A stretch of DNA of 64,000 nucleotides from Pseudomonadota bacterium. GTDB taxonomy: Bacteria > Pseudomonadota > Alphaproteobacteria > Rhodospirillales > Magnetospirillaceae. The position numbers and the translations under genes were made by a program. Position 1 is the first letter of the stretch; each line of letters begins with the position of its first letter. The notes beneath the pieces are model-generated. The model saw only the letters and a program-made list of their open reading frames with translations, made no database searches and was not told the origin of the DNA. Positions 1-64,000 of this stretch are shown here, piece by piece. The stretch is taken from the NCBI GenBank assembly GCA_021781575.1, contig JAJXWP010000003.1, positions 1 through 64,000 on the forward strand. Reading direction: 5' to 3'.

Positions 1-106
1 AGCTATCGCTGGCGCTCTGATATACCGATCCAAAGAGCCGGATGCGTGATCCGCACGTCCGGTTCTGTGAGAGGCGCGGGAGAGCAATCTCCCGTGCCTA
101 CTCGAC
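1..106 (+). mobile_element. Group II intron, 3' end (domains V and VI)
   Basis: Domain V folds at 35-65: GAGCCGGA (35-42) pairs with TCCGGTTC (58-65), TGCG (43-46) pairs with CGCA (52-55), and the diagnostic 2-nt CG bulge sits at 56-57. The AGC catalytic triad is at 36-38. Domain VI follows: 72-83 pairs with 88-99 around a GCAA tetraloop (84-87), with a bulged A at 100 as the expected branch point and CTCGAC as the last six intron bases. The predicted 3' splice junction is after 106. The intron body and any reverse-transcriptase/maturase lie left of the window. It ends 24 bp from the tlyA stop codon, in antisense orientation to tlyA. Domain V is slightly shorter than usual (5-nt apical loop), so activity is uncertain. 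Confidence 0.8.
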
Positions 107-129
107 GCGGGCTCCCAGGAGGCCGCCTC

Positions 130-867
130 CTAGCCCTTGCGCCCGGCGATGAGGAATTCCTTGTTCCCTTCGGGGCCGGTAATGGGGCTCTCGACAATGC
201 CGAGGACGTGCCAGCCGGCTTGCGCCGTCAGCCAGGCTGCGATGCGGTGGCAGACCTCGGAATGCAGTTCGGGGTCGCGGACCACCCCGCCTTTGCCGAC
301 GCGCCCCTTTCCCACCTCGAACTGCGGCTTGATCAGCGCCACCAGCCAGGCTTGCGGCTTGGTCAGGGCTAGGGCGGCGGGAAGGACCACCTCGAGGCCG
401 ATGAAGCTGGCGTCGCAGACCACCAGGTCGACAGGCTCGGAAATATCGCCGGCGGTCAGATGCCGGGCGTTGGTCCGCTCCATGACCACCACGCGGGGAT
501 CCTGCCGCAGCTTCCAGGCCAGCTGCCCCTGGCCGACGTCGACCGCGTAGACCCTGGCGGCCCCATGGGCCAGGAGGACGTCGGTAAACCCGCCGGTGGA
601 CGCGCCCACGTCCAAAGCGACCAAGCCTTGCGCATCGATGCCGAAGGTTTCGATCGCCTTGGCCAGCTTCAGGCCACCGCGGGAAACCCACGGATGTTCC
701 TGGCCGCGCAGTTCGATCACCGTATCTTCGGCCACCGTCAGACCCGGCTTGTCGAGCCGGCGCTCGCCGCTGAAGACCAGCCCCGCCATCACCAGCGCCT
801 GGGCCCGCGCCCGACTTTCAACCATGCCGCGATCAACAAGGATTTGGTCGACCCTCTTTTTCGCCAT
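130..867 (-). CDS. tlyA: TlyA-family rRNA 2'-O-methyltransferase / hemolysin A
   Basis: A 245-aa protein with an N-terminal S4 RNA-binding domain (about residues 4-60) and a FtsJ/RrmJ-type SAM methyltransferase domain. The SAM loop DVGASTGGF is at 86-94 and KPQFE, a typical TlyA motif, at 180-184. Family members methylate ribose 2'-OH groups of 16S/23S rRNA; the hemolysin name is historical. Length is normal. The start is the ATG at 867, just after an MAKKRVD-type N-terminus common in the family. In many alphaproteobacteria tlyA follows dxs; here it diverges from the HDAC gene at the other end of the xseB-ispA-dxs run and borders a group II intron, which suggests a local rearrangement (inference). 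Confidence 0.93.
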   Translation of the reverse strand: MAKKRVDQILVDRGMVESRARAQALVMAGLVFSGERRLDKPGLTVAEDTVIELRGQEHPWVSRGGLKLAKAIETFGIDAQGLVALDVGASTGGFTDVLLAHGAARVYAVDVGQGQLAWKLRQDPRVVVMERTNARHLTAGDISEPVDLVVCDASFIGLEVVLPAALALTKPQAWLVALIKPQFEVGKGRVGKGGVVRDPELHSEVCHRIAAWLTAQAGWHVLGIVESPITGPEGNKEFLIAGRKG

Positions 868-904
868 GGCCTAATCCCTGTCCCCTCATCCGTCGTTTGG
901 AAAT

Positions 905-921
905 TGCTCCGGCGGGGAGCA
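905..921. promoter_or_regulatory. Small hairpin in the tlyA/HDAC divergent region
   Basis: TGCTCC (905-910) and GGAGCA (916-921) form a 6-bp stem around GGCGG. It lies in the 101-bp region between the divergent starts of tlyA (867) and the HDAC gene (969). It could be an operator or a leader hairpin for either gene; nothing in the sequence decides this. Confidence 0.3.
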
Positions 922-968
922 TTCTGTAATTTCGTCTCAAAGACAAAAAGATTACGCGCCGGGGAACG

Positions 969-1901
969 ATGCCAACAGTGCTTTTCACCCATCCCGATTG
1001 CCTGGAACACGACACCGGCGAGTACCATCCCGAATGCGCCGACCGATTGAAGGCGATCCTCCAGACTCTCGAGGCGGAGGAGTTCATGACCCTTCACTAC
1101 GAGCAGGCGCCCAAGGCGACGATGGAGCAGATCCTGCGGGCCCATTCGCTGGAACATGTCGATTTTATTCGCGATAACTTGCCGGTGGATGGCCAATACA
1201 ACCATCTCGACCCCGACACGGTGATCAGTGCCCGGTCGTGGGAGGCGGCGCTCAGAGCGGCCGGCGCGACCATCGCCGCCGTCGACGCCGTAGTCGAAGG
1301 CAAGTGCCGCAACGCCTTCTGTGCCGTCCGCCCGCCAGGACACCATGCGGAACCTCGTGGCGTTATGGGATTCTGCCTCCTCAACAACATCGCCATCGGC
1401 GCCCTCCACGCGCAGGCGGCGCACGGATTGCGCCGCATCGCGGTGGTCGATATCGACGTCCACCACGGCAACGGCACGCAGCAGATTTTTTTCAACAACC
1501 CCGGACTGTTCTACGCATCGACCCACCAGGAGGACGCCTATCCCGGGACGGGGTTCGTCCACGAGACGGGATGCGCCGACAATATCGTCAACGTCCCGCT
1601 GCCGGCGGGAGCCGGGTCCGAGCCGTGGCGCCGCGCCGTGTCCGACCTCATTTTGCCGCGAGTCAGGGCCTTCTGCCCCGAATTGATTATGCTTTCGGCC
1701 GGGTTCGATGCCCACGGTTCGGATCCGCTGGCACACATGCGGCTGACCACCGATGACTTCCACTGGATCACCGACCAGCTATGCATTCTGGCAGGAGAGA
1801 TCTGCAACAATCGACTGGTGTCAGTTCTTGAAGGCGGCTATGACTTGCGGGCCTTGTCGATGTCTTGCGCGGCGCATGTGCGGGCGTTGATGGGGTTTTG
1901 A
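969..1901 (+). CDS. Histone-deacetylase-family amidohydrolase (acetylpolyamine/acetoin-type)
   Basis: A 310-aa arginase/deacetylase-fold protein. The zinc/catalytic motifs of class II HDAC-like enzymes are present: RPPGHHAEP at 121-129 (tandem His 125-126), DIDVHHGNGT at 161-170 (metal ligands D163 and H165), AGFDAH at 244-249 (D247), and a late EGGYDL with the transition-state Tyr. Bacterial members remove acyl groups from polyamines or proteins; the substrate cannot be told from sequence. The ATG at 969 is preceded by GGGGAA at 961-966. It lies 78 bp upstream of xseB and in the same direction, the usual HDAC-xseB-ispA-dxs order of this group. Confidence 0.9.
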   Translation: MPTVLFTHPDCLEHDTGEYHPECADRLKAILQTLEAEEFMTLHYEQAPKATMEQILRAHSLEHVDFIRDNLPVDGQYNHLDPDTVISARSWEAALRAAGATIAAVDAVVEGKCRNAFCAVRPPGHHAEPRGVMGFCLLNNIAIGALHAQAAHGLRRIAVVDIDVHHGNGTQQIFFNNPGLFYASTHQEDAYPGTGFVHETGCADNIVNVPLPAGAGSEPWRRAVSDLILPRVRAFCPELIMLSAGFDAHGSDPLAHMRLTTDDFHWITDQLCILAGEICNNRLVSVLEGGYDLRALSMSCAAHVRALMGF

Positions 1902-1938
1902 CCCCTTGCCCCTTCCTCTTGTTGCGAGAGCAATACCT

Positions 1939-1960
1939 AGCGCGTAAACTGCCGCGCTTT
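1939..1960 (+). other. Short stem-loop before xseB
   Basis: AGCGCG (1939-1944) pairs with CGCGCT (1953-1958) around an 8-nt loop and is followed by TTT. It lies between the HDAC stop and the xseB start. It could be a weak terminator or a leader hairpin. Confidence 0.25.
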
Positions 1961-1979
1961 CGTTCCGAGGGAGTGTGTA

Positions 1980-2225
1980 TTGGCCGATTTGCCCGCCGAC
2001 ATTGCCGCCTTGACGTTTGAGGATGCCCTGGCCGAGCTGGAGCGCATCGTGCGCCAGTTGGAAGACGGGAAGGGGCGGCTCGACGAAGCCATCGAGGCTT
2101 ATACGCGCGGCGTACAACTCAAGCGCCACTGCGAAACCAAGCTGGCCGAGGCGCAAGCTCGCGTCGAACGCATCGTACTCGGCTCCGACGGAAGCATCGG
2201 CACTCAGCCGACCGATCTAGGTTGA
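1980..2225 (+). CDS. xseB: Exodeoxyribonuclease VII small subunit
   Basis: An 81-aa helical protein with the XseB signature LTFEDALAELERIVRQLE near the N-terminus and an acidic spacer, then a second helix rich in Lys/Glu (LKRHCETKLAEAQARVE). XseB partners the catalytic XseA subunit to degrade single-stranded DNA to oligonucleotides; xseA is not in the window. The predicted start is TTG at 1980, with CGAGGGAG (1966-1973) as ribosome-binding site. The stop codon overlaps the most upstream possible start of ispA, so the two are translationally coupled. Confidence 0.93.
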   Translation: MADLPADIAALTFEDALAELERIVRQLEDGKGRLDEAIEAYTRGVQLKRHCETKLAEAQARVERIVLGSDGSIGTQPTDLG

Positions 2226-3127
2226 AGGACTGGCATAACGTGACAACTTTGAAGGCTGCTCTTGAGGTCACCGCGCGTGACCTGAACGACGAACTGGCGC
2301 GGCTGCTTCCCGTCAGCGAGGGGCCCGAGGGACGGCTTCAGGAAGCGATGCGCTACGCGACCCTGGACGGCGGCAAGCGCCTGCGGCCGTTTTTCGTGCT
2401 GCAGACGGCGCGACTGTTCAATGTCGCCGAGCAGGCGGCCCTGCGCACGGCGGCGGCGATCGAACTGGTGCATTGCTATTCGCTGGTTCACGACGACCTG
2501 CCGGCGATGGACGACGACGACCTGCGGCGTGGTCGGCCGACCTGCCACAAGGCGTTCGACGAGGCCACGGCGATCCTCGCCGGCGACGCCCTGCTGACCA
2601 AAGCATTTGAAGTGCTGGCCGGGCCCGCCACCCACTCCGATCCGCAAGTCCGCTCGGATCTGGTGGTGGAACTGGCGCAGGCCTCGGGCGATCACGGGAT
2701 GGTGGGCGGTCAGATGTTCGACTTGATGGCCGAAAGCCTGGAGATGGACGTGGCTGCGGTGACGCGGTTGCAAGGCTTGAAGACCGGCCAGCTCATTCGC
2801 TTCTCCTGCGAGGCCGGCGCGATCCTTGGCAAGGCGCCCTGGCAGCAGCGCCAAGCCCTGCGCGCCTACGCCCATGACGTCGGCCTGGCATTCCAGATCA
2901 CCGACGACATCCTGGACGTGGAAGGCGACCCGGGCCAGGTCGGCAAAGGTCTGCGCAAGGATGCCGAAGCGGGCAAGGCCACCTTCGTTTCGCTTCTGGG
3001 ATTGGACAGGGCGCGACACCAGGCCGAAATGTTGTCGGATCAGGCGATCAACCACTTGGCTTGCTTCGACGCCAAGGCGGATCTATTGCGCGAAGCGGCG
3101 CGCTTCGTAGTCGAGCGTTCCTTGTGA
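2222..3127 (+). CDS. ispA: Farnesyl/geranyl diphosphate synthase (short-chain polyprenyl synthetase)
   Basis: About 300 aa, all-alpha polyprenyl synthetase. The first aspartate-rich motif is [14 protein letters not shown] (91-104) and the second is DDILD in the C-terminal half; both bind Mg-diphosphate. The DDxxxxD spacing is that of bacterial FPP synthases (IspA), which condense IPP with DMAPP/GPP. Two starts are possible: TTG at 2222 overlapping the xseB stop (TTGA), or GTG at 2240 (VTTLKAAL), which matches family N-termini equally well. It sits directly before dxs, so precursor and prenyl-chain synthesis are co-transcribed. Confidence 0.92.
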
Positions 3128-3138
3128 TGGAAAGACGA

Positions 3139-5055
3139 ATGAGCAAGACGCCCCTTCTTGACCGGGTTCGGGTCCCGGCCGACCTGCGTTCGTTTGGGGT
3201 GGACGAGCTTCGCCAGCTGACGGACGAGGTTCGCCAGGAGATGATCGAGGTGGTGTCGGTGACCGGGGGCCATCTGGGGGCGGGCCTTGGGGTGGTGGAA
3301 CTGACGGTGGCGTTGCACCACGTGTTCCAGACGCCGGAGGACCGCCTGATCTGGGACGTCGGGCACCAGGCCTATCCGCACAAGATCCTGACCGGGCGGC
3401 GGGCGCGCATGCGGTCGCTGCGCCAGGGGGGCGGCCTTTCGGGCTTCACCCGGCGTTCGGAAAGTGGCTACGACCCGTTCGGCGCCGGGCATTCGTCGAC
3501 CAGCATCTCGGCGGGTCTGGGGATGGCGGTGGGGCGCGACCTGAAGGGTGGGGACAACCATGTGGTGGCGGTGATCGGCGACGGCGCGATGAGCGCCGGC
3601 ATGGCCTACGAGGCGCTGAACAACGCCGGTTCGATGCGCTCGCGGCTGGTGGTGGTGTTGAACGACAACGACATGTCGATCGCCCCGCCGGTCGGAGCGA
3701 TGAGCGACTATCTGTCGCGGCTGCTGTCGTCCAAGCCGTTTCACTCGATCCGCCATGTGATGAAAGACCTGGCCTCGGTGTTTCCCGGGCCGCTGGAGCG
3801 GGCGGCGCGGCGCGCCGAGGAGTTCGCCCGCGGCATGGTGTCGGGCGGCGGCACGCTGTTCGAGGAGCTGGGCTTTTATTATGTGGGACCGGTGGACGGG
3901 CACAATCTCGACCACCTGATCCCGGTGCTGAAGAACGTGCGCGACGCGCCCGATGCGGCGCCGGTGCTGATCCATGTGGTGACCAAGAAGGGACGCGGCT
4001 ACGCCCCGGCCGAGGCGGCGGCCGACAAGTACCACGGGGTGGGCAAGTTCGACGTGGTGACCGGCGCCCTGGCCAAGCCGAAGGCCAATGCGCCGTCTTA
4101 TACCGGGGTGTTCGCCCAGGCCCTGATCGAGGAGGCGCGCCACGACGAGACCATCGTCGCCATCACCGCGGCGATGCCGGCGGGCACCGGGCTGGACAAG
4201 TTCGCCAGCCGCTACCCGGCCCGCTGCTTCGACGTCGGCATTGCCGAGCAGCATGCGGTGACCTTCGCCGCCGGGCTGGCCTGCGAGGGGTTCAAGCCGT
4301 TCTGCGCGCTGTACTCGAGCTTCCTGCAGCGCGGCTACGACCAGGTGGTGCACGACGTGGCGCTGCAGTCGCTGCCGGTCCGCTTCGCCATCGACCGGGC
4401 CGGCCTGGTCGGCGCCGACGGCGCCACCCACGCCGGCGCTTACGACCTGGCCTTCCTCGGCTGCCTGCCCGGCATGGTGATCATGGCCCCGGCCGACGAG
4501 GCCGAACTGATGCATGCGGTGGCCACCGCGGTGGCCATCGACGACCGCCCCTCGGCCTTCCGCTACCCGCGCGGCGAAGGGGTCGGCGTCGAGATGCCGG
4601 AACGCGGCCGGGTGCTGGAGATCGGCAAGGGCCGGATCCTCCGCGAAGGCAACACGGTGGCGATCCTGTCCCTCGGCCCGCGCCTCGCCGAGGCCTTGAA
4701 AGCGGCCGACGAACTGGCCACCCGCGGTCTGTCGACGACGGTGGCCGACGCCCGCTTCGCCAAGCCGCTGGACGAAGAGCTGCTGCGCCGCCTGGCGCTC
4801 AACCACGCCGTGCTGCTGACCGTCGAGGAAGGCGCCATCGGCGGCTTCTCCGCCGCCGTGCTGCACTTTCTCGCCCATGCCGGACTGTTGGACAACGGCC
4901 TCAAGGTCCGGCCGCTGGTGCTGCCCGACCGCTTCATCGACCACGACGCCCCCCACGTCCAGTACGATGCCGCCGGCTTGAACGCCGCCCAGATCGTCGC
5001 CCAGGCCCTCATCGCCATGGGCCTCGATGCCGCCCACAACACGGCAAGAGCTTGA
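3139..5055 (+). CDS. dxs: 1-deoxy-D-xylulose-5-phosphate synthase
   Basis: A 638-aa thiamine-diphosphate enzyme that joins pyruvate and glyceraldehyde-3-phosphate, the first step of the MEP isoprenoid pathway. Visible motifs are GGHLGAGLG near residue 43, WDVGHQ at 72-77, the ThDP-binding [15 protein letters not shown] segment near 155, and the transketolase pyrimidine-domain [10 protein letters not shown]. The ATG at 3139 has GGAAAG (3129-3134) at good spacing; an in-frame ATG at 3127 lacks this. The ispA stop is 12 bp upstream, so the genes form one operon. Length is typical of the family. Confidence 0.96.
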
Positions 5056-5371
5056 AGAGCACATTCCTGTAAGCGTTCGTCCGGAAACGGGTCAAGTCCG
5101 GCAGTGACGAAGAAGGGGGTGCCCCCCTGTGATCACGAACTGCTCGAATGCCAAGTCTCGATGAGCGAAACTCATCCAGACTTGGCTGGCCCGTTGCGGG
5201 CCCGCGCCACCGTTGGCGCCTAGCCAAGGATTTCGGGAAAAACGCCCGGCGACTGAGGGAGCGGCGGAGCCGAGTGCAGTTGTTCCCGAATGGGCGGCAA
5301 GGGCCTTGGCAGGAAATCGCATCTCCGATAAACAATTCGCATTGCAATCTGGTTGCGTTGGGGCGGGGTCA
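5056..5371. other. 316-bp non-coding stretch with several nested stems
   Basis: No convincing gene. The left part has GGGGG (5115-5119) against CCCCC. Then come three successive hairpins: GCCAAGTCT/AGACTTGGC (5150-5158/5178-5186) with inner ATGAG/CTCAT; GGCCCG/CGGGCC (5188-5202); and GCGCCA/TGGCGC (5204-5219). A longer nested structure follows at 5223-5310 and is listed separately. The right end is the leader of the ArsR-type gene, with the palindrome ATTGCAAT at 5341-5348, 24 bp before its ATG. Confidence 0.6.
5223..5310. ncRNA. Candidate structured RNA element (unknown class)
   Basis: Four nested helices fit without conflict: GCCAAGG (5223-5229) with CCTTGGC (5304-5310); TTCGGGAA (5232-5239) with TTCCCGAA (5283-5290); ACTG (5252-5255) with CAGT (5277-5280); and CGGC (5262-5265) with GCCG (5269-5272) around GGA. 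No T-run marks a terminator. The strand cannot be decided because the stems are nearly symmetric. It could be an RNA, a palindromic mobile unit, or decayed coding sequence. Confidence 0.35.
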
Positions 5372-5680
5372 ATGGTGGATGCCGAATGGCTGGAGCGTAA
5401 GGCCGAGCGCGCCAGCGGTCTGTTGAAAGCGATGGCCAATCAGCATCGCCTGATCATTCTCTGCCTGCTGCTCAATGGCGAGAAATCGGTGGGAGAGCTT
5501 GAGCAGCTGATCGGCCTCTCGCAGTCAGCCCTGTCCCAGCACTTGGCCCGGCTGCGGCGCGATGGGCTGGTGCAGACGCGACGGTCGGCACAGACGATCT
5601 ATTACACGCTGCAGGGCGACCACGCCCGCCGCCTGATCAGCACCCTTTACGACATGTACTGCGACACCCTCGATGCTTGA
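5372..5680 (+). CDS. ArsR-family repressor, SqrR/BigR-type persulfide sensor candidate
   Basis: A 102-aa winged-helix protein. The recognition helix is the SQSALSQHLARLRRDGLV segment (about 50-67), almost a family consensus, followed by a beta-wing with TRRSAQTIYYTL. There are only two cysteines, C31 (in IILCLL) and C97 (in DMYC). Their 66-residue spacing equals that of C41/C107 in Rhodobacter SqrR and C42/C108 in BigR, which sense sulfane sulfur by forming a cross-link (recalled family knowledge). The ATG at 5372 follows GGGGCGGGG; longer in-frame openings lack family similarity. Its target could be itself or a nearby gene. The convergent MBL-fold gene is a tempting but unproven partner. Confidence 0.85.
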   Translation: MVDAEWLERKAERASGLLKAMANQHRLIILCLLLNGEKSVGELEQLIGLSQSALSQHLARLRRDGLVQTRRSAQTIYYTLQGDHARRLISTLYDMYCDTLDA

Positions 5681-5693
5681 AATTTGAGCAACA

Positions 5694-5713
5694 GCGGACA
5701 CGGAGGCGTCCGC
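5694..5713. terminator. Stem-loop between convergent arsR-type and MBL genes
   Basis: GCGGAC (5694-5699) pairs with GTCCGC (5708-5713) around an 8-nt loop. It lies in the 99-bp gap between two converging stop codons. There is no T-run, so if it terminates it is probably not a simple intrinsic terminator. Confidence 0.3.
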
Positions 5714-5779
5714 CGCCACTGAAGGGTCGCAGGCTCCGCCTGGCAATGAGGCGATTATTCCCGGACGGAGACGAAGGGG

Positions 5780-6793
5780 TTAACAGCGCAGGAAGCGGCG
5801 AACCCCCGCCGTGTCCGTCTCGCACCGCAGCTTCCCCTGGTGCAGCAGGCAGTGCAGGTGGGACAGGCTCTCCCCAAGGGCAAAGAACAGTTGGTGGGTA
5901 TCCAACTCGCGCCGGAACAGCACCCGCAACACATCCAGGGCGCTGAGCGGAGTACCGCAGGCGTCCAGTGTCTTGGCCAGGCGCTCATCATGGTGCTGTT
6001 CCAGGGCATCGAGGCGAGCATGCAGGCCGCGGAATGGCAGGCCATGGGACGGCAGCACCAGGACGTCGGCGGGAAGCGGCCGGAAGACCTGCAGCGAATC
6101 GAGGAAATCCTGCAACGGGTTGGCCTCGGGCTCGTTCGGCCAGACGCTCACATTCGGACTGATGGTCGGCAGGATCTGGTCGCCGGAAATCAGCACCTGC
6201 AGTTCTTCGCACCACAGGCAGGCATGTTCGGGCGAATGTCCGCGCCCAACGATGACCCGCCATCGATGCCCGCCGATACGGATCTCCTCTCCCCCTCGCA
6301 GCCGGCGCAAAGCAGGCGGGATTTCGCGCACACGCTTGCCATAGGCGTTGCCTCGTTCCACCATCACTGTCATCAGGGCCTCGTCGAAGCCCGCCGCCCG
6401 GTAAAAGCCCCGCGACGCTTCGATGAAGCCATCGCCAGGGTCCAGGCTGAGCATCCGGCCGTACAGCCATTCCGCCAAGGTCGCTTCCATGGTCAAGGCG
6501 AAACGCCGGCCCAGCCATGCGGCCAGTCCCATGTGGTCCGGATGAAAATGCGTGACGACCAGGCGTGCCGGTGCCCGCCCGGCCATCGGCCCGGCAAGAA
6601 CTTCGTCCCACAGCTCGCGAGTCTTGCGATCGGGCAAACCCGTATCGATCACCGCCCAGCCGTCACCATCCTCGATCAGCCACAAGTTGACATGGTCGAG
6701 GGCGAAGGGTAGCGGCATGCGCAGCCAAAAAATTCCGGGCGCGACCGGAACCGCCTGCCCGGGCGGCGGCGGTGCGGGAAATGGTGTTTCCAT
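5780..6793 (-). CDS. Metallo-beta-lactamase-fold hydrolase (LACTB2/glyoxalase-II-like)
   Basis: A 337-aa MBL-fold protein. The zinc motif appears as THFHPDH (HxHxDH) in the N-terminal third, with a later GHSPEH and GDQILP that supply the remaining His and Asp ligands, and PSHG near the end. A C-terminal helical region of about 80 residues (LEQHHDERLAKTL onward) resembles the winged-helix tail of LACTB2-like hydrolases. The substrate is unknown; members hydrolyse thioesters or RNA/phosphodiesters. The start was set at 6793 because METPFPAP follows a GAGG site; a longer reading frame to 6961 has low-complexity sequence with no family match. It converges on the ArsR-type gene. Confidence 0.85.
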   Translation of the reverse strand: METPFPAPPPPGQAVPVAPGIFWLRMPLPFALDHVNLWLIEDGDGWAVIDTGLPDRKTRELWDEVLAGPMAGRAPARLVVTHFHPDHMGLAAWLGRRFALTMEATLAEWLYGRMLSLDPGDGFIEASRGFYRAAGFDEALMTVMVERGNAYGKRVREIPPALRRLRGGEEIRIGGHRWRVIVGRGHSPEHACLWCEELQVLISGDQILPTISPNVSVWPNEPEANPLQDFLDSLQVFRPLPADVLVLPSHGLPFRGLHARLDALEQHHDERLAKTLDACGTPLSALDVLRVLFRRELDTHQLFFALGESLSHLHCLLHQGKLRCETDTAGVRRFLRC

Positions 6794-6929
6794 GGTCCTC
6801 GTACTCGGTGATGGTGATGAGAATCGGCCCGGCGGCACTACCACCATCCGCCGGATTTCACGACAGATCAATGGGCCGGCAGGATACCGGATCCGAACGT
6901 TTGGCGGCCAGGCATCCGGCGGTGGACCG

Positions 6930-7613
6930 TCAGGGCGCGTCCGCTGCCGGCTCACCGACAAGATCGATGGCCTCCAAAAGCAGGTCGACGATCTTGCCGA
7001 TATCGGCGACGTGATCGGTATTGATGGTCAGATCATAAGTCCGCGGATCATCAATACGTTCCCGGAATTGCTCCCAGACGAACTGAGCGCGGGCGCGGTT
7101 GACCTCGTCGGCACGCTTCAGAGCGACATCGACCGACAGTCCTTCGGTCGCCGCCAGCCGCTTCGCCGCAACATCCGGTGAGCAGGTAAACCGCAGGCGC
7201 AATGCGCCGCTGCGGGCCAGGACCAAGTGCGCTGCGCGCCCCAGAATAACGCCGCCGCTACGGCCGAGGTTGAGGATCACGTTGAGCAGATGGCGCCGGT
7301 AACTGTCGGCGCTGAGGTCCTGCCCGGTCATCAGGGAGTAAAGCCACAGGTCCCGCAACTGGCTGGAACTGGCGTCGATCGCCCGCATCGTTTCGGGCTC
7401 GGCGTCCAGTCGCTTGGAGATGCGATCAAGGACGATACGGTCGTAGACCTCCAGGCCAAGCCGCTGGGCGAGCAATTTAGCGACCTCGTCGCCACCGCTG
7501 CCGCAGTCGCGGGAAATACAGACCACTCGGCGCGGGGCGATGGCCGGGCGGCCGCCGGCGGGCGTATGGATCGCCTTGAGCATGGCCTGTATGGCCTTTT
7601 GAACGTCGGGCAT
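6930..7613 (-). CDS. Cytidylate-kinase-like P-loop protein
   Basis: A 227-aa protein of the cytidylate kinase-like family, distinct from housekeeping Cmk. The nucleotide loop is degenerate: RDCGSGGDEVAKLLAQRLG (about residues 35-53) lacks the usual GKS/T lysine of Walker A but keeps the family's GSGG form. Downstream are GRAAHLVL and the LID-like Arg-rich segment VALKRADEVNRARAQF. Members are thought to phosphorylate nucleotides or other small molecules; the substrate is unknown. The ATG at 7613 has AAGGTGG upstream. It stands alone between the MBL gene and cheZ, both on the same strand. Confidence 0.8.
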   Translation of the reverse strand: MPDVQKAIQAMLKAIHTPAGGRPAIAPRRVVCISRDCGSGGDEVAKLLAQRLGLEVYDRIVLDRISKRLDAEPETMRAIDASSSQLRDLWLYSLMTGQDLSADSYRRHLLNVILNLGRSGGVILGRAAHLVLARSGALRLRFTCSPDVAAKRLAATEGLSVDVALKRADEVNRARAQFVWEQFRERIDDPRTYDLTINTDHVADIGKIVDLLLEAIDLVGEPAADAP

Positions 7614-7743
7614 GCGCCACCTTTCTTGTTACGACCAACCCCCCGCAACCTAAGGATACCATGGGTGGAACTGCCCCGCCATTCCCCCTGGCGCATGGGT
7701 GGCGCGCCGAGCGGTCGGCGCGGCCGGCCCCACGCCGTCGCGC

Positions 7744-8487
7744 TTAGCCGAACAGCTTGTCGATATCTGCCTGGCTGATCCCCTGGTTCTCCAATGCCGG
7801 CCCATTGAGCAACCGCTTCTCGTCGTCGGACTGCACCTCCGGCGGCGGCGCCAGGTCTTGGAAAGTCTCGCGCCCCCAGATATCCATCATGCGGTTCACC
7901 CGCTCCTCGATGAACTGCAGGGTTCTGACCACCTTGGTAATGCGCTGTCCGGTGATGTCCTGGAAATTACAGGCCTCGAAGATGCTGACAATAGTGTCGC
8001 GCATGTCCTCGGCCAGGCGGCCGAGAAAGCCGTCGTCAACCTGCGCGTGCAACTGTTGAGCCAGTCCGTCCAGCTTTTCCGCCGCCTCGAGTATGGTGTG
8101 GGTGGCTCGCTCGGTGGAAGAGACGATGGCATCCAGCTCATTGGTGACTGCCACCAGGCGGTCATCCTCGGCGTTCTGCGGGCGCAGCGCCGCGATCTCC
8201 GCCTTGGTGTGGTCGATGGCCAACGCCAGGGCACGGATCTCAGTCTTCAACTGGTTGACTTCGATTGACTTTTCATCGGGAAGCGGCCCCGCCGGCGCGG
8301 CCGGCCCAGCGGCGTTACCGCCGTCTCGAATGAGCTGCCCGAGGTCCCGGATCTCTTGCCGCAGCACGTCGATCGCCAAGGACAGGTCGGAAGCCTGCCC
8401 GTCGGAGCCGTTGGCTCCGGCGAGGCCCTTGGCCTTCAGCTGCCGCAATTCGGCACTGAACAACCGCTTTGAATTTACCTTGTCCAT
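7744..8487 (-). CDS. cheZ: CheZ-family CheY-P phosphatase
   Basis: A 247-aa, mainly helical protein. The CheZ active-site signature NFQDITGQRI includes D177 and Q181, matching E. coli D143/Q147, which activate water to dephosphorylate CheY-P. The extreme C-terminus, SQADIDKLFG, matches the CheY-docking tail. The middle is a long coiled-coil hairpin with heptad-rich segments. The ATG at 8487 has AAAAGGTG upstream; an in-frame extension to 8574 has no family similarity. No other che genes are adjacent. Two chemoreceptors occur elsewhere in the window, so it probably serves a dispersed chemotaxis system. Confidence 0.88.
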   Translation of the reverse strand: MDKVNSKRLFSAELRQLKAKGLAGANGSDGQASDLSLAIDVLRQEIRDLGQLIRDGGNAAGPAAPAGPLPDEKSIEVNQLKTEIRALALAIDHTKAEIAALRPQNAEDDRLVAVTNELDAIVSSTERATHTILEAAEKLDGLAQQLHAQVDDGFLGRLAEDMRDTIVSIFEACNFQDITGQRITKVVRTLQFIEERVNRMMDIWGRETFQDLAPPPEVQSDDEKRLLNGPALENQGISQADIDKLFG

Positions 8488-8583
8488 CAGCACCTTTTCC
8501 GCAGAGATCGGTCGCCGTGACCAGTGCAACCCGCCGGCCGGCCAATTCTGGGTCAAATCGAGAGAATCGTCCACTGCACATTG

Positions 8584-8708
8584 CCTTGCGCCGGAGCGGC
8601 GCTTTTGGCCTTGCGCCGGAGCGGCGCTTTTGGCCTTGCGCCGGAGCGGCGCTTTTGGCCTTGCGCCGGAGCGGCGCTTTTGGCCTTGCGCCGGAGCGGC
8701 GCTCTCGC
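8584..8708 (+). repeat. Five tandem 25-bp units, each a hairpin (four followed by TTTT)
   Basis: Unit boundaries are 8584, 8609, 8634, 8659 and 8684; the first four are identical and the last diverges only at its 3' end. Every unit contains GCGCCG-GAG-CGGCGC, a 6-bp stem with 3-nt loop; the first four are followed by TTTTGG, so on the + strand each resembles a miniature intrinsic terminator. The 25-bp period is not a multiple of 3, and the array lies between divergent cheZ and histidine kinase genes, so it is not coding. It sits about 110 bp upstream of the kinase start. Confidence 0.92.
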
Positions 8709-8759
8709 CCTCCCGGAGGATGTGTTATCATTCGCCATGGCAGATTGGATCGTGGTTGG

Positions 8760-8795
8760 ATTCTGACCGATAGTGCGGAGAGGGTCCGTCAGAAT
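8760..8795. promoter_or_regulatory. Inverted repeat upstream of the histidine kinase
   Basis: ATTCTGAC (8760-8767) and GTCAGAAT (8788-8795) are perfect inverted arms 20 nt apart, 25 bp before the kinase ATG. It could be an operator or a leader stem. The array of hairpins at 8584-8708 lies just upstream of it. Confidence 0.4.
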
Positions 8796-8819
8796 CGCTC
8801 CAGGAGGAGCCGGCTGCCC

Positions 8820-10427
8820 ATGGGAAAAGGAAAAGGAACCGTGGCATCCTCGGCAAACCAATGGTTCGGATCGGCAGGCCCGGACGACGTCGCCGGAAGC
8901 CAGGCGCCGACCCTGCTCTGGGAAGCGGTGGAAAGCATTTCCGACGGATTTGCGCTGTTCGACGCCGAAGACCAGATGGTCTTCTGCAACGGCAACTGCC
9001 GCAGACAACTGGACGGAATGGCCGATGTCATACGTCCCGGCATCCCATTCGAGACTGTTCTACGAACGGCGCTCGACAGGGGGCTGCTGATCATCCCGAA
9101 CATCGCCCCCGAGGACTGGCTGCAGCAGCGCCTGGCCGATCACCGATTGGGGCGCGGCTACCATGAAGTGGAACTGGCCTCCGGAATCTGGCTGGGGATC
9201 CGTGAATTCCGTACCCGTGACGGAGGCTGCGTCAGCATCCAGTCGGACATCACCGCTCGCAAGAAGGCCGAGCAGGCTCTTACCCACAGCGAAGAACGGT
9301 ATGCGCTGGCGCTGGCCGGAACCAATGAAGGGATTTGGGACTGGGACGTCGGCACCGACCTGATCTACGTCTCGCCACGGCTGCGCGACTTCCTCGACAT
9401 GCCGTCGGTGCCGCTGCAGTGCGGGCGCGAATGGCTGGCCTGCATCCACCCGGAAGACCGGGACCGCTATCGGGCCGCCCTGACCGACCATTTGTGCGGC
9501 CATAGCGCGTTCTTCTCCTGCCAATACCGCCTGGTCGAGGCGGCAGGTGCCCGTTGGGTCCGCCATCGCGGCCTGGCATTGCGCAACGAACAGGGCCGGG
9601 CCTTCCGAATGGCCGGATCGCTCGCCGATATCACCCGGGACAAGCTCGCCCAACTGGCCCTGGCGGAGGCCAAGGAGCAGGCCGAACTGGCCAATCGGGC
9701 GAAGACCGAATTCCTGGCCAATATGTCGCATGAATTGCGCACCCCGCTGAACGCGATCATCGGCTTCTCCGAGATCATGCTGACCGAATCCCTCGCCCCA
9801 TTGGCCAGCGACGCCCACCGCAGCCACCTGACGGAGATCCTCGACGCCGGGCGTCATTTGCTTGCCGTCATCAACGACATCCTTGATGTGTCACGCATCG
9901 AGGCCGGACAATTCACCATTCAGCCCGAACCCGTCGATATGAGCCGGGTGATGGAATCGTCGCTGCGGCTGATCCGCCTGCGGGCCGAACGGCAGGGCGT
10001 GTGCCTCGCGACCGAGTGTGGGGCACCGCCCCCGCGAATCATGGGCGACGCGCGGCTACTCAAGCAGGCATTGCTCAACCTGTTGGCGAACGCGGTCAAA
10101 TTCACACCAGGCGGCGGCACAGTAACGATCGGCTGCCGGCGGGAAGCGGACCAATCGTTCTGCTTCACCGTGACCGATACCGGAATTGGCATGAAGGAGG
10201 AAGACATTCCGACGGCATTGAGGCCATTCCGTCAGGTCGACGGCGCGCTGAACCGGCGGTACACCGGAGCCGGCCTTGGTCTACCCCTAGCCAAGGCCTT
10301 CGTCGAGTTGCACAATGGGGCGCTGACAGTTGCCAGCGTCCCCAATCAAGGGACTACCGTTACCCTGCGTTTCCCGGCAGCGCGGATTCTCGATGCGCGA
10401 CCGGAAGGCGAACCGCTTGCGGGGTGA
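8820..10427 (+). CDS. Soluble PAS-PAS sensor histidine kinase
   Basis: A 535-aa kinase without signal peptide or membrane segment. Order: PAS-like domain (about 35-145, LWEAVESISDGFALFDAEDQ onward), second PAS with PAC (about 155-280), HisKA with FLANMSHELRTPLN and phospho-acceptor H304, then HATPase with the N-box LLNLLANAVKF, DTGIGM and GAGLGL motifs. No receiver domain or adjacent response regulator is present, so its partner is unknown. ATG 8820 is 12 nt from AGGAGGAG; GTG at 8841 behind AAAGGAACC is an alternative start. The downstream EEP gene begins 3 bp after the stop, so the kinase heads a four-gene operon. Confidence 0.88.
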   Translation: MGKGKGTVASSANQWFGSAGPDDVAGSQAPTLLWEAVESISDGFALFDAEDQMVFCNGNCRRQLDGMADVIRPGIPFETVLRTALDRGLLIIPNIAPEDWLQQRLADHRLGRGYHEVELASGIWLGIREFRTRDGGCVSIQSDITARKKAEQALTHSEERYALALAGTNEGIWDWDVGTDLIYVSPRLRDFLDMPSVPLQCGREWLACIHPEDRDRYRAALTDHLCGHSAFFSCQYRLVEAAGARWVRHRGLALRNEQGRAFRMAGSLADITRDKLAQLALAEAKEQAELANRAKTEFLANMSHELRTPLNAIIGFSEIMLTESLAPLASDAHRSHLTEILDAGRHLLAVINDILDVSRIEAGQFTIQPEPVDMSRVMESSLRLIRLRAERQGVCLATECGAPPPRIMGDARLLKQALLNLLANAVKFTPGGGTVTIGCRREADQSFCFTVTDTGIGMKEEDIPTALRPFRQVDGALNRRYTGAGLGLPLAKAFVELHNGALTVASVPNQGTTVTLRFPAARILDARPEGEPLAG

Positions 10428-10429
10428 GC

Positions 10430-11476
10430 ATGGCTCGGCGCCTGAGAATCGCCACCTTCAATCTTGAAAGCCTCGACGACCGCCTTCCCGGCGGCGGTGA
10501 GTTCTCCGATCGGCTCGCCGTCCTGGCGCCCCAATTCACCCGCCTGCGCGCCGACGTCATCTGCCTGCAGGAGGTAAACGCCCGCGAGGACAGCCGCCAC
10601 GGGCCGCGCCGGCTGTCGGCTCTGGACGGCCTGCTCGAACAAAGCGGATATCAGTCATTTCATCGCGTCGTGACGGTCAACCGCGCCGGGCAGCGTTTCT
10701 CCGATCGACATAACCTGGTGATCCTGTCCCGCCTGCCGATCGTCGAACAACGCCAGATCTGGCACGAACTGGTGGCGCCGCCCCGCTACGACCCCCGCTC
10801 GGCAGGAGGCGAAGAGGTGCTGATCGAATGGGATCGACCGTTGCTCCATGCGACCGTGGCGCTCGACGACGGACAGCGGCTGCACATCCTCAACCTGCAT
10901 TTGCGCGCTCCCCGTGCTGCCTTCCTTGCCGGACAGAAGGAGCACGGGGTATGGAATTCGGTGGGCGGCTGGGCCGAAGGGTTCTTCCTGGCCACCGTCA
11001 AGGGCGCCGGGCAGGCACTGGAGGCGCGTTTGGTGGTCGAACAGATTTTCGACCGGGACCCGGCCGCCCTGGTCTGCGTCTGTGGCGACTTCAACGCCGA
11101 TGACCGCGAGGCACCACTCAGAACCCTGCGCGGCGACGAGGAAGATACCTGCAACGGACACTTGGCCGCCCGCACCCTCGTTCCGGTGGAACGCAGTCTG
11201 CCGGACAGCCAGCGCCATTCGGTGATCCACCACGGCCGCCGCCTGATGCTGGACCATATCCTGGTGTCGCGGCGACTGTTGGGTTTTGCGGTTGCCACCG
11301 AGGTGCACAACGAGGCGCTGGGGGATGAACTGGTGTCGCCGATCCTGGTGCAATGGCCACCGGACAGCTACCACGCGCCCCTCGTGGCCGAGTTCACCAT
11401 GCCTCACCAGCCTCGCCTTTCGCCAGCCACGCAACGGCAACCCGCCGCCGACTCGCCAAAGGAGACCGGATCATGA
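10430..11476 (+). CDS. Endonuclease/exonuclease/phosphatase (EEP) family protein
   Basis: A 348-aa EEP-fold Mg-dependent phosphodiesterase. Motifs in order: ATFNLESL (8-15), LQEVNAR with catalytic E48, GDFNADD in the second half, and LDHILVS near the C-terminus, which supplies the Asp-His dyad. Members cut nucleic acids, sphingolipids or phosphoinositides; the substrate cannot be assigned here. There is no signal peptide, so a cytoplasmic role is likely. The start is 3 bp after the kinase stop, and the gene's own stop overlaps the next ATG (ATGA), pointing to coupled translation. Confidence 0.85.
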   Translation: MARRLRIATFNLESLDDRLPGGGEFSDRLAVLAPQFTRLRADVICLQEVNAREDSRHGPRRLSALDGLLEQSGYQSFHRVVTVNRAGQRFSDRHNLVILSRLPIVEQRQIWHELVAPPRYDPRSAGGEEVLIEWDRPLLHATVALDDGQRLHILNLHLRAPRAAFLAGQKEHGVWNSVGGWAEGFFLATVKGAGQALEARLVVEQIFDRDPAALVCVCGDFNADDREAPLRTLRGDEEDTCNGHLAARTLVPVERSLPDSQRHSVIHHGRRLMLDHILVSRRLLGFAVATEVHNEALGDELVSPILVQWPPDSYHAPLVAEFTMPHQPRLSPATQRQPAADSPKETGS

Positions 11477-12477
11477 TCCCCGCGGCGGACCGCTTCGCCG
11501 GCTTCATCCTGGGCCAATGCCTGGGAGACGCCCTCGGTTTTCTGGTCGAGGGCGAGCCACCCCATGTCTGCGCCCAATACGCCGAAGAGGTAATTCGCGC
11601 CGGAAAACTGCCCCGCCTCACCCGTGGCGGCTTCGCCTTCGGTCAATATTCCGACGAGTCCCAGATGGCCCGCGAGTTGATGGAAAGCTTCGTCTCCTGC
11701 GCCGGCTTCGATCCCGAGGATTACGCCCGGCGCATTGTCGCCCTGTTCGCCGAAAATCGCGTCGTCGGCCGCGGCCGCGCCACCGAGGAGGCGGTCAAGA
11801 GGCTTGCCACCGGCGTGTCCTGGCGGGAGTCCGGCACTCCCGCTCCGGCGGCAGGCAACGCCAGCGCGGTGCGGGCCGGTGTCTTCGGATTGATTTACGG
11901 CGACGATCCGGACCGCCTGATCCGCATGGCCTGCGACCAGAGCGTCATCACCCACACCGACCAACGCTGCTCGGCCGGCGCGGTCACCATAGCCGGCGCC
12001 GTGGCCCTAGCGGCGCGAGATACCCGGCCGGTCGCCGAAGATTTCCTGACACCGCTGCGCCAGTGGGCGCAACGGGTCGAACCGTCGCTGGCGACCGGCT
12101 TGCGCTGTTTGCAAGACATATTGACGCAGCCGCCGCGGCAGGCGGCGGAAGCCGTGTCCCGCCTGGGGCTGCCGCCCGGGGTCGACAGCCAATGGCGGGG
12201 CGGTATCTCGGCCTTCGTCGTCTCATCAGTGCTGTGGGCCCTTTATGCCTTCTTCAAACATCCCGATGACTTTACCGCCGCCGTGGCCCTGGCCATCGAA
12301 GTCGGCGGCGACGTCGACACCACGGCAGCGATGGCCGGCGGCCTCGTCGGCGCCCGCCGCGGCACGGCAGCCATCCCACAGCAGCTGGCCGGTTGCCTGA
12401 ACGACCATGGTGGCTGGCAGCGTGACGATCTGATCGCCTTGGCCGACGCCTGCCACAAGCTGTGCCGCGGCCGATGA
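11473..12477 (+). CDS. ADP-ribosylglycohydrolase family protein
   Basis: A 334-aa all-helical ARH/DraG-type fold. Metal-binding positions appear as GQCLGDALG (14-22), YSDESQM (59-65), HTDQRCSAGA in the middle, and GGDVDTTAAMAGGLVGA with D280 and D282. The canonical late motif is GDTDT; the Val in GDVDT is a conservative variation. Family members remove ADP-ribose from proteins or nucleic acids, or cleave related N-/O-glycosides. It is not close enough by eye to call dinitrogenase reductase glycohydrolase DraG. It overlaps the EEP stop and the ROK start by ATGA. AAGGAG precedes the start. Confidence 0.85.
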   Translation: MIPAADRFAGFILGQCLGDALGFLVEGEPPHVCAQYAEEVIRAGKLPRLTRGGFAFGQYSDESQMARELMESFVSCAGFDPEDYARRIVALFAENRVVGRGRATEEAVKRLATGVSWRESGTPAPAAGNASAVRAGVFGLIYGDDPDRLIRMACDQSVITHTDQRCSAGAVTIAGAVALAARDTRPVAEDFLTPLRQWAQRVEPSLATGLRCLQDILTQPPRQAAEAVSRLGLPPGVDSQWRGGISAFVVSSVLWALYAFFKHPDDFTAAVALAIEVGGDVDTTAAMAGGLVGARRGTAAIPQQLAGCLNDHGGWQRDDLIALADACHKLCRGR

Positions 12478-13394
12478 AATTTCGTTTGGGCATCGACCTC
12501 GGCGGCACCAAGACCGAGGCCCTGGCCATCGCCTCCGACGGTACTGAATTGTGGCGCCGCCGCGTGCCGACGGTACCCGGCAGCTACGAGGCGACAATCG
12601 CCACCATCCGCCAGCTGGTCGACGGCGCGGAAAGCGGGCTGGGCGGCAGCGCGAGCGTCGGCATCGGCATTCCCGGAACCATTTCCCCGGCCAGCGGATT
12701 GGTCAAGAACGCCAATTCCACCTGGCTGATCGGCCGGCCCCTCGACCGTGACCTCTCCACCGCCCTGGGCCGCCCGGTACGCCTTGCCAACGACGCCGAT
12801 TGCTTCGCGTTGTCGGAGGCCAGCGACGGCGCCGCGGCCGGCCTGGCCGTGGTGTTCGGGGTGATCCTGGGCACCGGCGTCGGTGGCGGCATCGTGGTTC
12901 GGGGACGCCTGGTCGGCGGACCGAATGCCATCGCCGGCGAATGGGGGCACAATCCCCTGCCCTGGCCCGCCGGTGACGAGCGCCCAGGGCCGTCCTGCTA
13001 TTGCGGCCGTTCGGGCTGCATCGAGACTTTCCTGTCCGGCCCCGCCCTGTCGCGCGACGATGGACGCGGCCTTCCCGCCGCCGGCATCGCCGCCCTCGAC
13101 GACGCGCAGAGCGAAGCCAGCCTGGCCCGCTACGAAGAACGCCTCGCTCGGGCCCTGGCCTCGGTGATCAACGTCCTCGATCCCCACGCCATCATACTGG
13201 GTGGCGGCCTGTCCAACCTCGGCCGGCTTTACCAGAGGGTGCCGCGACTGTGGGGAAAATGGGTGTTCTCGGACAGCGTCGCCACCCTTCTCCTGCCGCC
13301 CAAACATGGTGATTCCAGCGGGGTTCGCGGTGCCGCCTGGCTGTGGCCGATTGAACCCCAGAGCGGCGAAGACATGCAGGATCACGAAGACTGA
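12474..13394 (+). CDS. ROK-family sugar kinase (fructokinase/GlcNAc-kinase type)
   Basis: A 306-aa actin-fold kinase. The phosphate loop is GIDLGGTKTE (6-15), the second phosphate loop is GTGVGGGIV, and the ROK zinc motif is CYCGRSGCIE (C175, C177, C182) preceded by EWGHNPL with the zinc His. Without a DNA-binding N-terminus it is an enzyme, not a ROK repressor. E. coli Mak and NagK are the nearest types in mind; specificity is undecided. The start overlaps the ADP-ribosylglycohydrolase stop, making it the last gene of the kinase-EEP-ARH-ROK operon. The neighbours suggest its sugar may come from a glycohydrolase product (inference). Confidence 0.86.
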   Translation: MKFRLGIDLGGTKTEALAIASDGTELWRRRVPTVPGSYEATIATIRQLVDGAESGLGGSASVGIGIPGTISPASGLVKNANSTWLIGRPLDRDLSTALGRPVRLANDADCFALSEASDGAAAGLAVVFGVILGTGVGGGIVVRGRLVGGPNAIAGEWGHNPLPWPAGDERPGPSCYCGRSGCIETFLSGPALSRDDGRGLPAAGIAALDDAQSEASLARYEERLARALASVINVLDPHAIILGGGLSNLGRLYQRVPRLWGKWVFSDSVATLLLPPKHGDSSGVRGAAWLWPIEPQSGEDMQDHED

Positions 13395-13412
13395 TGGCCC
13401 CCAGGCTTCGCC

Positions 13413-13430
13413 GGGAAACCGTTTTTTCCC
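13413..13430. terminator. Stem-loop between convergent ROK and YgiQ genes
   Basis: GGGAAA (13413-13418) pairs with TTTCCC (13425-13430), the loop containing a T-run. It lies in the 83-bp gap between converging genes and may terminate both. The stem is short and AU-rich, so this is a tentative call. Confidence 0.35.
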
Positions 13431-13477
13431 TTGTCTTCGCGTCTCCGCGCCGCTGGAGGGAACCCCAGTCGCCGCTC

Positions 13478-15553
13478 TCAGGCCTTCGGCGGACGCTTCA
13501 ATCCCGGTCGCCGCGACTGGGTGGTGTGCTGGGTAAAGAATTTCTGCGTCTGATGCTTCTTTCCGCAGCGCGTCCCTTCGCCACCCGACAGGCCGGTTCC
13601 AGCCGGCTGCCAAGTTGGCACCAACTGGTGCTTGCCCGGCCCGATCAGATCGGCGCGGCCCATGCGTTTCAGCGCCTCGCGCAGCACCGGCCAATTTTCC
13701 GCGTCATGATAACGCAGAAACGCCTTGTGCAGGCGCCGCTGCTTGACCCCCTTGGCTGAGAACACGACCTCGGAGCCGTTACGCCGGATCGGCCGCAAGG
13801 TGTTGCAACCGCTATGATACATGGCGGCAGACACCGACATGGGCGACGGCAGGAAGGTCTGCACTTGGTCGGCGCGGTAGCCGTTGCGCTTAAGCCACAA
13901 CGCCAAATTCATCATGTCTTGATCGGTGGTGCCGGGATGAGCGGCGATGAAATAAGGAATCAGATAGAGTTCCTTGCCCGCTTCGGCCGCATATTTGTCG
14001 AACATCATCTTGAAGCGGTCGTAGGCGCCGATCCCCGGCTTCATCATCTTCGACAGCGGGCCGGCTTCCGTGTGTTCGGGCGCGATCTTCAAATATCCGC
14101 CGACGTGGTGAGTGACCAGTTCCTTGACATAGGCCGGGCTGCGCTCCGCCAAATCGTAGCGCAGACCGGAGGCGATCAGCACCTTTTTGACCCCGGGAAT
14201 GGCGCGCGCCTTCCGATAAAGCTGCACCAGGGAATCATGGCTGGTGTCGAGGTTCTTGCAGATCTCGGGATAGACGCAGGAGGGCCGGCGGCAGATGGCC
14301 TCGATCTTCTTATCCCGGCAGGCCATCCGGTACATATTGGCAGTAGGGCCGCCGAGGTCGGAAATGATTCCAGTGAAGCCTTCGACCTTGTCGCGGATAT
14401 CCTCGATCTCCCGCAGGATCGAGGCCTCGGAGCGGCTCTGTATGACCCGCCCCTCGTGTTCAGTGATCGAACAGAACGAGCAACCGCCGAAACAGCCGCG
14501 CATGATGTTGATGGAGAACCGGATCATGTCCCACGCGGGGATGCGAGCCTTGCCGTAGACCGGATGCGGCGCACGCGCATAGGGCAAGCCGTAGACCCGA
14601 TCCATCTCGGCGGTACTGAGCGGAATGGGCGGCGGGTTGAGCCACAGTTCCTTGTCGCCGTGATGCTGTACCAGCGGCCGGGCATTGCCTGGATTGCTTT
14701 CCCGATGCATCAGGCGAGAGGCGTGGGCATAAAGCACCGGGTCGTCGCGCACCTGCTCGAAAGCCGGCAGACGCATTACCGACCGTTCGGGCTGGCGAGC
14801 GCCAGCCTCATTGCCGGTGCCGTCGGCACCATCGTCGAGATGGTCGCCGGCAATGACATGCCAGTCCGCCGGCACGGCATCGCACAGGAGAGCCGTGCCG
14901 CGGATGTCATGCATCCCCTTCGGTGGCTCCCCTTTGGCGGCGCGGTGAGCGATCTCGACGATCGCCCGCTCGGCGTTGCCGAACACCAGCAGGTCGGCCT
15001 TGCTGTCCACCAGCACCGAACGGCGCACCTTGTCGGACCAGTAGTCGTAATGGGCGATGCGGCGCAGTGAAGCCTCGATCCCGCCGATCACGATCGATGT
15101 CTCGGGGTATGCCTCGCGGCAGCGCTGGGAATAGACGATGACGCTGCGGTCCGGCCGCTTGCCGCCTTCGTCGTTGGGCGTGTAGCTGTCGTTGTGACGC
15201 AATCGGCGGTCGGCCGTATACCGGTTTACCATGGAATCCATGTTGCCGGCGGTCACTCCGAAAAACAGGTTAGGCCGGCCGAGAACCTTGAACGCCTCGG
15301 TCGCCGTCCAATCCGGCTGGGCGATGATACCGACGCGAAAGCCCTGGGCCTCCAGGACCCGCCCGATAATCGCCATGCCGAAACTGGGATGGTCGATATA
15401 GGCGTCACCGGTAACCAGGATGATGTCGCAGCTGTCCCACTCCAGACGTTCCATCTCGTCGCGCGACATGGGCAAGAAAGGTGCCGTGCCGAACCGGTGG
15501 GCCCAAAACTTGCGGTAGGAGAAAATGTCCTTGGCGCCGAGCATCGCGCGCAC
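13478..15553 (-). CDS. YgiQ-family radical SAM protein
   Basis: A 691-aa protein. An N-terminal YgiQ domain ([31 protein letters not shown]) is followed by a radical SAM core with the cluster motif [10 protein letters not shown] (CxxxCxxC) near residue 350, then a C-terminal extension with [12 protein letters not shown], typical of UPF0313 proteins. Substrate and reaction are unknown in the family. The C-terminus is basic and low complexity ([13 protein letters not shown]). A start three codons downstream (MLGAKD) is equally possible. It is transcribed toward the ROK gene and stands alone. Confidence 0.9.
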
Positions 15554-15572
15554 CGATCCTTCTGAACTGCCA

Positions 15573-15642
15573 TCATCCCGAGGTCAACGGCCAAGGATCT
15601 CGTACAACGGGAAGAGCCCCCTCCCGCCGGTCGTCGGGATGA
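15573..15642. repeat. REP-like intergenic palindromic unit A
   Basis: The 70-bp unit is bounded by TCATCCCGA (15573-15581) and TCGGGATGA (15634-15642), a perfect 9-bp inverted pair, with GGATCTCGTAC inside. Similar TCATCC/GGATGA ends with GGATC cores occur at 27339-27410, 48558-48596 and near 54177. Such dispersed palindromes are common in alphaproteobacterial intergenic DNA. Confidence 0.5.
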
Positions 15643-15653
15643 CAGTGTGGTTA

Positions 15654-16667
15654 TTATTTGGCCGACTTGACCTTTTTCACCGCTGGAAGCGGCAAGGTTC
15701 CGTCCTCCATCCGCCGCAGCCGGGCAACGTTGCGGTTGTGTTCGGCCAGCGTCTTGGCGAAAACGTGACCGCCGGATCCGTCGGCGACGAAATAAAGGTC
15801 GTCACTGGCCAACGGATGAAGCACCGCTTCCAGACTGGCACGCCCCGGGTTGCAGATCGGCTCCGGCGGCAAGCCCTCGACCGCATAGGTATTGAACGGG
15901 CTGAGAGCCGCCAGATCCTGATGCGTCAACGGCCGATCGAGCGCACCTTCGCCGTGGCTCAGCGCATAGATGACGGTCGGATCTGATTGCAGTTTCATGT
16001 GCAATTTCAACCTGTTGAGAAACACCGCGGCGATATGGGAGCGCTCCTCGGGAACGGCCGTCTCCCGCTCGACGATCGACGCCAGCACGATGGCCTCAAT
16101 CTTATTGGCCAAAGGCAGCCCTTCCGCCCGCTCCGGCCATAAGCCGTCGATGGTTTCATTCATCGCCTTGGTCATGCGATGGATCAGCCCGTCGCGGCTG
16201 TCGCCGAAGGAATAGAAATAAGTCTGCGGCATCAGGCTGCCTTCCTCGGGCGGCGCCACGACCCTTCCGGTCAGACCCTCCGCCTGCCGCAAGGCGGCAA
16301 GCACTTGAAAGACGGTAAGCCCCTCGGCGACGGTGATCCGATGCACCACCACCTGTCCACGATGCATCATGTCGATGACGGAAGCCAGGCTCGCTCGGGC
16401 GGGGAAACTGTATTCGCCGGCTCGCAGCCCTTGTTTGCCGGCGAGATGGGTCTCGACGAGAAACAACCAAGGCCGGTCGATGACTCCGGCTTCCTTGAGC
16501 AGTTGCGCAATTCCTGCGGAGTTGGTGCCTCGGGGAATGATCACGGTGCTCTGGCCGACGGCCGGCCCGGGCTCCCGCATCAAGGCACCGCACCAAGCCC
16601 AAAACCCACCGGCCATCGCCCCGGCCAGAGCCAGGGTGACGGCAAGGCGGATGAGCCAATGTTTCAT
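15654..16667 (-). CDS. mltG: Endolytic murein transglycosylase
   Basis: A 337-aa YceG/MltG protein. There is one N-terminal membrane anchor (about residues 5-27), a LysM-like region (VIIPRGTNSAGIAQLL), then the YceG catalytic domain with E200 in ASIVERETAVPEERSH. The enzyme cleaves nascent glycan strands inside the periplasm and sets glycan length. It lies 12 bp downstream of fabF on the same strand, the usual fab-mltG arrangement of many proteobacteria. Length matches the family. Confidence 0.93.
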   Translation of the reverse strand: MKHWLIRLAVTLALAGAMAGGFWAWCGALMREPGPAVGQSTVIIPRGTNSAGIAQLLKEAGVIDRPWLFLVETHLAGKQGLRAGEYSFPARASLASVIDMMHRGQVVVHRITVAEGLTVFQVLAALRQAEGLTGRVVAPPEEGSLMPQTYFYSFGDSRDGLIHRMTKAMNETIDGLWPERAEGLPLANKIEAIVLASIVERETAVPEERSHIAAVFLNRLKLHMKLQSDPTVIYALSHGEGALDRPLTHQDLAALSPFNTYAVEGLPPEPICNPGRASLEAVLHPLASDDLYFVADGSGGHVFAKTLAEHNRNVARLRRMEDGTLPLPAVKKVKSAK

Positions 16668-16679
16668 CGATCCGATCGG

Positions 16680-17939
16680 TCAGACGGCCCTGAAAATCAA
16701 GGAAGCATTCGTCCCGCCGAAACCGAAGGAGTTTGACAGCGCGACGCGCACTTTGCGCTCCTTGGCCTGCAGCGGCACAAGGTCGATATCGCAACCATCC
16801 GAGGGGTCTTCCAGATTAAGCGTCGGAGGCACCACGCCATGGTTGATCGCCATGATCGAGTAGATCGCCTCGACACTCCCGGCAGCGCCGAGCAGATGAC
16901 CGATAGCGGACTTGGTCGACGACATGGACAGCTTGTAGGCGTGATCGCCGAACAGCCGCTTGACCGCCCCCAGTTCGATCTCGTCGCCCAGCGGGGTAGA
17001 GGTGCCATGGGCGTTGACGTAGTCGATCTCTTCCAGATTTATGCCGGCGCGCCGGATCGCATTGCGCATCGACCGGAAACCGCCGTTGCCGTCCTCGGCC
17101 GGAGCGGTGATGTGGTGCGCATCGCCCGACATGCCGTATCCGATCACTTCGGCATAGATCTTGGCGCCGCGGCGCTTGGCGTGCTCGTATTCCTCGAGCA
17201 CGACGACGCCCGAGCCCTCACCCATGACGAACCCGTCGCGCGCCTTGTCCCACGGACGGGAAGCCTTTGTCGGCGCGTCGTTGAAGCCGGTGGACAATGC
17301 CCGCGCCGCGGCAAAACCGGCAAGGCCGATCCGGCAGACCGCCGCTTCGGCGCCGCCCGCCACCATCACGTCGGCATCGTCGAGCATGATGAGCCGCGCC
17401 GCGTCGCCGATCGCGTGGGCCCCGGTCGAACAGGCGGTCACCACCGCGTGGTTGGGGCCCTTGAAGCCATAGCGGATCGAAACATGGCCGGAGGCCAGGT
17501 TGATCAGCGCCCCCGGTATGAAGAACGGGGAGATCTTGCGCGGCCCGCCTTCGGCCAAGGTCACCGCGCCGGCGGCGATGGACGGCAGCCCGCCGATGCC
17601 CGAGCCGATCATCACGCCGGTCCGCTCACGCTTCTCCTCGTCCTCGGGCTTCCAGCCGGAATCCTCGATGGCTTCGGTGGCGGCGGCCAGCGCATAGACG
17701 ATGAACTCGTCCATGCGACGGCGATCCTTCGGGGTCACCACGCTGTCGGGATCAAACAGGTGAGGCTCTCCGACGCCGGTCGGGACCAGTCCGGCGATTC
17801 TCGCCGGCAGGTCGGACACCTCGAACCTATCGATTGGGCAAATCCCGGAAACCCCGTTAGTCAGGCGTTCCCAGTTGGCCTTCAGACCAGCCCCTAAGGG
17901 CGTGACCATCCCGAGGCCGGTGACGACGACTCGTCTCAT
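16680..17939 (-). CDS. fabF: 3-oxoacyl-ACP synthase II
   Basis: A 419-aa thiolase-fold condensing enzyme. The Cys-His-His triad is visible: C170 in [11 protein letters not shown], His in [11 protein letters not shown] and His in [12 protein letters not shown]; the C-terminus has the [12 protein letters not shown] loop. It extends acyl-ACP with malonyl-ACP. It lies between acpP and mltG, all on the minus strand, and is 78 bp from acpP. The start at 17939 gives the family-typical [10 protein letters not shown]. Confidence 0.96.
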
Positions 17940-18017
17940 GCTTACTGCTTATCCGTTTCCCACACGAATCACTACCGCGCCGACCCCTTGACCGAGAGCC
18001 GACGCGGGGCCGTCGCC

Positions 18018-18251
18018 TCAGCTGTGCGACTGGATGAAGTCGATGGCGTCCTTCACCGTCAGGATCTTCTCGGCCGCATCATCCGGAATTTCACAGCCGA
18101 ATTCCTCTTCGAAGGCCATCACCAGTTCAACCGTGTCGAGGCTGTCGGCACCCAAATCGTCGATGAAGCTCGCCGTCTCGGTCACCTTGGACTCCTCGAC
18201 ACCAAGGTGCTCGACGACAATTTTCTTAACCCGCTCGGCGACATCAGACAT
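18018..18251 (-). CDS. acpP: Acyl carrier protein
   Basis: A 77-aa acidic four-helix protein. The phosphopantetheine attachment site is S37 in GADSLDT. It carries acyl intermediates of fatty acid synthesis between FabD, FabF and FabG, whose genes flank it. The start at 18251 (MSDVAERV) follows an AAGGGG site; longer frames have no family support. An untranslated 146-bp region separates it from fabG, so acpP probably has an extra promoter there, as is common for this highly expressed gene. Confidence 0.97.
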
Positions 18252-18397
18252 GTGTAAAACCCCTTGAAAATCTTCACTGTGGCAGGGAAAAGGCACAAAG
18301 ATGGGCGAGGCTGGCCACCCCCCCGTCCGGCGAAAAGTGCCGTTACCTAGCATACTTTTCCCGGCTTGACCAGCATCCGGCAGCCCGGCGGACAAGC

Positions 18398-19135
18398 TTA
18401 TATCATCGCCATGCCGCCATTGACGTGCAAGGTCTGGCCGGTCACGTAGGCCGCCTCACCGCTGCAGAGAAAAACGGCGGCGGCGGCAATTTCATTGGCT
18501 TCGCCCATCCGGCCGACGGGAATACCGGCCAGCAGTTTGGCCTTCTGGTCGTCGCTCAAGACATCGGTCATCGCCGAGGTGATGAATCCCGGGGCAATGC
18601 AGTTGACCGTGATACCGCGCGAAGCGACCTCCTGCGCCAAAGCCTTCGACATTCCAATCATGCCCGCCTTCGACGCGGCATAATTGACCTGGCCCGGGTT
18701 TCCGGTGACCCCGACGATCGAGGTAATGTTGATGATGCGACCCCAACGGCGCTTCATCATTCCGCGGAGGGCGGCTCGTGACAGGCGAAAAGCGGCTGTC
18801 AGGTTGACGTCGAGAACGGCCTGCCAATCCTCGTCTTTCATCCTGAGCACCAGACCGTCGCGGGTCAGGCCGGCATTGTTGATCAGGATGTCCAGCGAGC
18901 CGAGCTTGGCTTCGGCATCCTTGGCCAGCTGCTCGACGGCCAGCGGGTCGGCCAGGTTCGACACCAGAACCACGGCCCGGTCGCCGAGCTCGGCGGCAAG
19001 GGCGTCGAGGGCGTCGCGCCGAGTCCCCGACAGGGCGACGGTGGCGCCTTGGGCATGCAAGGCCCGGGCGATGGCTCCGCCTAGGCCGCCGGAGGCCCCG
19101 GTCACCAGGGCCGTCTTGCCGGTAAGATCGAACAC
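18398..19135 (-). CDS. fabG: 3-oxoacyl-ACP reductase
   Basis: A 245-aa short-chain dehydrogenase. The NADPH motif TGASGGLG is at 12-19, NNAG is at the end of beta-4, and the catalytic triad is Ser in NITSIVG, with Tyr and Lys in YAASK. It reduces 3-oxoacyl-ACP in the elongation cycle. It is 18 bp downstream of fabD and upstream of acpP and fabF, the standard fabD-fabG-acpP-fabF order. Confidence 0.96.
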
Positions 19136-19153
19136 GGTCTTCCTCCCCCGCTG

Positions 19154-20092
19154 TCAGTTCTTGAGGAATGCTTCGATGTCGGCCGGGGTCTGCAGCGACG
19201 AGGCGACGATCGCCTTGTCGATTCGCTTGGCCAATCCGGCCAGAACTTTTCCCGCACCCGCCTCCACCAACTCGTCGACACCGTGGTCCTTCATATAAAG
19301 GACACATTCGCGCCACCGTACCGTCCCGGTCACCTGGGCCACCAACAGCCGACGAATCTCCTCGGGTTCGCGGACCGCCGCGGCGGTGACGTTGGCCACC
19401 ACCGGCGCCGCCGGTTCTTTCAGCGGCACCTGCGCCAAGGCTTCGGCCATTGCGTCGGCCGCCGGCTGCATGAGAGCGCAATGGAACGGGGCGGATACCG
19501 GCAACAGCACCGCGCGTTTGAAACCTCTGCCTGCGGCCACCGCAATGGCCCGCTCGACCGCCGCCTTGGAGCCGCTGACCACCACCTGGCCGGGCGCGTT
19601 GTCGTTGGCCGCCTCGCAAATTTCGCCTTCCGCCGCCTCGGCGGCGATGGCGCGGGCCTGGTCAAGTTCCACACCCAACAGCGCCGCCATGGCTCCCTGT
19701 CCGACCGGAACCGCCTTCTGCATGGCTTGCCCGCGCGTCTTCAGCAGCCGCGCCGCGTCGCCCAGAGTGAACGCACCGGCCGCCGCCAGCGCCGAATATT
19801 CGCCGAGGCTATGCCCGGCGACGAACGCGGCATGCTCGGCCAGCTTCCAGTTCCCCTGCTGTTCCAGCACCCGAATCACCGCCATGCTCACCGCCATCAG
19901 CGCCGGCTGGGCGTTCTCGGTCAGGGTCAGCTCGCTCTCCGGCCCCTCCCACATCAGGCGGGACAGGTTCTGCTTCAGCGCCTCGTCCACCTCTTCGAAA
20001 ACATAGCGGGCGGCCGGGAACGCCTCGGCCAGTTCCCGGCCCATGCCGACGGCCTGCGAACCTTGCCCCGGAAAGACGATTGCACGCGACAT
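19154..20092 (-). CDS. fabD: Malonyl-CoA:ACP transacylase
   Basis: A 312-aa acyltransferase. The family start IVFPGQGSQ is at 5-13, nucleophile S95 is in GHSLGEYS, and the catalytic His is in PFHCALM. It loads malonate onto ACP. Two ATGs are adjacent; the one at 20092 (MSRAIVF) is better spaced from the AGGGGG site than the one at 20095. As first gene of the fab operon, its promoter should be in the 20096-20303 region shared with the divergent chemoreceptor gene. Confidence 0.95.
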   Translation of the reverse strand: MSRAIVFPGQGSQAVGMGRELAEAFPAARYVFEEVDEALKQNLSRLMWEGPESELTLTENAQPALMAVSMAVIRVLEQQGNWKLAEHAAFVAGHSLGEYSALAAAGAFTLGDAARLLKTRGQAMQKAVPVGQGAMAALLGVELDQARAIAAEAAEGEICEAANDNAPGQVVVSGSKAAVERAIAVAAGRGFKRAVLLPVSAPFHCALMQPAADAMAEALAQVPLKEPAAPVVANVTAAAVREPEEIRRLLVAQVTGTVRWRECVLYMKDHGVDELVEAGAGKVLAGLAKRIDKAIVASSLQTPADIEAFLKN

Positions 20093-20303
20093 CATGCCCC
20101 CTGAAACCGGAAACGGAGCCGTACAAATACCGTTCCGATAAGAGGAGTCAAGCTCAGCCCGCTTCGGCCCCCGCGGCAATGAGGACAAGGAAAATAGGGT
20201 TTTCGGCAAAGCGACGGGAGACGTGGCGCGCCCGGCCATGGTAATGGAACTGCGATCATGCGTCGACCCAACCAGTCGTCGCCTTGGGTTTCGGGGGAAA
20301 GCC

Positions 20304-21971
20304 ATGTTGAACAGCATGAAGATATCGACCCGCCTGCTGACCGGCTTCGCGGCGCTGTTGCTGTTGACCCTGGTTCTTGGCGGTGTCGGTGCCGTCTCGA
20401 TCCGCACTCACGACCGGATGACCGACGCCGTTGTGCGCTCCTTCGACAGTTCCGGCCTATGCCAGCGGGCTCTTGAAGAATTCGCCTTCGCCAGAGGGCA
20501 TGCCTGGGTCGCCATCGCCGTCGGAGACGAAACCTACTGGCATGAAGCGCAGGAAGACTTCAAACGGGCCGACCATTTGCTCGGCGAGCTGGCCGAGCGC
20601 ACCGCCGAACCGGAAGGCAAGGCCCGGCTGGCCCAGCAGCGGCGCCTGCTGGAGACCTTTCAAGACAAGCTTTTGCAGGTGATGGAGGCTAAGGAAAGCG
20701 GCCTCGACAGCGCCGACTGGAAATCCGCTGTCGCTGCCGCGAAGACGGCTTTCACCGCTTTGGACGAGGCGGGCAACCGGCTCGCCGCGGACTATCGGGA
20801 CAAGGCTGGGAACCAGCAGTCGGCGGCCAGCCGCGCCAGCCGACGGCACGTCACCATGGAGATCGTCTTGTCCCTTGCGATCCTGGTGTTGGGCGTTTCC
20901 CTGTCGATCGGGGTGTCGCGGTCGATCACCCGCCCCCTCGAACGGATGGTCGTCGTGGTCGACCGCCTCGGCCGCGGCGATGCAACGGTGACGGTGTCCG
21001 GAACCGACCGCAAGGACGAGTTCGGGTTGTTGGCTCAGGCGCTGGAAACATCGCGGCTCAACCTTGTCGAGGGGAACCGTCGGCGAACCGAGCAGCGCGA
21101 ACGGGCGGCGCAACAGGAAGAGCAAACCCGCGCCATGGACATCCTGACCAGGGAGTTCGATCGCAGCATCGGCGGCATCATCGGCACCGTTTCCGGCGCC
21201 GCCACCGAGATGGAGACAGCGGCCCAAGCCATGTCGGCCAATGCGGAACAGACCAATCGCCAGGCGGCGACGGTCGCGGCAGCCGCCGGCCAGGCGACGT
21301 CCAGTTCGCAGGCGGTCGCGGCGGCCGCAGGGGAGCTCGCCTCGTCGATCGAGGAGATCGGGCGGCAGGTCGAACAGTCGGCACATACTGCCAAGGAGGC
21401 CGCCGAGGAAGCGCTTCGTACCGATGCCACGGTCCGCGATCTGGCCGACAACTCTGCCAAGATCGGCGAAGTGGTGAACCTCATCAACGATATCGCCAGC
21501 CAGACCAATCTGCTGGCGTTGAACGCCACCATCGAAGCAGCGCGCGCCGGTGAGGCGGGCAAAGGTTTCGCCGTGGTGGCCAACGAGGTCAAACACCTGG
21601 CCAATCAGACGGCCAAAGCGACCGAGGAGATCACCGCCCAGATCGGCGGCGTCCAGGCCGCGACCAAGGACGTGGTCGAGGCGATCCGCGGCATCGCGCG
21701 ACGCATCGAGGATATCAATCGCATCGCCGGCGCCATTGCCGCGGCGGTCGAACAACAGGGCGCGGCGACCTCCGACATCGCCCGCAATGTGCAGGAGGTG
21801 GCGGCCCGTGCCCACGAGGTCTCGAGCAACATAACGGGAGTGGCGGAGGCCGCCGGCGAAACCGGTCAATCGGCCGACCAGGTCTTGTCTTCTGCGCGCT
21901 CGCTGTCGCGGCAGACCGTCGAAATGAAAGCGACGGTGGACCGCTTCCTGGCGGGGGTGCGCGCCAGCTGA
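20304..21971 (+). CDS. Methyl-accepting chemotaxis protein
   Basis: A 555-aa receptor. A first membrane helix (about 11-32) leads to a roughly 155-residue periplasmic helical sensor ([15 protein letters not shown] to RRHVTME), followed by a second helix (about 188-210), a HAMP segment ([12 protein letters not shown]) and a long signalling coiled coil. The hairpin tip [38 protein letters not shown] is the universal CheA/CheW contact. There is no CheR-docking pentapeptide. The ligand is unknown. The start at 20304 follows GGGGGAAA; an ATG at 20319 is possible. It is divergent from fabD. Confidence 0.92.
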
Positions 21972-21990
21972 AGCACGCATCAGGCACCGC

Positions 21991-22018
21991 TTGCATGGCA
22001 GGGCCGTTCGTGTATATT
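21991..22018 (+). promoter_or_regulatory. Probable sigma-70 promoter of the rpsF operon
   Basis: TTGCAT (21991-21996) and TATATT (22013-22018) are separated by 16 bp, close to the vegetative consensus, about 100 bp upstream of the rpsF start. This fits a leader of roughly 90 nt. Confidence 0.5.
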
Positions 22019-22037
22019 GCGCGCCTTCTGGCTCCTT

Positions 22038-22054
22038 GCCGGCGTGGTGCCGGC
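22038..22054 (+). promoter_or_regulatory. Hairpin in the rpsF leader
   Basis: GCCGGC (22038-22043) pairs with GCCGGC (22049-22054) around GTGGT within the predicted rpsF 5' UTR. Leaders of rpsF operons often carry an S6:S18-binding hairpin for autoregulation. The diagnostic bulge of that motif could not be confirmed, so this is only a candidate. Confidence 0.3.
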
Positions 22055-22116
22055 TATGCTCGCGCGCCCATTTTCCGGACGTTTGCGGGAAGAGACAAGC
22101 CGAAAGGAGTGCTTGT

Positions 22117-22563
22117 ATGTCACTTTACGAATGCGTGTTCATCGCACGCCAGGACATCGCCACCCCGCAGGTGGAGACCATGGCCGATGAATTCACCAAC
22201 ATCATCACCTCCCAGGGCGGCCAGGTCACCAAGCGCGAGTATTGGGGCCTGCGGAATATCGCCTATCGCATCAAGAAGAATCGCAAGGGCCACTACGTCC
22301 TGTTCAACGTCGACGCTCCGGCAGCCGCCGTCATGGAGTTCGAGCGTCAGATGTCGATCAACGAAGACGTGCTGCGCTACATGACCATTCGCGTCGACGA
22401 ACTCGAGGAAGGGCCGTCGGCGGTGATGCAAAGCAAGAACCAGCGGGACGAACGCCCGCGCCGCGACGGCGACGATCGCCCGCGCCGCGACGGCGACGAT
22501 CGCCCGCGCCGCGACGGCGGCTATGGCCGCCCGCCCCGCGCAACCGAGGGAGGTGAAGCATGA
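22117..22563 (+). CDS. rpsF: 30S ribosomal protein S6
   Basis: 148 aa. The S6 core ([14 protein letters not shown] to residue 100) is followed by a charged tail with three RPRRDG repeats. It binds 16S rRNA with S18 on the platform. AAAGGAG precedes the ATG at 22117. The tail is encoded by near-identical 24-bp repeats (22453-22476, 22477-22500, 22501-22524), so repeat number may vary among strains. Alphaproteobacterial S6 proteins often have such Arg/Asp tails. It overlaps rpsR by 4 bp. Confidence 0.96.
22453..22524 (+). repeat. Three 24-bp tandem repeats in the rpsF 3' end
   Basis: Copies at 22453-22476 and 22477-22500 are identical; the third (22501-22524) differs in its last codons. Each encodes RPRRDG plus two acidic or aromatic residues. 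The 24-bp period keeps frame. Confidence 0.9.
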
Positions 22564-22835
22564 GAACCGAAACTCGCACAGCGAGTGGGCCCCGCCCCGC
22601 TGGCGGCGCACCCCGTCGTCCGTTCTTCCGCCGCCGCAAGACCTGCCCGTTCTCGGGCGAAGGCGCGCCGAAGATCGATTACAAGGACGTCAAGCTTCTG
22701 CAGCGCTTCATTTCCGAACGCGGCAAGATCGTACCCAGCCGAATCACGGCGGTGTCGGCCAAGAAGCAACGCGAGTTGGCCCGGGCTATCAAGCGTTCCC
22801 GCTTCCTCGGCCTGTTGCCCTACGTGGTGAAGTAA
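22560..22835 (+). CDS. rpsR: 30S ribosomal protein S18
   Basis: 91 aa. The S18 core is recognisable by the [12 protein letters not shown] segment and [11 protein letters not shown] at the C-terminus. The N-terminal extension ([18 protein letters not shown]) is typical of alphaproteobacteria. It heterodimerises with S6. The ATG overlaps the rpsF stop. Confidence 0.96.
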
Positions 22836-22896
22836 GGTCGGCGAATCGAACGGCCGGCCAGGGCAGGTCGGCCGTCGCGTCGTCCTCGGAGACGCC

Positions 22897-23832
22897 ATGT
22901 CCAAGGGCATCGGCCTATCAGTGGCGGCGGGAATCGCCAGCGGCGTCGTTTACCTTTCGGTGCTTGCCGGAGGTACGCTGGGCATCCTGCTGACATATTT
23001 CACACCGCTGCCCCTCGTCATGGTCGGGCTGGCCTTCGGGCTGAGGCGTTTGCTGCTCGCCTCGATCATCGCCTCGGCGGTGGTTGCCGTGGCGGGGCCG
23101 CAGGCCATCATGATGTACGCCGTCGTCGGACCGCTGCCGATGTTGATCCTGGTTCGCCTGGCGCTACGTTGGCGGCAGACGACCGACGGCACGGGCGAAT
23201 GGTATCCGACGGGGGCCTTGCTGGCTTGGTTGAGCGTCGTCGCCGTCGGGCTGATGCTGCTGGGCAGCGCCGTGCTCCCTTCCGGAGACGGCGGTGTCCA
23301 GGGGATGGTACACCGGCAGGTTGCCGCCTTTCTGGACGAGGCGGCCCCGATGGTGTCGGCCGAGGTGAAGGACAGCGCGACGGCCCTTTGGTCGGCAATG
23401 TTTCCCGCCATGGTCGGCGGAGCGTGGCTGGTGATGGCCGTGCTGAATGGGGTGGTGGGACAGTGGACGGTGGCCAGGGCGGGATTTGCCCTCAGGCCGA
23501 CGCCGGTCTACACCCGATTGGAACTGCCGCTATGGCTGCTGCCCGTGCTGGCCGCCGCCGTAGCGGTCGGCCTGACGGCGGGAGGCGACGTCGGTTATCT
23601 TGGCCGCAATGCGGCGGCGGTGCTGCTGTGGCCCTACGTGTTCGGCGGGCTCGCGGTTGTGCATCGGGCAATACGCGGCAGACCCAATGCGGGCATGTTG
23701 CTGGCGTTGTTCTATGTGGCGTTTTTTGCAATGTTCGGCTGGGCCTTGATAGCCGTCGCCGGACTGGGGTTGGTTAGGCATTGGACGAGGTTGCGCCGGC
23801 ATGATGCCGGCGGCGGCCAGGAGGAAAAGTGA
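22897..23832 (+). CDS. DUF2232 multi-spanning membrane protein
   Basis: 311 aa with about eight hydrophobic segments spread along the length, for example residues 8-35, 40-60 and 65-90. No enzymatic motif is seen. DUF2232 proteins lie between rpsR and rplI in many alphaproteobacteria, so the position alone supports the call; function is unknown. Its stop codon overlaps the rplI ATG by one base, so it is part of the ribosomal operon. Confidence 0.85.
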
Positions 23833-24362
23833 TGGAAGTCATCCTGCTTGAGCGCATCGAGAAGCTGGGCCAGATGGGCGACACCGTGAAGGTGAAACCC
23901 GGCTTCGCCCGCAATTACCTGTTGCCGCAAAAGAAGGCTTTGCGCGCGACCAAAGAGAATCAGGTCCGCTTCGAGTCCCAGCGGGCCCAACTGGAAGCGC
24001 AGAACCTGAAGCGCCGGGAAGACGCCCAGGCCGTGGCTGCCAAACTCGATGGCCTGTCCATCCTGGTCATCCGGCAGGCCGGCGAGGGCGGCATGCTTTA
24101 CGGCTCGGTGTCTGGTCGCGACGTCGCCGATGCGGTCAAGGATGCCGGCTTCACCATCGAGCGCCGCCAGGTGGCCCTCGACAACCCGATCAAGAGCCTC
24201 GGCACCTACGCCGTGCGCGTTTCTCTTCATCCCGAAGTCGCGGTGACGGTGTCCGTTCATGTGGCCCGCTCGCAGGAGGAAGCCGAACGCGCCGCCCGTG
24301 CCGCCGCCCCGGTAGCCGAAGAGCCGGTGGAAGAGGCTCCCGAGGGCGACGTCGAGGCCTGA
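23832..24362 (+). CDS. rplI: 50S ribosomal protein L9
   Basis: 176 aa. The L9 N-domain [32 protein letters not shown] is followed by the long connecting helix and a C-domain ending in an acidic Ala/Glu tail ([10 protein letters not shown]). It binds domain V of 23S rRNA. GAGGAAAA precedes the ATG at 23832; a GTG one codon earlier is less likely. Confidence 0.96.
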
Positions 24363-24400
24363 TCCGCTCCGTTCGTCACTTTGCCCGGCCAGATACGGGA

Positions 24401-24427
24401 TCAGAGGGGATCGCTCGCCCCCTCTGA
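24401..24427 (+). terminator. Strong stem-loop after rplI
   Basis: TCAGAGGGG (24401-24409) pairs perfectly with CCCCTCTGA (24419-24427). It begins 39 bp past the rplI stop. No T-run follows, so it may stabilise the 3' end or cause factor-assisted termination. Confidence 0.5.
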
Positions 24428-24511
24428 CCCTTGGCTGGTCTCTACTTTGCCGGTCGGGCAGCCGATCGTCTAATGGCGGATGACAATCGCCCTTCCCAGA
24501 TGGGAGGGGTC

Positions 24512-25729
24512 ATGTCGCTGTTCATCCCGTTCCTGCGCAAGCTGATCCATTACGGGCGATTGACCGTGGTCGACGCCCATGGACGTTCGCATCTGTTCGA
24601 TGGCCGGCCGGCGGCAGAACTCCTTCCGGTGACCATTCGGCTGCACGATCCACGTTTGCATTGGATGCTGCCTCTACGCCCATCGATGGCAGTCGGCGAG
24701 GGCTACATGGAGGGGACGATGACCGTCGAGGGTGGCGGCATTTACGATTTTCTCGCCCTCGCCTCCGAGAACCTCTGCCGAAAAGACCAGCGGAACGGCT
24801 ACCACGAGCCCATGGCCAAGCTGCTTCGGTGGTTCCACCACTGGAACCCGGTCGGGACAAGCCGGCGCAACGCCGCCCATCACTACGACCTTTCCGAGCC
24901 GTTCTACCGACTGTTTCTCGATTCCGACCGCCAGTACTCCTGCGCCTATTTCGCCGATCCGGAAATGTCGCTGGACGAGGCGCAGGCAGCGAAGAAGCGG
25001 CACATCGCCTCGAAACTGCGGCTGAAGGACGGCCAGACGGTCCTGGATATCGGCAGCGGCTGGGGCGGGCTTGCCTTGACCATTGCCCGCCTGGCGGACA
25101 TTACGGTCACCGGTATCACCTTGTCCGCCGAACAGTTGCGGGCCAGTCAACGCCGTGCCGAGGAAGCCCAGCTGTCGCAACGGGTGCGCTTCCTCCTTAC
25201 CGACTATCGGGAAATAGCCGGAAAATTCGACCGCATCGTTTCGGTCGGCATGTTCGAGCATGTGGGGGCGCCCCATTACCTGACGTTTTTCCGGCGGTTG
25301 CGCAGCCTCCTGGCCGAGGATGGCGTCGCCCTGCTCCATGCCATCGGCCGGAGTCACGGCCCCGGCACCACCAATCCGTGGATCCGCAAATATATCTTTC
25401 CCGGCGGCTATTCGCCGGCCCTGTCGGAGGTGTTGGCGGCGGTAGAGCGCAGCGGGCTGTTCGTCACCGACGTCGAGATCCTGCGCCCGCACTATGCCGA
25501 CACCCTGCGCCATTGGCGCCATCGCTTCGCCGCCCGCCGGGCCGAGGCCGCGTCCCTTTACGGCGAAAAATTCTGCCGGATGTGGGAGTTCTACCTGGCC
25601 GGAGCCGAGACGGCGTTCCGCTATCAGGGTCACATGGTCTGGCAGATGCAACTGGCTCGCCGACCCGACGCGGTACCGCGAACTCGAAATTACATGTGGA
25701 CGGCGGAACAGAGTTATCCCCGTAGTTAA
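24512..25729 (+). CDS. Cyclopropane-fatty-acyl-phospholipid synthase-family methyltransferase
   Basis: A 405-aa SAM-dependent enzyme. The SAM loop VLDIGSGWGGLA is at 177-188, with a CFA-family N-terminal domain that includes YMEGTMTVEGGGIYDFL. Conserved HYDLSEPFYRLFLD, QYSCAYF and FEHVGAPHY motifs match CFA/mycolate cyclopropane synthases. It probably adds a methylene bridge to membrane lipid acyl chains. The start was set to 24512 (MSLFIPFLRK) because GGGAGGGG stands just upstream; an ATG at 24473 lacks a site. It lies between rplI and dnaB with its own leader. Confidence 0.88.
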   Translation: MSLFIPFLRKLIHYGRLTVVDAHGRSHLFDGRPAAELLPVTIRLHDPRLHWMLPLRPSMAVGEGYMEGTMTVEGGGIYDFLALASENLCRKDQRNGYHEPMAKLLRWFHHWNPVGTSRRNAAHHYDLSEPFYRLFLDSDRQYSCAYFADPEMSLDEAQAAKKRHIASKLRLKDGQTVLDIGSGWGGLALTIARLADITVTGITLSAEQLRASQRRAEEAQLSQRVRFLLTDYREIAGKFDRIVSVGMFEHVGAPHYLTFFRRLRSLLAEDGVALLHAIGRSHGPGTTNPWIRKYIFPGGYSPALSEVLAAVERSGLFVTDVEILRPHYADTLRHWRHRFAARRAEAASLYGEKFCRMWEFYLAGAETAFRYQGHMVWQMQLARRPDAVPRTRNYMWTAEQSYPRS

Positions 25730-25809
25730 CAGGGCCTCTTCCCATGATCCACAGGACAGGAAGCCGTTTCGCAGTGCCGTCGTCTCCGGCCTTCTGCTAA
25801 CATCCGCCC

Positions 25810-27327
<1,518 letters not shown>

Positions 27328-27338
27328 GTGATGCCAAT

Positions 27339-27410
27339 GTCGCCCCGACGACCCAACGGAGGAGGGATCCGGTCGGACCAGCGAGCCTCCTCGCTTGTGC
27401 TCGGGATGAC
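27339..27410. repeat. REP-like intergenic palindromic unit B
   Basis: The right end TCGGGATGAC (27401-27410) and the left end GTCGCCCCGA (27339-27348) are imperfect inverted arms. Inside is the hairpin GCGAG-CCTC-CTCGC (27381-27394) and a GGATCC core. It lies between dnaB and alr. It matches the arms of unit A at 15573-15642. Confidence 0.4.
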
Positions 27411-27435
27411 GATGTGGTGGTGAAGAAGCGACGGT

Positions 27436-28596
27436 ATGGAATCAATGAGTGACGCTCCGCAACGCGCCGGCGTTGCCGGCAAGAACCTGGATTCGCGCCT
27501 CCTCCGCGCGGGCGGCGTATTGACTGTCGATCTCGACGCCATCGTGGCGAACTGGCGCCTGATCACGGGCCGCCTGAAGCCGGGCAGCCGCTGCGCCGCC
27601 GTGGTCAAGGCCGATGCCTACGGGCTGGGCATGGCCGCGGCCGCCCCCGCTCTGGCCGCCGCCGGTTGCCGCCGCTTTTTCGTCGCCACCATCGATGAGG
27701 GGCTGGCATTGCGGGCGCTTTTGCCGGCCGTCGAAGTGATCGTGCTGTGCGGGCCGTTCGCCGGCACGGAGGGCGACTTCCTGGCTCACCGCCTGCTGCC
27801 GGTCCTCAACACGCCCCAACAGGTCGCGGACTGGGCCCGCTTCGCCCGCCTCCGTGAACAGCCGCTGCCGTCCGTCCTGCATGTTGATACCGCCATGTCT
27901 CGCCTGGGCCTGCACCACGCAGAGGCGCGGACCGTGGCCGAGGACCGACAGACCATGGCGGCCATCGCACCGATGCTGGTGATGAGCCACCTGGCCTGCG
28001 CCGACGAACCCGACGATCCGCTGAATGCCGGCCAATTGGCGGCGTTCACTGCGGCAAGGGCGCTGTTTCCGGGCGTCGAAGGCAGCGTCGCCGCTTCGTC
28101 GGGAATCTTCCTCGGGCCCGATTGGCATGCCGACTGGGTGCGGCCCGGCGCCGCGCTTTATGGCCTGCGGCCGGTTCCCGCCCTGCCCAACCCGATGGCG
28201 CAAGTGGTTCGTCTGCAAGGCAGAATCATCCAGCTACGCGAAGTTGACGAAGGAAAAACCGTTGGTTATGGTGCCACCCACCGCGTCGTCGCCAAGGCGA
28301 GGCTGGCGACCGTAGGGGCCGGCTATGCCGATGGAATTTTCCGCATGTTGAGCAATCGCGGCTGCGGTCATGTTGGGGAGAGGCGCGTGCCGCTCGTCGG
28401 TCGGGTATCCATGGACCTGGTCGTCTTCGACGTCACCGGTGTCCCTGCCGCGGATGTTCAGCCCGGCAGATTCATCGACCTGATCGGTCCGCATCAGTCG
28501 GTCGATGATTTGGCCCACGATGCCCGCACAATCGGTTACGAAGTGCTGACCGCCCTCGGCGCCCGCTACTACCGCAAATATCTGAGCAGGACCTGA
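27436..28596 (+). CDS. alr: Alanine racemase
   Basis: 386 aa, fold-type III PLP enzyme. The PLP lysine is K58 in AVVKADAYGLG and the second catalytic base Y297 is in GAGYADG; SMDLVVFDVT is at the dimer interface. It makes D-alanine for peptidoglycan. The start may be ATG 27436 or the ATG at 27445. It sits downstream of dnaB, as in many proteobacteria, and 3 bp from mlaE. Confidence 0.95.
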   Translation: MESMSDAPQRAGVAGKNLDSRLLRAGGVLTVDLDAIVANWRLITGRLKPGSRCAAVVKADAYGLGMAAAAPALAAAGCRRFFVATIDEGLALRALLPAVEVIVLCGPFAGTEGDFLAHRLLPVLNTPQQVADWARFARLREQPLPSVLHVDTAMSRLGLHHAEARTVAEDRQTMAAIAPMLVMSHLACADEPDDPLNAGQLAAFTAARALFPGVEGSVAASSGIFLGPDWHADWVRPGAALYGLRPVPALPNPMAQVVRLQGRIIQLREVDEGKTVGYGATHRVVAKARLATVGAGYADGIFRMLSNRGCGHVGERRVPLVGRVSMDLVVFDVTGVPAADVQPGRFIDLIGPHQSVDDLAHDARTIGYEVLTALGARYYRKYLSRT

Positions 28597-28599
28597 AGA

Positions 28600-29373
28600 A
28601 TGAATGTGCTGGCCGCCATCGGGCGGGTCTTCCTGGGCTTCCTGCAATACACCGGCCGGCTGACCGTGTTTACCGGAGTTGCCGTATCGCACTGCCTCCG
28701 GCCGCCCATTTATCTGCGGTTGATTGCCCGTCAGATGCTGGAGATCGGCTACTTTTCACTGCCTGTGGTCGGCCTCACCGCGATCTTCACCGGCATGGTA
28801 TTGGCCCTGCAGAGCCACACCGGCTTCGCCCGGTTCTCCGCCGAGGGGGCCGTGGCGACGGTGGTCGTCATCTCGATGACCCGCGAACTGGGGCCGGTTC
28901 TGGCCGGATTGATGGTGGCGGGCCGGATCGGCGCCGCCATGGCCGCGGAAATCGGCACCATGCGTGTCACCGAGCAGGTCGATGCGCTGGAGACCCTGTC
29001 GACCAACCCCTACAAATATCTGGTGGCGCCGCGCATCATCGCGGGCTTGCTGATGCTGCCCTGCCTGGTCCTGGTGGCCGACATCATCGGGGTGTTCGGC
29101 GGCTTCCTGGTGGGGACCTACCAACTCGGCTATAATCCGGCCACCTATATTCACTCGAGCTGGGAATATCTGAAGCCCATCGACGTCATTTCCGGCCTGA
29201 TCAAGGCGAGCGTCTTCGGCTTCATCATCTCGCTGCTGGGCTGCTACAACGGCTACAATTCGCGCGGCGGGGCGCAAGGCGTGGGCCAGGCGACAACCAA
29301 CGCGGTGGTTTCCGCCTCGATCCTGATCCTCACATCCAATTACATTCTCACCGCCCTTTTCTTCAACAAATGA
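28600..29373 (+). CDS. mlaE: MlaE-type lipid ABC transporter permease
   Basis: A 257-aa membrane protein of the MlaE/YrbE family with about five to six helices. The family motif MTRELGPVLAGLMVAGRIGAAMAAEIGTM in the middle contains the conserved Glu-Gly coupling region. With MlaF it moves phospholipids between inner and outer membranes. No mlaD, mlaC or mlaB is present nearby, so the substrate-binding MCE protein must be elsewhere. The stop overlaps the mlaF ATG by 4 bp. Confidence 0.92.
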   Translation: MNVLAAIGRVFLGFLQYTGRLTVFTGVAVSHCLRPPIYLRLIARQMLEIGYFSLPVVGLTAIFTGMVLALQSHTGFARFSAEGAVATVVVISMTRELGPVLAGLMVAGRIGAAMAAEIGTMRVTEQVDALETLSTNPYKYLVAPRIIAGLLMLPCLVLVADIIGVFGGFLVGTYQLGYNPATYIHSSWEYLKPIDVISGLIKASVFGFIISLLGCYNGYNSRGGAQGVGQATTNAVVSASILILTSNYILTALFFNK

Positions 29374-30140
29374 CCACACCGAAAATCCAGTTGATCGATG
29401 TCCACAAGAGCTTCGGCCCGAAGACCGTACTCGACGGTATCACGGCGGATATCGCCCCGGCCGAGTCCTTCGTCATCATCGGCGGCTCGGGCACCGGCAA
29501 ATCGGTGACCCTCAAATGTATCCTGGGGCTCATGCGCCCCGAGCGCGGCAGCATCAAGGTCGACGGTGAAGAGGTGGTGGGCATGCGGGCTCGCGACCGC
29601 GAGCGCATGCTGGAAAAGTTCGGCATGCTGTTCCAGGGCAGCGCTCTGTTCGACTCGTTACAGGTGTGGGAGAACGTGGCCTTCGGCCTGATCCAGGGGC
29701 GGCGTATGGATCGTAGAATGGCGCGCGACAAGGCCATGGAAAAGTTGTCGCAGGTGGGCCTCGGCCCTGACGTCGGAGACCTGTGGCCGGCCGAGTTGTC
29801 GGGTGGCATGCAGAAACGTGTCGCGCTGGCCCGCGCCATCGCCACCGAACCGGAGATCATCTTCTTTGATGAACCGACGACGGGGCTCGACCCCATCATG
29901 GCCGACGTGATCAACAACCTGATCGTCAAATGTGTGAAGGAATTGGGCGCCACGGCCGTCTCCATCACCCACGACATGCATTCCGCCCGCAAGATCAGCG
30001 ACCGCATGGCCATGCTCTACCGCGGCAAGCTCATCTGGGTGGGCCCGACGGCAGAGGTGGACAGGGCGGACAACGCGTACGTCGATCAGTTCATCCACGG
30101 CCGGGCGGAGGGACCGATCCAGATGGAGATTAGACGCTAG
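29370..30140 (+). CDS. mlaF: MlaF-type lipid ABC transporter ATPase
   Basis: 256 aa. Walker A GGSGTGKS (about 37-44), Q-loop FQGSALFDSL, signature LSGGMQKR, Walker B IIFFDEPTTGLDP and the switch His in VSITHDM are all intact. It energises MlaE. It overlaps mlaE and is followed by a long hairpin with a T8 run, so the alr-mlaE-mlaF unit may end here. Confidence 0.93.
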   Translation: MTTPKIQLIDVHKSFGPKTVLDGITADIAPAESFVIIGGSGTGKSVTLKCILGLMRPERGSIKVDGEEVVGMRARDRERMLEKFGMLFQGSALFDSLQVWENVAFGLIQGRRMDRRMARDKAMEKLSQVGLGPDVGDLWPAELSGGMQKRVALARAIATEPEIIFFDEPTTGLDPIMADVINNLIVKCVKELGATAVSITHDMHSARKISDRMAMLYRGKLIWVGPTAEVDRADNAYVDQFIHGRAEGPIQMEIRR

Positions 30141-30149
30141 TGGCCCGCC

Positions 30150-30258
30150 CCAGACGCTTGGTTCCCAAGCGCCTGGATCAGGCGGCCCACCAACTTATTG
30201 AATTGTGGCGAGAATTTGACGGATGGTGTGGGTACCATCCGTCAAATTCTCACCACTA
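30150..30258 (+). repeat. 109-bp intergenic element, copy 1
   Basis: Copy 2 is at 45892-46000; the two differ at five positions. The unit holds a first hairpin (30151-30161 with 30165-30175, 11-bp arms and one mismatch) and a main hairpin with 23-bp arms (30205-30227 with 30234-30256) around a 6-nt loop. All five differences fall in the main hairpin: four in its arms and one in its loop. The pair T30216-A30245 here is C-G in copy 2, a compensatory change. In copy 1 T8 (30262-30269) follows, making it a plausible terminator for mlaF. Confidence 0.9.
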
Positions 30259-30269
30259 GCCTTTTTTTT
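30234..30269 (+). terminator. Intrinsic terminator of the mlaEF unit
   Basis: The 3' arm of the 23-bp hairpin (30234-30256) is followed after TAGCC by eight T residues (30262-30269). Together with the 5' arm at 30205-30227 this is a strong intrinsic terminator reading rightward from mlaF. Confidence 0.65.
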
Positions 30270-30400
30270 CGACGAAGGTGCGAAGACGGAAAGCTGTGGG
30301 AAGATAATCGTCAATGCCGGCAAAGCCGGGGAAATTTTGTGCGTCTACAGTTTTCTTCATGTCTTCGCGCCCTCGAGGGCCATGAATCTGGATGTAGGAT

Positions 30401-31795
30401 TTGGCTAAGAGTTCGTCCCGCTACGTCTGCCAGGAATGCGGCGCCGCCTATCCCCGCTGGGCCGGCAAGTGCGAGGCCTGCGGCGCGTGGAACGCCATTG
30501 TCGAAGAGGCGTCGGCCGAGTCGGTGCCAAAGGGCTTGGGCGGCGGCAAGGGCGGCAGGAGGATCGATTTCGTCGGCCTGGACGGTGGCTCCGAACCACC
30601 TCCGCGGCTGCTCACCGGCATCGCCGAGTTGGACCGGGTTTGCGGCGGCGGACTGGTGCCGGGTTCGGCCCTGCTGGTCGGCGGCGATCCCGGCATCGGC
30701 AAGTCGACATTGCTGCTGCAGGCGGTGGCGGCATTGTCCGGCCAAGCCGCCTGCGTCTATATCTCGGGGGAAGAGGCCGTCGACCAGGTGCGCCTCAGGG
30801 CGCGTCGCCTGGGGTTGGTGTCGGCCCCGGTGCAACTGGCTTCGGCGACGGCCTTGCGCGACATCGTCGCCAGTCTCGACCAGGCCAAACCACCGGCCGT
30901 CGTCGTCATCGATTCCATCCAGACCATGTACCTGGACGCCCTCGACTCGGCGCCCGGCACGGTGGCCCAGGTGCGGGCCTGCGCCAGCGAACTGATCCGT
31001 CTGGCCAAACGCCGCGGCTTCGCCCTGTTCCTGGTCGGGCATGTCACCAAGGAAGGACAGATCGCCGGACCGCGCGTCCTCGAGCACATGGTCGATACCG
31101 TCCTCTATTTCGAAGGGGAACGGGGGCATCAGTTCCGCATCTTGCGCGCGGTGAAGAATCGATTCGGCGCCACCGACGAAATCGGCGTCTTCGAGATGAC
31201 CGACGGCGGCCTTTCCGGCGTGGCCAACCCCTCGGCCCTCTTCCTCGCCGAGCGGCGAGGCAATGTCAGCGGCTCCTGCGTGTTCGCCGGCATCGAAGGA
31301 ACCCGACCGATGCTCGTGGAAATCCAGGCACTGGTGGCCCCCAGCGCCCTTGCGACGCCGCGCCGGGCGGTCATCGGATGGGACTCCGGTCGGCTCGCCA
31401 TGGTCATGGCGGTCCTTGATGCCCGTTGCGGACTTGCGTTGGCGGGAAATGACGTTTATTTGAACGTCGCTGGCGGACTGCGAGTTGGTGAACCGGCCGC
31501 CGACTTGGCTGTGGCCGCCGCCCTGCTGTCCTCAGCCGGCGACGTCCCGGTGGATGCCGACATGGTGGTGTTCGGAGAAATCGGATTGTCCGGCGAAATC
31601 CGGGCGGTCAGCCAGACCGATGGGCGGCTGAAGGAAGCGGCAAAGCTGGGCTTCGCCCAGGCCCTGGTGCCGGCGATACGCCGGCAGGGAAAGGCGGCGC
31701 CGGAAAGTCCGATCGGCATACGCCGGATCGGCCATGTACAGGATCTGGTCTCGTTGTTCCGCCGGAGCGGCAAGACCGACTTAACACGAGGATAA
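30401..31795 (+). CDS. radA: DNA repair protein RadA
   Basis: 464 aa. A four-cysteine zinc finger (C10, C13, C24, C27) is followed by a RecA-like ATPase with Walker A GGDPGIGKST (94-103), the RadA signature KNRFG (K252-G256), and a C-terminal Lon-protease-like domain (GGLRVGEPAADLAVAAAL). RadA promotes branch migration during recombination. The predicted start is TTG at 30401, giving the family-typical MAKSSSRYVCQECG. It opens the radA-cvpA-purF run. Confidence 0.94.
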   Translation: MAKSSSRYVCQECGAAYPRWAGKCEACGAWNAIVEEASAESVPKGLGGGKGGRRIDFVGLDGGSEPPPRLLTGIAELDRVCGGGLVPGSALLVGGDPGIGKSTLLLQAVAALSGQAACVYISGEEAVDQVRLRARRLGLVSAPVQLASATALRDIVASLDQAKPPAVVVIDSIQTMYLDALDSAPGTVAQVRACASELIRLAKRRGFALFLVGHVTKEGQIAGPRVLEHMVDTVLYFEGERGHQFRILRAVKNRFGATDEIGVFEMTDGGLSGVANPSALFLAERRGNVSGSCVFAGIEGTRPMLVEIQALVAPSALATPRRAVIGWDSGRLAMVMAVLDARCGLALAGNDVYLNVAGGLRVGEPAADLAVAAALLSSAGDVPVDADMVVFGEIGLSGEIRAVSQTDGRLKEAAKLGFAQALVPAIRRQGKAAPESPIGIRRIGHVQDLVSLFRRSGKTDLTRG

Positions 31796-31801
31796 GCTTT
31801 C

Positions 31802-32455
31802 GTGAACGCTGTCGACATTGCCGTCGTCGTGGTGCTGCTGGCCTCGGGCGTGTTCGCTCTGATGCGGGGGTTCGTCTACGAGGTGCTGGCGGTCACCGGC
31901 TGGGTCGCCGCCGCTATCGCCGCCCTGTGGAGCCTGCCGCTGGTCCGCCCCTTCGTTCATCGCTACATTTCGAGCCCGACCATCGCCGACGTCGCCGGCG
32001 GCACGGGTGTGTTCCTGGTGGTCCTGCTGGCATCCTCGCTGGTCACCCACGCCATATCGCGGCGGGTGCAGAGAAGTTCGGTCAGTTCGGTCGACCGGTC
32101 GTTGGGGTTCGCTTTCGGCCTTCTGCGCGGTCTGGTACTGGCCTCCCTATGCTTCATGGTGGTCAGCAAGCTGATGGCCCCCGACGAACCCGAGATCCTC
32201 GCCACGGCCAAGACGCGCCCGCTGATGGCTGCCGGCGCGGAGATGATCCAGTCGCTGATCCCCGCCAGCGTTTCGGGCATCGACGAGAAGGCCAAGGCGG
32301 CGGCCGACGCCGTGCATCAGGCCGAGCAGACGAAAGAGATGTACGAGCGGCTGTCGGCCCCGGCGCCGAAGTCGCCCGACCAGCCGCACAACGACAAGCC
32401 GCCGGCCTATGACAGCCATGGCCTCGAGCGGCTGATCGAAACCACCGGCAAATAG
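31802..32455 (+). CDS. cvpA: CvpA family membrane protein
   Basis: 217 aa. Four hydrophobic helices in the N-terminal half (MNAVDIAVVVVLLASGVFALMRG onward, including SSVDRSLGFAFGLLRGLVL) fit the CvpA/colicin V production family; the C-terminal 70 residues are soluble, charged and low in order. Its molecular role is unclear. The start is GTG at 31802. It lies just upstream of purF, as in E. coli and many alphaproteobacteria. Confidence 0.9.
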   Translation: MNAVDIAVVVVLLASGVFALMRGFVYEVLAVTGWVAAAIAALWSLPLVRPFVHRYISSPTIADVAGGTGVFLVVLLASSLVTHAISRRVQRSSVSSVDRSLGFAFGLLRGLVLASLCFMVVSKLMAPDEPEILATAKTRPLMAAGAEMIQSLIPASVSGIDEKAKAAADAVHQAEQTKEMYERLSAPAPKSPDQPHNDKPPAYDSHGLERLIETTGK

Positions 32456-32485
32456 GCCCGTTGAGTTCAGGAGTTGGCGCCCCCT

Positions 32486-33946
32486 ATGTTCACCACCAAT
32501 CCCTTCGACGACGATCATCTGCACGAAGAGTGCGGGGTATTCGGCATTTACGGCCATGCCGGCGCCGCCTCGCACACGGCCTTGGGTCTCCATGCATTGC
32601 AACATCGCGGTCAGGAGGCGGCGGGCATTGTCACCTTCGACGGCGAGCATTTTCACAGCCACCGCGGACTCGGGCATGTGGCGGATAATTTCGGCACGGA
32701 GGCAGTAATCAGGCAGCTTCCCGGCCATATGGCCGTCGGCCATGTCCGCTACTCGACCACCGGCGACACCATGCTGCGCAACGTGCAGCCGCTGTTCGCC
32801 GATTTTGAATTCGGCGGCTTGGCCATCGGCCACAACGGCAACCTGACCAACGCCCTGACCATCCGCAAGCAATTGGTCCGGCGCGGCTGCCTGTTCCAGT
32901 CGACAACCGACACCGAGGTCATCGTCCACCTGATCGCCATCAGCCTCTATTCCACCGTGGAAGAGCGGATGATCGACGCCTTGCGCCAGGTCGAGGGCGC
33001 CTACTCGCTGGTGGCGCTGACCCACAACGCGGTCATCGGCGTACGTGACCCACTGGGCATCCGCCCGCTGGTGCTGGGCCGGCTGCCCAATGAGGGGGCC
33101 TGGATCATCGCTTCGGAAACCTGCGCGCTGGACATCGTCGGCGCCGACTTCGTGCGCGACGTCGAGCCGGGCGAACTGGTCATCCTCGACGAAAGCGGCC
33201 TTCGGAGCATCAAGCCATTTGCCAAGCAGGCCCGCCGCTTCTGCATCTTCGAGTACATCTATTTCGCCCGCCCCGACAGCGTGATGGAGGGGACCAGCGT
33301 CTACGAGGTGCGGAAGCAGATCGGCCGGGAACTGGCTCGCGAAAGCGGTGTCGAAGCGGATGTCATCATTCCGGTGCCGGACTCCGGCGTACCGGCGGCG
33401 TTGGGATATGCCGCGCAGGCCGGCATCCCCTTCGAGTTGGGGATCATCCGCAACCATTATGTGGGCCGCACCTTCATCGAGCCGACCGACACGATCCGCC
33501 ATCTGGGCGTCAAGCTGAAGCACAACGCCAATCGGGCCCACATCAATGGCAAGCGGGTGGTGCTGGTCGATGATTCCATCGTCCGTGGCACCACGTCGAC
33601 CAAGATTGTCGAGATGGTCCGCCAGGCCGGCGCCACCGAAGTCCATATGCGCATTTCCAGCCCGCCGACCACCCATTCCTGCTTCTACGGCATCGACACA
33701 CCGGAGCGGGAAAAGCTGCTGGCCTACCGCCATGACGTCGCCGCCATGGCCAAGCTGATCGGCGTTGATTCCTTGGCCTTCATTTCGCTGGACGGCCTGT
33801 ACCGGGCGGTCGGTGAAACCGGGCGCAATGCCAAGCAACCGCAATTCTGCGACGCCTGTTTCACCGGCGACTACCCGATATTGCTGACCGATCAGGAAGC
33901 CGGCAAGCTAACCGACATGTTGTCGCTGATGACCGAAGGCCACTGA
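32486..33946 (+). CDS. purF: Amidophosphoribosyltransferase
   Basis: 486 aa. It has an Ntn glutamine amidotransferase domain whose catalytic Cys is C16 of EECGVFGI, exposed after removal of a short propeptide, and a phosphoribosyltransferase domain with the PRPP loop VVLVDDSIVRGTT. Four conserved cysteines in the second half suggest the Fe-S-type enzyme. It makes phosphoribosylamine, the first step of purine synthesis. ATG 32486 (MFTTNPFDDD) fits the family; a TTG at 32474 is possible. Confidence 0.95.
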   Translation: MFTTNPFDDDHLHEECGVFGIYGHAGAASHTALGLHALQHRGQEAAGIVTFDGEHFHSHRGLGHVADNFGTEAVIRQLPGHMAVGHVRYSTTGDTMLRNVQPLFADFEFGGLAIGHNGNLTNALTIRKQLVRRGCLFQSTTDTEVIVHLIAISLYSTVEERMIDALRQVEGAYSLVALTHNAVIGVRDPLGIRPLVLGRLPNEGAWIIASETCALDIVGADFVRDVEPGELVILDESGLRSIKPFAKQARRFCIFEYIYFARPDSVMEGTSVYEVRKQIGRELARESGVEADVIIPVPDSGVPAALGYAAQAGIPFELGIIRNHYVGRTFIEPTDTIRHLGVKLKHNANRAHINGKRVVLVDDSIVRGTTSTKIVEMVRQAGATEVHMRISSPPTTHSCFYGIDTPEREKLLAYRHDVAAMAKLIGVDSLAFISLDGLYRAVGETGRNAKQPQFCDACFTGDYPILLTDQEAGKLTDMLSLMTEGH

Positions 33947-33950
33947 ACAG

Positions 33951-34661
33951 ATGACGACGAAACGACTGGAGGGCCGCGTCGCCCTCGTGACCGGCGCTTC
34001 ACGCGGTATCGGCGCGGCCGTGGCCAAGCGCTTCGCCGCCGAGGGTGCACAGGTCATCCTGCTGGCCCGCACACAAGGCGCGCTCGAGGAAGTGGACGAC
34101 GAGATCCGGGCCGCCGGCGGCAGCGCGACGCTGGTGCCGCTCGACCTGCGCGAGCCCGACAAGATCGACCAGATGGGACTGGCTCTCTACGAACGCTTCC
34201 GCCGGCTCGACATCCTGGTGGGCAATGCCGCCATACTCGGCGGGTTGAGCCCGGTCGGCCATTTTTCCCTGCGTGACTGGGCCGAGGTCATGGCGGTCAA
34301 TGTCACCGCCAACTGGCGGCTGATCCGCAGCTTTGACGCCCTTCTACGCCAGTCGGACGCCGGGCGCGCGCTCTTCGTCACTTCCGCCGTCACCCAGGGG
34401 ATCTACCCCTATTGGGGCGCCTATGCCGCCAGCAAGGCGGCGCTGGAGACCCTGGCGCGAACCTGGGCGGCGGAAGTGGGTCGAACCACCAATCTACGGG
34501 TCAATCTGGTGGACCCCGGCGTCGTGCGGACGCGTCTCAGGACGGAGGCCTTCCCCGGGGAAGACCCGTTGCAGCACCCGCCGCCGGAGGCAGTCACCGA
34601 TGCCTTCGTCGATCTGGCCTCGCCGGAATGTTCACGCAATGGCGAGATCGTCCGCGCGTAA
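33951..34661 (+). CDS. Short-chain dehydrogenase/reductase
   Basis: 236 aa. Rossmann motif TGASRGIG near residue 14, GNAAILGG in place of NNAG, and a YAASK active-site pair (PYWGAYAASKAALE). A classical SDR of unknown substrate. It starts 4 bp after purF, and cvpA-purF-SDR is a recurrent alphaproteobacterial order, so it is likely in the operon. Confidence 0.85.
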   Translation: MTTKRLEGRVALVTGASRGIGAAVAKRFAAEGAQVILLARTQGALEEVDDEIRAAGGSATLVPLDLREPDKIDQMGLALYERFRRLDILVGNAAILGGLSPVGHFSLRDWAEVMAVNVTANWRLIRSFDALLRQSDAGRALFVTSAVTQGIYPYWGAYAASKAALETLARTWAAEVGRTTNLRVNLVDPGVVRTRLRTEAFPGEDPLQHPPPEAVTDAFVDLASPECSRNGEIVRA

Positions 34662-34769
34662 CGAAACCGTTTTGCCACGAGAGCGCGAAGGAAAACGACG
34701 AACGCGACGGGCGAGTGAACACTCCGTGCCTCGTTACGCCGACTTCCTTCACGCTGAAATTCCCGCTCT

Positions 34770-36056
34770 TTATCGATAGAGCCAGCTGCAGATCACCACC
34801 GAAAACACCAGACCGCCCAGGTCGGCCAGCAGACCGGCGATCAGGGCGTGGCGGATACGGCGCACGCCGACGGCGCCGAAATATACCGCCAGCACATAGA
34901 AGGTCGTCTCGCTGGAGCCATAGATGGTGCTGGTCAGGATGCCGACATAGCCGTCGGGCCCGATGGCCGGATCGTGCAGCAGCGAGGCCAAATAGCCGAA
35001 GGATGCCGACCCGGACAACGAGCGCAGCACCGCCATGGTCAGCGCTTCCGGCGGCACTCCGAAGGCGCCGGTCAACCGACCCAGCGGAGCGACCAGCAGG
35101 TCCATCGCCCCACTGTCTCGAAACATGCCGACCGCCATCAGGATGGCCACCAGATAGGGGATGATGCGCAAGCTGATGGCCAGACCTTCCTTGCCCCCCT
35201 CGACGAAGGCTTCGTAGATCGGCACTCGGCGCAGCAGGCCGAACCCCAGGACACCGACGATCAACGCCGGGACGATCCAAGGCGACAGGCTCCGCCCCCA
35301 AGCCACGGTAACCGGAATGATCGCCACGACCATGGCCAGCGCCAGCATCGTCGCCCAACGGGGATAGGGAGTCTCCTCGCCGAGGTGGCAACCGGCAGCG
35401 CCCCCCCGCTCACCCAGACCGTCTCCGACAGGAGGAGGGGAAGATGTGTGGACGGGAAACCAGCGCGCCCCCCATTTGGCGAAGAGGATGGCCAAACCGG
35501 TGGCCCAGAGGGTGGCGAACAGGGTGGTGGGAATGATCGCCGCGGCGTTGTGGGAGCCGATGGCGGTGCGCAGGGCCATCACATGGGTCGGCAACAAGGT
35601 GACGTTGGCGGTATTGAGCGCCAGGAACAGCACCATGGCATCCGACGCCGTGCCACGCTGCGGATTGAGGCGATCCAACTCCTGCATGGCGCGAACGCCG
35701 AACGGCGTGGCGGCATTTGACAGTCCCAGCACGTTGGCGGCGACGTTCATCACCATGGCGCCCATGGCCGGATGCTCGGGCGGCACCTGGGGAAACAGCC
35801 GGTGCAGCAACGGACGGAGCAGCCTGGCCAAGATGGTCATCAGGCCTGCCGCCTCGGCCACCTTCATCAGGCCGAGGAACAGCGCCATGCTGCCGACCAA
35901 GCCGAGGCCCATCGTCACGGCTGCTTCGGCCGCCTTCACCGCGGCGTTCCCCAAAGATTCCATGGGAAGAACGGCGAGTCCCGCCGGCACCATCAGTTGC
36001 CGCCAGCCGGCAACCGCGAAAGCGGCGGCAACGATGCCGAAGAAGACCGCGTTCAC
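34770..36056 (-). CDS. SpmA-SpmB fusion (nucleoside recognition/Gate-domain membrane protein)
   Basis: A 428-aa membrane protein. The N-terminal half resembles SpmA (MNAVFFGIVAAAFAVAGWR; LFLGLMKVAEAAGL; NMATANVLGLSNAATP-like MNVAANVLGLSNAATPFG) and the C-terminal half resembles SpmB (SLRIIPYLVAILMAVGMFRDSGAMD; STIYGSSETTFYVLAVYFG). In Bacillus these are separate spore maturation proteins; outside spore formers the fusion has no clear role but carries Gate-domain transporter features. The predicted GTG start (36056) is immediately adjacent to the chemoreceptor stop codon, so the two are likely co-transcribed. Confidence 0.85.
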   Translation of the reverse strand: MNAVFFGIVAAAFAVAGWRQLMVPAGLAVLPMESLGNAAVKAAEAAVTMGLGLVGSMALFLGLMKVAEAAGLMTILARLLRPLLHRLFPQVPPEHPAMGAMVMNVAANVLGLSNAATPFGVRAMQELDRLNPQRGTASDAMVLFLALNTANVTLLPTHVMALRTAIGSHNAAAIIPTTLFATLWATGLAILFAKWGARWFPVHTSSPPPVGDGLGERGGAAGCHLGEETPYPRWATMLALAMVVAIIPVTVAWGRSLSPWIVPALIVGVLGFGLLRRVPIYEAFVEGGKEGLAISLRIIPYLVAILMAVGMFRDSGAMDLLVAPLGRLTGAFGVPPEALTMAVLRSLSGSASFGYLASLLHDPAIGPDGYVGILTSTIYGSSETTFYVLAVYFGAVGVRRIRHALIAGLLADLGGLVFSVVICSWLYR

Positions 36057-37352
36057 CTATGCGACCGGCCCCCGTTCGCTCTTGTCGGACCGCACCTGCA
36101 CGAGGAAACGGCTGACCTCGGCCTTCAGCACGTCGGCCTGGCGCGACAGGTCGGAAGCCGCCTGGTTGATCTGGTGAGCCGCCTGACCGGTCTCCTGCGC
36201 TGCCGTTTCGACCATCCCGATGTTGCGGGTGACGAGTTGCGTCCCGTTCGCCGCCAGATCGACGCTGCGCACGATTTCGCCGGTGGCCGCCGTCTGCTCT
36301 TCCACGGCCGAAGCCACCGAGGCGCTGATGGTGCTCATATCGGCGACCACCTCGGAAATGGAAGCGATGGCTTTCACCGCGTCCTCGGTTCCGCTCTGCA
36401 CGGCGGTGATCTTCGCCGTAATGTCGTCGGTGGCCTTGGCGGTCTGATTGGCCAGCCCCTTGACCTCTCCGGCGACCACGGCGAAACCCTTGCCGGCTTC
36501 GCCGGCACGGGCCGCCTCGATCGTCGCGTTCAAGGCCAGGAGGTTGGTCTGGCTGGCGATATCGTTGATCAATTGCACCACTTCACCGATGGCGGTGACG
36601 TTGTCTGACAGCCTCCTGATCAACTCGGCGGTGCGCTTGACCTCGCCATCGGCCCGCGACACCACGGTTTGCGACCGTTCGATCTGGCCGGCAATTTCAT
36701 TGATCGACGCGGCAAGCTGTTCAGTCGCCGAGGCCACGGTCTGCACATTCTCCGACGCCCGCTCGGCGGCGCCCGCCACCGTCGTCGCCTGCGACGAGGT
36801 GGTGCCGGCCGAATTCTCCATCCGCTTCGACGATTCGTGCATCTTCCCGGCGGCCAGGGTCACTGCCTCGACAACCGTGCCGACATGGCTCTCAAGGTCG
36901 TCAGCCATCCGTTTGAGGGCAGCGCGGCGTTCGTCCTCGGCGCGCTGCTTCGCCGCCTGTTGGTCACGTTCCAATTGCAGCTTGTCGATGCTTGTCTGCT
37001 TGAATACCTGCAGGGCCTTTGCCAGATCGCCAATTTCGTCGTGGCGCGCCCGATAAGGCACTTCGAACGAGGTGTTACCCTGTTCCAGCAGGTGGGTCGC
37101 TTCGGTGATGTGGTTGAGCGGTGGGACGATGGTCAGGATCAGCCAGATCACGATCACGCTGCCGATGGCGATGCCGGCCAGCCCTAGAACCAACACTGTC
37201 CAGAACTGTTCCGGATGGGTTGTCCCGATGACGTTGAGGTAAAGGATGAAGAATATCCACGCCACCGCGCTGGGCGGTATGCAGGACAACAGCGTCTTCA
37301 GTCCAATCCCTCGGAAGAAAAACTTAGAATAACTCACGATCAACCTGACCAT
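36057..37352 (-). CDS. Methyl-accepting chemotaxis protein (small, two N-terminal helices)
   Basis: 431 aa. Two membrane helices lie near the N-terminus (about 20-38 and 48-72) with a loop of only about 10 residues, so there is no periplasmic sensor domain; input must come from the membrane or cytoplasm. HAMP-like sequence ([21 protein letters not shown]) and the signalling tip [38 protein letters not shown] follow. The start at 37352 follows GGGGAGA; an ATG at 37418 is unsupported. It precedes the SpmA-SpmB gene directly. Confidence 0.88.
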
Positions 37353-37741
37353 CGGCAGATCTCCCCACCCGATAGCGGTCCGCCGGCTGATCGACGGAAC
37401 CGGAGGTCCCGAACACATCCCCTTCGTGCGGTGATGCCGATGCTTCGGGTGTTACCGACCGTCGGCCTCACTGGCCGCAGGTCTAGGCTTTATATATCGG
37501 CCTCAACGGCAGGCATCACTGCAACGTCACTCGCTTATAAGACTATGCAAGAAATCAATCCAGGCATAGTTGTCATATCCCCGCACAGAATAGCACCTTC
37601 CAGTTAAATCAGCGCATTGCGACGCAACATCGACTATGAGCTGCGTTTCTTTGCTGGGACGGAGGAAACCTAAGACCGGGCTGCCCAACCAACGTCCTCC
37701 GCCGGGAAAGCCCTCACCGGCCGCAATGGAGCGGGCGTCCG
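37353..37741. other. 389-bp intergenic stretch, no confident gene
   Basis: No protein of recognisable family is encoded here. The left part should hold the promoter of the chemoreceptor gene. The right part (37658-37743), directly 3' of the membrane/GATase-like gene, has several local stems: GACGGA/TCCGTC (37658-37663/37738-37743), CGGAGGA/TCCTCCG (37660-37666/37695-37701, mutually exclusive with the outer pair), GCCGG/CCGGC and CCGC/GCGG. Confidence 0.5.
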
Positions 37742-39784
37742 TCACTTGCCTTCCCGCCACCACGCCAGTACCAGGCCACCAAAAGCGAACAACATCAGCG
37801 ACCAGGAAGGAAGAAGCGGGATGTCGCGCACAGCGGTAACCAGGCGGTCGTTATTGGTCCGGAAGCCGAACCAGCCGGATCCCGCCGTGGCCCCCGAAAC
37901 CGAGACACGCCGCATCTCCGGCAGACCGTCGACGATCCAGCGCCAACCGCCGCCCGTCGCCTTGACCACCGGCTTCAGCTTGGCCGGGGTCGCGCGCAGT
38001 TCCGCCATCTCGATGGGATTGAGACTTCCCGACGCCGCCAGGGCGATGCGCTGGCCGTCGCCGACCCGCCACAGGCCCGGCTGATCGACCGCCATCCGCC
38101 CGATCTCCCGGCCGTCGCCCTGGTCGGCCAGGACCAGTTTGCGCTCGCTGCCGTCAGGTGCGGTGACGGTGACCTCCACATCTCCCTTGGCCAGGCTCCG
38201 GCGCTGGATTTGCAGACGGTCGCCGCGGATTTCTGCGGTCAACTGGCTTTCCTCCAACTCCGGTTCCTTCATCAGCCAATGGGCCAATCGGCGCAGCAAT
38301 TCGCCTTGCGGCCCGCCCCCTTCCCAACCGCGTGACCACAGCCAGATGGTGTCGCTCATCAATTCGGCAACCCGACCGTCGCCGACCCGGTTCAACACCA
38401 GCAGCGGCATGCCGTCGGGGCCGTCCATTACCGGTATGGAACCGGGCGTGGCCTGGCTGCCGATGAGGCGCACCCAACGCCCCCAGTGGGGCGGATCGCT
38501 GTCGCCACCCGGCAGGCCGGCGGTCACCGGATGGCGACGCCCCGCCTCGGTAATGCGCGGAGTGAACGGTTCCTCCAGCAACTGGCCGGTCGGCGCCGCC
38601 GGCAGGATCGAGGCCAGGGCGGTGGAATAGAGGGAGTCCGGCCATGTGAATTCCGGCCCGACCGCCATCAGCAGCGCGCCGCCACCTTTCACGTAATCGA
38701 CGATATTCCGGTAGTACATGGCCGGTAGCACGCTGCGGCGGCGGTAGCGGTCGAGGATGATCAGATCAAAATCGTGCAGCCTTTCTTCGAACAATTCCCT
38801 GACCGGAAAGGAAATCAGCGCCAATTCCTTCAACGGCGTGCGATCGTCCTTCTCCGGCGGACGCAGGATGGTGAAATGGACGAGGTCGACAGACGGGTCG
38901 GATTTCAGCAGATTGCGCCAGGTTCGCTCGCCGGCATGAGGCTCGCCCGAGATCAACAGTACGCGCAGGCGATCGCGCACCCCGTTGACGGCGACCGCGG
39001 CGCGATTGTTGACCAAGGTCAGCTCATGGGAAGCGGCGGCGGCCTGCAGTTCGAGGATATTGGGACCGGCATGCTCGATCGGCAGGTCGATTCGGGTCGA
39101 GTGGTTGAGCGGCACATTGACCGTGCTGGGCGCCCCCCCGTCGCGGCGAATGGTCACTTCGGCGCTGCCGCTATGGCCGGGGTCCTCGACGCGGAAGGAC
39201 AAGGCGGTGCTGCCCCCGACGATACCAAAGCTCGGCGATTGCTCGATCACCAGGCGGCGGTCGCGCTCGTCCTTGTGGCCGGCCAGCAGGACGTGCAGCG
39301 GCGCCCCGAGTTCGGGCCGGTCGGGAACGTCATGCACCTGGCCGTCGGTAATCATCACCACCCCGGCAAGGCGCTGGCGGGGAACGTCGGCCAAGGCATG
39401 GTCGAGCGCCGAGAACAACTTCGTCCCCTCGTCGCGGCCCGGCGTCGAACGGTACCGTTCCACCCGGACGTCGAGGTTCGGCAGTTTGCGCAGCCGTTCC
39501 AGGACACCAGCCAAAGCCTGCTCGCTTTGCTGATGACGGTCTCCCACCCCCATGCTGGGGCTCTCGTCCACCACCACCACGGCGACGTCATTGAGCGGTG
39601 TCGCCTCCTCCTCGGCCAGGCGCGGATTGGCCAATGCCAGGAGCAGAGCAGCCAACGGCACCAGCCGCAGCCACAGGCGAGCGCGGCCCCACCATCCCCA
39701 CGACACCAGAAGCAGCCCGATAGCACCGGCCAGAGCCAGCGCCCATAGCGGCAGCAGTGGGGAAAAATCGACATGCATACTCAT
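37742..39784 (-). CDS. Membrane-anchored VWA/GATase-like protein of the MoxR module
   Basis: 680 aa. Two N-terminal membrane helices (about 10-30 and 36-55), a DxSxS-like sequence (VVVDESPSMGVGD) that starts a von Willebrand-type domain, then an Ig-like and a glutamine-amidotransferase-like segment (ISGEPHAGERTWRNLL; FDLIILDRYRR; YVKGGGALLMAVGPE), and one C-terminal helix (WSLMLFAFGGLVLAWW). This layout matches proteins encoded after DUF4159 genes in MoxR clusters. Function is unknown; a chaperone or envelope role is suggested for the module. Its start overlaps the DUF4159 stop. Confidence 0.75.
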   Translation of the reverse strand: MSMHVDFSPLLPLWALALAGAIGLLLVSWGWWGRARLWLRLVPLAALLLALANPRLAEEEATPLNDVAVVVVDESPSMGVGDRHQQSEQALAGVLERLRKLPNLDVRVERYRSTPGRDEGTKLFSALDHALADVPRQRLAGVVMITDGQVHDVPDRPELGAPLHVLLAGHKDERDRRLVIEQSPSFGIVGGSTALSFRVEDPGHSGSAEVTIRRDGGAPSTVNVPLNHSTRIDLPIEHAGPNILELQAAAASHELTLVNNRAAVAVNGVRDRLRVLLISGEPHAGERTWRNLLKSDPSVDLVHFTILRPPEKDDRTPLKELALISFPVRELFEERLHDFDLIILDRYRRRSVLPAMYYRNIVDYVKGGGALLMAVGPEFTWPDSLYSTALASILPAAPTGQLLEEPFTPRITEAGRRHPVTAGLPGGDSDPPHWGRWVRLIGSQATPGSIPVMDGPDGMPLLVLNRVGDGRVAELMSDTIWLWSRGWEGGGPQGELLRRLAHWLMKEPELEESQLTAEIRGDRLQIQRRSLAKGDVEVTVTAPDGSERKLVLADQGDGREIGRMAVDQPGLWRVGDGQRIALAASGSLNPIEMAELRATPAKLKPVVKATGGGWRWIVDGLPEMRRVSVSGATAGSGWFGFRTNNDRLVTAVRDIPLLPSWSLMLFAFGGLVLAWWREGK

Positions 39785-42459
39785 CGCTTCAGCCGTTCCA
39801 GGATGGCCGGCAAATGCACCTGGTCGGATTTGTAACTGCCGGTCAGCGCATACATCACCAGATTGATCCCGAAGCGATAGGCCATTTCCCTCTGCTGCTC
39901 ACCGCCCGGCACCACAGCGAACATCGGATCACCTTGGCGGTCGACGGCCCAGGCCGCCGCCCAGTCATTGGCCCCGATCACCACCGGAGACACATTGTCA
40001 TTGGCCGGGTCGCCGCCGTCGCGCACGTAGACCGGAGAGCCTTCATAGCGCCCGGGAAGCTCGCGCAGCAGATAGAAGGAGTGAGTCAGCACGTGCTTTT
40101 CGGTCACCGCGGTCAACGGCGGGATGTCGAGGCCATCGGTCAACTGGCGCAATTTGTCCGGCCCGTCCTCTCCGCGGTCCTGGGTATCGAACAAGATCAT
40201 CCCGCCGTGGCGCATGAAGTCGTTCACCTTGTCGCGCGCCGCAGCCGCCAAAGGCCCCTGGCGCCCGGTGACCGGCCAATAGAGCAAGGGAAAGACCATC
40301 AGCGGATCACGTTCGACGTCCACACCGATGGGGTCCCCCAACGATGCCGTGGTCCGTCGCTCCACCACCCGCGACAGACCAGCCAGCCCGGCGCGGCTGA
40401 TATCGTCGACCTGCGGATCACCCGTCAGCACATAAGCCAGTCGGGTCTGCAGTGCCGCCTGGAGCGCCATATCCTCGGCCGCGGACGAGTGCCGCGGCCA
40501 CCCGCCCAACAGCACCGCGAGCGCCACGGCCGCCGCGGCCCCGCGGCCCCTGCCGGCGCCGCGCAGAAGCAGCACCGCCAGCATGTCGAGCAACAGCAGC
40601 GCCAGGGCCGCCATCAGCAGCGGCGGCCGCAGATCGACTTCCGGAGGCCGCGCGTCGAAAGCCAGCGGCGTCACTCCGTCGGGCGGTGGCAGCGGCGCCA
40701 GACGGGCGATGGCCGGCGCCAGGTTGAGGGCGAGCCGGCCGCTCTCGTCGCCGTAGTACCCGGGCGGATGGCGAGGCCCCGGAACCGCGGCGAGCCGCGC
40801 CGCTATCGGCTCGGCGGCCGGCGACGGAGCCGTCAGGCGGCCGAACCCGTCGAGGAGATCGGCCGGTGGCAGCGACCGATTGGCCGGCTCGCCTCCCAGG
40901 CCCCGCGACAGACCCAGGAGCCGTTGCAACATCTCGGGGAATAGGCCGGATAGCCCGAGATTGCTCCAATTCGGCCAAACCGTCGTGTGAAACAGCACCA
41001 GCCATCCCTTGCCCAGTCGGGCGCCGGTCACCAGGGGCGTACCGTCCTCGAGCCGGGCCCAGGTCTTGTCGTTGAGATCCATGCTGGGTTCGGCCAGCAC
41101 CTGCGCCTTGACGCGCAGATCCGGAGGCACCGCCAGTCCGGCAAAGGGGCCGTTGTCCGGCATGGCCGACAGACCCATGGGCTGTGTCCAACTCATCGCG
41201 CCGCCAAGCGTCCGCCCCCCGCCCCGCAGCCGCACCGGCAGCAGGTCGTCGGGGTTGCGGGCCAGCTTGGGACCGGCCAGACGAAGCAGAACGCCGCCTT
41301 GGGTCACCCACGTCTTCAATGCCGCCTTTTCGTCTTCGGGCAGGCTTCCCTGGTCGGGCACGATGATCAGTGACAGTTCACGCTTCAAGAGGTCGACGGC
41401 GCGCCCCCGGCGCACCTCGGCCACGGGAGAGAGTGCCCGCTCGCAATAGAAAAGATCGTCAAGCAGCGGCGAAGCCCCGCTGCCGCCGGCTTCGTCGACC
41501 AAGCCCACGGGGTGGCGCTTCCAGCGATCATCGAGCAGGGCCACGGCACCGGCCGTGCCCTCGCCCTCGATCTCGAAGCGGGCCACCCGGTTGCGCAATT
41601 CGGTGGGCATGGTGAAGCCGAGTTCCGCGTCGGTCTGGCCGGCCGGCAGCGTTGCAGTCTGGCGGCCCAAAGTGCGGCCGGCCGAATCGGCGGCGCGGAC
41701 GGTGACCTCTTCGCCTGCCGTGGCCGCCGCCCGGCGCACCCTGACCATCAGATCGGCGGCCCCGGCGCGCGGCGGCAGCAGCAGTTTCGCCATGGCGAAG
41801 GCATTCGGGCGGGCCAGTTCGACCGGGCCAAAACGATGCAGTCGAGCCAAGAATGCGGCCGCGTCCGGGTCGTCCAGGCCGTCCGACAGCCAGATGACCC
41901 GCATCGGCCGCACCGCCGCCACCGCATCGAGCGCCCGGATCGCGGCGCCACGGTCGACCAGCCAGGGATGCGGTTCAAAGGCCTGGGCGACGGCCTTGGC
42001 CTCGCCAGCGGGTAACAGTTTGGATGCTGCCACTTTCCCACCGTCGACCGGTGGCGCCGTAGGCAACAAGACCACCGGCCGACCGCCACGCTCGGCCTGG
42101 TCGAGCAGCGATTCCATCAGCGCGCGTCGCTGCCCCCACTGCTTTGCAGCCGCCCAGCCGTCGTCGACGGCGATCAGCATTGGCCCGGACCCTACCGCCG
42201 GTGCGGCGTTGATCAGCGGATGGGCGACGGCGGCGATCACCAGCGCCGCCAGCACGAGCCGCAACAGCACCAGCCACATCGGCGTTCGTGCCGCCGTCCG
42301 CTGCGGCGATTCCAGGCCGAAGAGCAGGCGGATTGCGGGAAAACTCAACCGCCGCGGGGCCGGAGGCATCACCCGTAGCAGCCACCAAAGCATGGGGAGG
42401 AGGACTGCCGCAAGCAACGCCCAGGGGGCGGTGAACGAAAGGGAACCCAGCGTCCACAT
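39781..42459 (-). CDS. BatA N-terminal / DUF4159 domain protein
   Basis: 892 aa. The N-terminus is a BatA-type domain with membrane helices (PWALLAAVLLPMLWWLLRV; LVLLRLVLAALVIAAVAHPL). A middle region with VWA- and GATase-like folds (VRRGRAVDLLKRELSLIIVPDQGSL) follows, then more helices near residue 640 and a C-terminal DUF4159 domain (LAYVLTGDPQVDDISRAGLAGLSRVVERRT; FFLLYWPVTGRQ-like FPLLYWPVTGRQG). It is encoded between DUF58 and the membrane-anchored protein, a fixed order in many alphaproteobacteria. Biochemical function is unknown. Confidence 0.82.
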   Translation of the reverse strand: MWTLGSLSFTAPWALLAAVLLPMLWWLLRVMPPAPRRLSFPAIRLLFGLESPQRTAARTPMWLVLLRLVLAALVIAAVAHPLINAAPAVGSGPMLIAVDDGWAAAKQWGQRRALMESLLDQAERGGRPVVLLPTAPPVDGGKVAASKLLPAGEAKAVAQAFEPHPWLVDRGAAIRALDAVAAVRPMRVIWLSDGLDDPDAAAFLARLHRFGPVELARPNAFAMAKLLLPPRAGAADLMVRVRRAAATAGEEVTVRAADSAGRTLGRQTATLPAGQTDAELGFTMPTELRNRVARFEIEGEGTAGAVALLDDRWKRHPVGLVDEAGGSGASPLLDDLFYCERALSPVAEVRRGRAVDLLKRELSLIIVPDQGSLPEDEKAALKTWVTQGGVLLRLAGPKLARNPDDLLPVRLRGGGRTLGGAMSWTQPMGLSAMPDNGPFAGLAVPPDLRVKAQVLAEPSMDLNDKTWARLEDGTPLVTGARLGKGWLVLFHTTVWPNWSNLGLSGLFPEMLQRLLGLSRGLGGEPANRSLPPADLLDGFGRLTAPSPAAEPIAARLAAVPGPRHPPGYYGDESGRLALNLAPAIARLAPLPPPDGVTPLAFDARPPEVDLRPPLLMAALALLLLDMLAVLLLRGAGRGRGAAAAVALAVLLGGWPRHSSAAEDMALQAALQTRLAYVLTGDPQVDDISRAGLAGLSRVVERRTTASLGDPIGVDVERDPLMVFPLLYWPVTGRQGPLAAAARDKVNDFMRHGGMILFDTQDRGEDGPDKLRQLTDGLDIPPLTAVTEKHVLTHSFYLLRELPGRYEGSPVYVRDGGDPANDNVSPVVIGANDWAAAWAVDRQGDPMFAVVPGGEQQREMAYRFGINLVMYALTGSYKSDQVHLPAILERLKR

Positions 42460-42462
42460 TGT

Positions 42463-43332
42463 TCAATGACCGTCCAGGGCCGAATGCAGGGCGAGCAAGG
42501 TGGCATTCGGCGCCCGGTCCGTGTGGTGCAGGGAGAAGGTCCAGCCGAAGGCCCGGGCGGTGGCCGCCAGACCGGCGCGATGCTCGACCAGCCTCTCGAC
42601 ATAAGCGTCACGCACCGCCTCGGTGCGCGGCAACAGCAACTCGCCCTCCCCCTCCAGGCCGCAGACGCGCAGCCGGCCGTCATAGGGCAGGCTTTCTTCG
42701 GCGGGATCGAGCACTTGGACCAGATGGCCGCGGATGTCGGCCTGGGCCCAGCGCCGCACCGCCGCAGCCAACTCGGCAAGCGGCATCAGAAAGTCGGAAA
42801 ACAGCACCAGATGGCTGTGCCGGGACAGCGGTTGCGTCGGCAGCCGGCCATCGCCCGCGGCGGATATCAGGGTCGCCGCCAGACGCGCCAGCGCCGCGCG
42901 ACCCGAGGTCGGCGGCACGGCGTCGCCGATCAGGCCGACCCGTTCGCCGCCGCGCAACAGCAGCGACGCCAGGGCCAGGGCCAGGAGGTTCGCCCGATCG
43001 ATTTTTTCCACCAACCCGACCTGGGACCGCCAGCGCATGGAGGGCGATGGGTCGACCCAGAACCATACCGACTGGGCGGCCGCCCACTCGGTCTCGCGGA
43101 CGTAAAGCGGATCGGACTTGGCCGATTGCCGCCAGTCGATGGCCGTCGCCGGGTCCCCCGCCTGGTAGCGGCGGAACTGCCAGAAGCTGTCACCTGGCCC
43201 GGTACGGCGCCGGCCGTGAATCCCCTGCGCCACGGTGGCGGCAACCTGTTCCGCCTTGACCAGCAATGGCGGCAGGGGAGCCGCCAGCGCTTCAGCGCGA
43301 TGCTGCAGACCCGGCGAGACTTCCTTCATCAA
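42463..43332 (-). CDS. DUF58 domain protein
   Basis: 289 aa. The DUF58 signature is present as WQFRRYQAGDPATAIDWRQSAKSDPLYVRE, followed by a VWA-like DPSPSM metal-site motif. DUF58 proteins pair with MoxR AAA ATPases. It overlaps the moxR stop by 4 bp and precedes the DUF4159 gene by 3 bp, so the four genes form one operon. Confidence 0.88.
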   Translation of the reverse strand: MMKEVSPGLQHRAEALAAPLPPLLVKAEQVAATVAQGIHGRRRTGPGDSFWQFRRYQAGDPATAIDWRQSAKSDPLYVRETEWAAAQSVWFWVDPSPSMRWRSQVGLVEKIDRANLLALALASLLLRGGERVGLIGDAVPPTSGRAALARLAATLISAAGDGRLPTQPLSRHSHLVLFSDFLMPLAELAAAVRRWAQADIRGHLVQVLDPAEESLPYDGRLRVCGLEGEGELLLPRTEAVRDAYVERLVEHRAGLAATARAFGWTFSLHHTDRAPNATLLALHSALDGH

Positions 43333-44372
43333 GCGACCGTTGCGGCAAGCTGTCCGATGACATCGGTGATGGAAATGCCGTCGGCCCGCGCGGCGAAGCC
43401 CAGCGCCATGCGGTGCTGCAGCACCGGGGCGGCCAGCGCCAGCACGTCATCGACGGACGGCGCCAGGCGCCCATCCATCAGAGCGCGGGCCCGCACCGCC
43501 AACATCAAGGCCTGAGCGGCGCGGGGGCCGGGCCCCCAGGCCACATGCCGGCGCACGATATCGAGCCCGGTATCCTGGGGTCGCCCCGAGCGCACCAGGG
43601 CAAGAATGGCGCTGACCACACTCTCCCCCACCGGCACGCGTCGGACCAGATGCTGGGCCTTCATCAATTCATCGGCATCGAATACCGCCACCGGCTTGTC
43701 CTCATCGACCCCGGTGGTCGCCAGCAACATCCGTCGCTCGGCTTCGAGTTCGGGATAACCCACGTCGATCTGCATCAGAAAGCGATCCAATTGCGCTTCC
43801 GGCAGGGGATAGGTCCCCTCCTGCTCGAGGGGATTCTGCGTGGCCAGTACATGAAAGGGTTGCGGCAGGTCGTGGTATTGCCCGGCGATGCTCACTCGGC
43901 GCTCCTGCATCGCCTGCAGCAGCGCCGACTGGGTGCGCGGGCTGGCGCGGTTGATTTCGTCGGCCATCAGCAGTTGGCAAAATACCGGGCCCTCGATGAA
44001 ACGGAACGAGCGAATCCCGGTTTCGCTTTCTTCCAGCACTTCGGAACCGAGAATGTCGGCCGGCATCAGATCGGGCGTGAATTGCACGCGCTTGGCGTCG
44101 AGCCCGAACACCACGCCCAAGGTCTGCACCAACCGGGTCTTGGCCAGCCCCGGCACCCCGATCAACAACGCGTGACCACCCGCCAGCAGCGTGATAATGG
44201 TTTCCTCTATGACCCTCGTCTGACCGAAGATCACTCGACCGATGACATCGCGAGCTTCCGCCAGACGGGTATTGAGCCTTTCAACATCCTCTACCACCTT
44301 AGGTGTGAGGACCGATGTGGGCTCTTCGGTCGGCCCCCGACCAGACGAGGCATGAAATGGGGCAGAACTCAC
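43329..44372 (-). CDS. MoxR-family AAA ATPase
   Basis: 347 aa. Walker A GVPGLAKT, Walker B LLMADEINRA, sensor 1 ATQNP and the C-terminal lid are typical of MoxR chaperone-like ATPases, which activate VWA proteins. The start is a GTG at 44372 (VSSAPFHASS) with GGAG upstream; a frame extending to 44552 would overlap the divergent DUF1285 gene and shows no family match. First gene of the moxR-DUF58-DUF4159-GATase operon. Confidence 0.9.
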   Translation of the reverse strand: MSSAPFHASSGRGPTEEPTSVLTPKVVEDVERLNTRLAEARDVIGRVIFGQTRVIEETIITLLAGGHALLIGVPGLAKTRLVQTLGVVFGLDAKRVQFTPDLMPADILGSEVLEESETGIRSFRFIEGPVFCQLLMADEINRASPRTQSALLQAMQERRVSIAGQYHDLPQPFHVLATQNPLEQEGTYPLPEAQLDRFLMQIDVGYPELEAERRMLLATTGVDEDKPVAVFDADELMKAQHLVRRVPVGESVVSAILALVRSGRPQDTGLDIVRRHVAWGPGPRAAQALMLAVRARALMDGRLAPSVDDVLALAAPVLQHRMALGFAARADGISITDVIGQLAATVA

Positions 44373-44451
44373 GCGTGTTACTCCGTCAACGTGAAACTTC
44401 GGAAGGCCTATCCCGGAATCCCCGCATGGATATCGAGCGGTCGGTGAAGGA

Positions 44452-44991
44452 ATGAAACGGCACCTCGTCATCGGCGGTGCCTCCGCGGCGCCCGTCGCAA
44501 CCGAAAGAACGAATTGCGGCCGCATCGACATGCGGATCGCCCGCGACGGCATGTGGTTTTACCATGGTACGCCGATTCCCCGCAAAGAGATGGTGTGCCT
44601 GTTTGCGTCGACGCTGACGCGCCGCGCCGACGGCTCGTATTGGCTGATTACGCCCGTTGAGGAGGCACAGATCGATGTCGAGGACGTGCCGTTTCTGGCG
44701 GTTGAAATGTTCACTTGCCGGGCCGGGCGCGAGATGGTGTTCAGCTTTCGCACAAACGTCGACGAGGTGGTAACCTTGGACGAGGCGCATCCGTTGCGCC
44801 TGGCGGTGGACAGCCACGGCACGCCACCCTACCTGACCATACGCAACGGCCTGGAGGCGCGGCTGACCCGCTCGGTGTATTATGAACTGGTGGCGATGGG
44901 CGTGGAAGAAAAGGTCGGCGAGGCGCGACTGTACGGAATATGGAGCAGCGGAATTTTCTTTCCCTTGGGTCGGCTCGAGGAACTGGTCTGA
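44452..44991 (+). CDS. DUF1285 family protein
   Basis: 179 aa, no membrane segment. Matches DUF1285 proteins by CGRIDMRIARDGMWFYHGTPIPRKEMVCLFASTL and the GIWSSGIFFPLG ending. Function is unknown. It diverges from the MoxR operon 79 bp away and begins the DUF1285-Nudix-DUF6111-cca run, an order shared by many Rhodospirillales, so its role may touch either module. Confidence 0.85.
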   Translation: MKRHLVIGGASAAPVATERTNCGRIDMRIARDGMWFYHGTPIPRKEMVCLFASTLTRRADGSYWLITPVEEAQIDVEDVPFLAVEMFTCRAGREMVFSFRTNVDEVVTLDEAHPLRLAVDSHGTPPYLTIRNGLEARLTRSVYYELVAMGVEEKVGEARLYGIWSSGIFFPLGRLEELV

Positions 44992-45050
44992 CTCGCGAGC
45001 GCATCATTCGGGCTCTTGCCGCCGGCCGCCGGAATACCGGCCGCTCGGAC

Positions 45051-45623
45051 ATGGCGACGTCGTACCTGCTTGGCGATCCCGCAGCGATCCTGCCGGTCGG
45101 CCAGGTCGAACGCACCCTGGTTCCGGCGGCGGTGCTGGTCCTGCTGGTCGCCCAGCCAGGCGGCTTCACCATCCTGCTCACCCAACGAACATCCCATTTG
45201 GCCAATCACGGCGGTCAGATCAGCTTTCCCGGCGGCCGCATGGAGGCGACCGACGCCGACCCTGTTGCCGCTGCCTTGCGGGAAACCGAAGAAGAAATCG
45301 GCATCCGGCCGGATGAGGTCGAAGTACTGGGCCGACTCGACGACTATATCACCGTCACCGGATTCCAGGTGGTGCCGATCGTCGGCATGATCCGGCCGCC
45401 GCTTACCCTGGTTCCCGACCCCTTCGAGGTGGCCGAAATCTTTGAGGTGCCGTTGGCGTTCATCCTCGACCAGGCCAATCACCAGAAGCATTCACGGGTC
45501 ACGGCGACCGGCGAGCGGCGTTTCTATTACGCCATGCCTTTCGAGGATCGCTACATTTGGGGCGCCACCGCCGGCATGCTGGTCAATCTGTACGAAGCGC
45601 TCTCTGATCCATGCGCATCCTGA
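45051..45623 (+). CDS. CoA pyrophosphatase, Nudix hydrolase
   Basis: About 190 aa. The Nudix box is GGRMEATDADPVAAALRETEEEIGI with catalytic REtEEE; the CoA-specific UPF0035 segment LTQRTSHLANHGGQISFPGG stands before it. It hydrolyses CoA to 3',5'-ADP and phosphopantetheine. The start is uncertain: ATG 45051 is used, but homologous sequence (LTRERIIRALAAGRR) lies upstream and could start at a CTG overlapping the DUF1285 stop or at ATG 44940. Confidence 0.85.
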   Translation: MATSYLLGDPAAILPVGQVERTLVPAAVLVLLVAQPGGFTILLTQRTSHLANHGGQISFPGGRMEATDADPVAAALRETEEEIGIRPDEVEVLGRLDDYITVTGFQVVPIVGMIRPPLTLVPDPFEVAEIFEVPLAFILDQANHQKHSRVTATGERRFYYAMPFEDRYIWGATAGMLVNLYEALSDPCAS

Positions 45624-45883
45624 TCGAATACCTGCTGCCGATCTTCCTGCCGACGGCGCTGTGGCTGTCGTGGCTGGCGTGGACGAGGCGCCGGGCGCGG
45701 CTCGGCGGGCGCCCCGGGCCGGACTGGCAGGCGGTACCGTGGAGCTGGCTGCTGGCCGCCGGGTTGGTGCTGGCGATGCTGATCGCCGTTGGCGGGACGA
45801 TGATCGCCGGCTACGGCACCGGCCGCTACCACCCCGCCGCGGTCGACGACCATGGGCATATCGTTCCCGGGCGGTTCGACTAG
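45611..45883 (+). CDS. DUF6111 small membrane protein
   Basis: 90 aa with two membrane helices (about 3-25 and 44-68) joined by an Arg-rich loop. Resembles DUF6111, which lies between the Nudix gene and cca in related genomes. It overlaps the end of the Nudix gene by 13 bp. Function is unknown. Confidence 0.75.
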   Translation: MRILIEYLLPIFLPTALWLSWLAWTRRRARLGGRPGPDWQAVPWSWLLAAGLVLAMLIAVGGTMIAGYGTGRYHPAAVDDHGHIVPGRFD

Positions 45884-45891
45884 ATGCCGCT

Positions 45892-46000
45892 CCAGACGCT
45901 TGGTTCCCAAGCGCCTGGATCAGGCGGCCCACCAACTTATTGAATTGTGGTGAGAATCTGACGGATGGTGTGGGGACCATCCGTCAGATTTTCACCACTA
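45892..46000 (+). repeat. 109-bp intergenic element, copy 2
   Basis: Same unit as 30150-30258 with five differences. The main hairpin is 45947-45969 with 45976-45998; it keeps all 23 pairs (one as G-T wobble) although bases changed. The first hairpin is 45893-45903 with 45907-45917. It ends 15 bp before the cca ATG and therefore may lie in the cca 5' leader. No T-run follows in this copy. Confidence 0.9.
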
Positions 46001-46015
46001 GGACACGGGGCCGAG

Positions 46016-47314
46016 ATGACCGACACTCCTCCCGCATCGACCGACCAACCGGTAGGCCAATTGCCACCGCAGGACTGGATGGAAGCCGACGAGACCAGGG
46101 CGGTTATCGCCGCCCTGACGGCCGACGGGGCCGAGGTGCGCTTCGTCGGTGGCTGTGTGCGCGATGCCGTCCTGCGCCGGCCGATCCGCGACATCGACAT
46201 CGCCACCCATGACCCGCCCGAGCGGGTTATGACGCTGCTCGAACGCGCCGGCGTCAAGGCGATCCCTACAGGAATGGCCCATGGGACGGTGACCGCCGTG
46301 CTCGGCAAGGCGCATTTCGAAATCACCACGCTACGATGTGACGTTGAGACCTTCGGCCGGCACGCCCGCGTCGAATTCACCAACGACTGGGCCGCCGACG
46401 CGGCACGGCGCGATTTCACCATCAACGCCATGTTCTGTCGGCCCGACGGGATGATCTTCGACCCCTTCGACGGCTTGGCCGATCTGGGCGCCGGGCGGGT
46501 GCGGTTCGTCGGCGACGCCATGCAGCGCATCGAAGAAGATGTGCTGCGGCTGTTGCGGTTCTTCCGCTTCTACGCCCATTACGGTCACCCGCCCCCGGAC
46601 ATCGCCGCCTTGGCCGCCTGCCGGGCCCAGGCGCACAAGGTTCCGACGCTGTCGGGGGAACGGGTCTGCGGCGAGATCATGAAGCTGATGCAGGCTCCCG
46701 ACCCCGCCACGGTGTTGCTGCTGATGCAAAGCGAGCGCGTCCTGGCCCACGTCCTGCCGGAAGCCCGGGCTTTCGGCCGGTTAAGAATGCTCGCCTTCCT
46801 TGAGGAGCGCGGCATCGTGCGTCCCGGTATAGCGCCCGACCCTTTGCGCCGCCTGGCGGCCGTGCTGGAGGTGGACCGCGACGGCGCCCTGGCTGTGGCG
46901 GCACGGCTCAAATTGTCGAACCTGCAGACCGATCGGCTGGTGGCGATGGCGGCGGCCGGGCCGATGCCCGATCCGACGATGGACAGGCCGGCGGTCCGTC
47001 GCCTCTTGCACCGTATCGGTGTCGAGCGGCTGCGCGACCTGGTGCTCCTTGCCTGGGCCGAGCGCAAGGCCGTCGCCGGGCGGACGCCCCCGGGAGAAAC
47101 CGACCGGTGGTCGGCAATGCTCGACCTGGCGGATCAATGGAAACCGGTCAGCCTGCCGGTGCACGGGCAAGACCTCATCCAGCTGGGCGTGCCGCGCGGA
47201 CCCGATATCGGCGCCTATCTGGCGGAGCTGCATCGCTGGTGGGAAGAGGGCGACTTCCGCGCCGACCGGGAGCAGGCGCTCGAAAGGCTAAGAGCGCTCG
47301 TAGCACGAGACTAA
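46016..47314 (+). CDS. cca: CCA tRNA nucleotidyltransferase
   Basis: 432 aa, class II nucleotidyltransferase. The head motif GGCVRD is at 45-50, the metal pair D59/D61 is in RDIDIATHD, and motif RRDFTINAM follows near residue 139. It adds CCA to tRNA 3' ends, or could be a poly(A) polymerase; the gene context (DUF6111 upstream) and length favour CCA addition. The start at 46016 follows a GGGGCCGAG segment. Confidence 0.92.
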   Translation: MTDTPPASTDQPVGQLPPQDWMEADETRAVIAALTADGAEVRFVGGCVRDAVLRRPIRDIDIATHDPPERVMTLLERAGVKAIPTGMAHGTVTAVLGKAHFEITTLRCDVETFGRHARVEFTNDWAADAARRDFTINAMFCRPDGMIFDPFDGLADLGAGRVRFVGDAMQRIEEDVLRLLRFFRFYAHYGHPPPDIAALAACRAQAHKVPTLSGERVCGEIMKLMQAPDPATVLLLMQSERVLAHVLPEARAFGRLRMLAFLEERGIVRPGIAPDPLRRLAAVLEVDRDGALAVAARLKLSNLQTDRLVAMAAAGPMPDPTMDRPAVRRLLHRIGVERLRDLVLLAWAERKAVAGRTPPGETDRWSAMLDLADQWKPVSLPVHGQDLIQLGVPRGPDIGAYLAELHRWWEEGDFRADREQALERLRALVARD

Positions 47315-47432
47315 CGCCTCGCGCCTAACCCCTTGTTAAACAACGGCTGCAAGGATGTCGTTGCTGCCCCGGTACGAGTGGCAGATGCGGCAACAGGCGG
47401 GATGCATCCCGGCTTAAGGGAAATTCTGAGCA

Positions 47433-48014
47433 ATGACTTCATTATGCGTATTCTGCGGCTCTAGCCCGGGCAAGGACGATGTTTACTTGGATGCAGCGAG
47501 AAATCTCGGACGGTTATTGGCCGAACAGGGTATCACCCTTATATACGGCGGCGGCTCGGTCGGCCTGATGGGCGCCGTGGCCAACGCCGCATTGCGCGTT
47601 GGGGGCAAGGCGGTGGGAATCATTCCTCGCCATCTGTGGAACAAAGAGGTCGGCCATCGGGGGCTATCCGACCTGTTCATCGTCGACAGCATGCATGAGC
47701 GGAAAGCAATGATGGCCGAAATGAGCGATGGCTTCATCGTCCTGCCGGGCGGCATCGGCACGCTGGAGGAGTTTTTCGAGATATGGACCTGGGGCCAGTT
47801 GGGGATCCATGGAAAGCCTTTCGGCATTCTCGACGTGAACGGCTATTGGAAACACCTGTTCAACTTCCTTGACGTCATGACCAGCGAGGGGTTCCTCAAA
47901 ACGGATCACCGCTCGATGGTGAAGATCGCCGACGATCCGGCGGCGTTGCTCGAGTCGCTGGCCGGCTATGTGGCGCCGCCCGCTGATAGTTGGCTCGACC
48001 GGGCAGGAAGTTAA
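47433..48014 (+). CDS. LOG-family cytokinin riboside 5'-monophosphate phosphoribohydrolase
   Basis: 193 aa Rossmann protein of TIGR00730 type. Motifs: YGGGSVGLMG (38-47), and PGGIGTLEEFFE with the catalytic Arg/Glu environment. Family members remove ribose 5-phosphate from nucleotide monophosphates. It stands alone between cca and the phasin gene. Confidence 0.9.
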   Translation: MTSLCVFCGSSPGKDDVYLDAARNLGRLLAEQGITLIYGGGSVGLMGAVANAALRVGGKAVGIIPRHLWNKEVGHRGLSDLFIVDSMHERKAMMAEMSDGFIVLPGGIGTLEEFFEIWTWGQLGIHGKPFGILDVNGYWKHLFNFLDVMTSEGFLKTDHRSMVKIADDPAALLESLAGYVAPPADSWLDRAGS

Positions 48015-48166
48015 CCTTCGGTAGCCGAGGGCAAGCCGACCGATCAATCCGAAATACGGGAACCGGAGCCTTTGCGCCAAGGTTCTACGCCGTCTGCCAG
48101 GGCTGAACGGGGGAAAAACTTCTGTAACCTCGGACGACCAGCCCGCCCGCAAGGAGGATATTTGCT

Positions 48167-48517
48167 ATGAGTGACAGACGTCGTGGGGACGGTTCGGAGA
48201 AAGCCCCGCTGGCACTACCCAATTTTTCGGATTTCGCGGCTCCCGATCTCATCAAACTGACGTCGAATATGGTCAGCACCTGGTCCGAAGTGAACAGCCG
48301 CCTTATTTCGTTCGCCCAGGCCTCGCTGCAGAACAACATGGAGGCTGCAGAGGAACTGAGGCAGGTCCAGTCGCCGAAAGACCTGATGGAAGTGCAGATG
48401 CGCATTGCCCGCAAAGCTTACGAGGATTGCCTAGACGAAGCGACCAAGATCGGCCAGATCGTGCAACGGCTATCGGCCGACACGGTTGAACTGCTGACTG
48501 CCCAGAAGGCAGTCTGA
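48167..48517 (+). CDS. Phasin family protein
   Basis: 116 aa, helical. The central region NMVSTWSEVNSRLISFAQASLQNNMEAAEELRQVQSPKDLMEVQMRIARKAYEDCLDEATKIGQ fits the phasin_2 family by helix pattern, with the Q-x-x-x-x-L-x-x-x-x pattern QSPKDLMEVQ. Phasins coat polyhydroxyalkanoate granules; here no pha genes are adjacent. GGAGG precedes the ATG. Confidence 0.8.
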   Translation: MSDRRRGDGSEKAPLALPNFSDFAAPDLIKLTSNMVSTWSEVNSRLISFAQASLQNNMEAAEELRQVQSPKDLMEVQMRIARKAYEDCLDEATKIGQIVQRLSADTVELLTAQKAV

Positions 48518-48557
48518 ACCAGCCACGGGTCTCTCCCCGAGATCCTTCGCCTCACGG

Positions 48558-48596
48558 CTCAGGATGACGATCCGATCGACCCAATGTCGTCCTGAG
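48558..48596. repeat. REP-like intergenic palindromic unit C
   Basis: CTCAGGATGAC (48558-48568) and GTCGTCCTGAG (48586-48596) are inverted arms with one G-T pair, between the phasin and bioA stops. The GATCCTTCGC sequence at 48541-48550 is also typical of these dispersed units. As the two flanking genes converge, it may act as a bidirectional terminator. Confidence 0.45.
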
Positions 48597-48614
48597 CCCA
48601 CGGGACCCGACCCA

Positions 48615-49910
48615 TCAAACCACTGTGTCCATCGCCGCCTCAAGCGTATCCCAAGCACGATGGAGGTCGGCCTCCTCGATGCAATAGGGTGGCAGGAAAT
48701 AGGCGACCGGACCCAACGGCCGCAGCAGGATTCCCCGCTCACGGAAGAACGCCTTCAGACGAGGGCCGACGGCGCTGCCGTAGCCGCCTTCGCCCAGATC
48801 GATCGCGGCCACCGTCCCGCACGAGCGGGGATGGCGGCCCCGGCCGGTCTTCCGCAGGGATGACAGCCGCTCTTGGTGGATGGTCTCGATGCCACCGATG
48901 CGGTCCAGGCAATGATCCGCCAGCAACAGATCGAGCGAGGCCAGGCCGGCGGCGCAGCCCAGAGGATTGGCCGTATAAGAGTGACCGTGCAGGAAAGCCC
49001 GTTCGATGCTGTCACCGAGGAAGGCCTGATAGATGACCTCTCGCGCGACCGTCGCCCCCATGGGCAGGAACCCCCCGGTCAGCCCTTTCGACAGACAGAC
49101 CAGGTCGGGCTGGACGCCGGCCTTGAGGCAGGCGAACAGGCCGCCGGTGCGGCCGAACCCGGTCATCACCTCGTCGAAGACCAGCAGTGCGCCGGCCGCC
49201 TTGACCCGTTCGGCCACCCCGCGGAGGAACTCCGGCCGGCACATGCGCATGCCGCTCGCCCCCTGAACCAGCGGCTCGATGATCACCGCCGCCACCTCCG
49301 GCCCCAAAACCGCATCCAACGCGGCAAGCGCCCCCGCCTCCTTCGCCTCGACCTCGGCATCGTCCAGCCAGGTCGCGGGGAACGACACCACGTCGACGGG
49401 GAAAAGCAGCCCCTCCCAGGCCCGGAAATAACCCGAACTGCGCCCGACCGACATGGCTCCCACGGTATCTCCGTGGTACGCCCCTTCGAACGCCAGCAAC
49501 CGCCGCCGGCCCTCGCCGCGATTGGCGAAATACTGCAACGCCATTTTCAGCGCCACTTCCACCGCCGTCGAGCCGTCGTCCGAATAGAATACCCGATCGA
49601 GATCGCCGGGCAGCAGGCTGGCCAGGCGGGCCGCCAGCCGCGCCGCCGGTGCATGGGTGAAATCGGCGAAAATTACCTGTTCCAGGCGGCCGGCCTGTTC
49701 CGCCACGGCCGCCGCTATGGCCGGGTGGGCGTGGCCGTGCAGGTTCACCCACCACGACGAGACCAGGTCGAGGATCCGCTCTCCCTCGGCGGTGAGAATA
49801 TACGCCCCCGTCCCACCGACAGCCTCCGGCGGCGGCGCCATGGTCTTGGCCTGAGTGAACGGATGCCAAACATGTCGGCGATCGAGATCTTGGATGTCAT
49901 TCATTGCCAT
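48615..49910 (-). CDS. bioA: Adenosylmethionine-8-amino-7-oxononanoate aminotransferase
   Basis: 431 aa, class III aminotransferase. WHPFTQ and SSWWVNLHGHAHP at the N-terminus are diagnostic of BioA; DEVMTGFGRTG and the PLP Lys in SKGLTGG follow. It makes DAPA from KAPA using SAM as amino donor. The start at 49910 (MAMNDIQDL) has GGAG upstream and overlaps bioD by 10 bp. Confidence 0.95.
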   Translation of the reverse strand: MAMNDIQDLDRRHVWHPFTQAKTMAPPPEAVGGTGAYILTAEGERILDLVSSWWVNLHGHAHPAIAAAVAEQAGRLEQVIFADFTHAPAARLAARLASLLPGDLDRVFYSDDGSTAVEVALKMALQYFANRGEGRRRLLAFEGAYHGDTVGAMSVGRSSGYFRAWEGLLFPVDVVSFPATWLDDAEVEAKEAGALAALDAVLGPEVAAVIIEPLVQGASGMRMCRPEFLRGVAERVKAAGALLVFDEVMTGFGRTGGLFACLKAGVQPDLVCLSKGLTGGFLPMGATVAREVIYQAFLGDSIERAFLHGHSYTANPLGCAAGLASLDLLLADHCLDRIGGIETIHQERLSSLRKTGRGRHPRSCGTVAAIDLGEGGYGSAVGPRLKAFFRERGILLRPLGPVAYFLPPYCIEEADLHRAWDTLEAAMDTVV

Positions 49911-50506
49911 GGTCTCCAGGCCAGGGGAGGATGTGCGATCAGCCCGGCCACCCCGTCCAGCCGCGGCAATTCGCCCACCACGGCAATCCGTCCGAAATGT
50001 TCGATGGCCTGCCGATTGGCCGGGTTGGACGGGCCGTTCAAGATGACGCCCGCCGGCTCCAGGCCGCGGCGGCGCAAGGCTTCGAGGGTGAGCAGAGTGT
50101 GGTTGATGGTGCCTAATCCGCTGCGCGCGACGACCACCACCGGCAGACCCAGCCGCCCCATCAGGTCGATCATCAGGTCCGTGGCGTTGAGTGGCACCAG
50201 CACGCCACCGGCGCCCTCGACCACCAGCGGCCGTACAGTGGGGGGCGGCTGGAAGTCGCCGAGCCGGATGGTCACACCGGCCAGCCGCGCCGCCTCGTGC
50301 GGCGACAGGGGTTCCGGCAGGCTGTGGGCGCTGGGATGGATCTCCGCCTCGGGGGCAACCCGACGGATCACCTCGGCATCGCATCCGTCGAGGGTGCCGG
50401 ACTGCACCGGCTTCCAGTAGTCCGCTTGCCAGGAACGGACCAGCCAAGCCGACACCCACGTCTTGCCGATGCCGGTATCGGTCCCGGTGACGAACGCGCC
50501 GATCAT
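49901..50506 (-). CDS. bioD: Dethiobiotin synthase
   Basis: 201 aa P-loop protein. GTDTGIGKTW is at 8-17, substrate-binding KPVQSG follows, and VEGAGGVLVPL is the Switch II-like region. It closes the ureido ring with CO2 and ATP. It overlaps bioC by 4 bp and bioA by 10 bp. Confidence 0.94.
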   Translation of the reverse strand: MIGAFVTGTDTGIGKTWVSAWLVRSWQADYWKPVQSGTLDGCDAEVIRRVAPEAEIHPSAHSLPEPLSPHEAARLAGVTIRLGDFQPPPTVRPLVVEGAGGVLVPLNATDLMIDLMGRLGLPVVVVARSGLGTINHTLLTLEALRRRGLEPAGVILNGPSNPANRQAIEHFGRIAVVGELPRLDGVAGLIAHPPLAWRPWQ

Positions 50507-51258
50507 GCCAGGATCTCGCCGAACAGAATATGGTAGGTGGCGGTGAAGCCGCTATCGAGAGAGAGCAGCAGACGGCGGAACGCGCCAGGCGACAGAGGCC
50601 GATAACCTGGCGCCGGCTCGCTGGCACCGAGCGCCTTCAGGCTTTTGACGAAATCATGGCCGTCGCCGTAGGGTTGGCGTACCAACTCCTCGTCGACACG
50701 GTGGCCGAAGCCGGCCGGCCAAGGGAATTCGTCGGGCCCGGGATATTGCGGGGTGCCACAGACAAGGCCGAGGGCACGATGGGCCTCACGCCACTCGATG
50801 AAGGTCTTCCTCCCCAGCGTGGCGAACATCATCCGTCCGCCCGGCGCCAGCAAGCCGCTCAGTCGCTCCAACCCCGCCCGCAGATCGACGAACCATTGGA
50901 AGGCCAGGCTGGAGACGATCAGGTCGAACCGCTCGCTCAGGCGCTCCGGACGTTCGCCATCGAGCACCAGATAGCGCGGACGGTTGCCGACCCGGGTCCG
51001 GCAACGATCGAGCATTGAAGGCGCGATGTCGGTCAGCACCAGTTCGCTGTCCGGAAAGGCATCGTCGAGCCGGGCACTGAGAAAGCCGGTGCCGCAGCCG
51101 ATCTCCAGGATGCGGCCGACACCGGCCAAGCCGGCATCTTCGATCCGCTCGGCCAGCCGGCTGGCCACCAGCCACTGCACGTCAGCGGCCACATCGTAGA
51201 TGCCAGCCCGGGCCGAAAATGCCCTGGCGATCCGATCCTTGCGTTCATCCGAAGCCAT
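50503..51258 (-). CDS. bioC: Malonyl-ACP O-methyltransferase
   Basis: 251 aa class I SAM methyltransferase. SAM motif LEIGCGTGFL is at 51-60, and the start region KDRIARAFSARAGIYDVAADVQ plus SLAFQWFVDL are typical of BioC. It caps malonyl-ACP so that fatty acid enzymes can build pimelate. The start at 51258 follows AGGA; a frame extending to 51423 has no family similarity. Confidence 0.93.
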   Translation of the reverse strand: MASDERKDRIARAFSARAGIYDVAADVQWLVASRLAERIEDAGLAGVGRILEIGCGTGFLSARLDDAFPDSELVLTDIAPSMLDRCRTRVGNRPRYLVLDGERPERLSERFDLIVSSLAFQWFVDLRAGLERLSGLLAPGGRMMFATLGRKTFIEWREAHRALGLVCGTPQYPGPDEFPWPAGFGHRVDEELVRQPYGDGHDFVKSLKALGASEPAPGYRPLSPGAFRRLLLSLDSGFTATYHILFGEILA

Positions 51259-51265
51259 ACCGGTC

Positions 51266-51883
51266 CTAACCCAATAAATTCCGCAGCCGTGCCGCGCACC
51301 AGACGGGATCCCGCTGCGGCAGGAGATGACCCCCAGGGTGCCACTCGACGGCCGTCCCGGCAAAGGATGCCTGGGTAAGAGTAGGCGGCGCGATGGGGTC
51401 AGAGCGGCCGGCCAAGGCAACATCGACCGGCGCCGGCCGGCCGTCCCATCCGGCCAGGGCTTCTAGACCGGCATGCAGCGCCGCGTGGTCGCAAGTGGAC
51501 GGCAGCGCCGCCGCCGCTCCACAGCGCCCCATGAAATCGGCGAATACCTGGGCGGGGTCTTTGGCAAAGCGCATGATCATCCGTTCCAGAAGGCGGGGCG
51601 CCACGCCGTCGGGAAAGTCCGGGCTGCTGGTGAAGCGGGCGAACCCGTTGATCGACACCAGCCGCTGCCAGGCGAGCGGCCGCCGGCGCAGCAACCACAA
51701 GAGACCGAATGAATGCCCCACGGCAATGACCGGTCGCCCGGCCGGCGGCGGAGGAAACGCCGCCGGCCCAAGAAATCCGAGATCCCAGGCGACGGTCTCG
51801 ACCTCCGCCAGGCAATCGCGCAACGGCGACCAGAACGACGCGTCGAAACCCCAGCCATGGACCAGAAGAAGGACCGGCTTCAC
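51266..51883 (-). CDS. Pimeloyl-ACP methyl ester esterase-like alpha/beta hydrolase
   Basis: 205 aa. The triad S58 (GHSFG), D162 (GRSDPIAPP) and H186 (GGHLLPQ) is intact; the N-terminal HGWGFDASFW resembles BioH. It is shorter than BioH, with a compact lid region. Placed between bioF and bioC with a 4-bp overlap on one side and 7 bp on the other, it should free pimeloyl-ACP from its methyl ester after BioC-primed elongation. The same slot is occupied by BioG in Haemophilus, which is not homologous in sequence style. Confidence 0.83.
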   Translation of the reverse strand: MKPVLLLVHGWGFDASFWSPLRDCLAEVETVAWDLGFLGPAAFPPPPAGRPVIAVGHSFGLLWLLRRRPLAWQRLVSINGFARFTSSPDFPDGVAPRLLERMIMRFAKDPAQVFADFMGRCGAAAALPSTCDHAALHAGLEALAGWDGRPAPVDVALAGRSDPIAPPTLTQASFAGTAVEWHPGGHLLPQRDPVWCAARLRNLLG

Positions 51884-53061
51884 CGCTGCCTCGCCACCCG
51901 GATGACCGCTGCGATGAGGCGTTCGAGGTCGTCCTCGCCGTGGCGCGCGGAAAGGGCGAAGCGAATGCGGCTGGTTCCGGGTGGAACGGTGGGTGGCCGG
52001 ATTGCCACGCCAAGCAAGCCTTCTTCCTCGAGCGCTGCGGCCACCGCCAGCGTCCGCGCCTCATTCCCCAGCAGGACGGGAACGATCTGCGTCGATGAGG
52101 CGCCGGTATCGAAGCCGGCCTCGGCCATGGCCCGACGCAGGCGATCGCCATGGGCCGCCAGCCGTCTCCGTTCGGCATCCAGGGTGGGCACCAGGTCAAG
52201 GGCGGCGTCCATCGCACCCAGCACGGACGGAGGCAAGGCCGTCGCGTAGATCAGACCGGCGCAACGGTTGATCAGGTAATCGCGCAGCACTTGGCCGCAG
52301 GCGGCATAGGCGCCGAACCCCCCAAGTGCCTTGCTGAACGTCCCCATGACCAGGCAGCACGGGCCGGCCCTGCCAGTGGCCAGGCCGAACCCGGTCTCTC
52401 CCAGAACGCCGGTGGCATGCGCCTCGTCGAAATAGAGGAATGCTCCGTAGCGCTCGGCCAGCGCCGACAGCCCGGCCACATCGGCCCTGTCGCCGTCCAT
52501 GCTGAACACCGTCTCGGTGACGATGAACCGGGGCCGCCCGCCCCCATCGGCCGCCGCCAGCAATTCTTCGAGATGGCCGAGGTCGTTGTGCCGAAAGCGG
52601 ATCTGCCGCACGCCGGCGGCCTGGCATCCATGAATCAGGCTGGCATGGTTGAGCCGGTCGCAGTAGACCAGAGGCTCCGCCCCCAATACCCTTCTGTCGA
52701 GCAGCGCCGGCAGGATCGAAGCATTGGCCTGGAAACCCGAAACGAACGCCAGCGCCGCCGGCGCTCCCTTGCCGCGGGCCAGCTTGGCCTCCACTTCAGC
52801 GAAGGGCGGAATATTGCCGCAAACCAGGCGCGAGGCCCCGGAACCGGCGCCCCAGCGCTCGGCGAAGAGGGCAGCGCGGCCGGTCAATTCGGGGTGATGG
52901 GACAGCCCCAGATAGTCGTTGGACGAAAAGTCCACCAGCGCACGACCGGCCAGTTCGATGCGGGCGTCCGGCAGACGTGCAGCGGTACGCAGGCGGCGAC
53001 GACGACCGCCAGCCTCCAGTTGTTCCAGGCAGCGGCGCCAGCGGTCTTCGAAGTCATGCAT
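51880..53061 (-). CDS. bioF: 8-amino-7-oxononanoate synthase
   Basis: 393 aa, alpha-oxoamine synthase. DFSSNDYLGLSHHPE (start), GSGASRLVCGN, DEAHATGVLG and PLP lysine K244 in FSKALGG are all present. It joins pimeloyl-ACP and alanine. The start at 53061 (MHDFEDRWRR) has only a weak site. It diverges from bioB across 98 bp, so a common control region is likely; no BioR-type palindrome was seen there. Confidence 0.94.
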   Translation of the reverse strand: MHDFEDRWRRCLEQLEAGGRRRRLRTAARLPDARIELAGRALVDFSSNDYLGLSHHPELTGRAALFAERWGAGSGASRLVCGNIPPFAEVEAKLARGKGAPAALAFVSGFQANASILPALLDRRVLGAEPLVYCDRLNHASLIHGCQAAGVRQIRFRHNDLGHLEELLAAADGGGRPRFIVTETVFSMDGDRADVAGLSALAERYGAFLYFDEAHATGVLGETGFGLATGRAGPCCLVMGTFSKALGGFGAYAACGQVLRDYLINRCAGLIYATALPPSVLGAMDAALDLVPTLDAERRRLAAHGDRLRRAMAEAGFDTGASSTQIVPVLLGNEARTLAVAAALEEEGLLGVAIRPPTVPPGTSRIRFALSARHGEDDLERLIAAVIRVARQR

Positions 53062-53124
53062 GCGCGAGCTTAACAAGATAGGGCGTTCTAAAGGGTTTTT
53101 TTTGAGGATGTAAAGGTGGTATTG

Positions 53125-53141
53125 AGCCCTTTCGGGCTTTT
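53125..53141 (+). other. Small hairpin with T-run in the bioB leader
   Basis: AGCCC (53125-53129) pairs with GGGCT (53134-53138) around TTTC, followed by TTT, 18 bp before the bioB ATG. It could act as a weak attenuator or be chance. Confidence 0.3.
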
Positions 53142-53159
53142 CAGGGAGAGCCGTGGTCC

Positions 53160-54170
53160 ATGAACGTTCTCGCCAACAACAATAGCAATTCGGACGCCGC
53201 GCCATCGTCACCGGCAGCCGCCCAACCATTGCGCCATGACTGGACCGTCGAGCAGATCGAGGCGCTGTTCGCCCTGCCATTCAACGACCTGCTGTTCCGT
53301 GCCGCTGCCGTGCATCGCAGCCATTTCGATCCCAACCGGATCCAGATCAGCCGACTGTTGTCGATCAAGACCGGCAAATGCCCTGAGGATTGCAAGTACT
53401 GCCCGCAGAGCGCCCATTACGACACCGGCCTTGACAGGGAAGACCTGCTGGAGGTGGAGACTGTTCTTTCCGCCGCCCGTGCCGCCAAGGAGTCAGGGGC
53501 CAGCCGCTTCTGCATGGGTGCCGCCTGGCGCGGCCCGGGCAAGGATTTTGACCACGTTCTGCGCATGGTCGAAGGGGTCAAGGCGCTGGGCCTGGAGACT
53601 TGCGCCAGCCTCGGCCTGCTGACCGCGGAACAGGCCAAGCAGTTGAAGGGCGCCGGCCTCGACTACTACAACCACAACATCGATACCTCGCCGGAACATT
53701 ACGACGAAGTCATCACGACGCGGACCTTCGATGACCGCCTGGACACCCTCGCCCATGTGCGCGATGCCGGGCTGAAGGTGTGCTGCGGCGGCATCGTCGG
53801 CATGGGGGAGAAGCAGGACGACCGCGCCCGTATGCTACAAACCCTGGCCAACATGGACAAACACCCGGAAAGCGTGCCGATCAACCTGTTGATCAAGATC
53901 CCGGGCACGCCGCTGGAGGGCGTCGAGGACACCGATCCATTCGATTTCGTCCGCACCATCGCCGTCGCCCGCATTGTCATGCCGCAGTCCTATGTCCGCC
54001 TGTCGGCCGGACGGCAGGCGATGAGCGACGAAATGCAGGCGCTGTGCTTCTTCGCCGGCGCCAACTCCATGTTCTGCGGCGAACGGCTGCTGACCGCCGG
54101 AAATCCGTCCCCCGACAGCGACCGCTCGCTGTTCGGGCGACTGGGACTGAAACCGGAAGGGGCCGACTGA
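53160..54170 (+). CDS. bioB: Biotin synthase
   Basis: 336 aa radical SAM enzyme. The 4Fe-4S motif is C74, C78, C81 in [38 protein letters not shown] and GGIVGMGE fit BioB. It inserts sulfur into dethiobiotin. The N-terminal 25 residues are Asn/Ser/Ala-rich and not conserved. It diverges from bioF. Confidence 0.95.
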
Positions 54171-54176
54171 CAATGT

Positions 54177-54226
54177 CATCCCAAGCGTAAGCGAGGGATC
54201 TCCGCGGCCGCAGGAGATCCCTCGCT
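54177..54226. terminator. 14-bp-stem palindrome between bioB and the DUF2076 gene (REP-like unit D)
   Basis: AGCGAGGGATCTCC (54190-54203) and GGAGATCCCTCGCT (54213-54226) form a perfect 14-bp stem with a 9-nt GC loop, preceded by GTCATCCCAAGC. It stands between converging stop codons and can serve as a bidirectional terminator. It shares its GTCATCCC and GGGATCT sequence with the other dispersed units. Confidence 0.6.
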
Positions 54227-54270
54227 ATACGACAGTCAGGGTGAAAAGGGGGCCGCTCCAGGCTTCCCCC

Positions 54271-55089
54271 TTAGATATTCGTGCCGTCGTCGAAGCCGCC
54301 GTCGAACCCTCCGTCGTCATAGGAGGTATCGTCGTAAGAGGCGTCCTGGTAGCCAGCGTCCTGGTCCTGACCGTACCCGTTGTCCTGGGCATAGTCCTGC
54401 TGGTCGTCGCGGCCACCCTGGTCGCCGTAGTAGTTATTGACGGTGACGTTCTCGACCGCTTCGTTCGGCGTACCGCCCCACGGGCTGCCACTGGCGAAGC
54501 CGCCACCGAAACCACCCATGCCGCCGCCCATATGGTGCCCGCCGAACAGGCTGCTGAGGCCTTCGGCGATCAGCGTGCCGCCGGCGACGCCGGCCGCCAT
54601 AGTCGCCGCGTTGCGTAGAAACCCTCCGGCTGCCGAGGGCTGCGCCCACGGATTCGCCGCTGCGGCAGGCGGCGGAGCGTAAGCCGGCCCGGCGGGTGGC
54701 GGAGCATAGGCGGGGCCCCCGGGCGGCTGGCCCCAGGCCGGCGATGGCGCCTGCGGCGGAGGAGCGGCCGCCCCCCCCTGCCCGGCGCGCGGTACCGAAC
54801 CGCCACCCCACGGGCTGGCGCCGCCGAGGAAGCTGCCGCCGGCGCTCGGCTGAGCATGGCCGGCCCGCGCCTCGTCCAGTTGGCGCTGAAGTTCGTTGAT
54901 GCGCTGCGTCGCGTGATTGAGCCCCATTTCCTGCATGATCACCGCCTGCACCAAACCATAGGGCGCATCGGGCAAGCGCTGCAGGTTGTCGCGGATGAGC
55001 GCCTCGGCCTCGACGTCCTTCTGGCCTACGCCGGAACGGGCAAGTCGATCGAAAACGCTCTGTATGAGGTCCTTTTCCTGGGGAGTCAT
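54271..55089 (-). CDS. DUF2076 domain protein
   Basis: 272 aa. The N-terminal TPQEKDLIQSVFDRLARS and coiled segment (HATQRINELQRQLDEA) match DUF2076, a putative periplasmic ligand-binding family. A Pro/Ala/Gly-rich linker with APPPAGPAY repeats follows, then a hydrophobic Gly-rich patch and an Asp/Tyr/Gly tail. ATG 55089 follows GGAGAAGGA. Function is unknown; low complexity may give size variation. Confidence 0.83.
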   Translation of the reverse strand: MTPQEKDLIQSVFDRLARSGVGQKDVEAEALIRDNLQRLPDAPYGLVQAVIMQEMGLNHATQRINELQRQLDEARAGHAQPSAGGSFLGGASPWGGGSVPRAGQGGAAAPPPQAPSPAWGQPPGGPAYAPPPAGPAYAPPPAAAANPWAQPSAAGGFLRNAATMAAGVAGGTLIAEGLSSLFGGHHMGGGMGGFGGGFASGSPWGGTPNEAVENVTVNNYYGDQGGRDDQQDYAQDNGYGQDQDAGYQDASYDDTSYDDGGFDGGFDDGTNI

Positions 55090-55173
55090 ATGTCCTTCTC
55101 CGTTGGCCGGTCGCAGCAAGATGTAGCCGGAGAAGGCGGCGAATCAAGGGCAGAACCGGCCCCTTCGCTTTGC

Positions 55174-57186
55174 TCAAATTAGCACCAGCCAATGCTGCGC
55201 GTCCGCTGGATGCTGGGCGGTGATCGTCACATCGCCCAGGAACTCCGGTGACTGGCTGAAATACGCGAGAACCTGGGCGTGCGCCTGCGCCTCGGCATCG
55301 GTATAGGCGCTGGTGCCGGGGACGAGGCCAGTCAGCATGGGGTCGATCACTCTGGCCTGGCACCACGAAACGGCACCGGTCTCGGGAGGGCGATGCAGCA
55401 GGTTGCGGTAGGAGTCGGTAATGAACTGGGCGTCGCCGTCGGCGTTCTGCGCATAATTATGAGCCGTGTCACCGGTATATTCCGGCGAAGCCAGGAACCA
55501 TCGGGCGAACTGCATGAAGGAGGTCGTCGGATTGTTCGTCGCGTAGTCCTGATAGAAGGCCAGACCGGGAGCATCAGGAGTGCGTCCGAACACGGCGCCG
55601 TAGAGTTCGGTCACCATAGCCGTGGACACCGAGGCGCCGGACGGCGGCATCGGGGTGGCGACGATGTCGATATAATCGCCGAACTGCAGGGCGGTGATAT
55701 TGGATAGATGGTCGGTGCTGGTTTGGCCCGTTCCGGTATCAGTGACGGTAAAGCTGCTGCCGTCGCCGGCAGGGGTGACGGTGTATTGGTCGGCCTGCCC
55801 CGAAAATACAGCGGTCGTACCATGCCCGGTAACCCCGGCGATTGTGGCATTGGTCGCCGAAGCATCGACCGAAACGGCGAAATTGCCCGAGATGTGCGCG
55901 AGCGCTCCCGCGTCTTCGGTCGATTGCCCCGCCGTAATGTTCAAGCTCGGCAAGCCGCTGTCGGATAGGGTGACGTTCGACAGCTTGCCTTGGCCCGCCA
56001 ATGATTGAAGACCATCCAGGCCGGAAGAGACATGGGCCGCCGTATCAATCACGCCGACGCCAAGCAATGGCTGTATGGCGCTCGCATTGGCGTTGGCCTG
56101 AGCGACAGTCAGGCCGGGAACGTCGATCATCGCGATCGCGCCGGGGTCGACCTGCAACTGGGCCGCTGTGAATGTTGGAACAGCGTGGTCGGTCACCGTG
56201 ATTCCGGCAATCTTTCCTGCCAGGAAGTAGCTCTCCAGGCTGTCCATGTTTGCCTGAATATTCGCCGCCGTGTCGGCAACCGAAGCTTCGTTCTTGACCG
56301 TTGTCGCTGTCAGGGTCACGGCGGAACCGGAAAGGACGTATGGCAGGTACACCATGGACACGTCGGTCCAGTCGACAATGTGGAGATTGGTAATCGCCCT
56401 TTGGATGTTGTTGGCGTCCGCACCCGGGAGCGTGAATGGTATCGCGATCGTCGGTGTCCCTGGGTCGGTCAGGGTAATGGCGGCCCAGTCATATGAAGGC
56501 GAGGCATGGCCTGGATAAGAATAGGCCGGAATCGCAGGACGAGTCGGTAGGGCCCCTATGGCGCTCTCGACGTTCGCCAGGGAATCGACGACCGTCAGTT
56601 TGCTCATGTAACCGTTCATCGCTTCCGCCGCGACAGCTCCAGCCATCGTCATCGGGCCGGACACCGTGATCACGACGGCCAACAGCCCGTTCTCGCCCTG
56701 ACCTGTCGACAGCAGGCGAACTACGTCAGCGTCGGCGGAAATCTGCTGCTGGGACAAGGCAAGGGTTGAGACGTAGGCGTCGGTCAGCGGCATGTAGATC
56801 GAGGTCAAGCTTGGGGCGATGCCCTCCAGTGCGTCGAGCCCCGCTTGGACATTTGGCGCCGAGTCCGTGATGGCGATGGCCGTGTGAGGAAGCGGACCAA
56901 CCTGCAGGGCCTGGGCGACCGTGGCCCCTGCTACGGCCAATGTGTAGCTCCCTTGGAAGCGTTGGATGACATCGAGATCGCTGGAAGCTTGCGTGCCGGT
57001 GACCATCAACGTCGGCGGCGTCGTGTCGGCAAATTGAATGGAGCCGATGCCCCCCGCCCGCGCGATTGGTTCGAGATTGTCCAGGGCGGCGCTCACTGCC
57101 GAGGATGAATCAAGAATAGTGGCCGCGCCCAGATCGAGGCCTTGGGCCGCGGCGTTAAGGACCTGCTGGGCTGTATAGGTCGTCAT
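55174..57186 (-). CDS. Repeat-bearing DUF4214 surface/secreted-type protein
   Basis: 670 aa, no N-terminal signal peptide. Five degenerate repeats open with a D-S/T-x-A-x-V-x-x-x-L-x-x-L pattern at about residues 24, 106, 200, 303 and 379, each followed by a Thr/Ser-rich beta segment. A hemolysin-like FSGQADQYTVTPAGDGSSFTVTD block (461-483) precedes a C-terminal DUF4214 domain (about 520-640, ELYGAVFGRTPDAPGLAFY). DUF4214 proteins are usually type I-secreted or surface-associated. No secretion genes are adjacent. The Thr/Ala-rich make-up differs from its neighbours. Confidence 0.8.
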   Translation of the reverse strand: MTTYTAQQVLNAAAQGLDLGAATILDSSSAVSAALDNLEPIARAGGIGSIQFADTTPPTLMVTGTQASSDLDVIQRFQGSYTLAVAGATVAQALQVGPLPHTAIAITDSAPNVQAGLDALEGIAPSLTSIYMPLTDAYVSTLALSQQQISADADVVRLLSTGQGENGLLAVVITVSGPMTMAGAVAAEAMNGYMSKLTVVDSLANVESAIGALPTRPAIPAYSYPGHASPSYDWAAITLTDPGTPTIAIPFTLPGADANNIQRAITNLHIVDWTDVSMVYLPYVLSGSAVTLTATTVKNEASVADTAANIQANMDSLESYFLAGKIAGITVTDHAVPTFTAAQLQVDPGAIAMIDVPGLTVAQANANASAIQPLLGVGVIDTAAHVSSGLDGLQSLAGQGKLSNVTLSDSGLPSLNITAGQSTEDAGALAHISGNFAVSVDASATNATIAGVTGHGTTAVFSGQADQYTVTPAGDGSSFTVTDTGTGQTSTDHLSNITALQFGDYIDIVATPMPPSGASVSTAMVTELYGAVFGRTPDAPGLAFYQDYATNNPTTSFMQFARWFLASPEYTGDTAHNYAQNADGDAQFITDSYRNLLHRPPETGAVSWCQARVIDPMLTGLVPGTSAYTDAEAQAHAQVLAYFSQSPEFLGDVTITAQHPADAQHWLVLI

Positions 57187-57501
57187 GACAACCCCCGAGA
57201 TGCTTGCGCCAGTGGTCTGAAAACGCCGCTCTGGCTCAAGCGCATGAGCGCAGCTGACCGCATTATGCGCGAGGCCGAATTATGCCACCACACGCAATGA
57301 GCTGTTGCGATCAATGTGGGTGCCACCAATAGCCGCGCCTGGCCTCGGCACTCCTCTGTTTCCCCCTACGATGGCGTCTTTCCGGGAAGGGGCAACGGGA
57401 TGGCCAGGTTTCGGGCAATCTCTCTGCTCGGAACGCAAAGCTGGAACCGGCAATACCCAAACCGGCAAACCCACGGTGACGTGATACCGGCTGTCCGGCC
57501 C
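57187..57501. other. 315-bp gap before livF, no gene recognised
   Basis: No supported frame. It contains the promoter side of the DUF4214 gene and the 3' region of livF. CCGGCAATACC and GGTATC-like pieces recur in its left-to-right part but no strong terminator is seen. Confidence 0.5.
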
Positions 57502-58221
57502 TCAGGCGCTCGCCGCCTTGGCGGCCACCCCGAACAAGCCGGCGAGCCGTTCGCTGTCGCCGCGCAGGGTGGCGCTGGGGCCGTCGTAGACGATCCGGCC
57601 CCGATCGAGCACGATGGCGGCATCGGCGAAATCAAGGGCGATGCGGGCATGCTGCTCGACCAGGACGATGGTCAGACCTTCCGCCTGGCGCAGGCGGCGG
57701 AAGGCCCCCATCAGCATGTCGACGATCACCGGCGCCAACCCCTCCAGCGGCTCATCCATCAGCAGGAGCCGCGGATTGCCCATGAGGGCGCGGCCCACCG
57801 CCAGCATCTGCTGTTCGCCACCGGAGAGATGGGTGCCCATGTTCGAACGCCGTTCCTTGAGGCTGGGGAACAACTCGTAGACCCGCTCGAGCGTCCAATC
57901 GCCGCGCCGCCGGGCGATCACCAGGTTCTCCTCCACCGTCAGCGAGGGGAATATCTCTCGTTCCTGCGGCACATAGCCGATGCCGGCGCGGGAACGCCGA
58001 TGAATCGGCGTGGTGCCGATGGAACGGCCACAAAAGGTGATTTCGCCCCGATGCAGGGTGGTATGCCCCATCACCGTCGCCAGCAAGGTCGTCTTGCCGA
58101 CACCATTGCGCCCGAGGATCGCCAGGGTCCCGCCCTCAGGCACGGTCAGGCTGACGTCCTCCAGCACTACGGTTTCAGCGTATCCGGCCGAGACGCCGGC
58201 CAAGGTCAGGCAGTCAGCCAT
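57502..58221 (-). CDS. livF: Branched-chain-type ABC transporter ATPase LivF
   Basis: 239 aa. Walker A GRNGVGKT, signature LSGGEQQ and Walker B LLLMDEPLEGLAP, with the LivF-typical IGYVPQEREIFPSLTVEENL. It powers uptake with LivG. The start at 58221 (MADCLTL) overlaps the livG stop by 8 bp. The substrate is set by the binding protein at the operon's head. Confidence 0.92.
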   Translation of the reverse strand: MADCLTLAGVSAGYAETVVLEDVSLTVPEGGTLAILGRNGVGKTTLLATVMGHTTLHRGEITFCGRSIGTTPIHRRSRAGIGYVPQEREIFPSLTVEENLVIARRRGDWTLERVYELFPSLKERRSNMGTHLSGGEQQMLAVGRALMGNPRLLLMDEPLEGLAPVIVDMLMGAFRRLRQAEGLTIVLVEQHARIALDFADAAIVLDRGRIVYDGPSATLRGDSERLAGLFGVAAKAASA

Positions 58222-58966
58222 GGCGCCCCTCGCCCAAATAGATTTCACGCACCCGGGGGTCGGCGACGATCTCGGCCGGCGTTCCCTCCGTGAGGACAGC
58301 GCCGCGCACCAGCACCGTGATGGTCTTGGCGAAGCGGAACACCAGATCCATGTCGTGCTCGATGATCAGCACCGCCATATCCGCCGGCAGCGCTTCCATC
58401 ACGTCGAGGATGACGGCGGTCTCGGCCGATGGAACGCCGGCCGCCGGCTCGTCCAACAGCAGCACCCGGGGACGCAGGCCGAGAGCGATGGCCATCTCGA
58501 CCAGACGCTGCCGGCCATAGGCGATTTCGCGCACCGGCCTGAGGGCGTCCTCGGCAAGATGGAGGCGTTTCAACAATTCATACGCCTCTTCGACGATGTC
58601 GCGGCGCGACCCGGCGAAACGCAATTTGTCGCCGCCCCGCCCCAGCCGCTCGCTGACCGCCATGGTGACGTTTTCAAGCACCGTCAAATTGGCGAACAAG
58701 GTGTTGATCTGAAACGTCCGCCCCAGGCCCCGCTTGACTCGCGCCTCCTGGGAAAGGGCGGTGACATTCTCGCCGGCCAGCAGAACGCTGCCGGCGGAGG
58801 GTGTCAGGCGGCCGGCGATCAGATTGATGAAGGTGCTCTTGCCGGCGCCATTCGGGCCGATCAGGGCATGGCGGGCACCGGCCGCGAGCTTGAAATCGAC
58901 GCCATTGGTGACGACCATGGCGCCGAAGTTCTTCCGCAAGCCCCGGGTCTCGAGAGCAACCGTCAT
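58214..58966 (-). CDS. livG: Branched-chain-type ABC transporter ATPase LivG
   Basis: 250 aa. Walker A GPNGAGKST, Walker B LLLDEPAAGVP, and the LivG C-terminal tail GTPAEIVADPRVREIYLGE. The signature motif is altered: the usual LSGGQQ is replaced by the shorter EIAYGRQR segment, a form also found in other LivG proteins. It overlaps livM by ATGA. Confidence 0.91.
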   Translation of the reverse strand: MTVALETRGLRKNFGAMVVTNGVDFKLAAGARHALIGPNGAGKSTFINLIAGRLTPSAGSVLLAGENVTALSQEARVKRGLGRTFQINTLFANLTVLENVTMAVSERLGRGGDKLRFAGSRRDIVEEAYELLKRLHLAEDALRPVREIAYGRQRLVEMAIALGLRPRVLLLDEPAAGVPSAETAVILDVMEALPADMAVLIIEHDMDLVFRFAKTITVLVRGAVLTEGTPAEIVADPRVREIYLGEGRHG

Positions 58967-59955
58967 CGCATCACCTTCCGCCGGAGAAGGTCGGCGACGC
59001 CGAGGATACCGCCGCGAGCGAACATCACGGTCACCACCAGGAGAAGGCCGACCCAGAAGAACCAATATTCGGGATCGAGGCGCGACAAGGCATCCTGCGC
59101 CACCATGTAAAGCGGAGCACCGACGAAGGCGCCGTAAAGCCGCCCGACACCGCCGAAGATCAGCATGATGAGAACGGCGCCCGACAAATCGAAGCTGAGC
59201 ACGTTCAGTCCGACGAACTGTGTGGTCTGCGCCTCCAGCGCCCCCGCCACACCGGCCAAGGCGGCGGCGATGGTGTAGACGATGATTTGTCGCTGACGCA
59301 CCGGCGCGCCGATGGCGTGCATGCGGGCCGCGTTCTCGCGTATTCCGGTCAGTGAGCGGCCGAATGGCGCATGGACCAGGCGCCGGACGAACACCCACCC
59401 GGCGAACAGCACCAGCGCACAGTAGACAAAGGCCGTGCGGCCGAACAGATCGAAATGAAATACCCCCAGGAGCGGCCGCAGCGTGATGCCCTGCAGGCCG
59501 TCGGCCCCGCCGGTGAGCCAGTTCGCCTTGTTCGCCGCCTCGCCCAGCATGGAGGCCACCGCCAGCGTCAACATCAGCAAGGTCAGGCCGCGCGTACGCA
59601 GGATGATGTAGCCGGTCACCAGTCCAACGGCGCCGGCCACGGCCGCCGCCACCGGCAGGGCGGTGATGGCTTCTTCCCAACCGTGCACCGCCAGGATACC
59701 GGCGGTGTAGGCCCCAACGCCGAAAAAGGCGGCATGGCCCAAGGTGACGATTCCGGCGTAGCCAAGCACCAGGTCGAGGGACAGTGCGAACAGCACCATG
59801 ATCATCACCTGGGCGCCCAGCGCCAGATAGGAAGGAAAAGCGAAGTATGCGGCAATGATCGCCACCCAGGGCAACAGCTCGGGCCACCGCAGCCGGTGGC
59901 TGCAGACCATATAGTCGACAGGAGAAATGGTGGCCGCGGAACGGTACACAAACAT
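58963..59955 (-). CDS. livM: Branched-chain-type ABC transporter permease LivM
   Basis: 330 aa with about nine membrane helices. GYAGIVTLGHAAFFGVGAY and the coupling-helix motif ENAARMHAIG are typical. The start at 59955 (MFVYRSA) is 3 bp past the livH stop region; an ATG lower down (MVCSHRL) is possible. Forms the channel with LivH. Confidence 0.9.
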   Translation of the reverse strand: MFVYRSAATISPVDYMVCSHRLRWPELLPWVAIIAAYFAFPSYLALGAQVMIMVLFALSLDLVLGYAGIVTLGHAAFFGVGAYTAGILAVHGWEEAITALPVAAAVAGAVGLVTGYIILRTRGLTLLMLTLAVASMLGEAANKANWLTGGADGLQGITLRPLLGVFHFDLFGRTAFVYCALVLFAGWVFVRRLVHAPFGRSLTGIRENAARMHAIGAPVRQRQIIVYTIAAALAGVAGALEAQTTQFVGLNVLSFDLSGAVLIMLIFGGVGRLYGAFVGAPLYMVAQDALSRLDPEYWFFWVGLLLVVTVMFARGGILGVADLLRRKVMR

Positions 59956-59957
59956 GG

Positions 59958-60830
59958 TCAAGCCCGTCCGAACAGCCCGGCCGGCCGCCACAGCAGGAGG
60001 CCGAAGAGGGCGAAATAGATGAAGAATGCGCCGATGTCCGGCAGCAGGTATTTGCAGGCGGTATCACCGACCCCCAGCAGGACCGCCGCCAGGAAGGGAC
60101 CGCGGATCGAGCCCAAGCCGCCCACCGCCACGACGGTCAGGAAATAGACCAGATGCTCAATGGCGTAGGCGGGGTGGATGGTGAGCAGTTCGCCGCCCAG
60201 CGCGCCGCCCAGGGCGGCCAGACCGCTGCCCAGGGCGAAGGTCAGGCTGAACAGCCGGTCGGTATCGATGCCGACCGACCGCGCCATCCGCCGGTTGTCC
60301 ACCGCAGCGCGGACCCGGGCGCCGAATTGGCTGCGTTCCAATCCCAGCCACAGCCCGAGGGCGATAATCGCACCGGTGACGATGATGAAGGCGCGATAGG
60401 TGGGGAACATCCGGCCGAGGATACTCACCTCGCCGCGCAGGGCCGCCGGCAGCACCAGTTCCTGCTGCGACGAACCGAACATGAACTTGGCGGCGGCGAT
60501 CGACATGAAGATCAGGCCGATGGTGAACAGGACCTGCTCGATCTCTCCGGCTCCGTAAAGCCGAGCGTAGAGCAGCCGCTCGAGCACCACGCTGGCGGCC
60601 GCCACCACCAGCACGGCGAGAACCACCGCGGGACCGAAGGAGAGCCCAAGCCGGCTCATCAGGCTTATCGCGACATAGCCGCCGGCCATGGCGAAGACGC
60701 CGTGTGCGAGATTGGCAAACCCCATCAGCCCCATGGTCACCGACAGGCCCACCGACACCACGTAAAGGATCATCGCGTAGGCAAGCCCGTGGAACATGAT
60801 GCTGACCAGGGCCGACAGGAACTCGTTCAC
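59958..60830 (-). CDS. livH: Branched-chain-type ABC transporter permease LivH
   Basis: 290 aa, about eight helices. GLMGFANLAHGVFAMAGGY near the N-terminus and the RAAVDNRRMARSVGID coupling loop identify it. The start is a GTG at 60830 (VNEFLSALVS) after GAGGGTG. There is a 109-bp gap to the binding-protein gene upstream. Confidence 0.9.
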   Translation of the reverse strand: MNEFLSALVSIMFHGLAYAMILYVVSVGLSVTMGLMGFANLAHGVFAMAGGYVAISLMSRLGLSFGPAVVLAVLVVAAASVVLERLLYARLYGAGEIEQVLFTIGLIFMSIAAAKFMFGSSQQELVLPAALRGEVSILGRMFPTYRAFIIVTGAIIALGLWLGLERSQFGARVRAAVDNRRMARSVGIDTDRLFSLTFALGSGLAALGGALGGELLTIHPAYAIEHLVYFLTVVAVGGLGSIRGPFLAAVLLGVGDTACKYLLPDIGAFFIYFALFGLLLWRPAGLFGRA

Positions 60831-60939
60831 GGCGCTCACCCTCTCTTGGCGTGGAACGGCTCCGGCCTTCATTCGAAGTCCGGGATTGAGGCTGGCCCGC
60901 GCAGGCGGCATGGAACCGCCATGCACGAGCCACCGACTG

Positions 60940-62133
60940 TCATTGCGGATGAAGCCGCGGCCAGGGATCCTTGACCATCGGAATGGTCTCGACCTCGACG
61001 TTTTCCAACTTGCCGTTCACCCGTTCGAGCCGCCGGACATACATGTTCTGCACCACGTCGCGGGTCTCGGGATCGATCATCACCGGGCCGCGCGGGCTGT
61101 TGTCGTTCCGCCATCCCTTGAGCAGCGCCATCGTGCGGTCGGGATCGATCTTGCCATGTTGCTTCTCGATCACATAGAAGATGGCGGCCATCCCGTCATA
61201 GGCGCCGACGGCGAACGGGCTAGGAATAGAATCCGGACCGTACTCCTTCTGCCAGGCGGCGACGAAGGCCTTGTTCTGCGGCCGGGTGGCGGCCGCCGAA
61301 TAGTAGCCCATGGTGACTACGCCGGGGGGGACGTCGCCCATGCTGGCCAGTTCGTTGTCGGGCACACAGTCGCCGGCGGCAATCAGCCGGACACCAGCCT
61401 GCGCCAATCCCAGTTCGGTATAAGCCTTCATCAGGGCGGTCGCGTCCTTGCTGCCCGGCACGAAGACAAACAGGGCTTCAGGCTTTTCGTCCTTGATGCG
61501 CTGCAGGAACGGCACGAAATCGGGATTTTTCAACGGCATCCGGACCGAACCGACGATCTTGCCGCCCGCCTCGGTAAAGCCTTTGATGAAGGCCGCTTCG
61601 GCGTCGTGGCCGGGGCCGTAGTCGGTGACCGCGGTATAGGCGCGTTTCACCCCCTGCTTGGCCGCCCACTGGCCGAGCGGGTAGCTCTGCTGCCATTGGG
61701 TCAACGACACGCGGACCAGATAGGGCGACAGCCGCATGGTGGACGAAGTCGCGGCGTTCATGATGACCATCGGCACCTTCGCCTCGGTCGCCAGGGGGGC
61801 CACGGCATTGGCGTTGGGCGTATAGAAGAAGCCGGTGAGAATGTTGACCCGGTCCCGGGTGATCAGTTCCTGCGCCAGGCGGCGCGCCATGTCGGGATTG
61901 GGTCCGGTATCATCGCGGCGGATCAGGTCGAGCTTGATGTCGCCCAGCTCCGCCTGGTGCTGCTTCACATATAGGTTGATCGCCTTGTCCATTTGATCAA
62001 CCGAAGCTGACGCCTGCCCAGAGAAGCCCAGGACCACGCCGACCTTGACCGTCTCGGCCGCCGACACCGCGGCGGGAGACATTACCGCTACCGCGGCGGC
62101 CAGCATTCCAAATACCGATTGCAGCCTACGCAT
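60940..62133 (-). CDS. ABC transporter substrate-binding protein (LivK-type)
   Basis: 397 aa with a Sec signal peptide (MRRLQSVFGMLAAAVAVMSPAAVSAAE, cut near residue 26). Periplasmic-binding-fold type I features: VKVGVVLGFSGQ and DDTGPNPDMARRLAQELI. Companions of livFGMH; the neighbouring CoA ligase suggests an aromatic acid rather than an amino acid (inference). An operator-like palindrome lies at 62230-62247, 97 bp upstream of its start. Confidence 0.9.
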   Translation of the reverse strand: MRRLQSVFGMLAAAVAVMSPAAVSAAETVKVGVVLGFSGQASASVDQMDKAINLYVKQHQAELGDIKLDLIRRDDTGPNPDMARRLAQELITRDRVNILTGFFYTPNANAVAPLATEAKVPMVIMNAATSSTMRLSPYLVRVSLTQWQQSYPLGQWAAKQGVKRAYTAVTDYGPGHDAEAAFIKGFTEAGGKIVGSVRMPLKNPDFVPFLQRIKDEKPEALFVFVPGSKDATALMKAYTELGLAQAGVRLIAAGDCVPDNELASMGDVPPGVVTMGYYSAAATRPQNKAFVAAWQKEYGPDSIPSPFAVGAYDGMAAIFYVIEKQHGKIDPDRTMALLKGWRNDNSPRGPVMIDPETRDVVQNMYVRRLERVNGKLENVEVETIPMVKDPWPRLHPQ

Positions 62134-62229
62134 CGTTTCCTCCTTGGAATGTGACGGGACGACGGACCCTTCGGGTCTTACGGGACGGGACTATTATCCT
62201 CGGCCCGCCGGAGCGCCCCGTATCATTAT

Positions 62230-62247
62230 TGAATGATGGTTCAGTCA
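62230..62247. promoter_or_regulatory. FadR/TetR-type operator upstream of the liv operon
   Basis: TGAATGA (62230-62236), TGGT, TCAGTCA (62241-62247): an imperfect palindrome with the same left arm and spacing as the site at 63972-63989. It stands between the CoA ligase stop and the binding-protein start, in position for control of the liv operon. Confidence 0.55.
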
Positions 62248-62295
62248 ACGTCCTCGTGTCAAGCGGGCTTGGGGCGGCCGGGCACCCTTCGGTCT

Positions 62296-63945
62296 CTACG
62301 TCTGGCGCAGGAGATAGCGCTGGATCTTGCCGGTTGGCGTCCGCGGCAGAGATTCGAGGAAGCGGATGTCGCGAGGGTATTTATAGGGAGCGATCGTGGC
62401 CTTCACATAGTCTTGCAGCTCGCGGGCCGTTTGTTCGCTCTCCTGACGGGGGTCCTGCAACACGACGCAGGCCCGCACGATGTTGCCGCGCACCGGGTCG
62501 GGAACGCCGACGACGGCGCATTCCGCCACCTTCGGATGCTCGATCAGCACCCGCTCGACCTCCTGTGCCGAGATATTGTAGCCGGCCGAAACGATCATAT
62601 CGTCGGAACGGTCGACGTACCAAAGCCACCCGTCGGTATCCTGCTCCATGATGTCGCCGGTGACGTTCCAACCGTTGCGGACGAATATCTTCTGCCTCTC
62701 GGCATCGGCAAGATAACGCCCACCGGTCGGGCCGCGCACCCCCAGCCGGCCCCGGCTGCCCGGAGGCAAAGGATTGAAGTCGTCGTCGAGCAGAGCGACC
62801 GTGTAGCCAGGCACGGCGCGACCAGTCGACCCCGCCCGTTCGACATTGGGCAGTTCCGAAACGAAATGGGTCAGCATCTCGGTCATGCCGAGGCCATTGA
62901 CGATCTTGAGGCCGGTCGCGTCCCGCCACCCGTCCCACAGCGGCCGGCGGAGATGCTCGCCGGCCGAAGTGCATTTGCGCAGGCTCGAAATGTCGTAGCG
63001 CCCCAGTTCGCCGAGCATGGCGTGGAACGCCGTGGGTACCGCGTACAGGCTGGTCGCCCGCCGGCGCTGGATCGCATCGAGAATGAAATCGGGGGTCGGC
63101 CGCGGACACAACGCCGCGGTGACCCGATAGCGCAGCGGATACATGAGGAAGGCGGCCAAGCCATAGGTGAAGGCCATCGAGGGCGATCCGCAAACCACCT
63201 CATCCGGTTCCAGGCTATAGACCTGCGGCCAGCAGTCGCAGGATGCCAGGATGTCACGATGGAAGTGCATGGCGCCTTTCGGCGTCCCCGTGGTCCCCGA
63301 GGTGAAGGTGATCAAGGCCACATCGTCGGCCGCCGTCTCCACATTGCGGAAGCCGGCCGGCTTGCCTTCGGCGGCATGGTCGAGGGTGGCGTCGAGCGAG
63401 TGACCTCGGCCCAGTGCGGTGAAATAGCCGACATGTTTCAGCCCGCCCACCTGGGCACGGGCCAACTCCATCTCCTCGGCCAGCTCGAGTTCGCACAAGG
63501 CGATGGTGACTTGCGCCCTGTCGAGGATATAGGCGATCTCGCGCGCCCGCAGCAACGGCATGGTGGTGACACAGACGCCGCCGGCCTTCAGCACCGCCAA
63601 CCAACAGGCAGCCAGCATCGGCGTATTGGCCGAACGCATGAATACGCGCCCTCCCGGCACCAGCCCCCAGTCCTCGACCAGGACCCGGGCAATACGTTCG
63701 GCGCGGTCCAGGAGGTGGGCATAGGTCCAGGTGCCGTCGAGGAAATGAAACGCTGCCTTGCCGCCGAAGCCATCGGCCACGGCCGTATCCACCAGAGCCG
63801 CGGCGGCGTTCAGCCGGTCCGGATAGCGGCTGAGGTGGGGCGCCGAGTAATCGAACACCGGCCACAGTTCGCGCGGGGGCAACAACTCGCGGGCGAACAG
63901 GTCTTTGTGGGCGGTCGGCACGCCTCCAGGCAAGCGCATCATCAT
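62296..63945 (-). CDS. 2-aminobenzoate-CoA-ligase-like acyl-CoA synthetase
   Basis: 549-aa AMP-forming ligase of the ANL superfamily. The N-terminus TAHKDLFARELLPPRELWPVFDY resembles 2-aminobenzoate-CoA ligases. Core motifs: ITFTSGTTGTPKGAMH (about residue 212), ammonium/aryl-binding pocket region, GWNVTGD, and the C-terminal PTGKIQR with catalytic Lys. It adenylates a carboxylic acid and transfers it to CoA. The adjacent Liv transporter fits import of an aromatic acid. A perfect palindrome lies 26 bp upstream of the ATG. Substrate is not proven. Confidence 0.85.
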   Translation of the reverse strand: MMMRLPGGVPTAHKDLFARELLPPRELWPVFDYSAPHLSRYPDRLNAAAALVDTAVADGFGGKAAFHFLDGTWTYAHLLDRAERIARVLVEDWGLVPGGRVFMRSANTPMLAACWLAVLKAGGVCVTTMPLLRAREIAYILDRAQVTIALCELELAEEMELARAQVGGLKHVGYFTALGRGHSLDATLDHAAEGKPAGFRNVETAADDVALITFTSGTTGTPKGAMHFHRDILASCDCWPQVYSLEPDEVVCGSPSMAFTYGLAAFLMYPLRYRVTAALCPRPTPDFILDAIQRRRATSLYAVPTAFHAMLGELGRYDISSLRKCTSAGEHLRRPLWDGWRDATGLKIVNGLGMTEMLTHFVSELPNVERAGSTGRAVPGYTVALLDDDFNPLPPGSRGRLGVRGPTGGRYLADAERQKIFVRNGWNVTGDIMEQDTDGWLWYVDRSDDMIVSAGYNISAQEVERVLIEHPKVAECAVVGVPDPVRGNIVRACVVLQDPRQESEQTARELQDYVKATIAPYKYPRDIRFLESLPRTPTGKIQRYLLRQT

Positions 63946-63971
63946 TCTCCTCAGCTATCCTCGATGCTTGC

Positions 63972-63989
63972 TGAATGATTATTCATTCA
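63972..63989. promoter_or_regulatory. FadR/TetR-type operator upstream of the CoA ligase
   Basis: TGAATGA (63972-63978), TTAT, TCATTCA (63983-63989): a perfect 18-bp palindrome. It matches the consensus TGAATGANTANTCATTCA reported for Bacillus subtilis FadR, a TetR-family repressor released by acyl-CoA (from recall). The position near the start suggests repression of the ligase gene until its CoA product accumulates. Confidence 0.7.
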
Positions 63990-64000
63990 TAATGGGGCGT

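Follow-up and report, generated by a model that had tools for sequence, protein, structure and literature searches.

The five-unit array at positions 8584–8708 of the window (the whole 64,000-nucleotide stretch analysed) is probably a lineage-specific minisatellite, produced by tandem expansion and with little or no selected function. Direct reading confirms the preliminary description of five 25-bp units, four of them identical, each holding GCGCCG-GAG-CGGCGC, with TTTT after the first four. The unit, CCTTGCGCCGGAGCGGCGCTTTTGG, is repeated on the plus strand at 8584–8608, 8609–8633, 8634–8658 and 8659–8683, while unit 5 (8684–8708) ends in TCTCGC instead of the TTTTGG of units 1–4. Tandem Repeats Finder places the array at 8583–8703 with a period of 25, 100% matches, a score of 242 and 4.8 copies, a copy number that may be misstated in a draft assembly of 114 contigs. 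The array has the head-to-tail, near-identical units of more than ∼10 bp that define a minisatellite. The array has the top score among the seven rows found in the window and among the 28 rows found in 423,448 sampled bases of its own genome, where it is also the sole row with at least four copies, a period of at least 12 and at least 95% matches. In the congener G003, 180,000 bases yielded 14 rows, none of them within the same limits. The second-best tandem repeat of the window lies at 22447–22519 (24-bp unit, 3 copies, 97% matches).

The divergent intergenic setting described previously is borne out by domain matches on opposite strands, the array being upstream of both flanking genes. On the minus strand, cheZ (7744–8487; Pfam CheZ, E 1.1e-10) most likely starts at ATG 8487. 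A longer cheZ reading from GTG 8574 is not supported by the G003 sequence, in which a stop codon directly abuts the start. On the plus strand, a histidine kinase with PAS, HisKA and HATPase domains (8841–10427) probably starts at GTG 8841, which fits G003, with ATG 8820 as an alternative.

The history of the array can be read from comparison with G003, the only one of the 30 cheZ loci examined (the window's own included) that has a close relative of most of the kinase (68% identity) alongside; one further locus, L030, matches the kinase domain at 41%. The divergent pair is kept in G003 (81% identity for CheZ and 68% for the kinase), and the gap between the genes holds about one unit-length of sequence in place of the array. 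The two gaps align through when the array is trimmed to one unit and visibly worse with zero units, as judged by eye. Gap-affine alignment spreads the short G003 segment over several units, any of which may be ancestral, though the tail of unit 5 is most similar to G003. The start-to-start spacing is 353 bp here vs 193 bp in G003, and the 160-bp difference corresponds to four units (100 bp) plus 60 bp, a remainder equal in length to a palindromic element at 8747–8808. A DNA search with window positions 8700–8900 gave no match in four congeners including G003, though G003 does align there. Copy number differs between relatives, with about one unit-length in the single congener compared and five here. 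Because the array was not found in the other genomes searched and G003 has about one unit-length in its place, a lineage-specific expansion is implied, and the earlier suggestion of expansion by slippage gains support from these observations together with the identity of the units, the expansion history being based on this one congener.

The genome-wide scatter that the preliminary description had set against its own proposal was not found; the array is confined to this locus. The array contains five copies of the 15-bp core and the rest of the genome a single one, within a 581-aa open frame; allowing up to three mismatches in 20 bases added four single places, none of them an array. We therefore rejected a generic dispersed repeat, the unit being found at this locus only, and for the same reason it does not have the many copies of dispersed intergenic palindromes of the REP, MIRU or PU type. 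The 20-bp core plus tail was found in none of 98 relatives, and a pattern of two copies, with the 3-nt loop left free, gave no match in 384 further genomes of the class; a reversed-core control was present in 2 of 385 genomes, the real core in the window's own genome only. A genome_contigs scan of 84,980 species, which possibly omits records near the window, returned seven stretches in seven organisms with two cores 4–20 bp apart. These have other periods or spacers and in 0 of the 7 is the core followed by TTTT, so that we take them as independent GC-rich repeats and not as a wider array family. Arrays of the same 15-bp palindrome with periods of 27–28 bp were seen at L045, L047 and L048 (Oceanicella, Azospirillum and Roseomonas). 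A phage and plasmid search for the array gave no match, and a mobile or phage origin was rejected on this basis.

A lone unit folds into a 6-bp stem with a 3-nt loop. In unit 1 the hairpin and its TTTT occupy 8588–8606, as identified from sequence, folding and terminator score, and the identical feature recurs at 8613–8631, 8638–8656 and 8663–8681 in units 2–4; the hairpin of unit 5 (8688–8702) is followed by TCTC, not TTTT. Using a hairpin-plus-T-tail formula, units 1–4 score 20.4 each on the plus strand, and no qualifying terminator hairpin or T-tract is found on the minus strand of the array; its T-tracts point toward the kinase only. The designation as miniature terminators holds weakly, by sequence and on the plus strand only: the GC-rich stem-loop and following T-tract of an intrinsic terminator are found in units 1–4, with a weak score. 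Among 214 hairpins scored in a 423-kb sample of the genome, 16 outside the array exceed 20.4, and all nine candidates above 35 have longer hairpins than the array unit. A stricter terminator scan requiring five T in eight does not list the array units (4 terminators found between 7000 and 13000 vs 3.8 expected, none an array unit). When 19,993 random genomic 25-mers were placed in tandem, a test run post hoc once the array had been seen, 132 gave a qualifying hairpin, 58 a score above 0 and 9 a score of at least 20 on either strand. Since 239 of 5,000 random genomic 25-mers contain a stem of at least 6 bp, the palindrome by itself is unremarkable; the combination of stem and adjacent TTTT is, from the rarity of scores of at least 20, unlikely to arise through chance alone. 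When the whole array is folded, adjacent units pair with one another, and such pairing may compete with the local hairpins.

Downstream of the array, AGGATGTGTTATCAT (8717–8731, plus strand) is identical in G003 and includes the conserved box TGTTATCAT (8723–8731), whose form, TG-T-TATCAT, we take to be that of an extended −10 element. We infer that this box is a putative kinase promoter; a sigma-70 consensus scan that requires two hexamers reports no promoter at 8717–8731, and no clear promoter was seen for cheZ. If the box does serve as the kinase promoter, an array upstream of it would be unable to attenuate the kinase's own transcript and could act only by blocking read-through that arrives from the direction of cheZ. 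Given the position of the box, and the observation that the corresponding G003 segment forms no such hairpin on folding, the earlier proposal that the array tunes read-through into the kinase is not supported. The array may, as also proposed, shield the kinase against cheZ-side transcription.

Such shielding is the substance of one alternative to a minisatellite of little function, which we consider rather unlikely: four serial weak plus-strand terminators would stop stray or antisense transcripts arising within cheZ, leaving the kinase to be read from its own promoter only, with copy number setting the leakiness. It is consistent with a 6-bp GC stem and TTTT in each of units 1–4 at a score that chance rarely yields, with T-tracts that all face the kinase and end before the conserved −10-like box, and with reports that hairpin clusters act jointly as terminators (PMC8355165) and that operon-internal terminators restrict spurious transcription (PMC8955417). 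However, the stem is short compared with the best candidates of the genome sample, the tail is merely TTTT followed by GG, the hairpin is not conserved in G003, and four identical copies represent one evolutionary event, not four. The rarity of the terminator score, the location in a regulatory gap and the standing of the array as the strongest in the genome sample count against the favoured minisatellite of little or no function.

A perfect inverted repeat, itself repeated in a divergent regulatory gap, would also fit an array of protein-binding sites, either operators or RNA-binding targets, regulating cheZ or the kinase. We regard this as very unlikely, because the sole exact site elsewhere in the genome lies inside a coding frame, a regulator with a single array and no counterpart in G003 is improbable, the 25-bp spacing is a non-integer number of helical turns, and Rfam gave no match to the array at gathering score, with one match at chance level. 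Least credible is a translated repeat, in which the kinase (or cheZ) would start upstream and copy number would switch the frame. The unit is stop-free in all six frames, the kinase reading frame is open from 8457 and a plus-strand frame from TTG 8469 continues into the kinase; a simple gene caller indeed started the kinase at TTG 8469 and labelled the array 'coding', a call that we judged wrong and on account of which its gene-orientation classes were not used. However, the unit's composition accounts for all six frames being open, 8841 and 8487 are the start positions consistent with both species, and the 160-bp difference from G003 is not divisible by 3, which counts against a coding role; a translated array was rejected on frame.

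The nearest known cases are the promoter tandem repeats of M. tuberculosis, whose copy number is known to change (PMC12817950), and the MIRUs of the senX3-regX3 gap (PMC4213456). The former, before dop, lpdA and cysG, likewise have short units in a gene-upstream gap by a promoter, but copy change is shown within and between strains, whereas the present array comes from one assembly and has a palindromic unit. The MIRUs are likewise tandem repeats beside a sensor-kinase gene, but consist of 77/53-bp interspersed repetitive units that separate the kinase gene from the regulator gene, in contrast to a 25-bp unit at a single locus between divergent genes. The pil1 leader of Streptococcus gallolyticus (PMC3894217) also has tandem repeats together with a terminator hairpin ahead of a gene; there a 5-bp unit within a leader peptide precedes a single terminator, whereas here the hairpin lies in the repeat itself and a leader peptide is not supported. 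The palindromic units of Escherichia coli are likewise intergenic and often clustered, but they form a dispersed family (PMC2884548), unlike the array unit, and the 60-bp element at 8747–8808 fits their kind better.

Under the favoured reading as a minisatellite, one 25-bp stretch of the cheZ–kinase gap would have gained a GC-rich palindrome in this lineage and would then have been tandemly duplicated to about five copies, the likely route being replication slippage aided by the DNA hairpin of the unit. Situated between the conserved cheZ-proximal region and the −10-like box, the array would lengthen, by 25 bp or ∼2.4 helical turns per unit, the spacer that precedes the presumed kinase promoter. 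The array is probably near-neutral, and any effect is likely to be a side effect: stray plus-strand transcription might be modestly blocked, or the promoter spacing altered. As things stand, the array would be a further example of a lineage-specific minisatellite located in a promoter gap, of use at most as a strain-typing locus. There is a slim chance that slippage-prone, self-contained terminators provide a copy-number-tunable insulator upstream of the kinase promoter, in which case gain or loss of units would set the amount of stray transcription reaching the kinase. If units 1–4 do terminate transcription, they would represent a natural case of a repeat unit that is itself a terminator, with slippage shifting read-through stepwise; a partial search of the literature found no natural tandem repeat of this type.

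The element at 8747–8808 (plus strand), in the presumed kinase leader, is a diverged copy (44 of 62 positions identical, no gaps) of a dispersed, near-perfect palindrome of ∼60 bp, TTGTGGTGAGAATCTGACGGATGG...CCATCCGTCAGATTTTCACCAC, which folds into one long stem. It was not seen at the kinase-leader position in G003. Other copies in the window are found at 45942–46003 and 30200–30259, and the palindrome occurs at 29 places in the window's own genome and at no fewer than 42 in G003 (where 40 of 98 candidates were scored), with few in G002 and G004 and none in G001. It has no credible Rfam match and resembles elements of the REP or MITE kind. Further palindromes with a TCTGAC start and a GTCAGA end and with differing interiors (e.g. 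TCTGACCCAAACGGA...) recur in congeners (L092, L095 and L098 in G004 and L094 in G003) and in the window's own genome (L099), and these common ends suggest several subfamilies.
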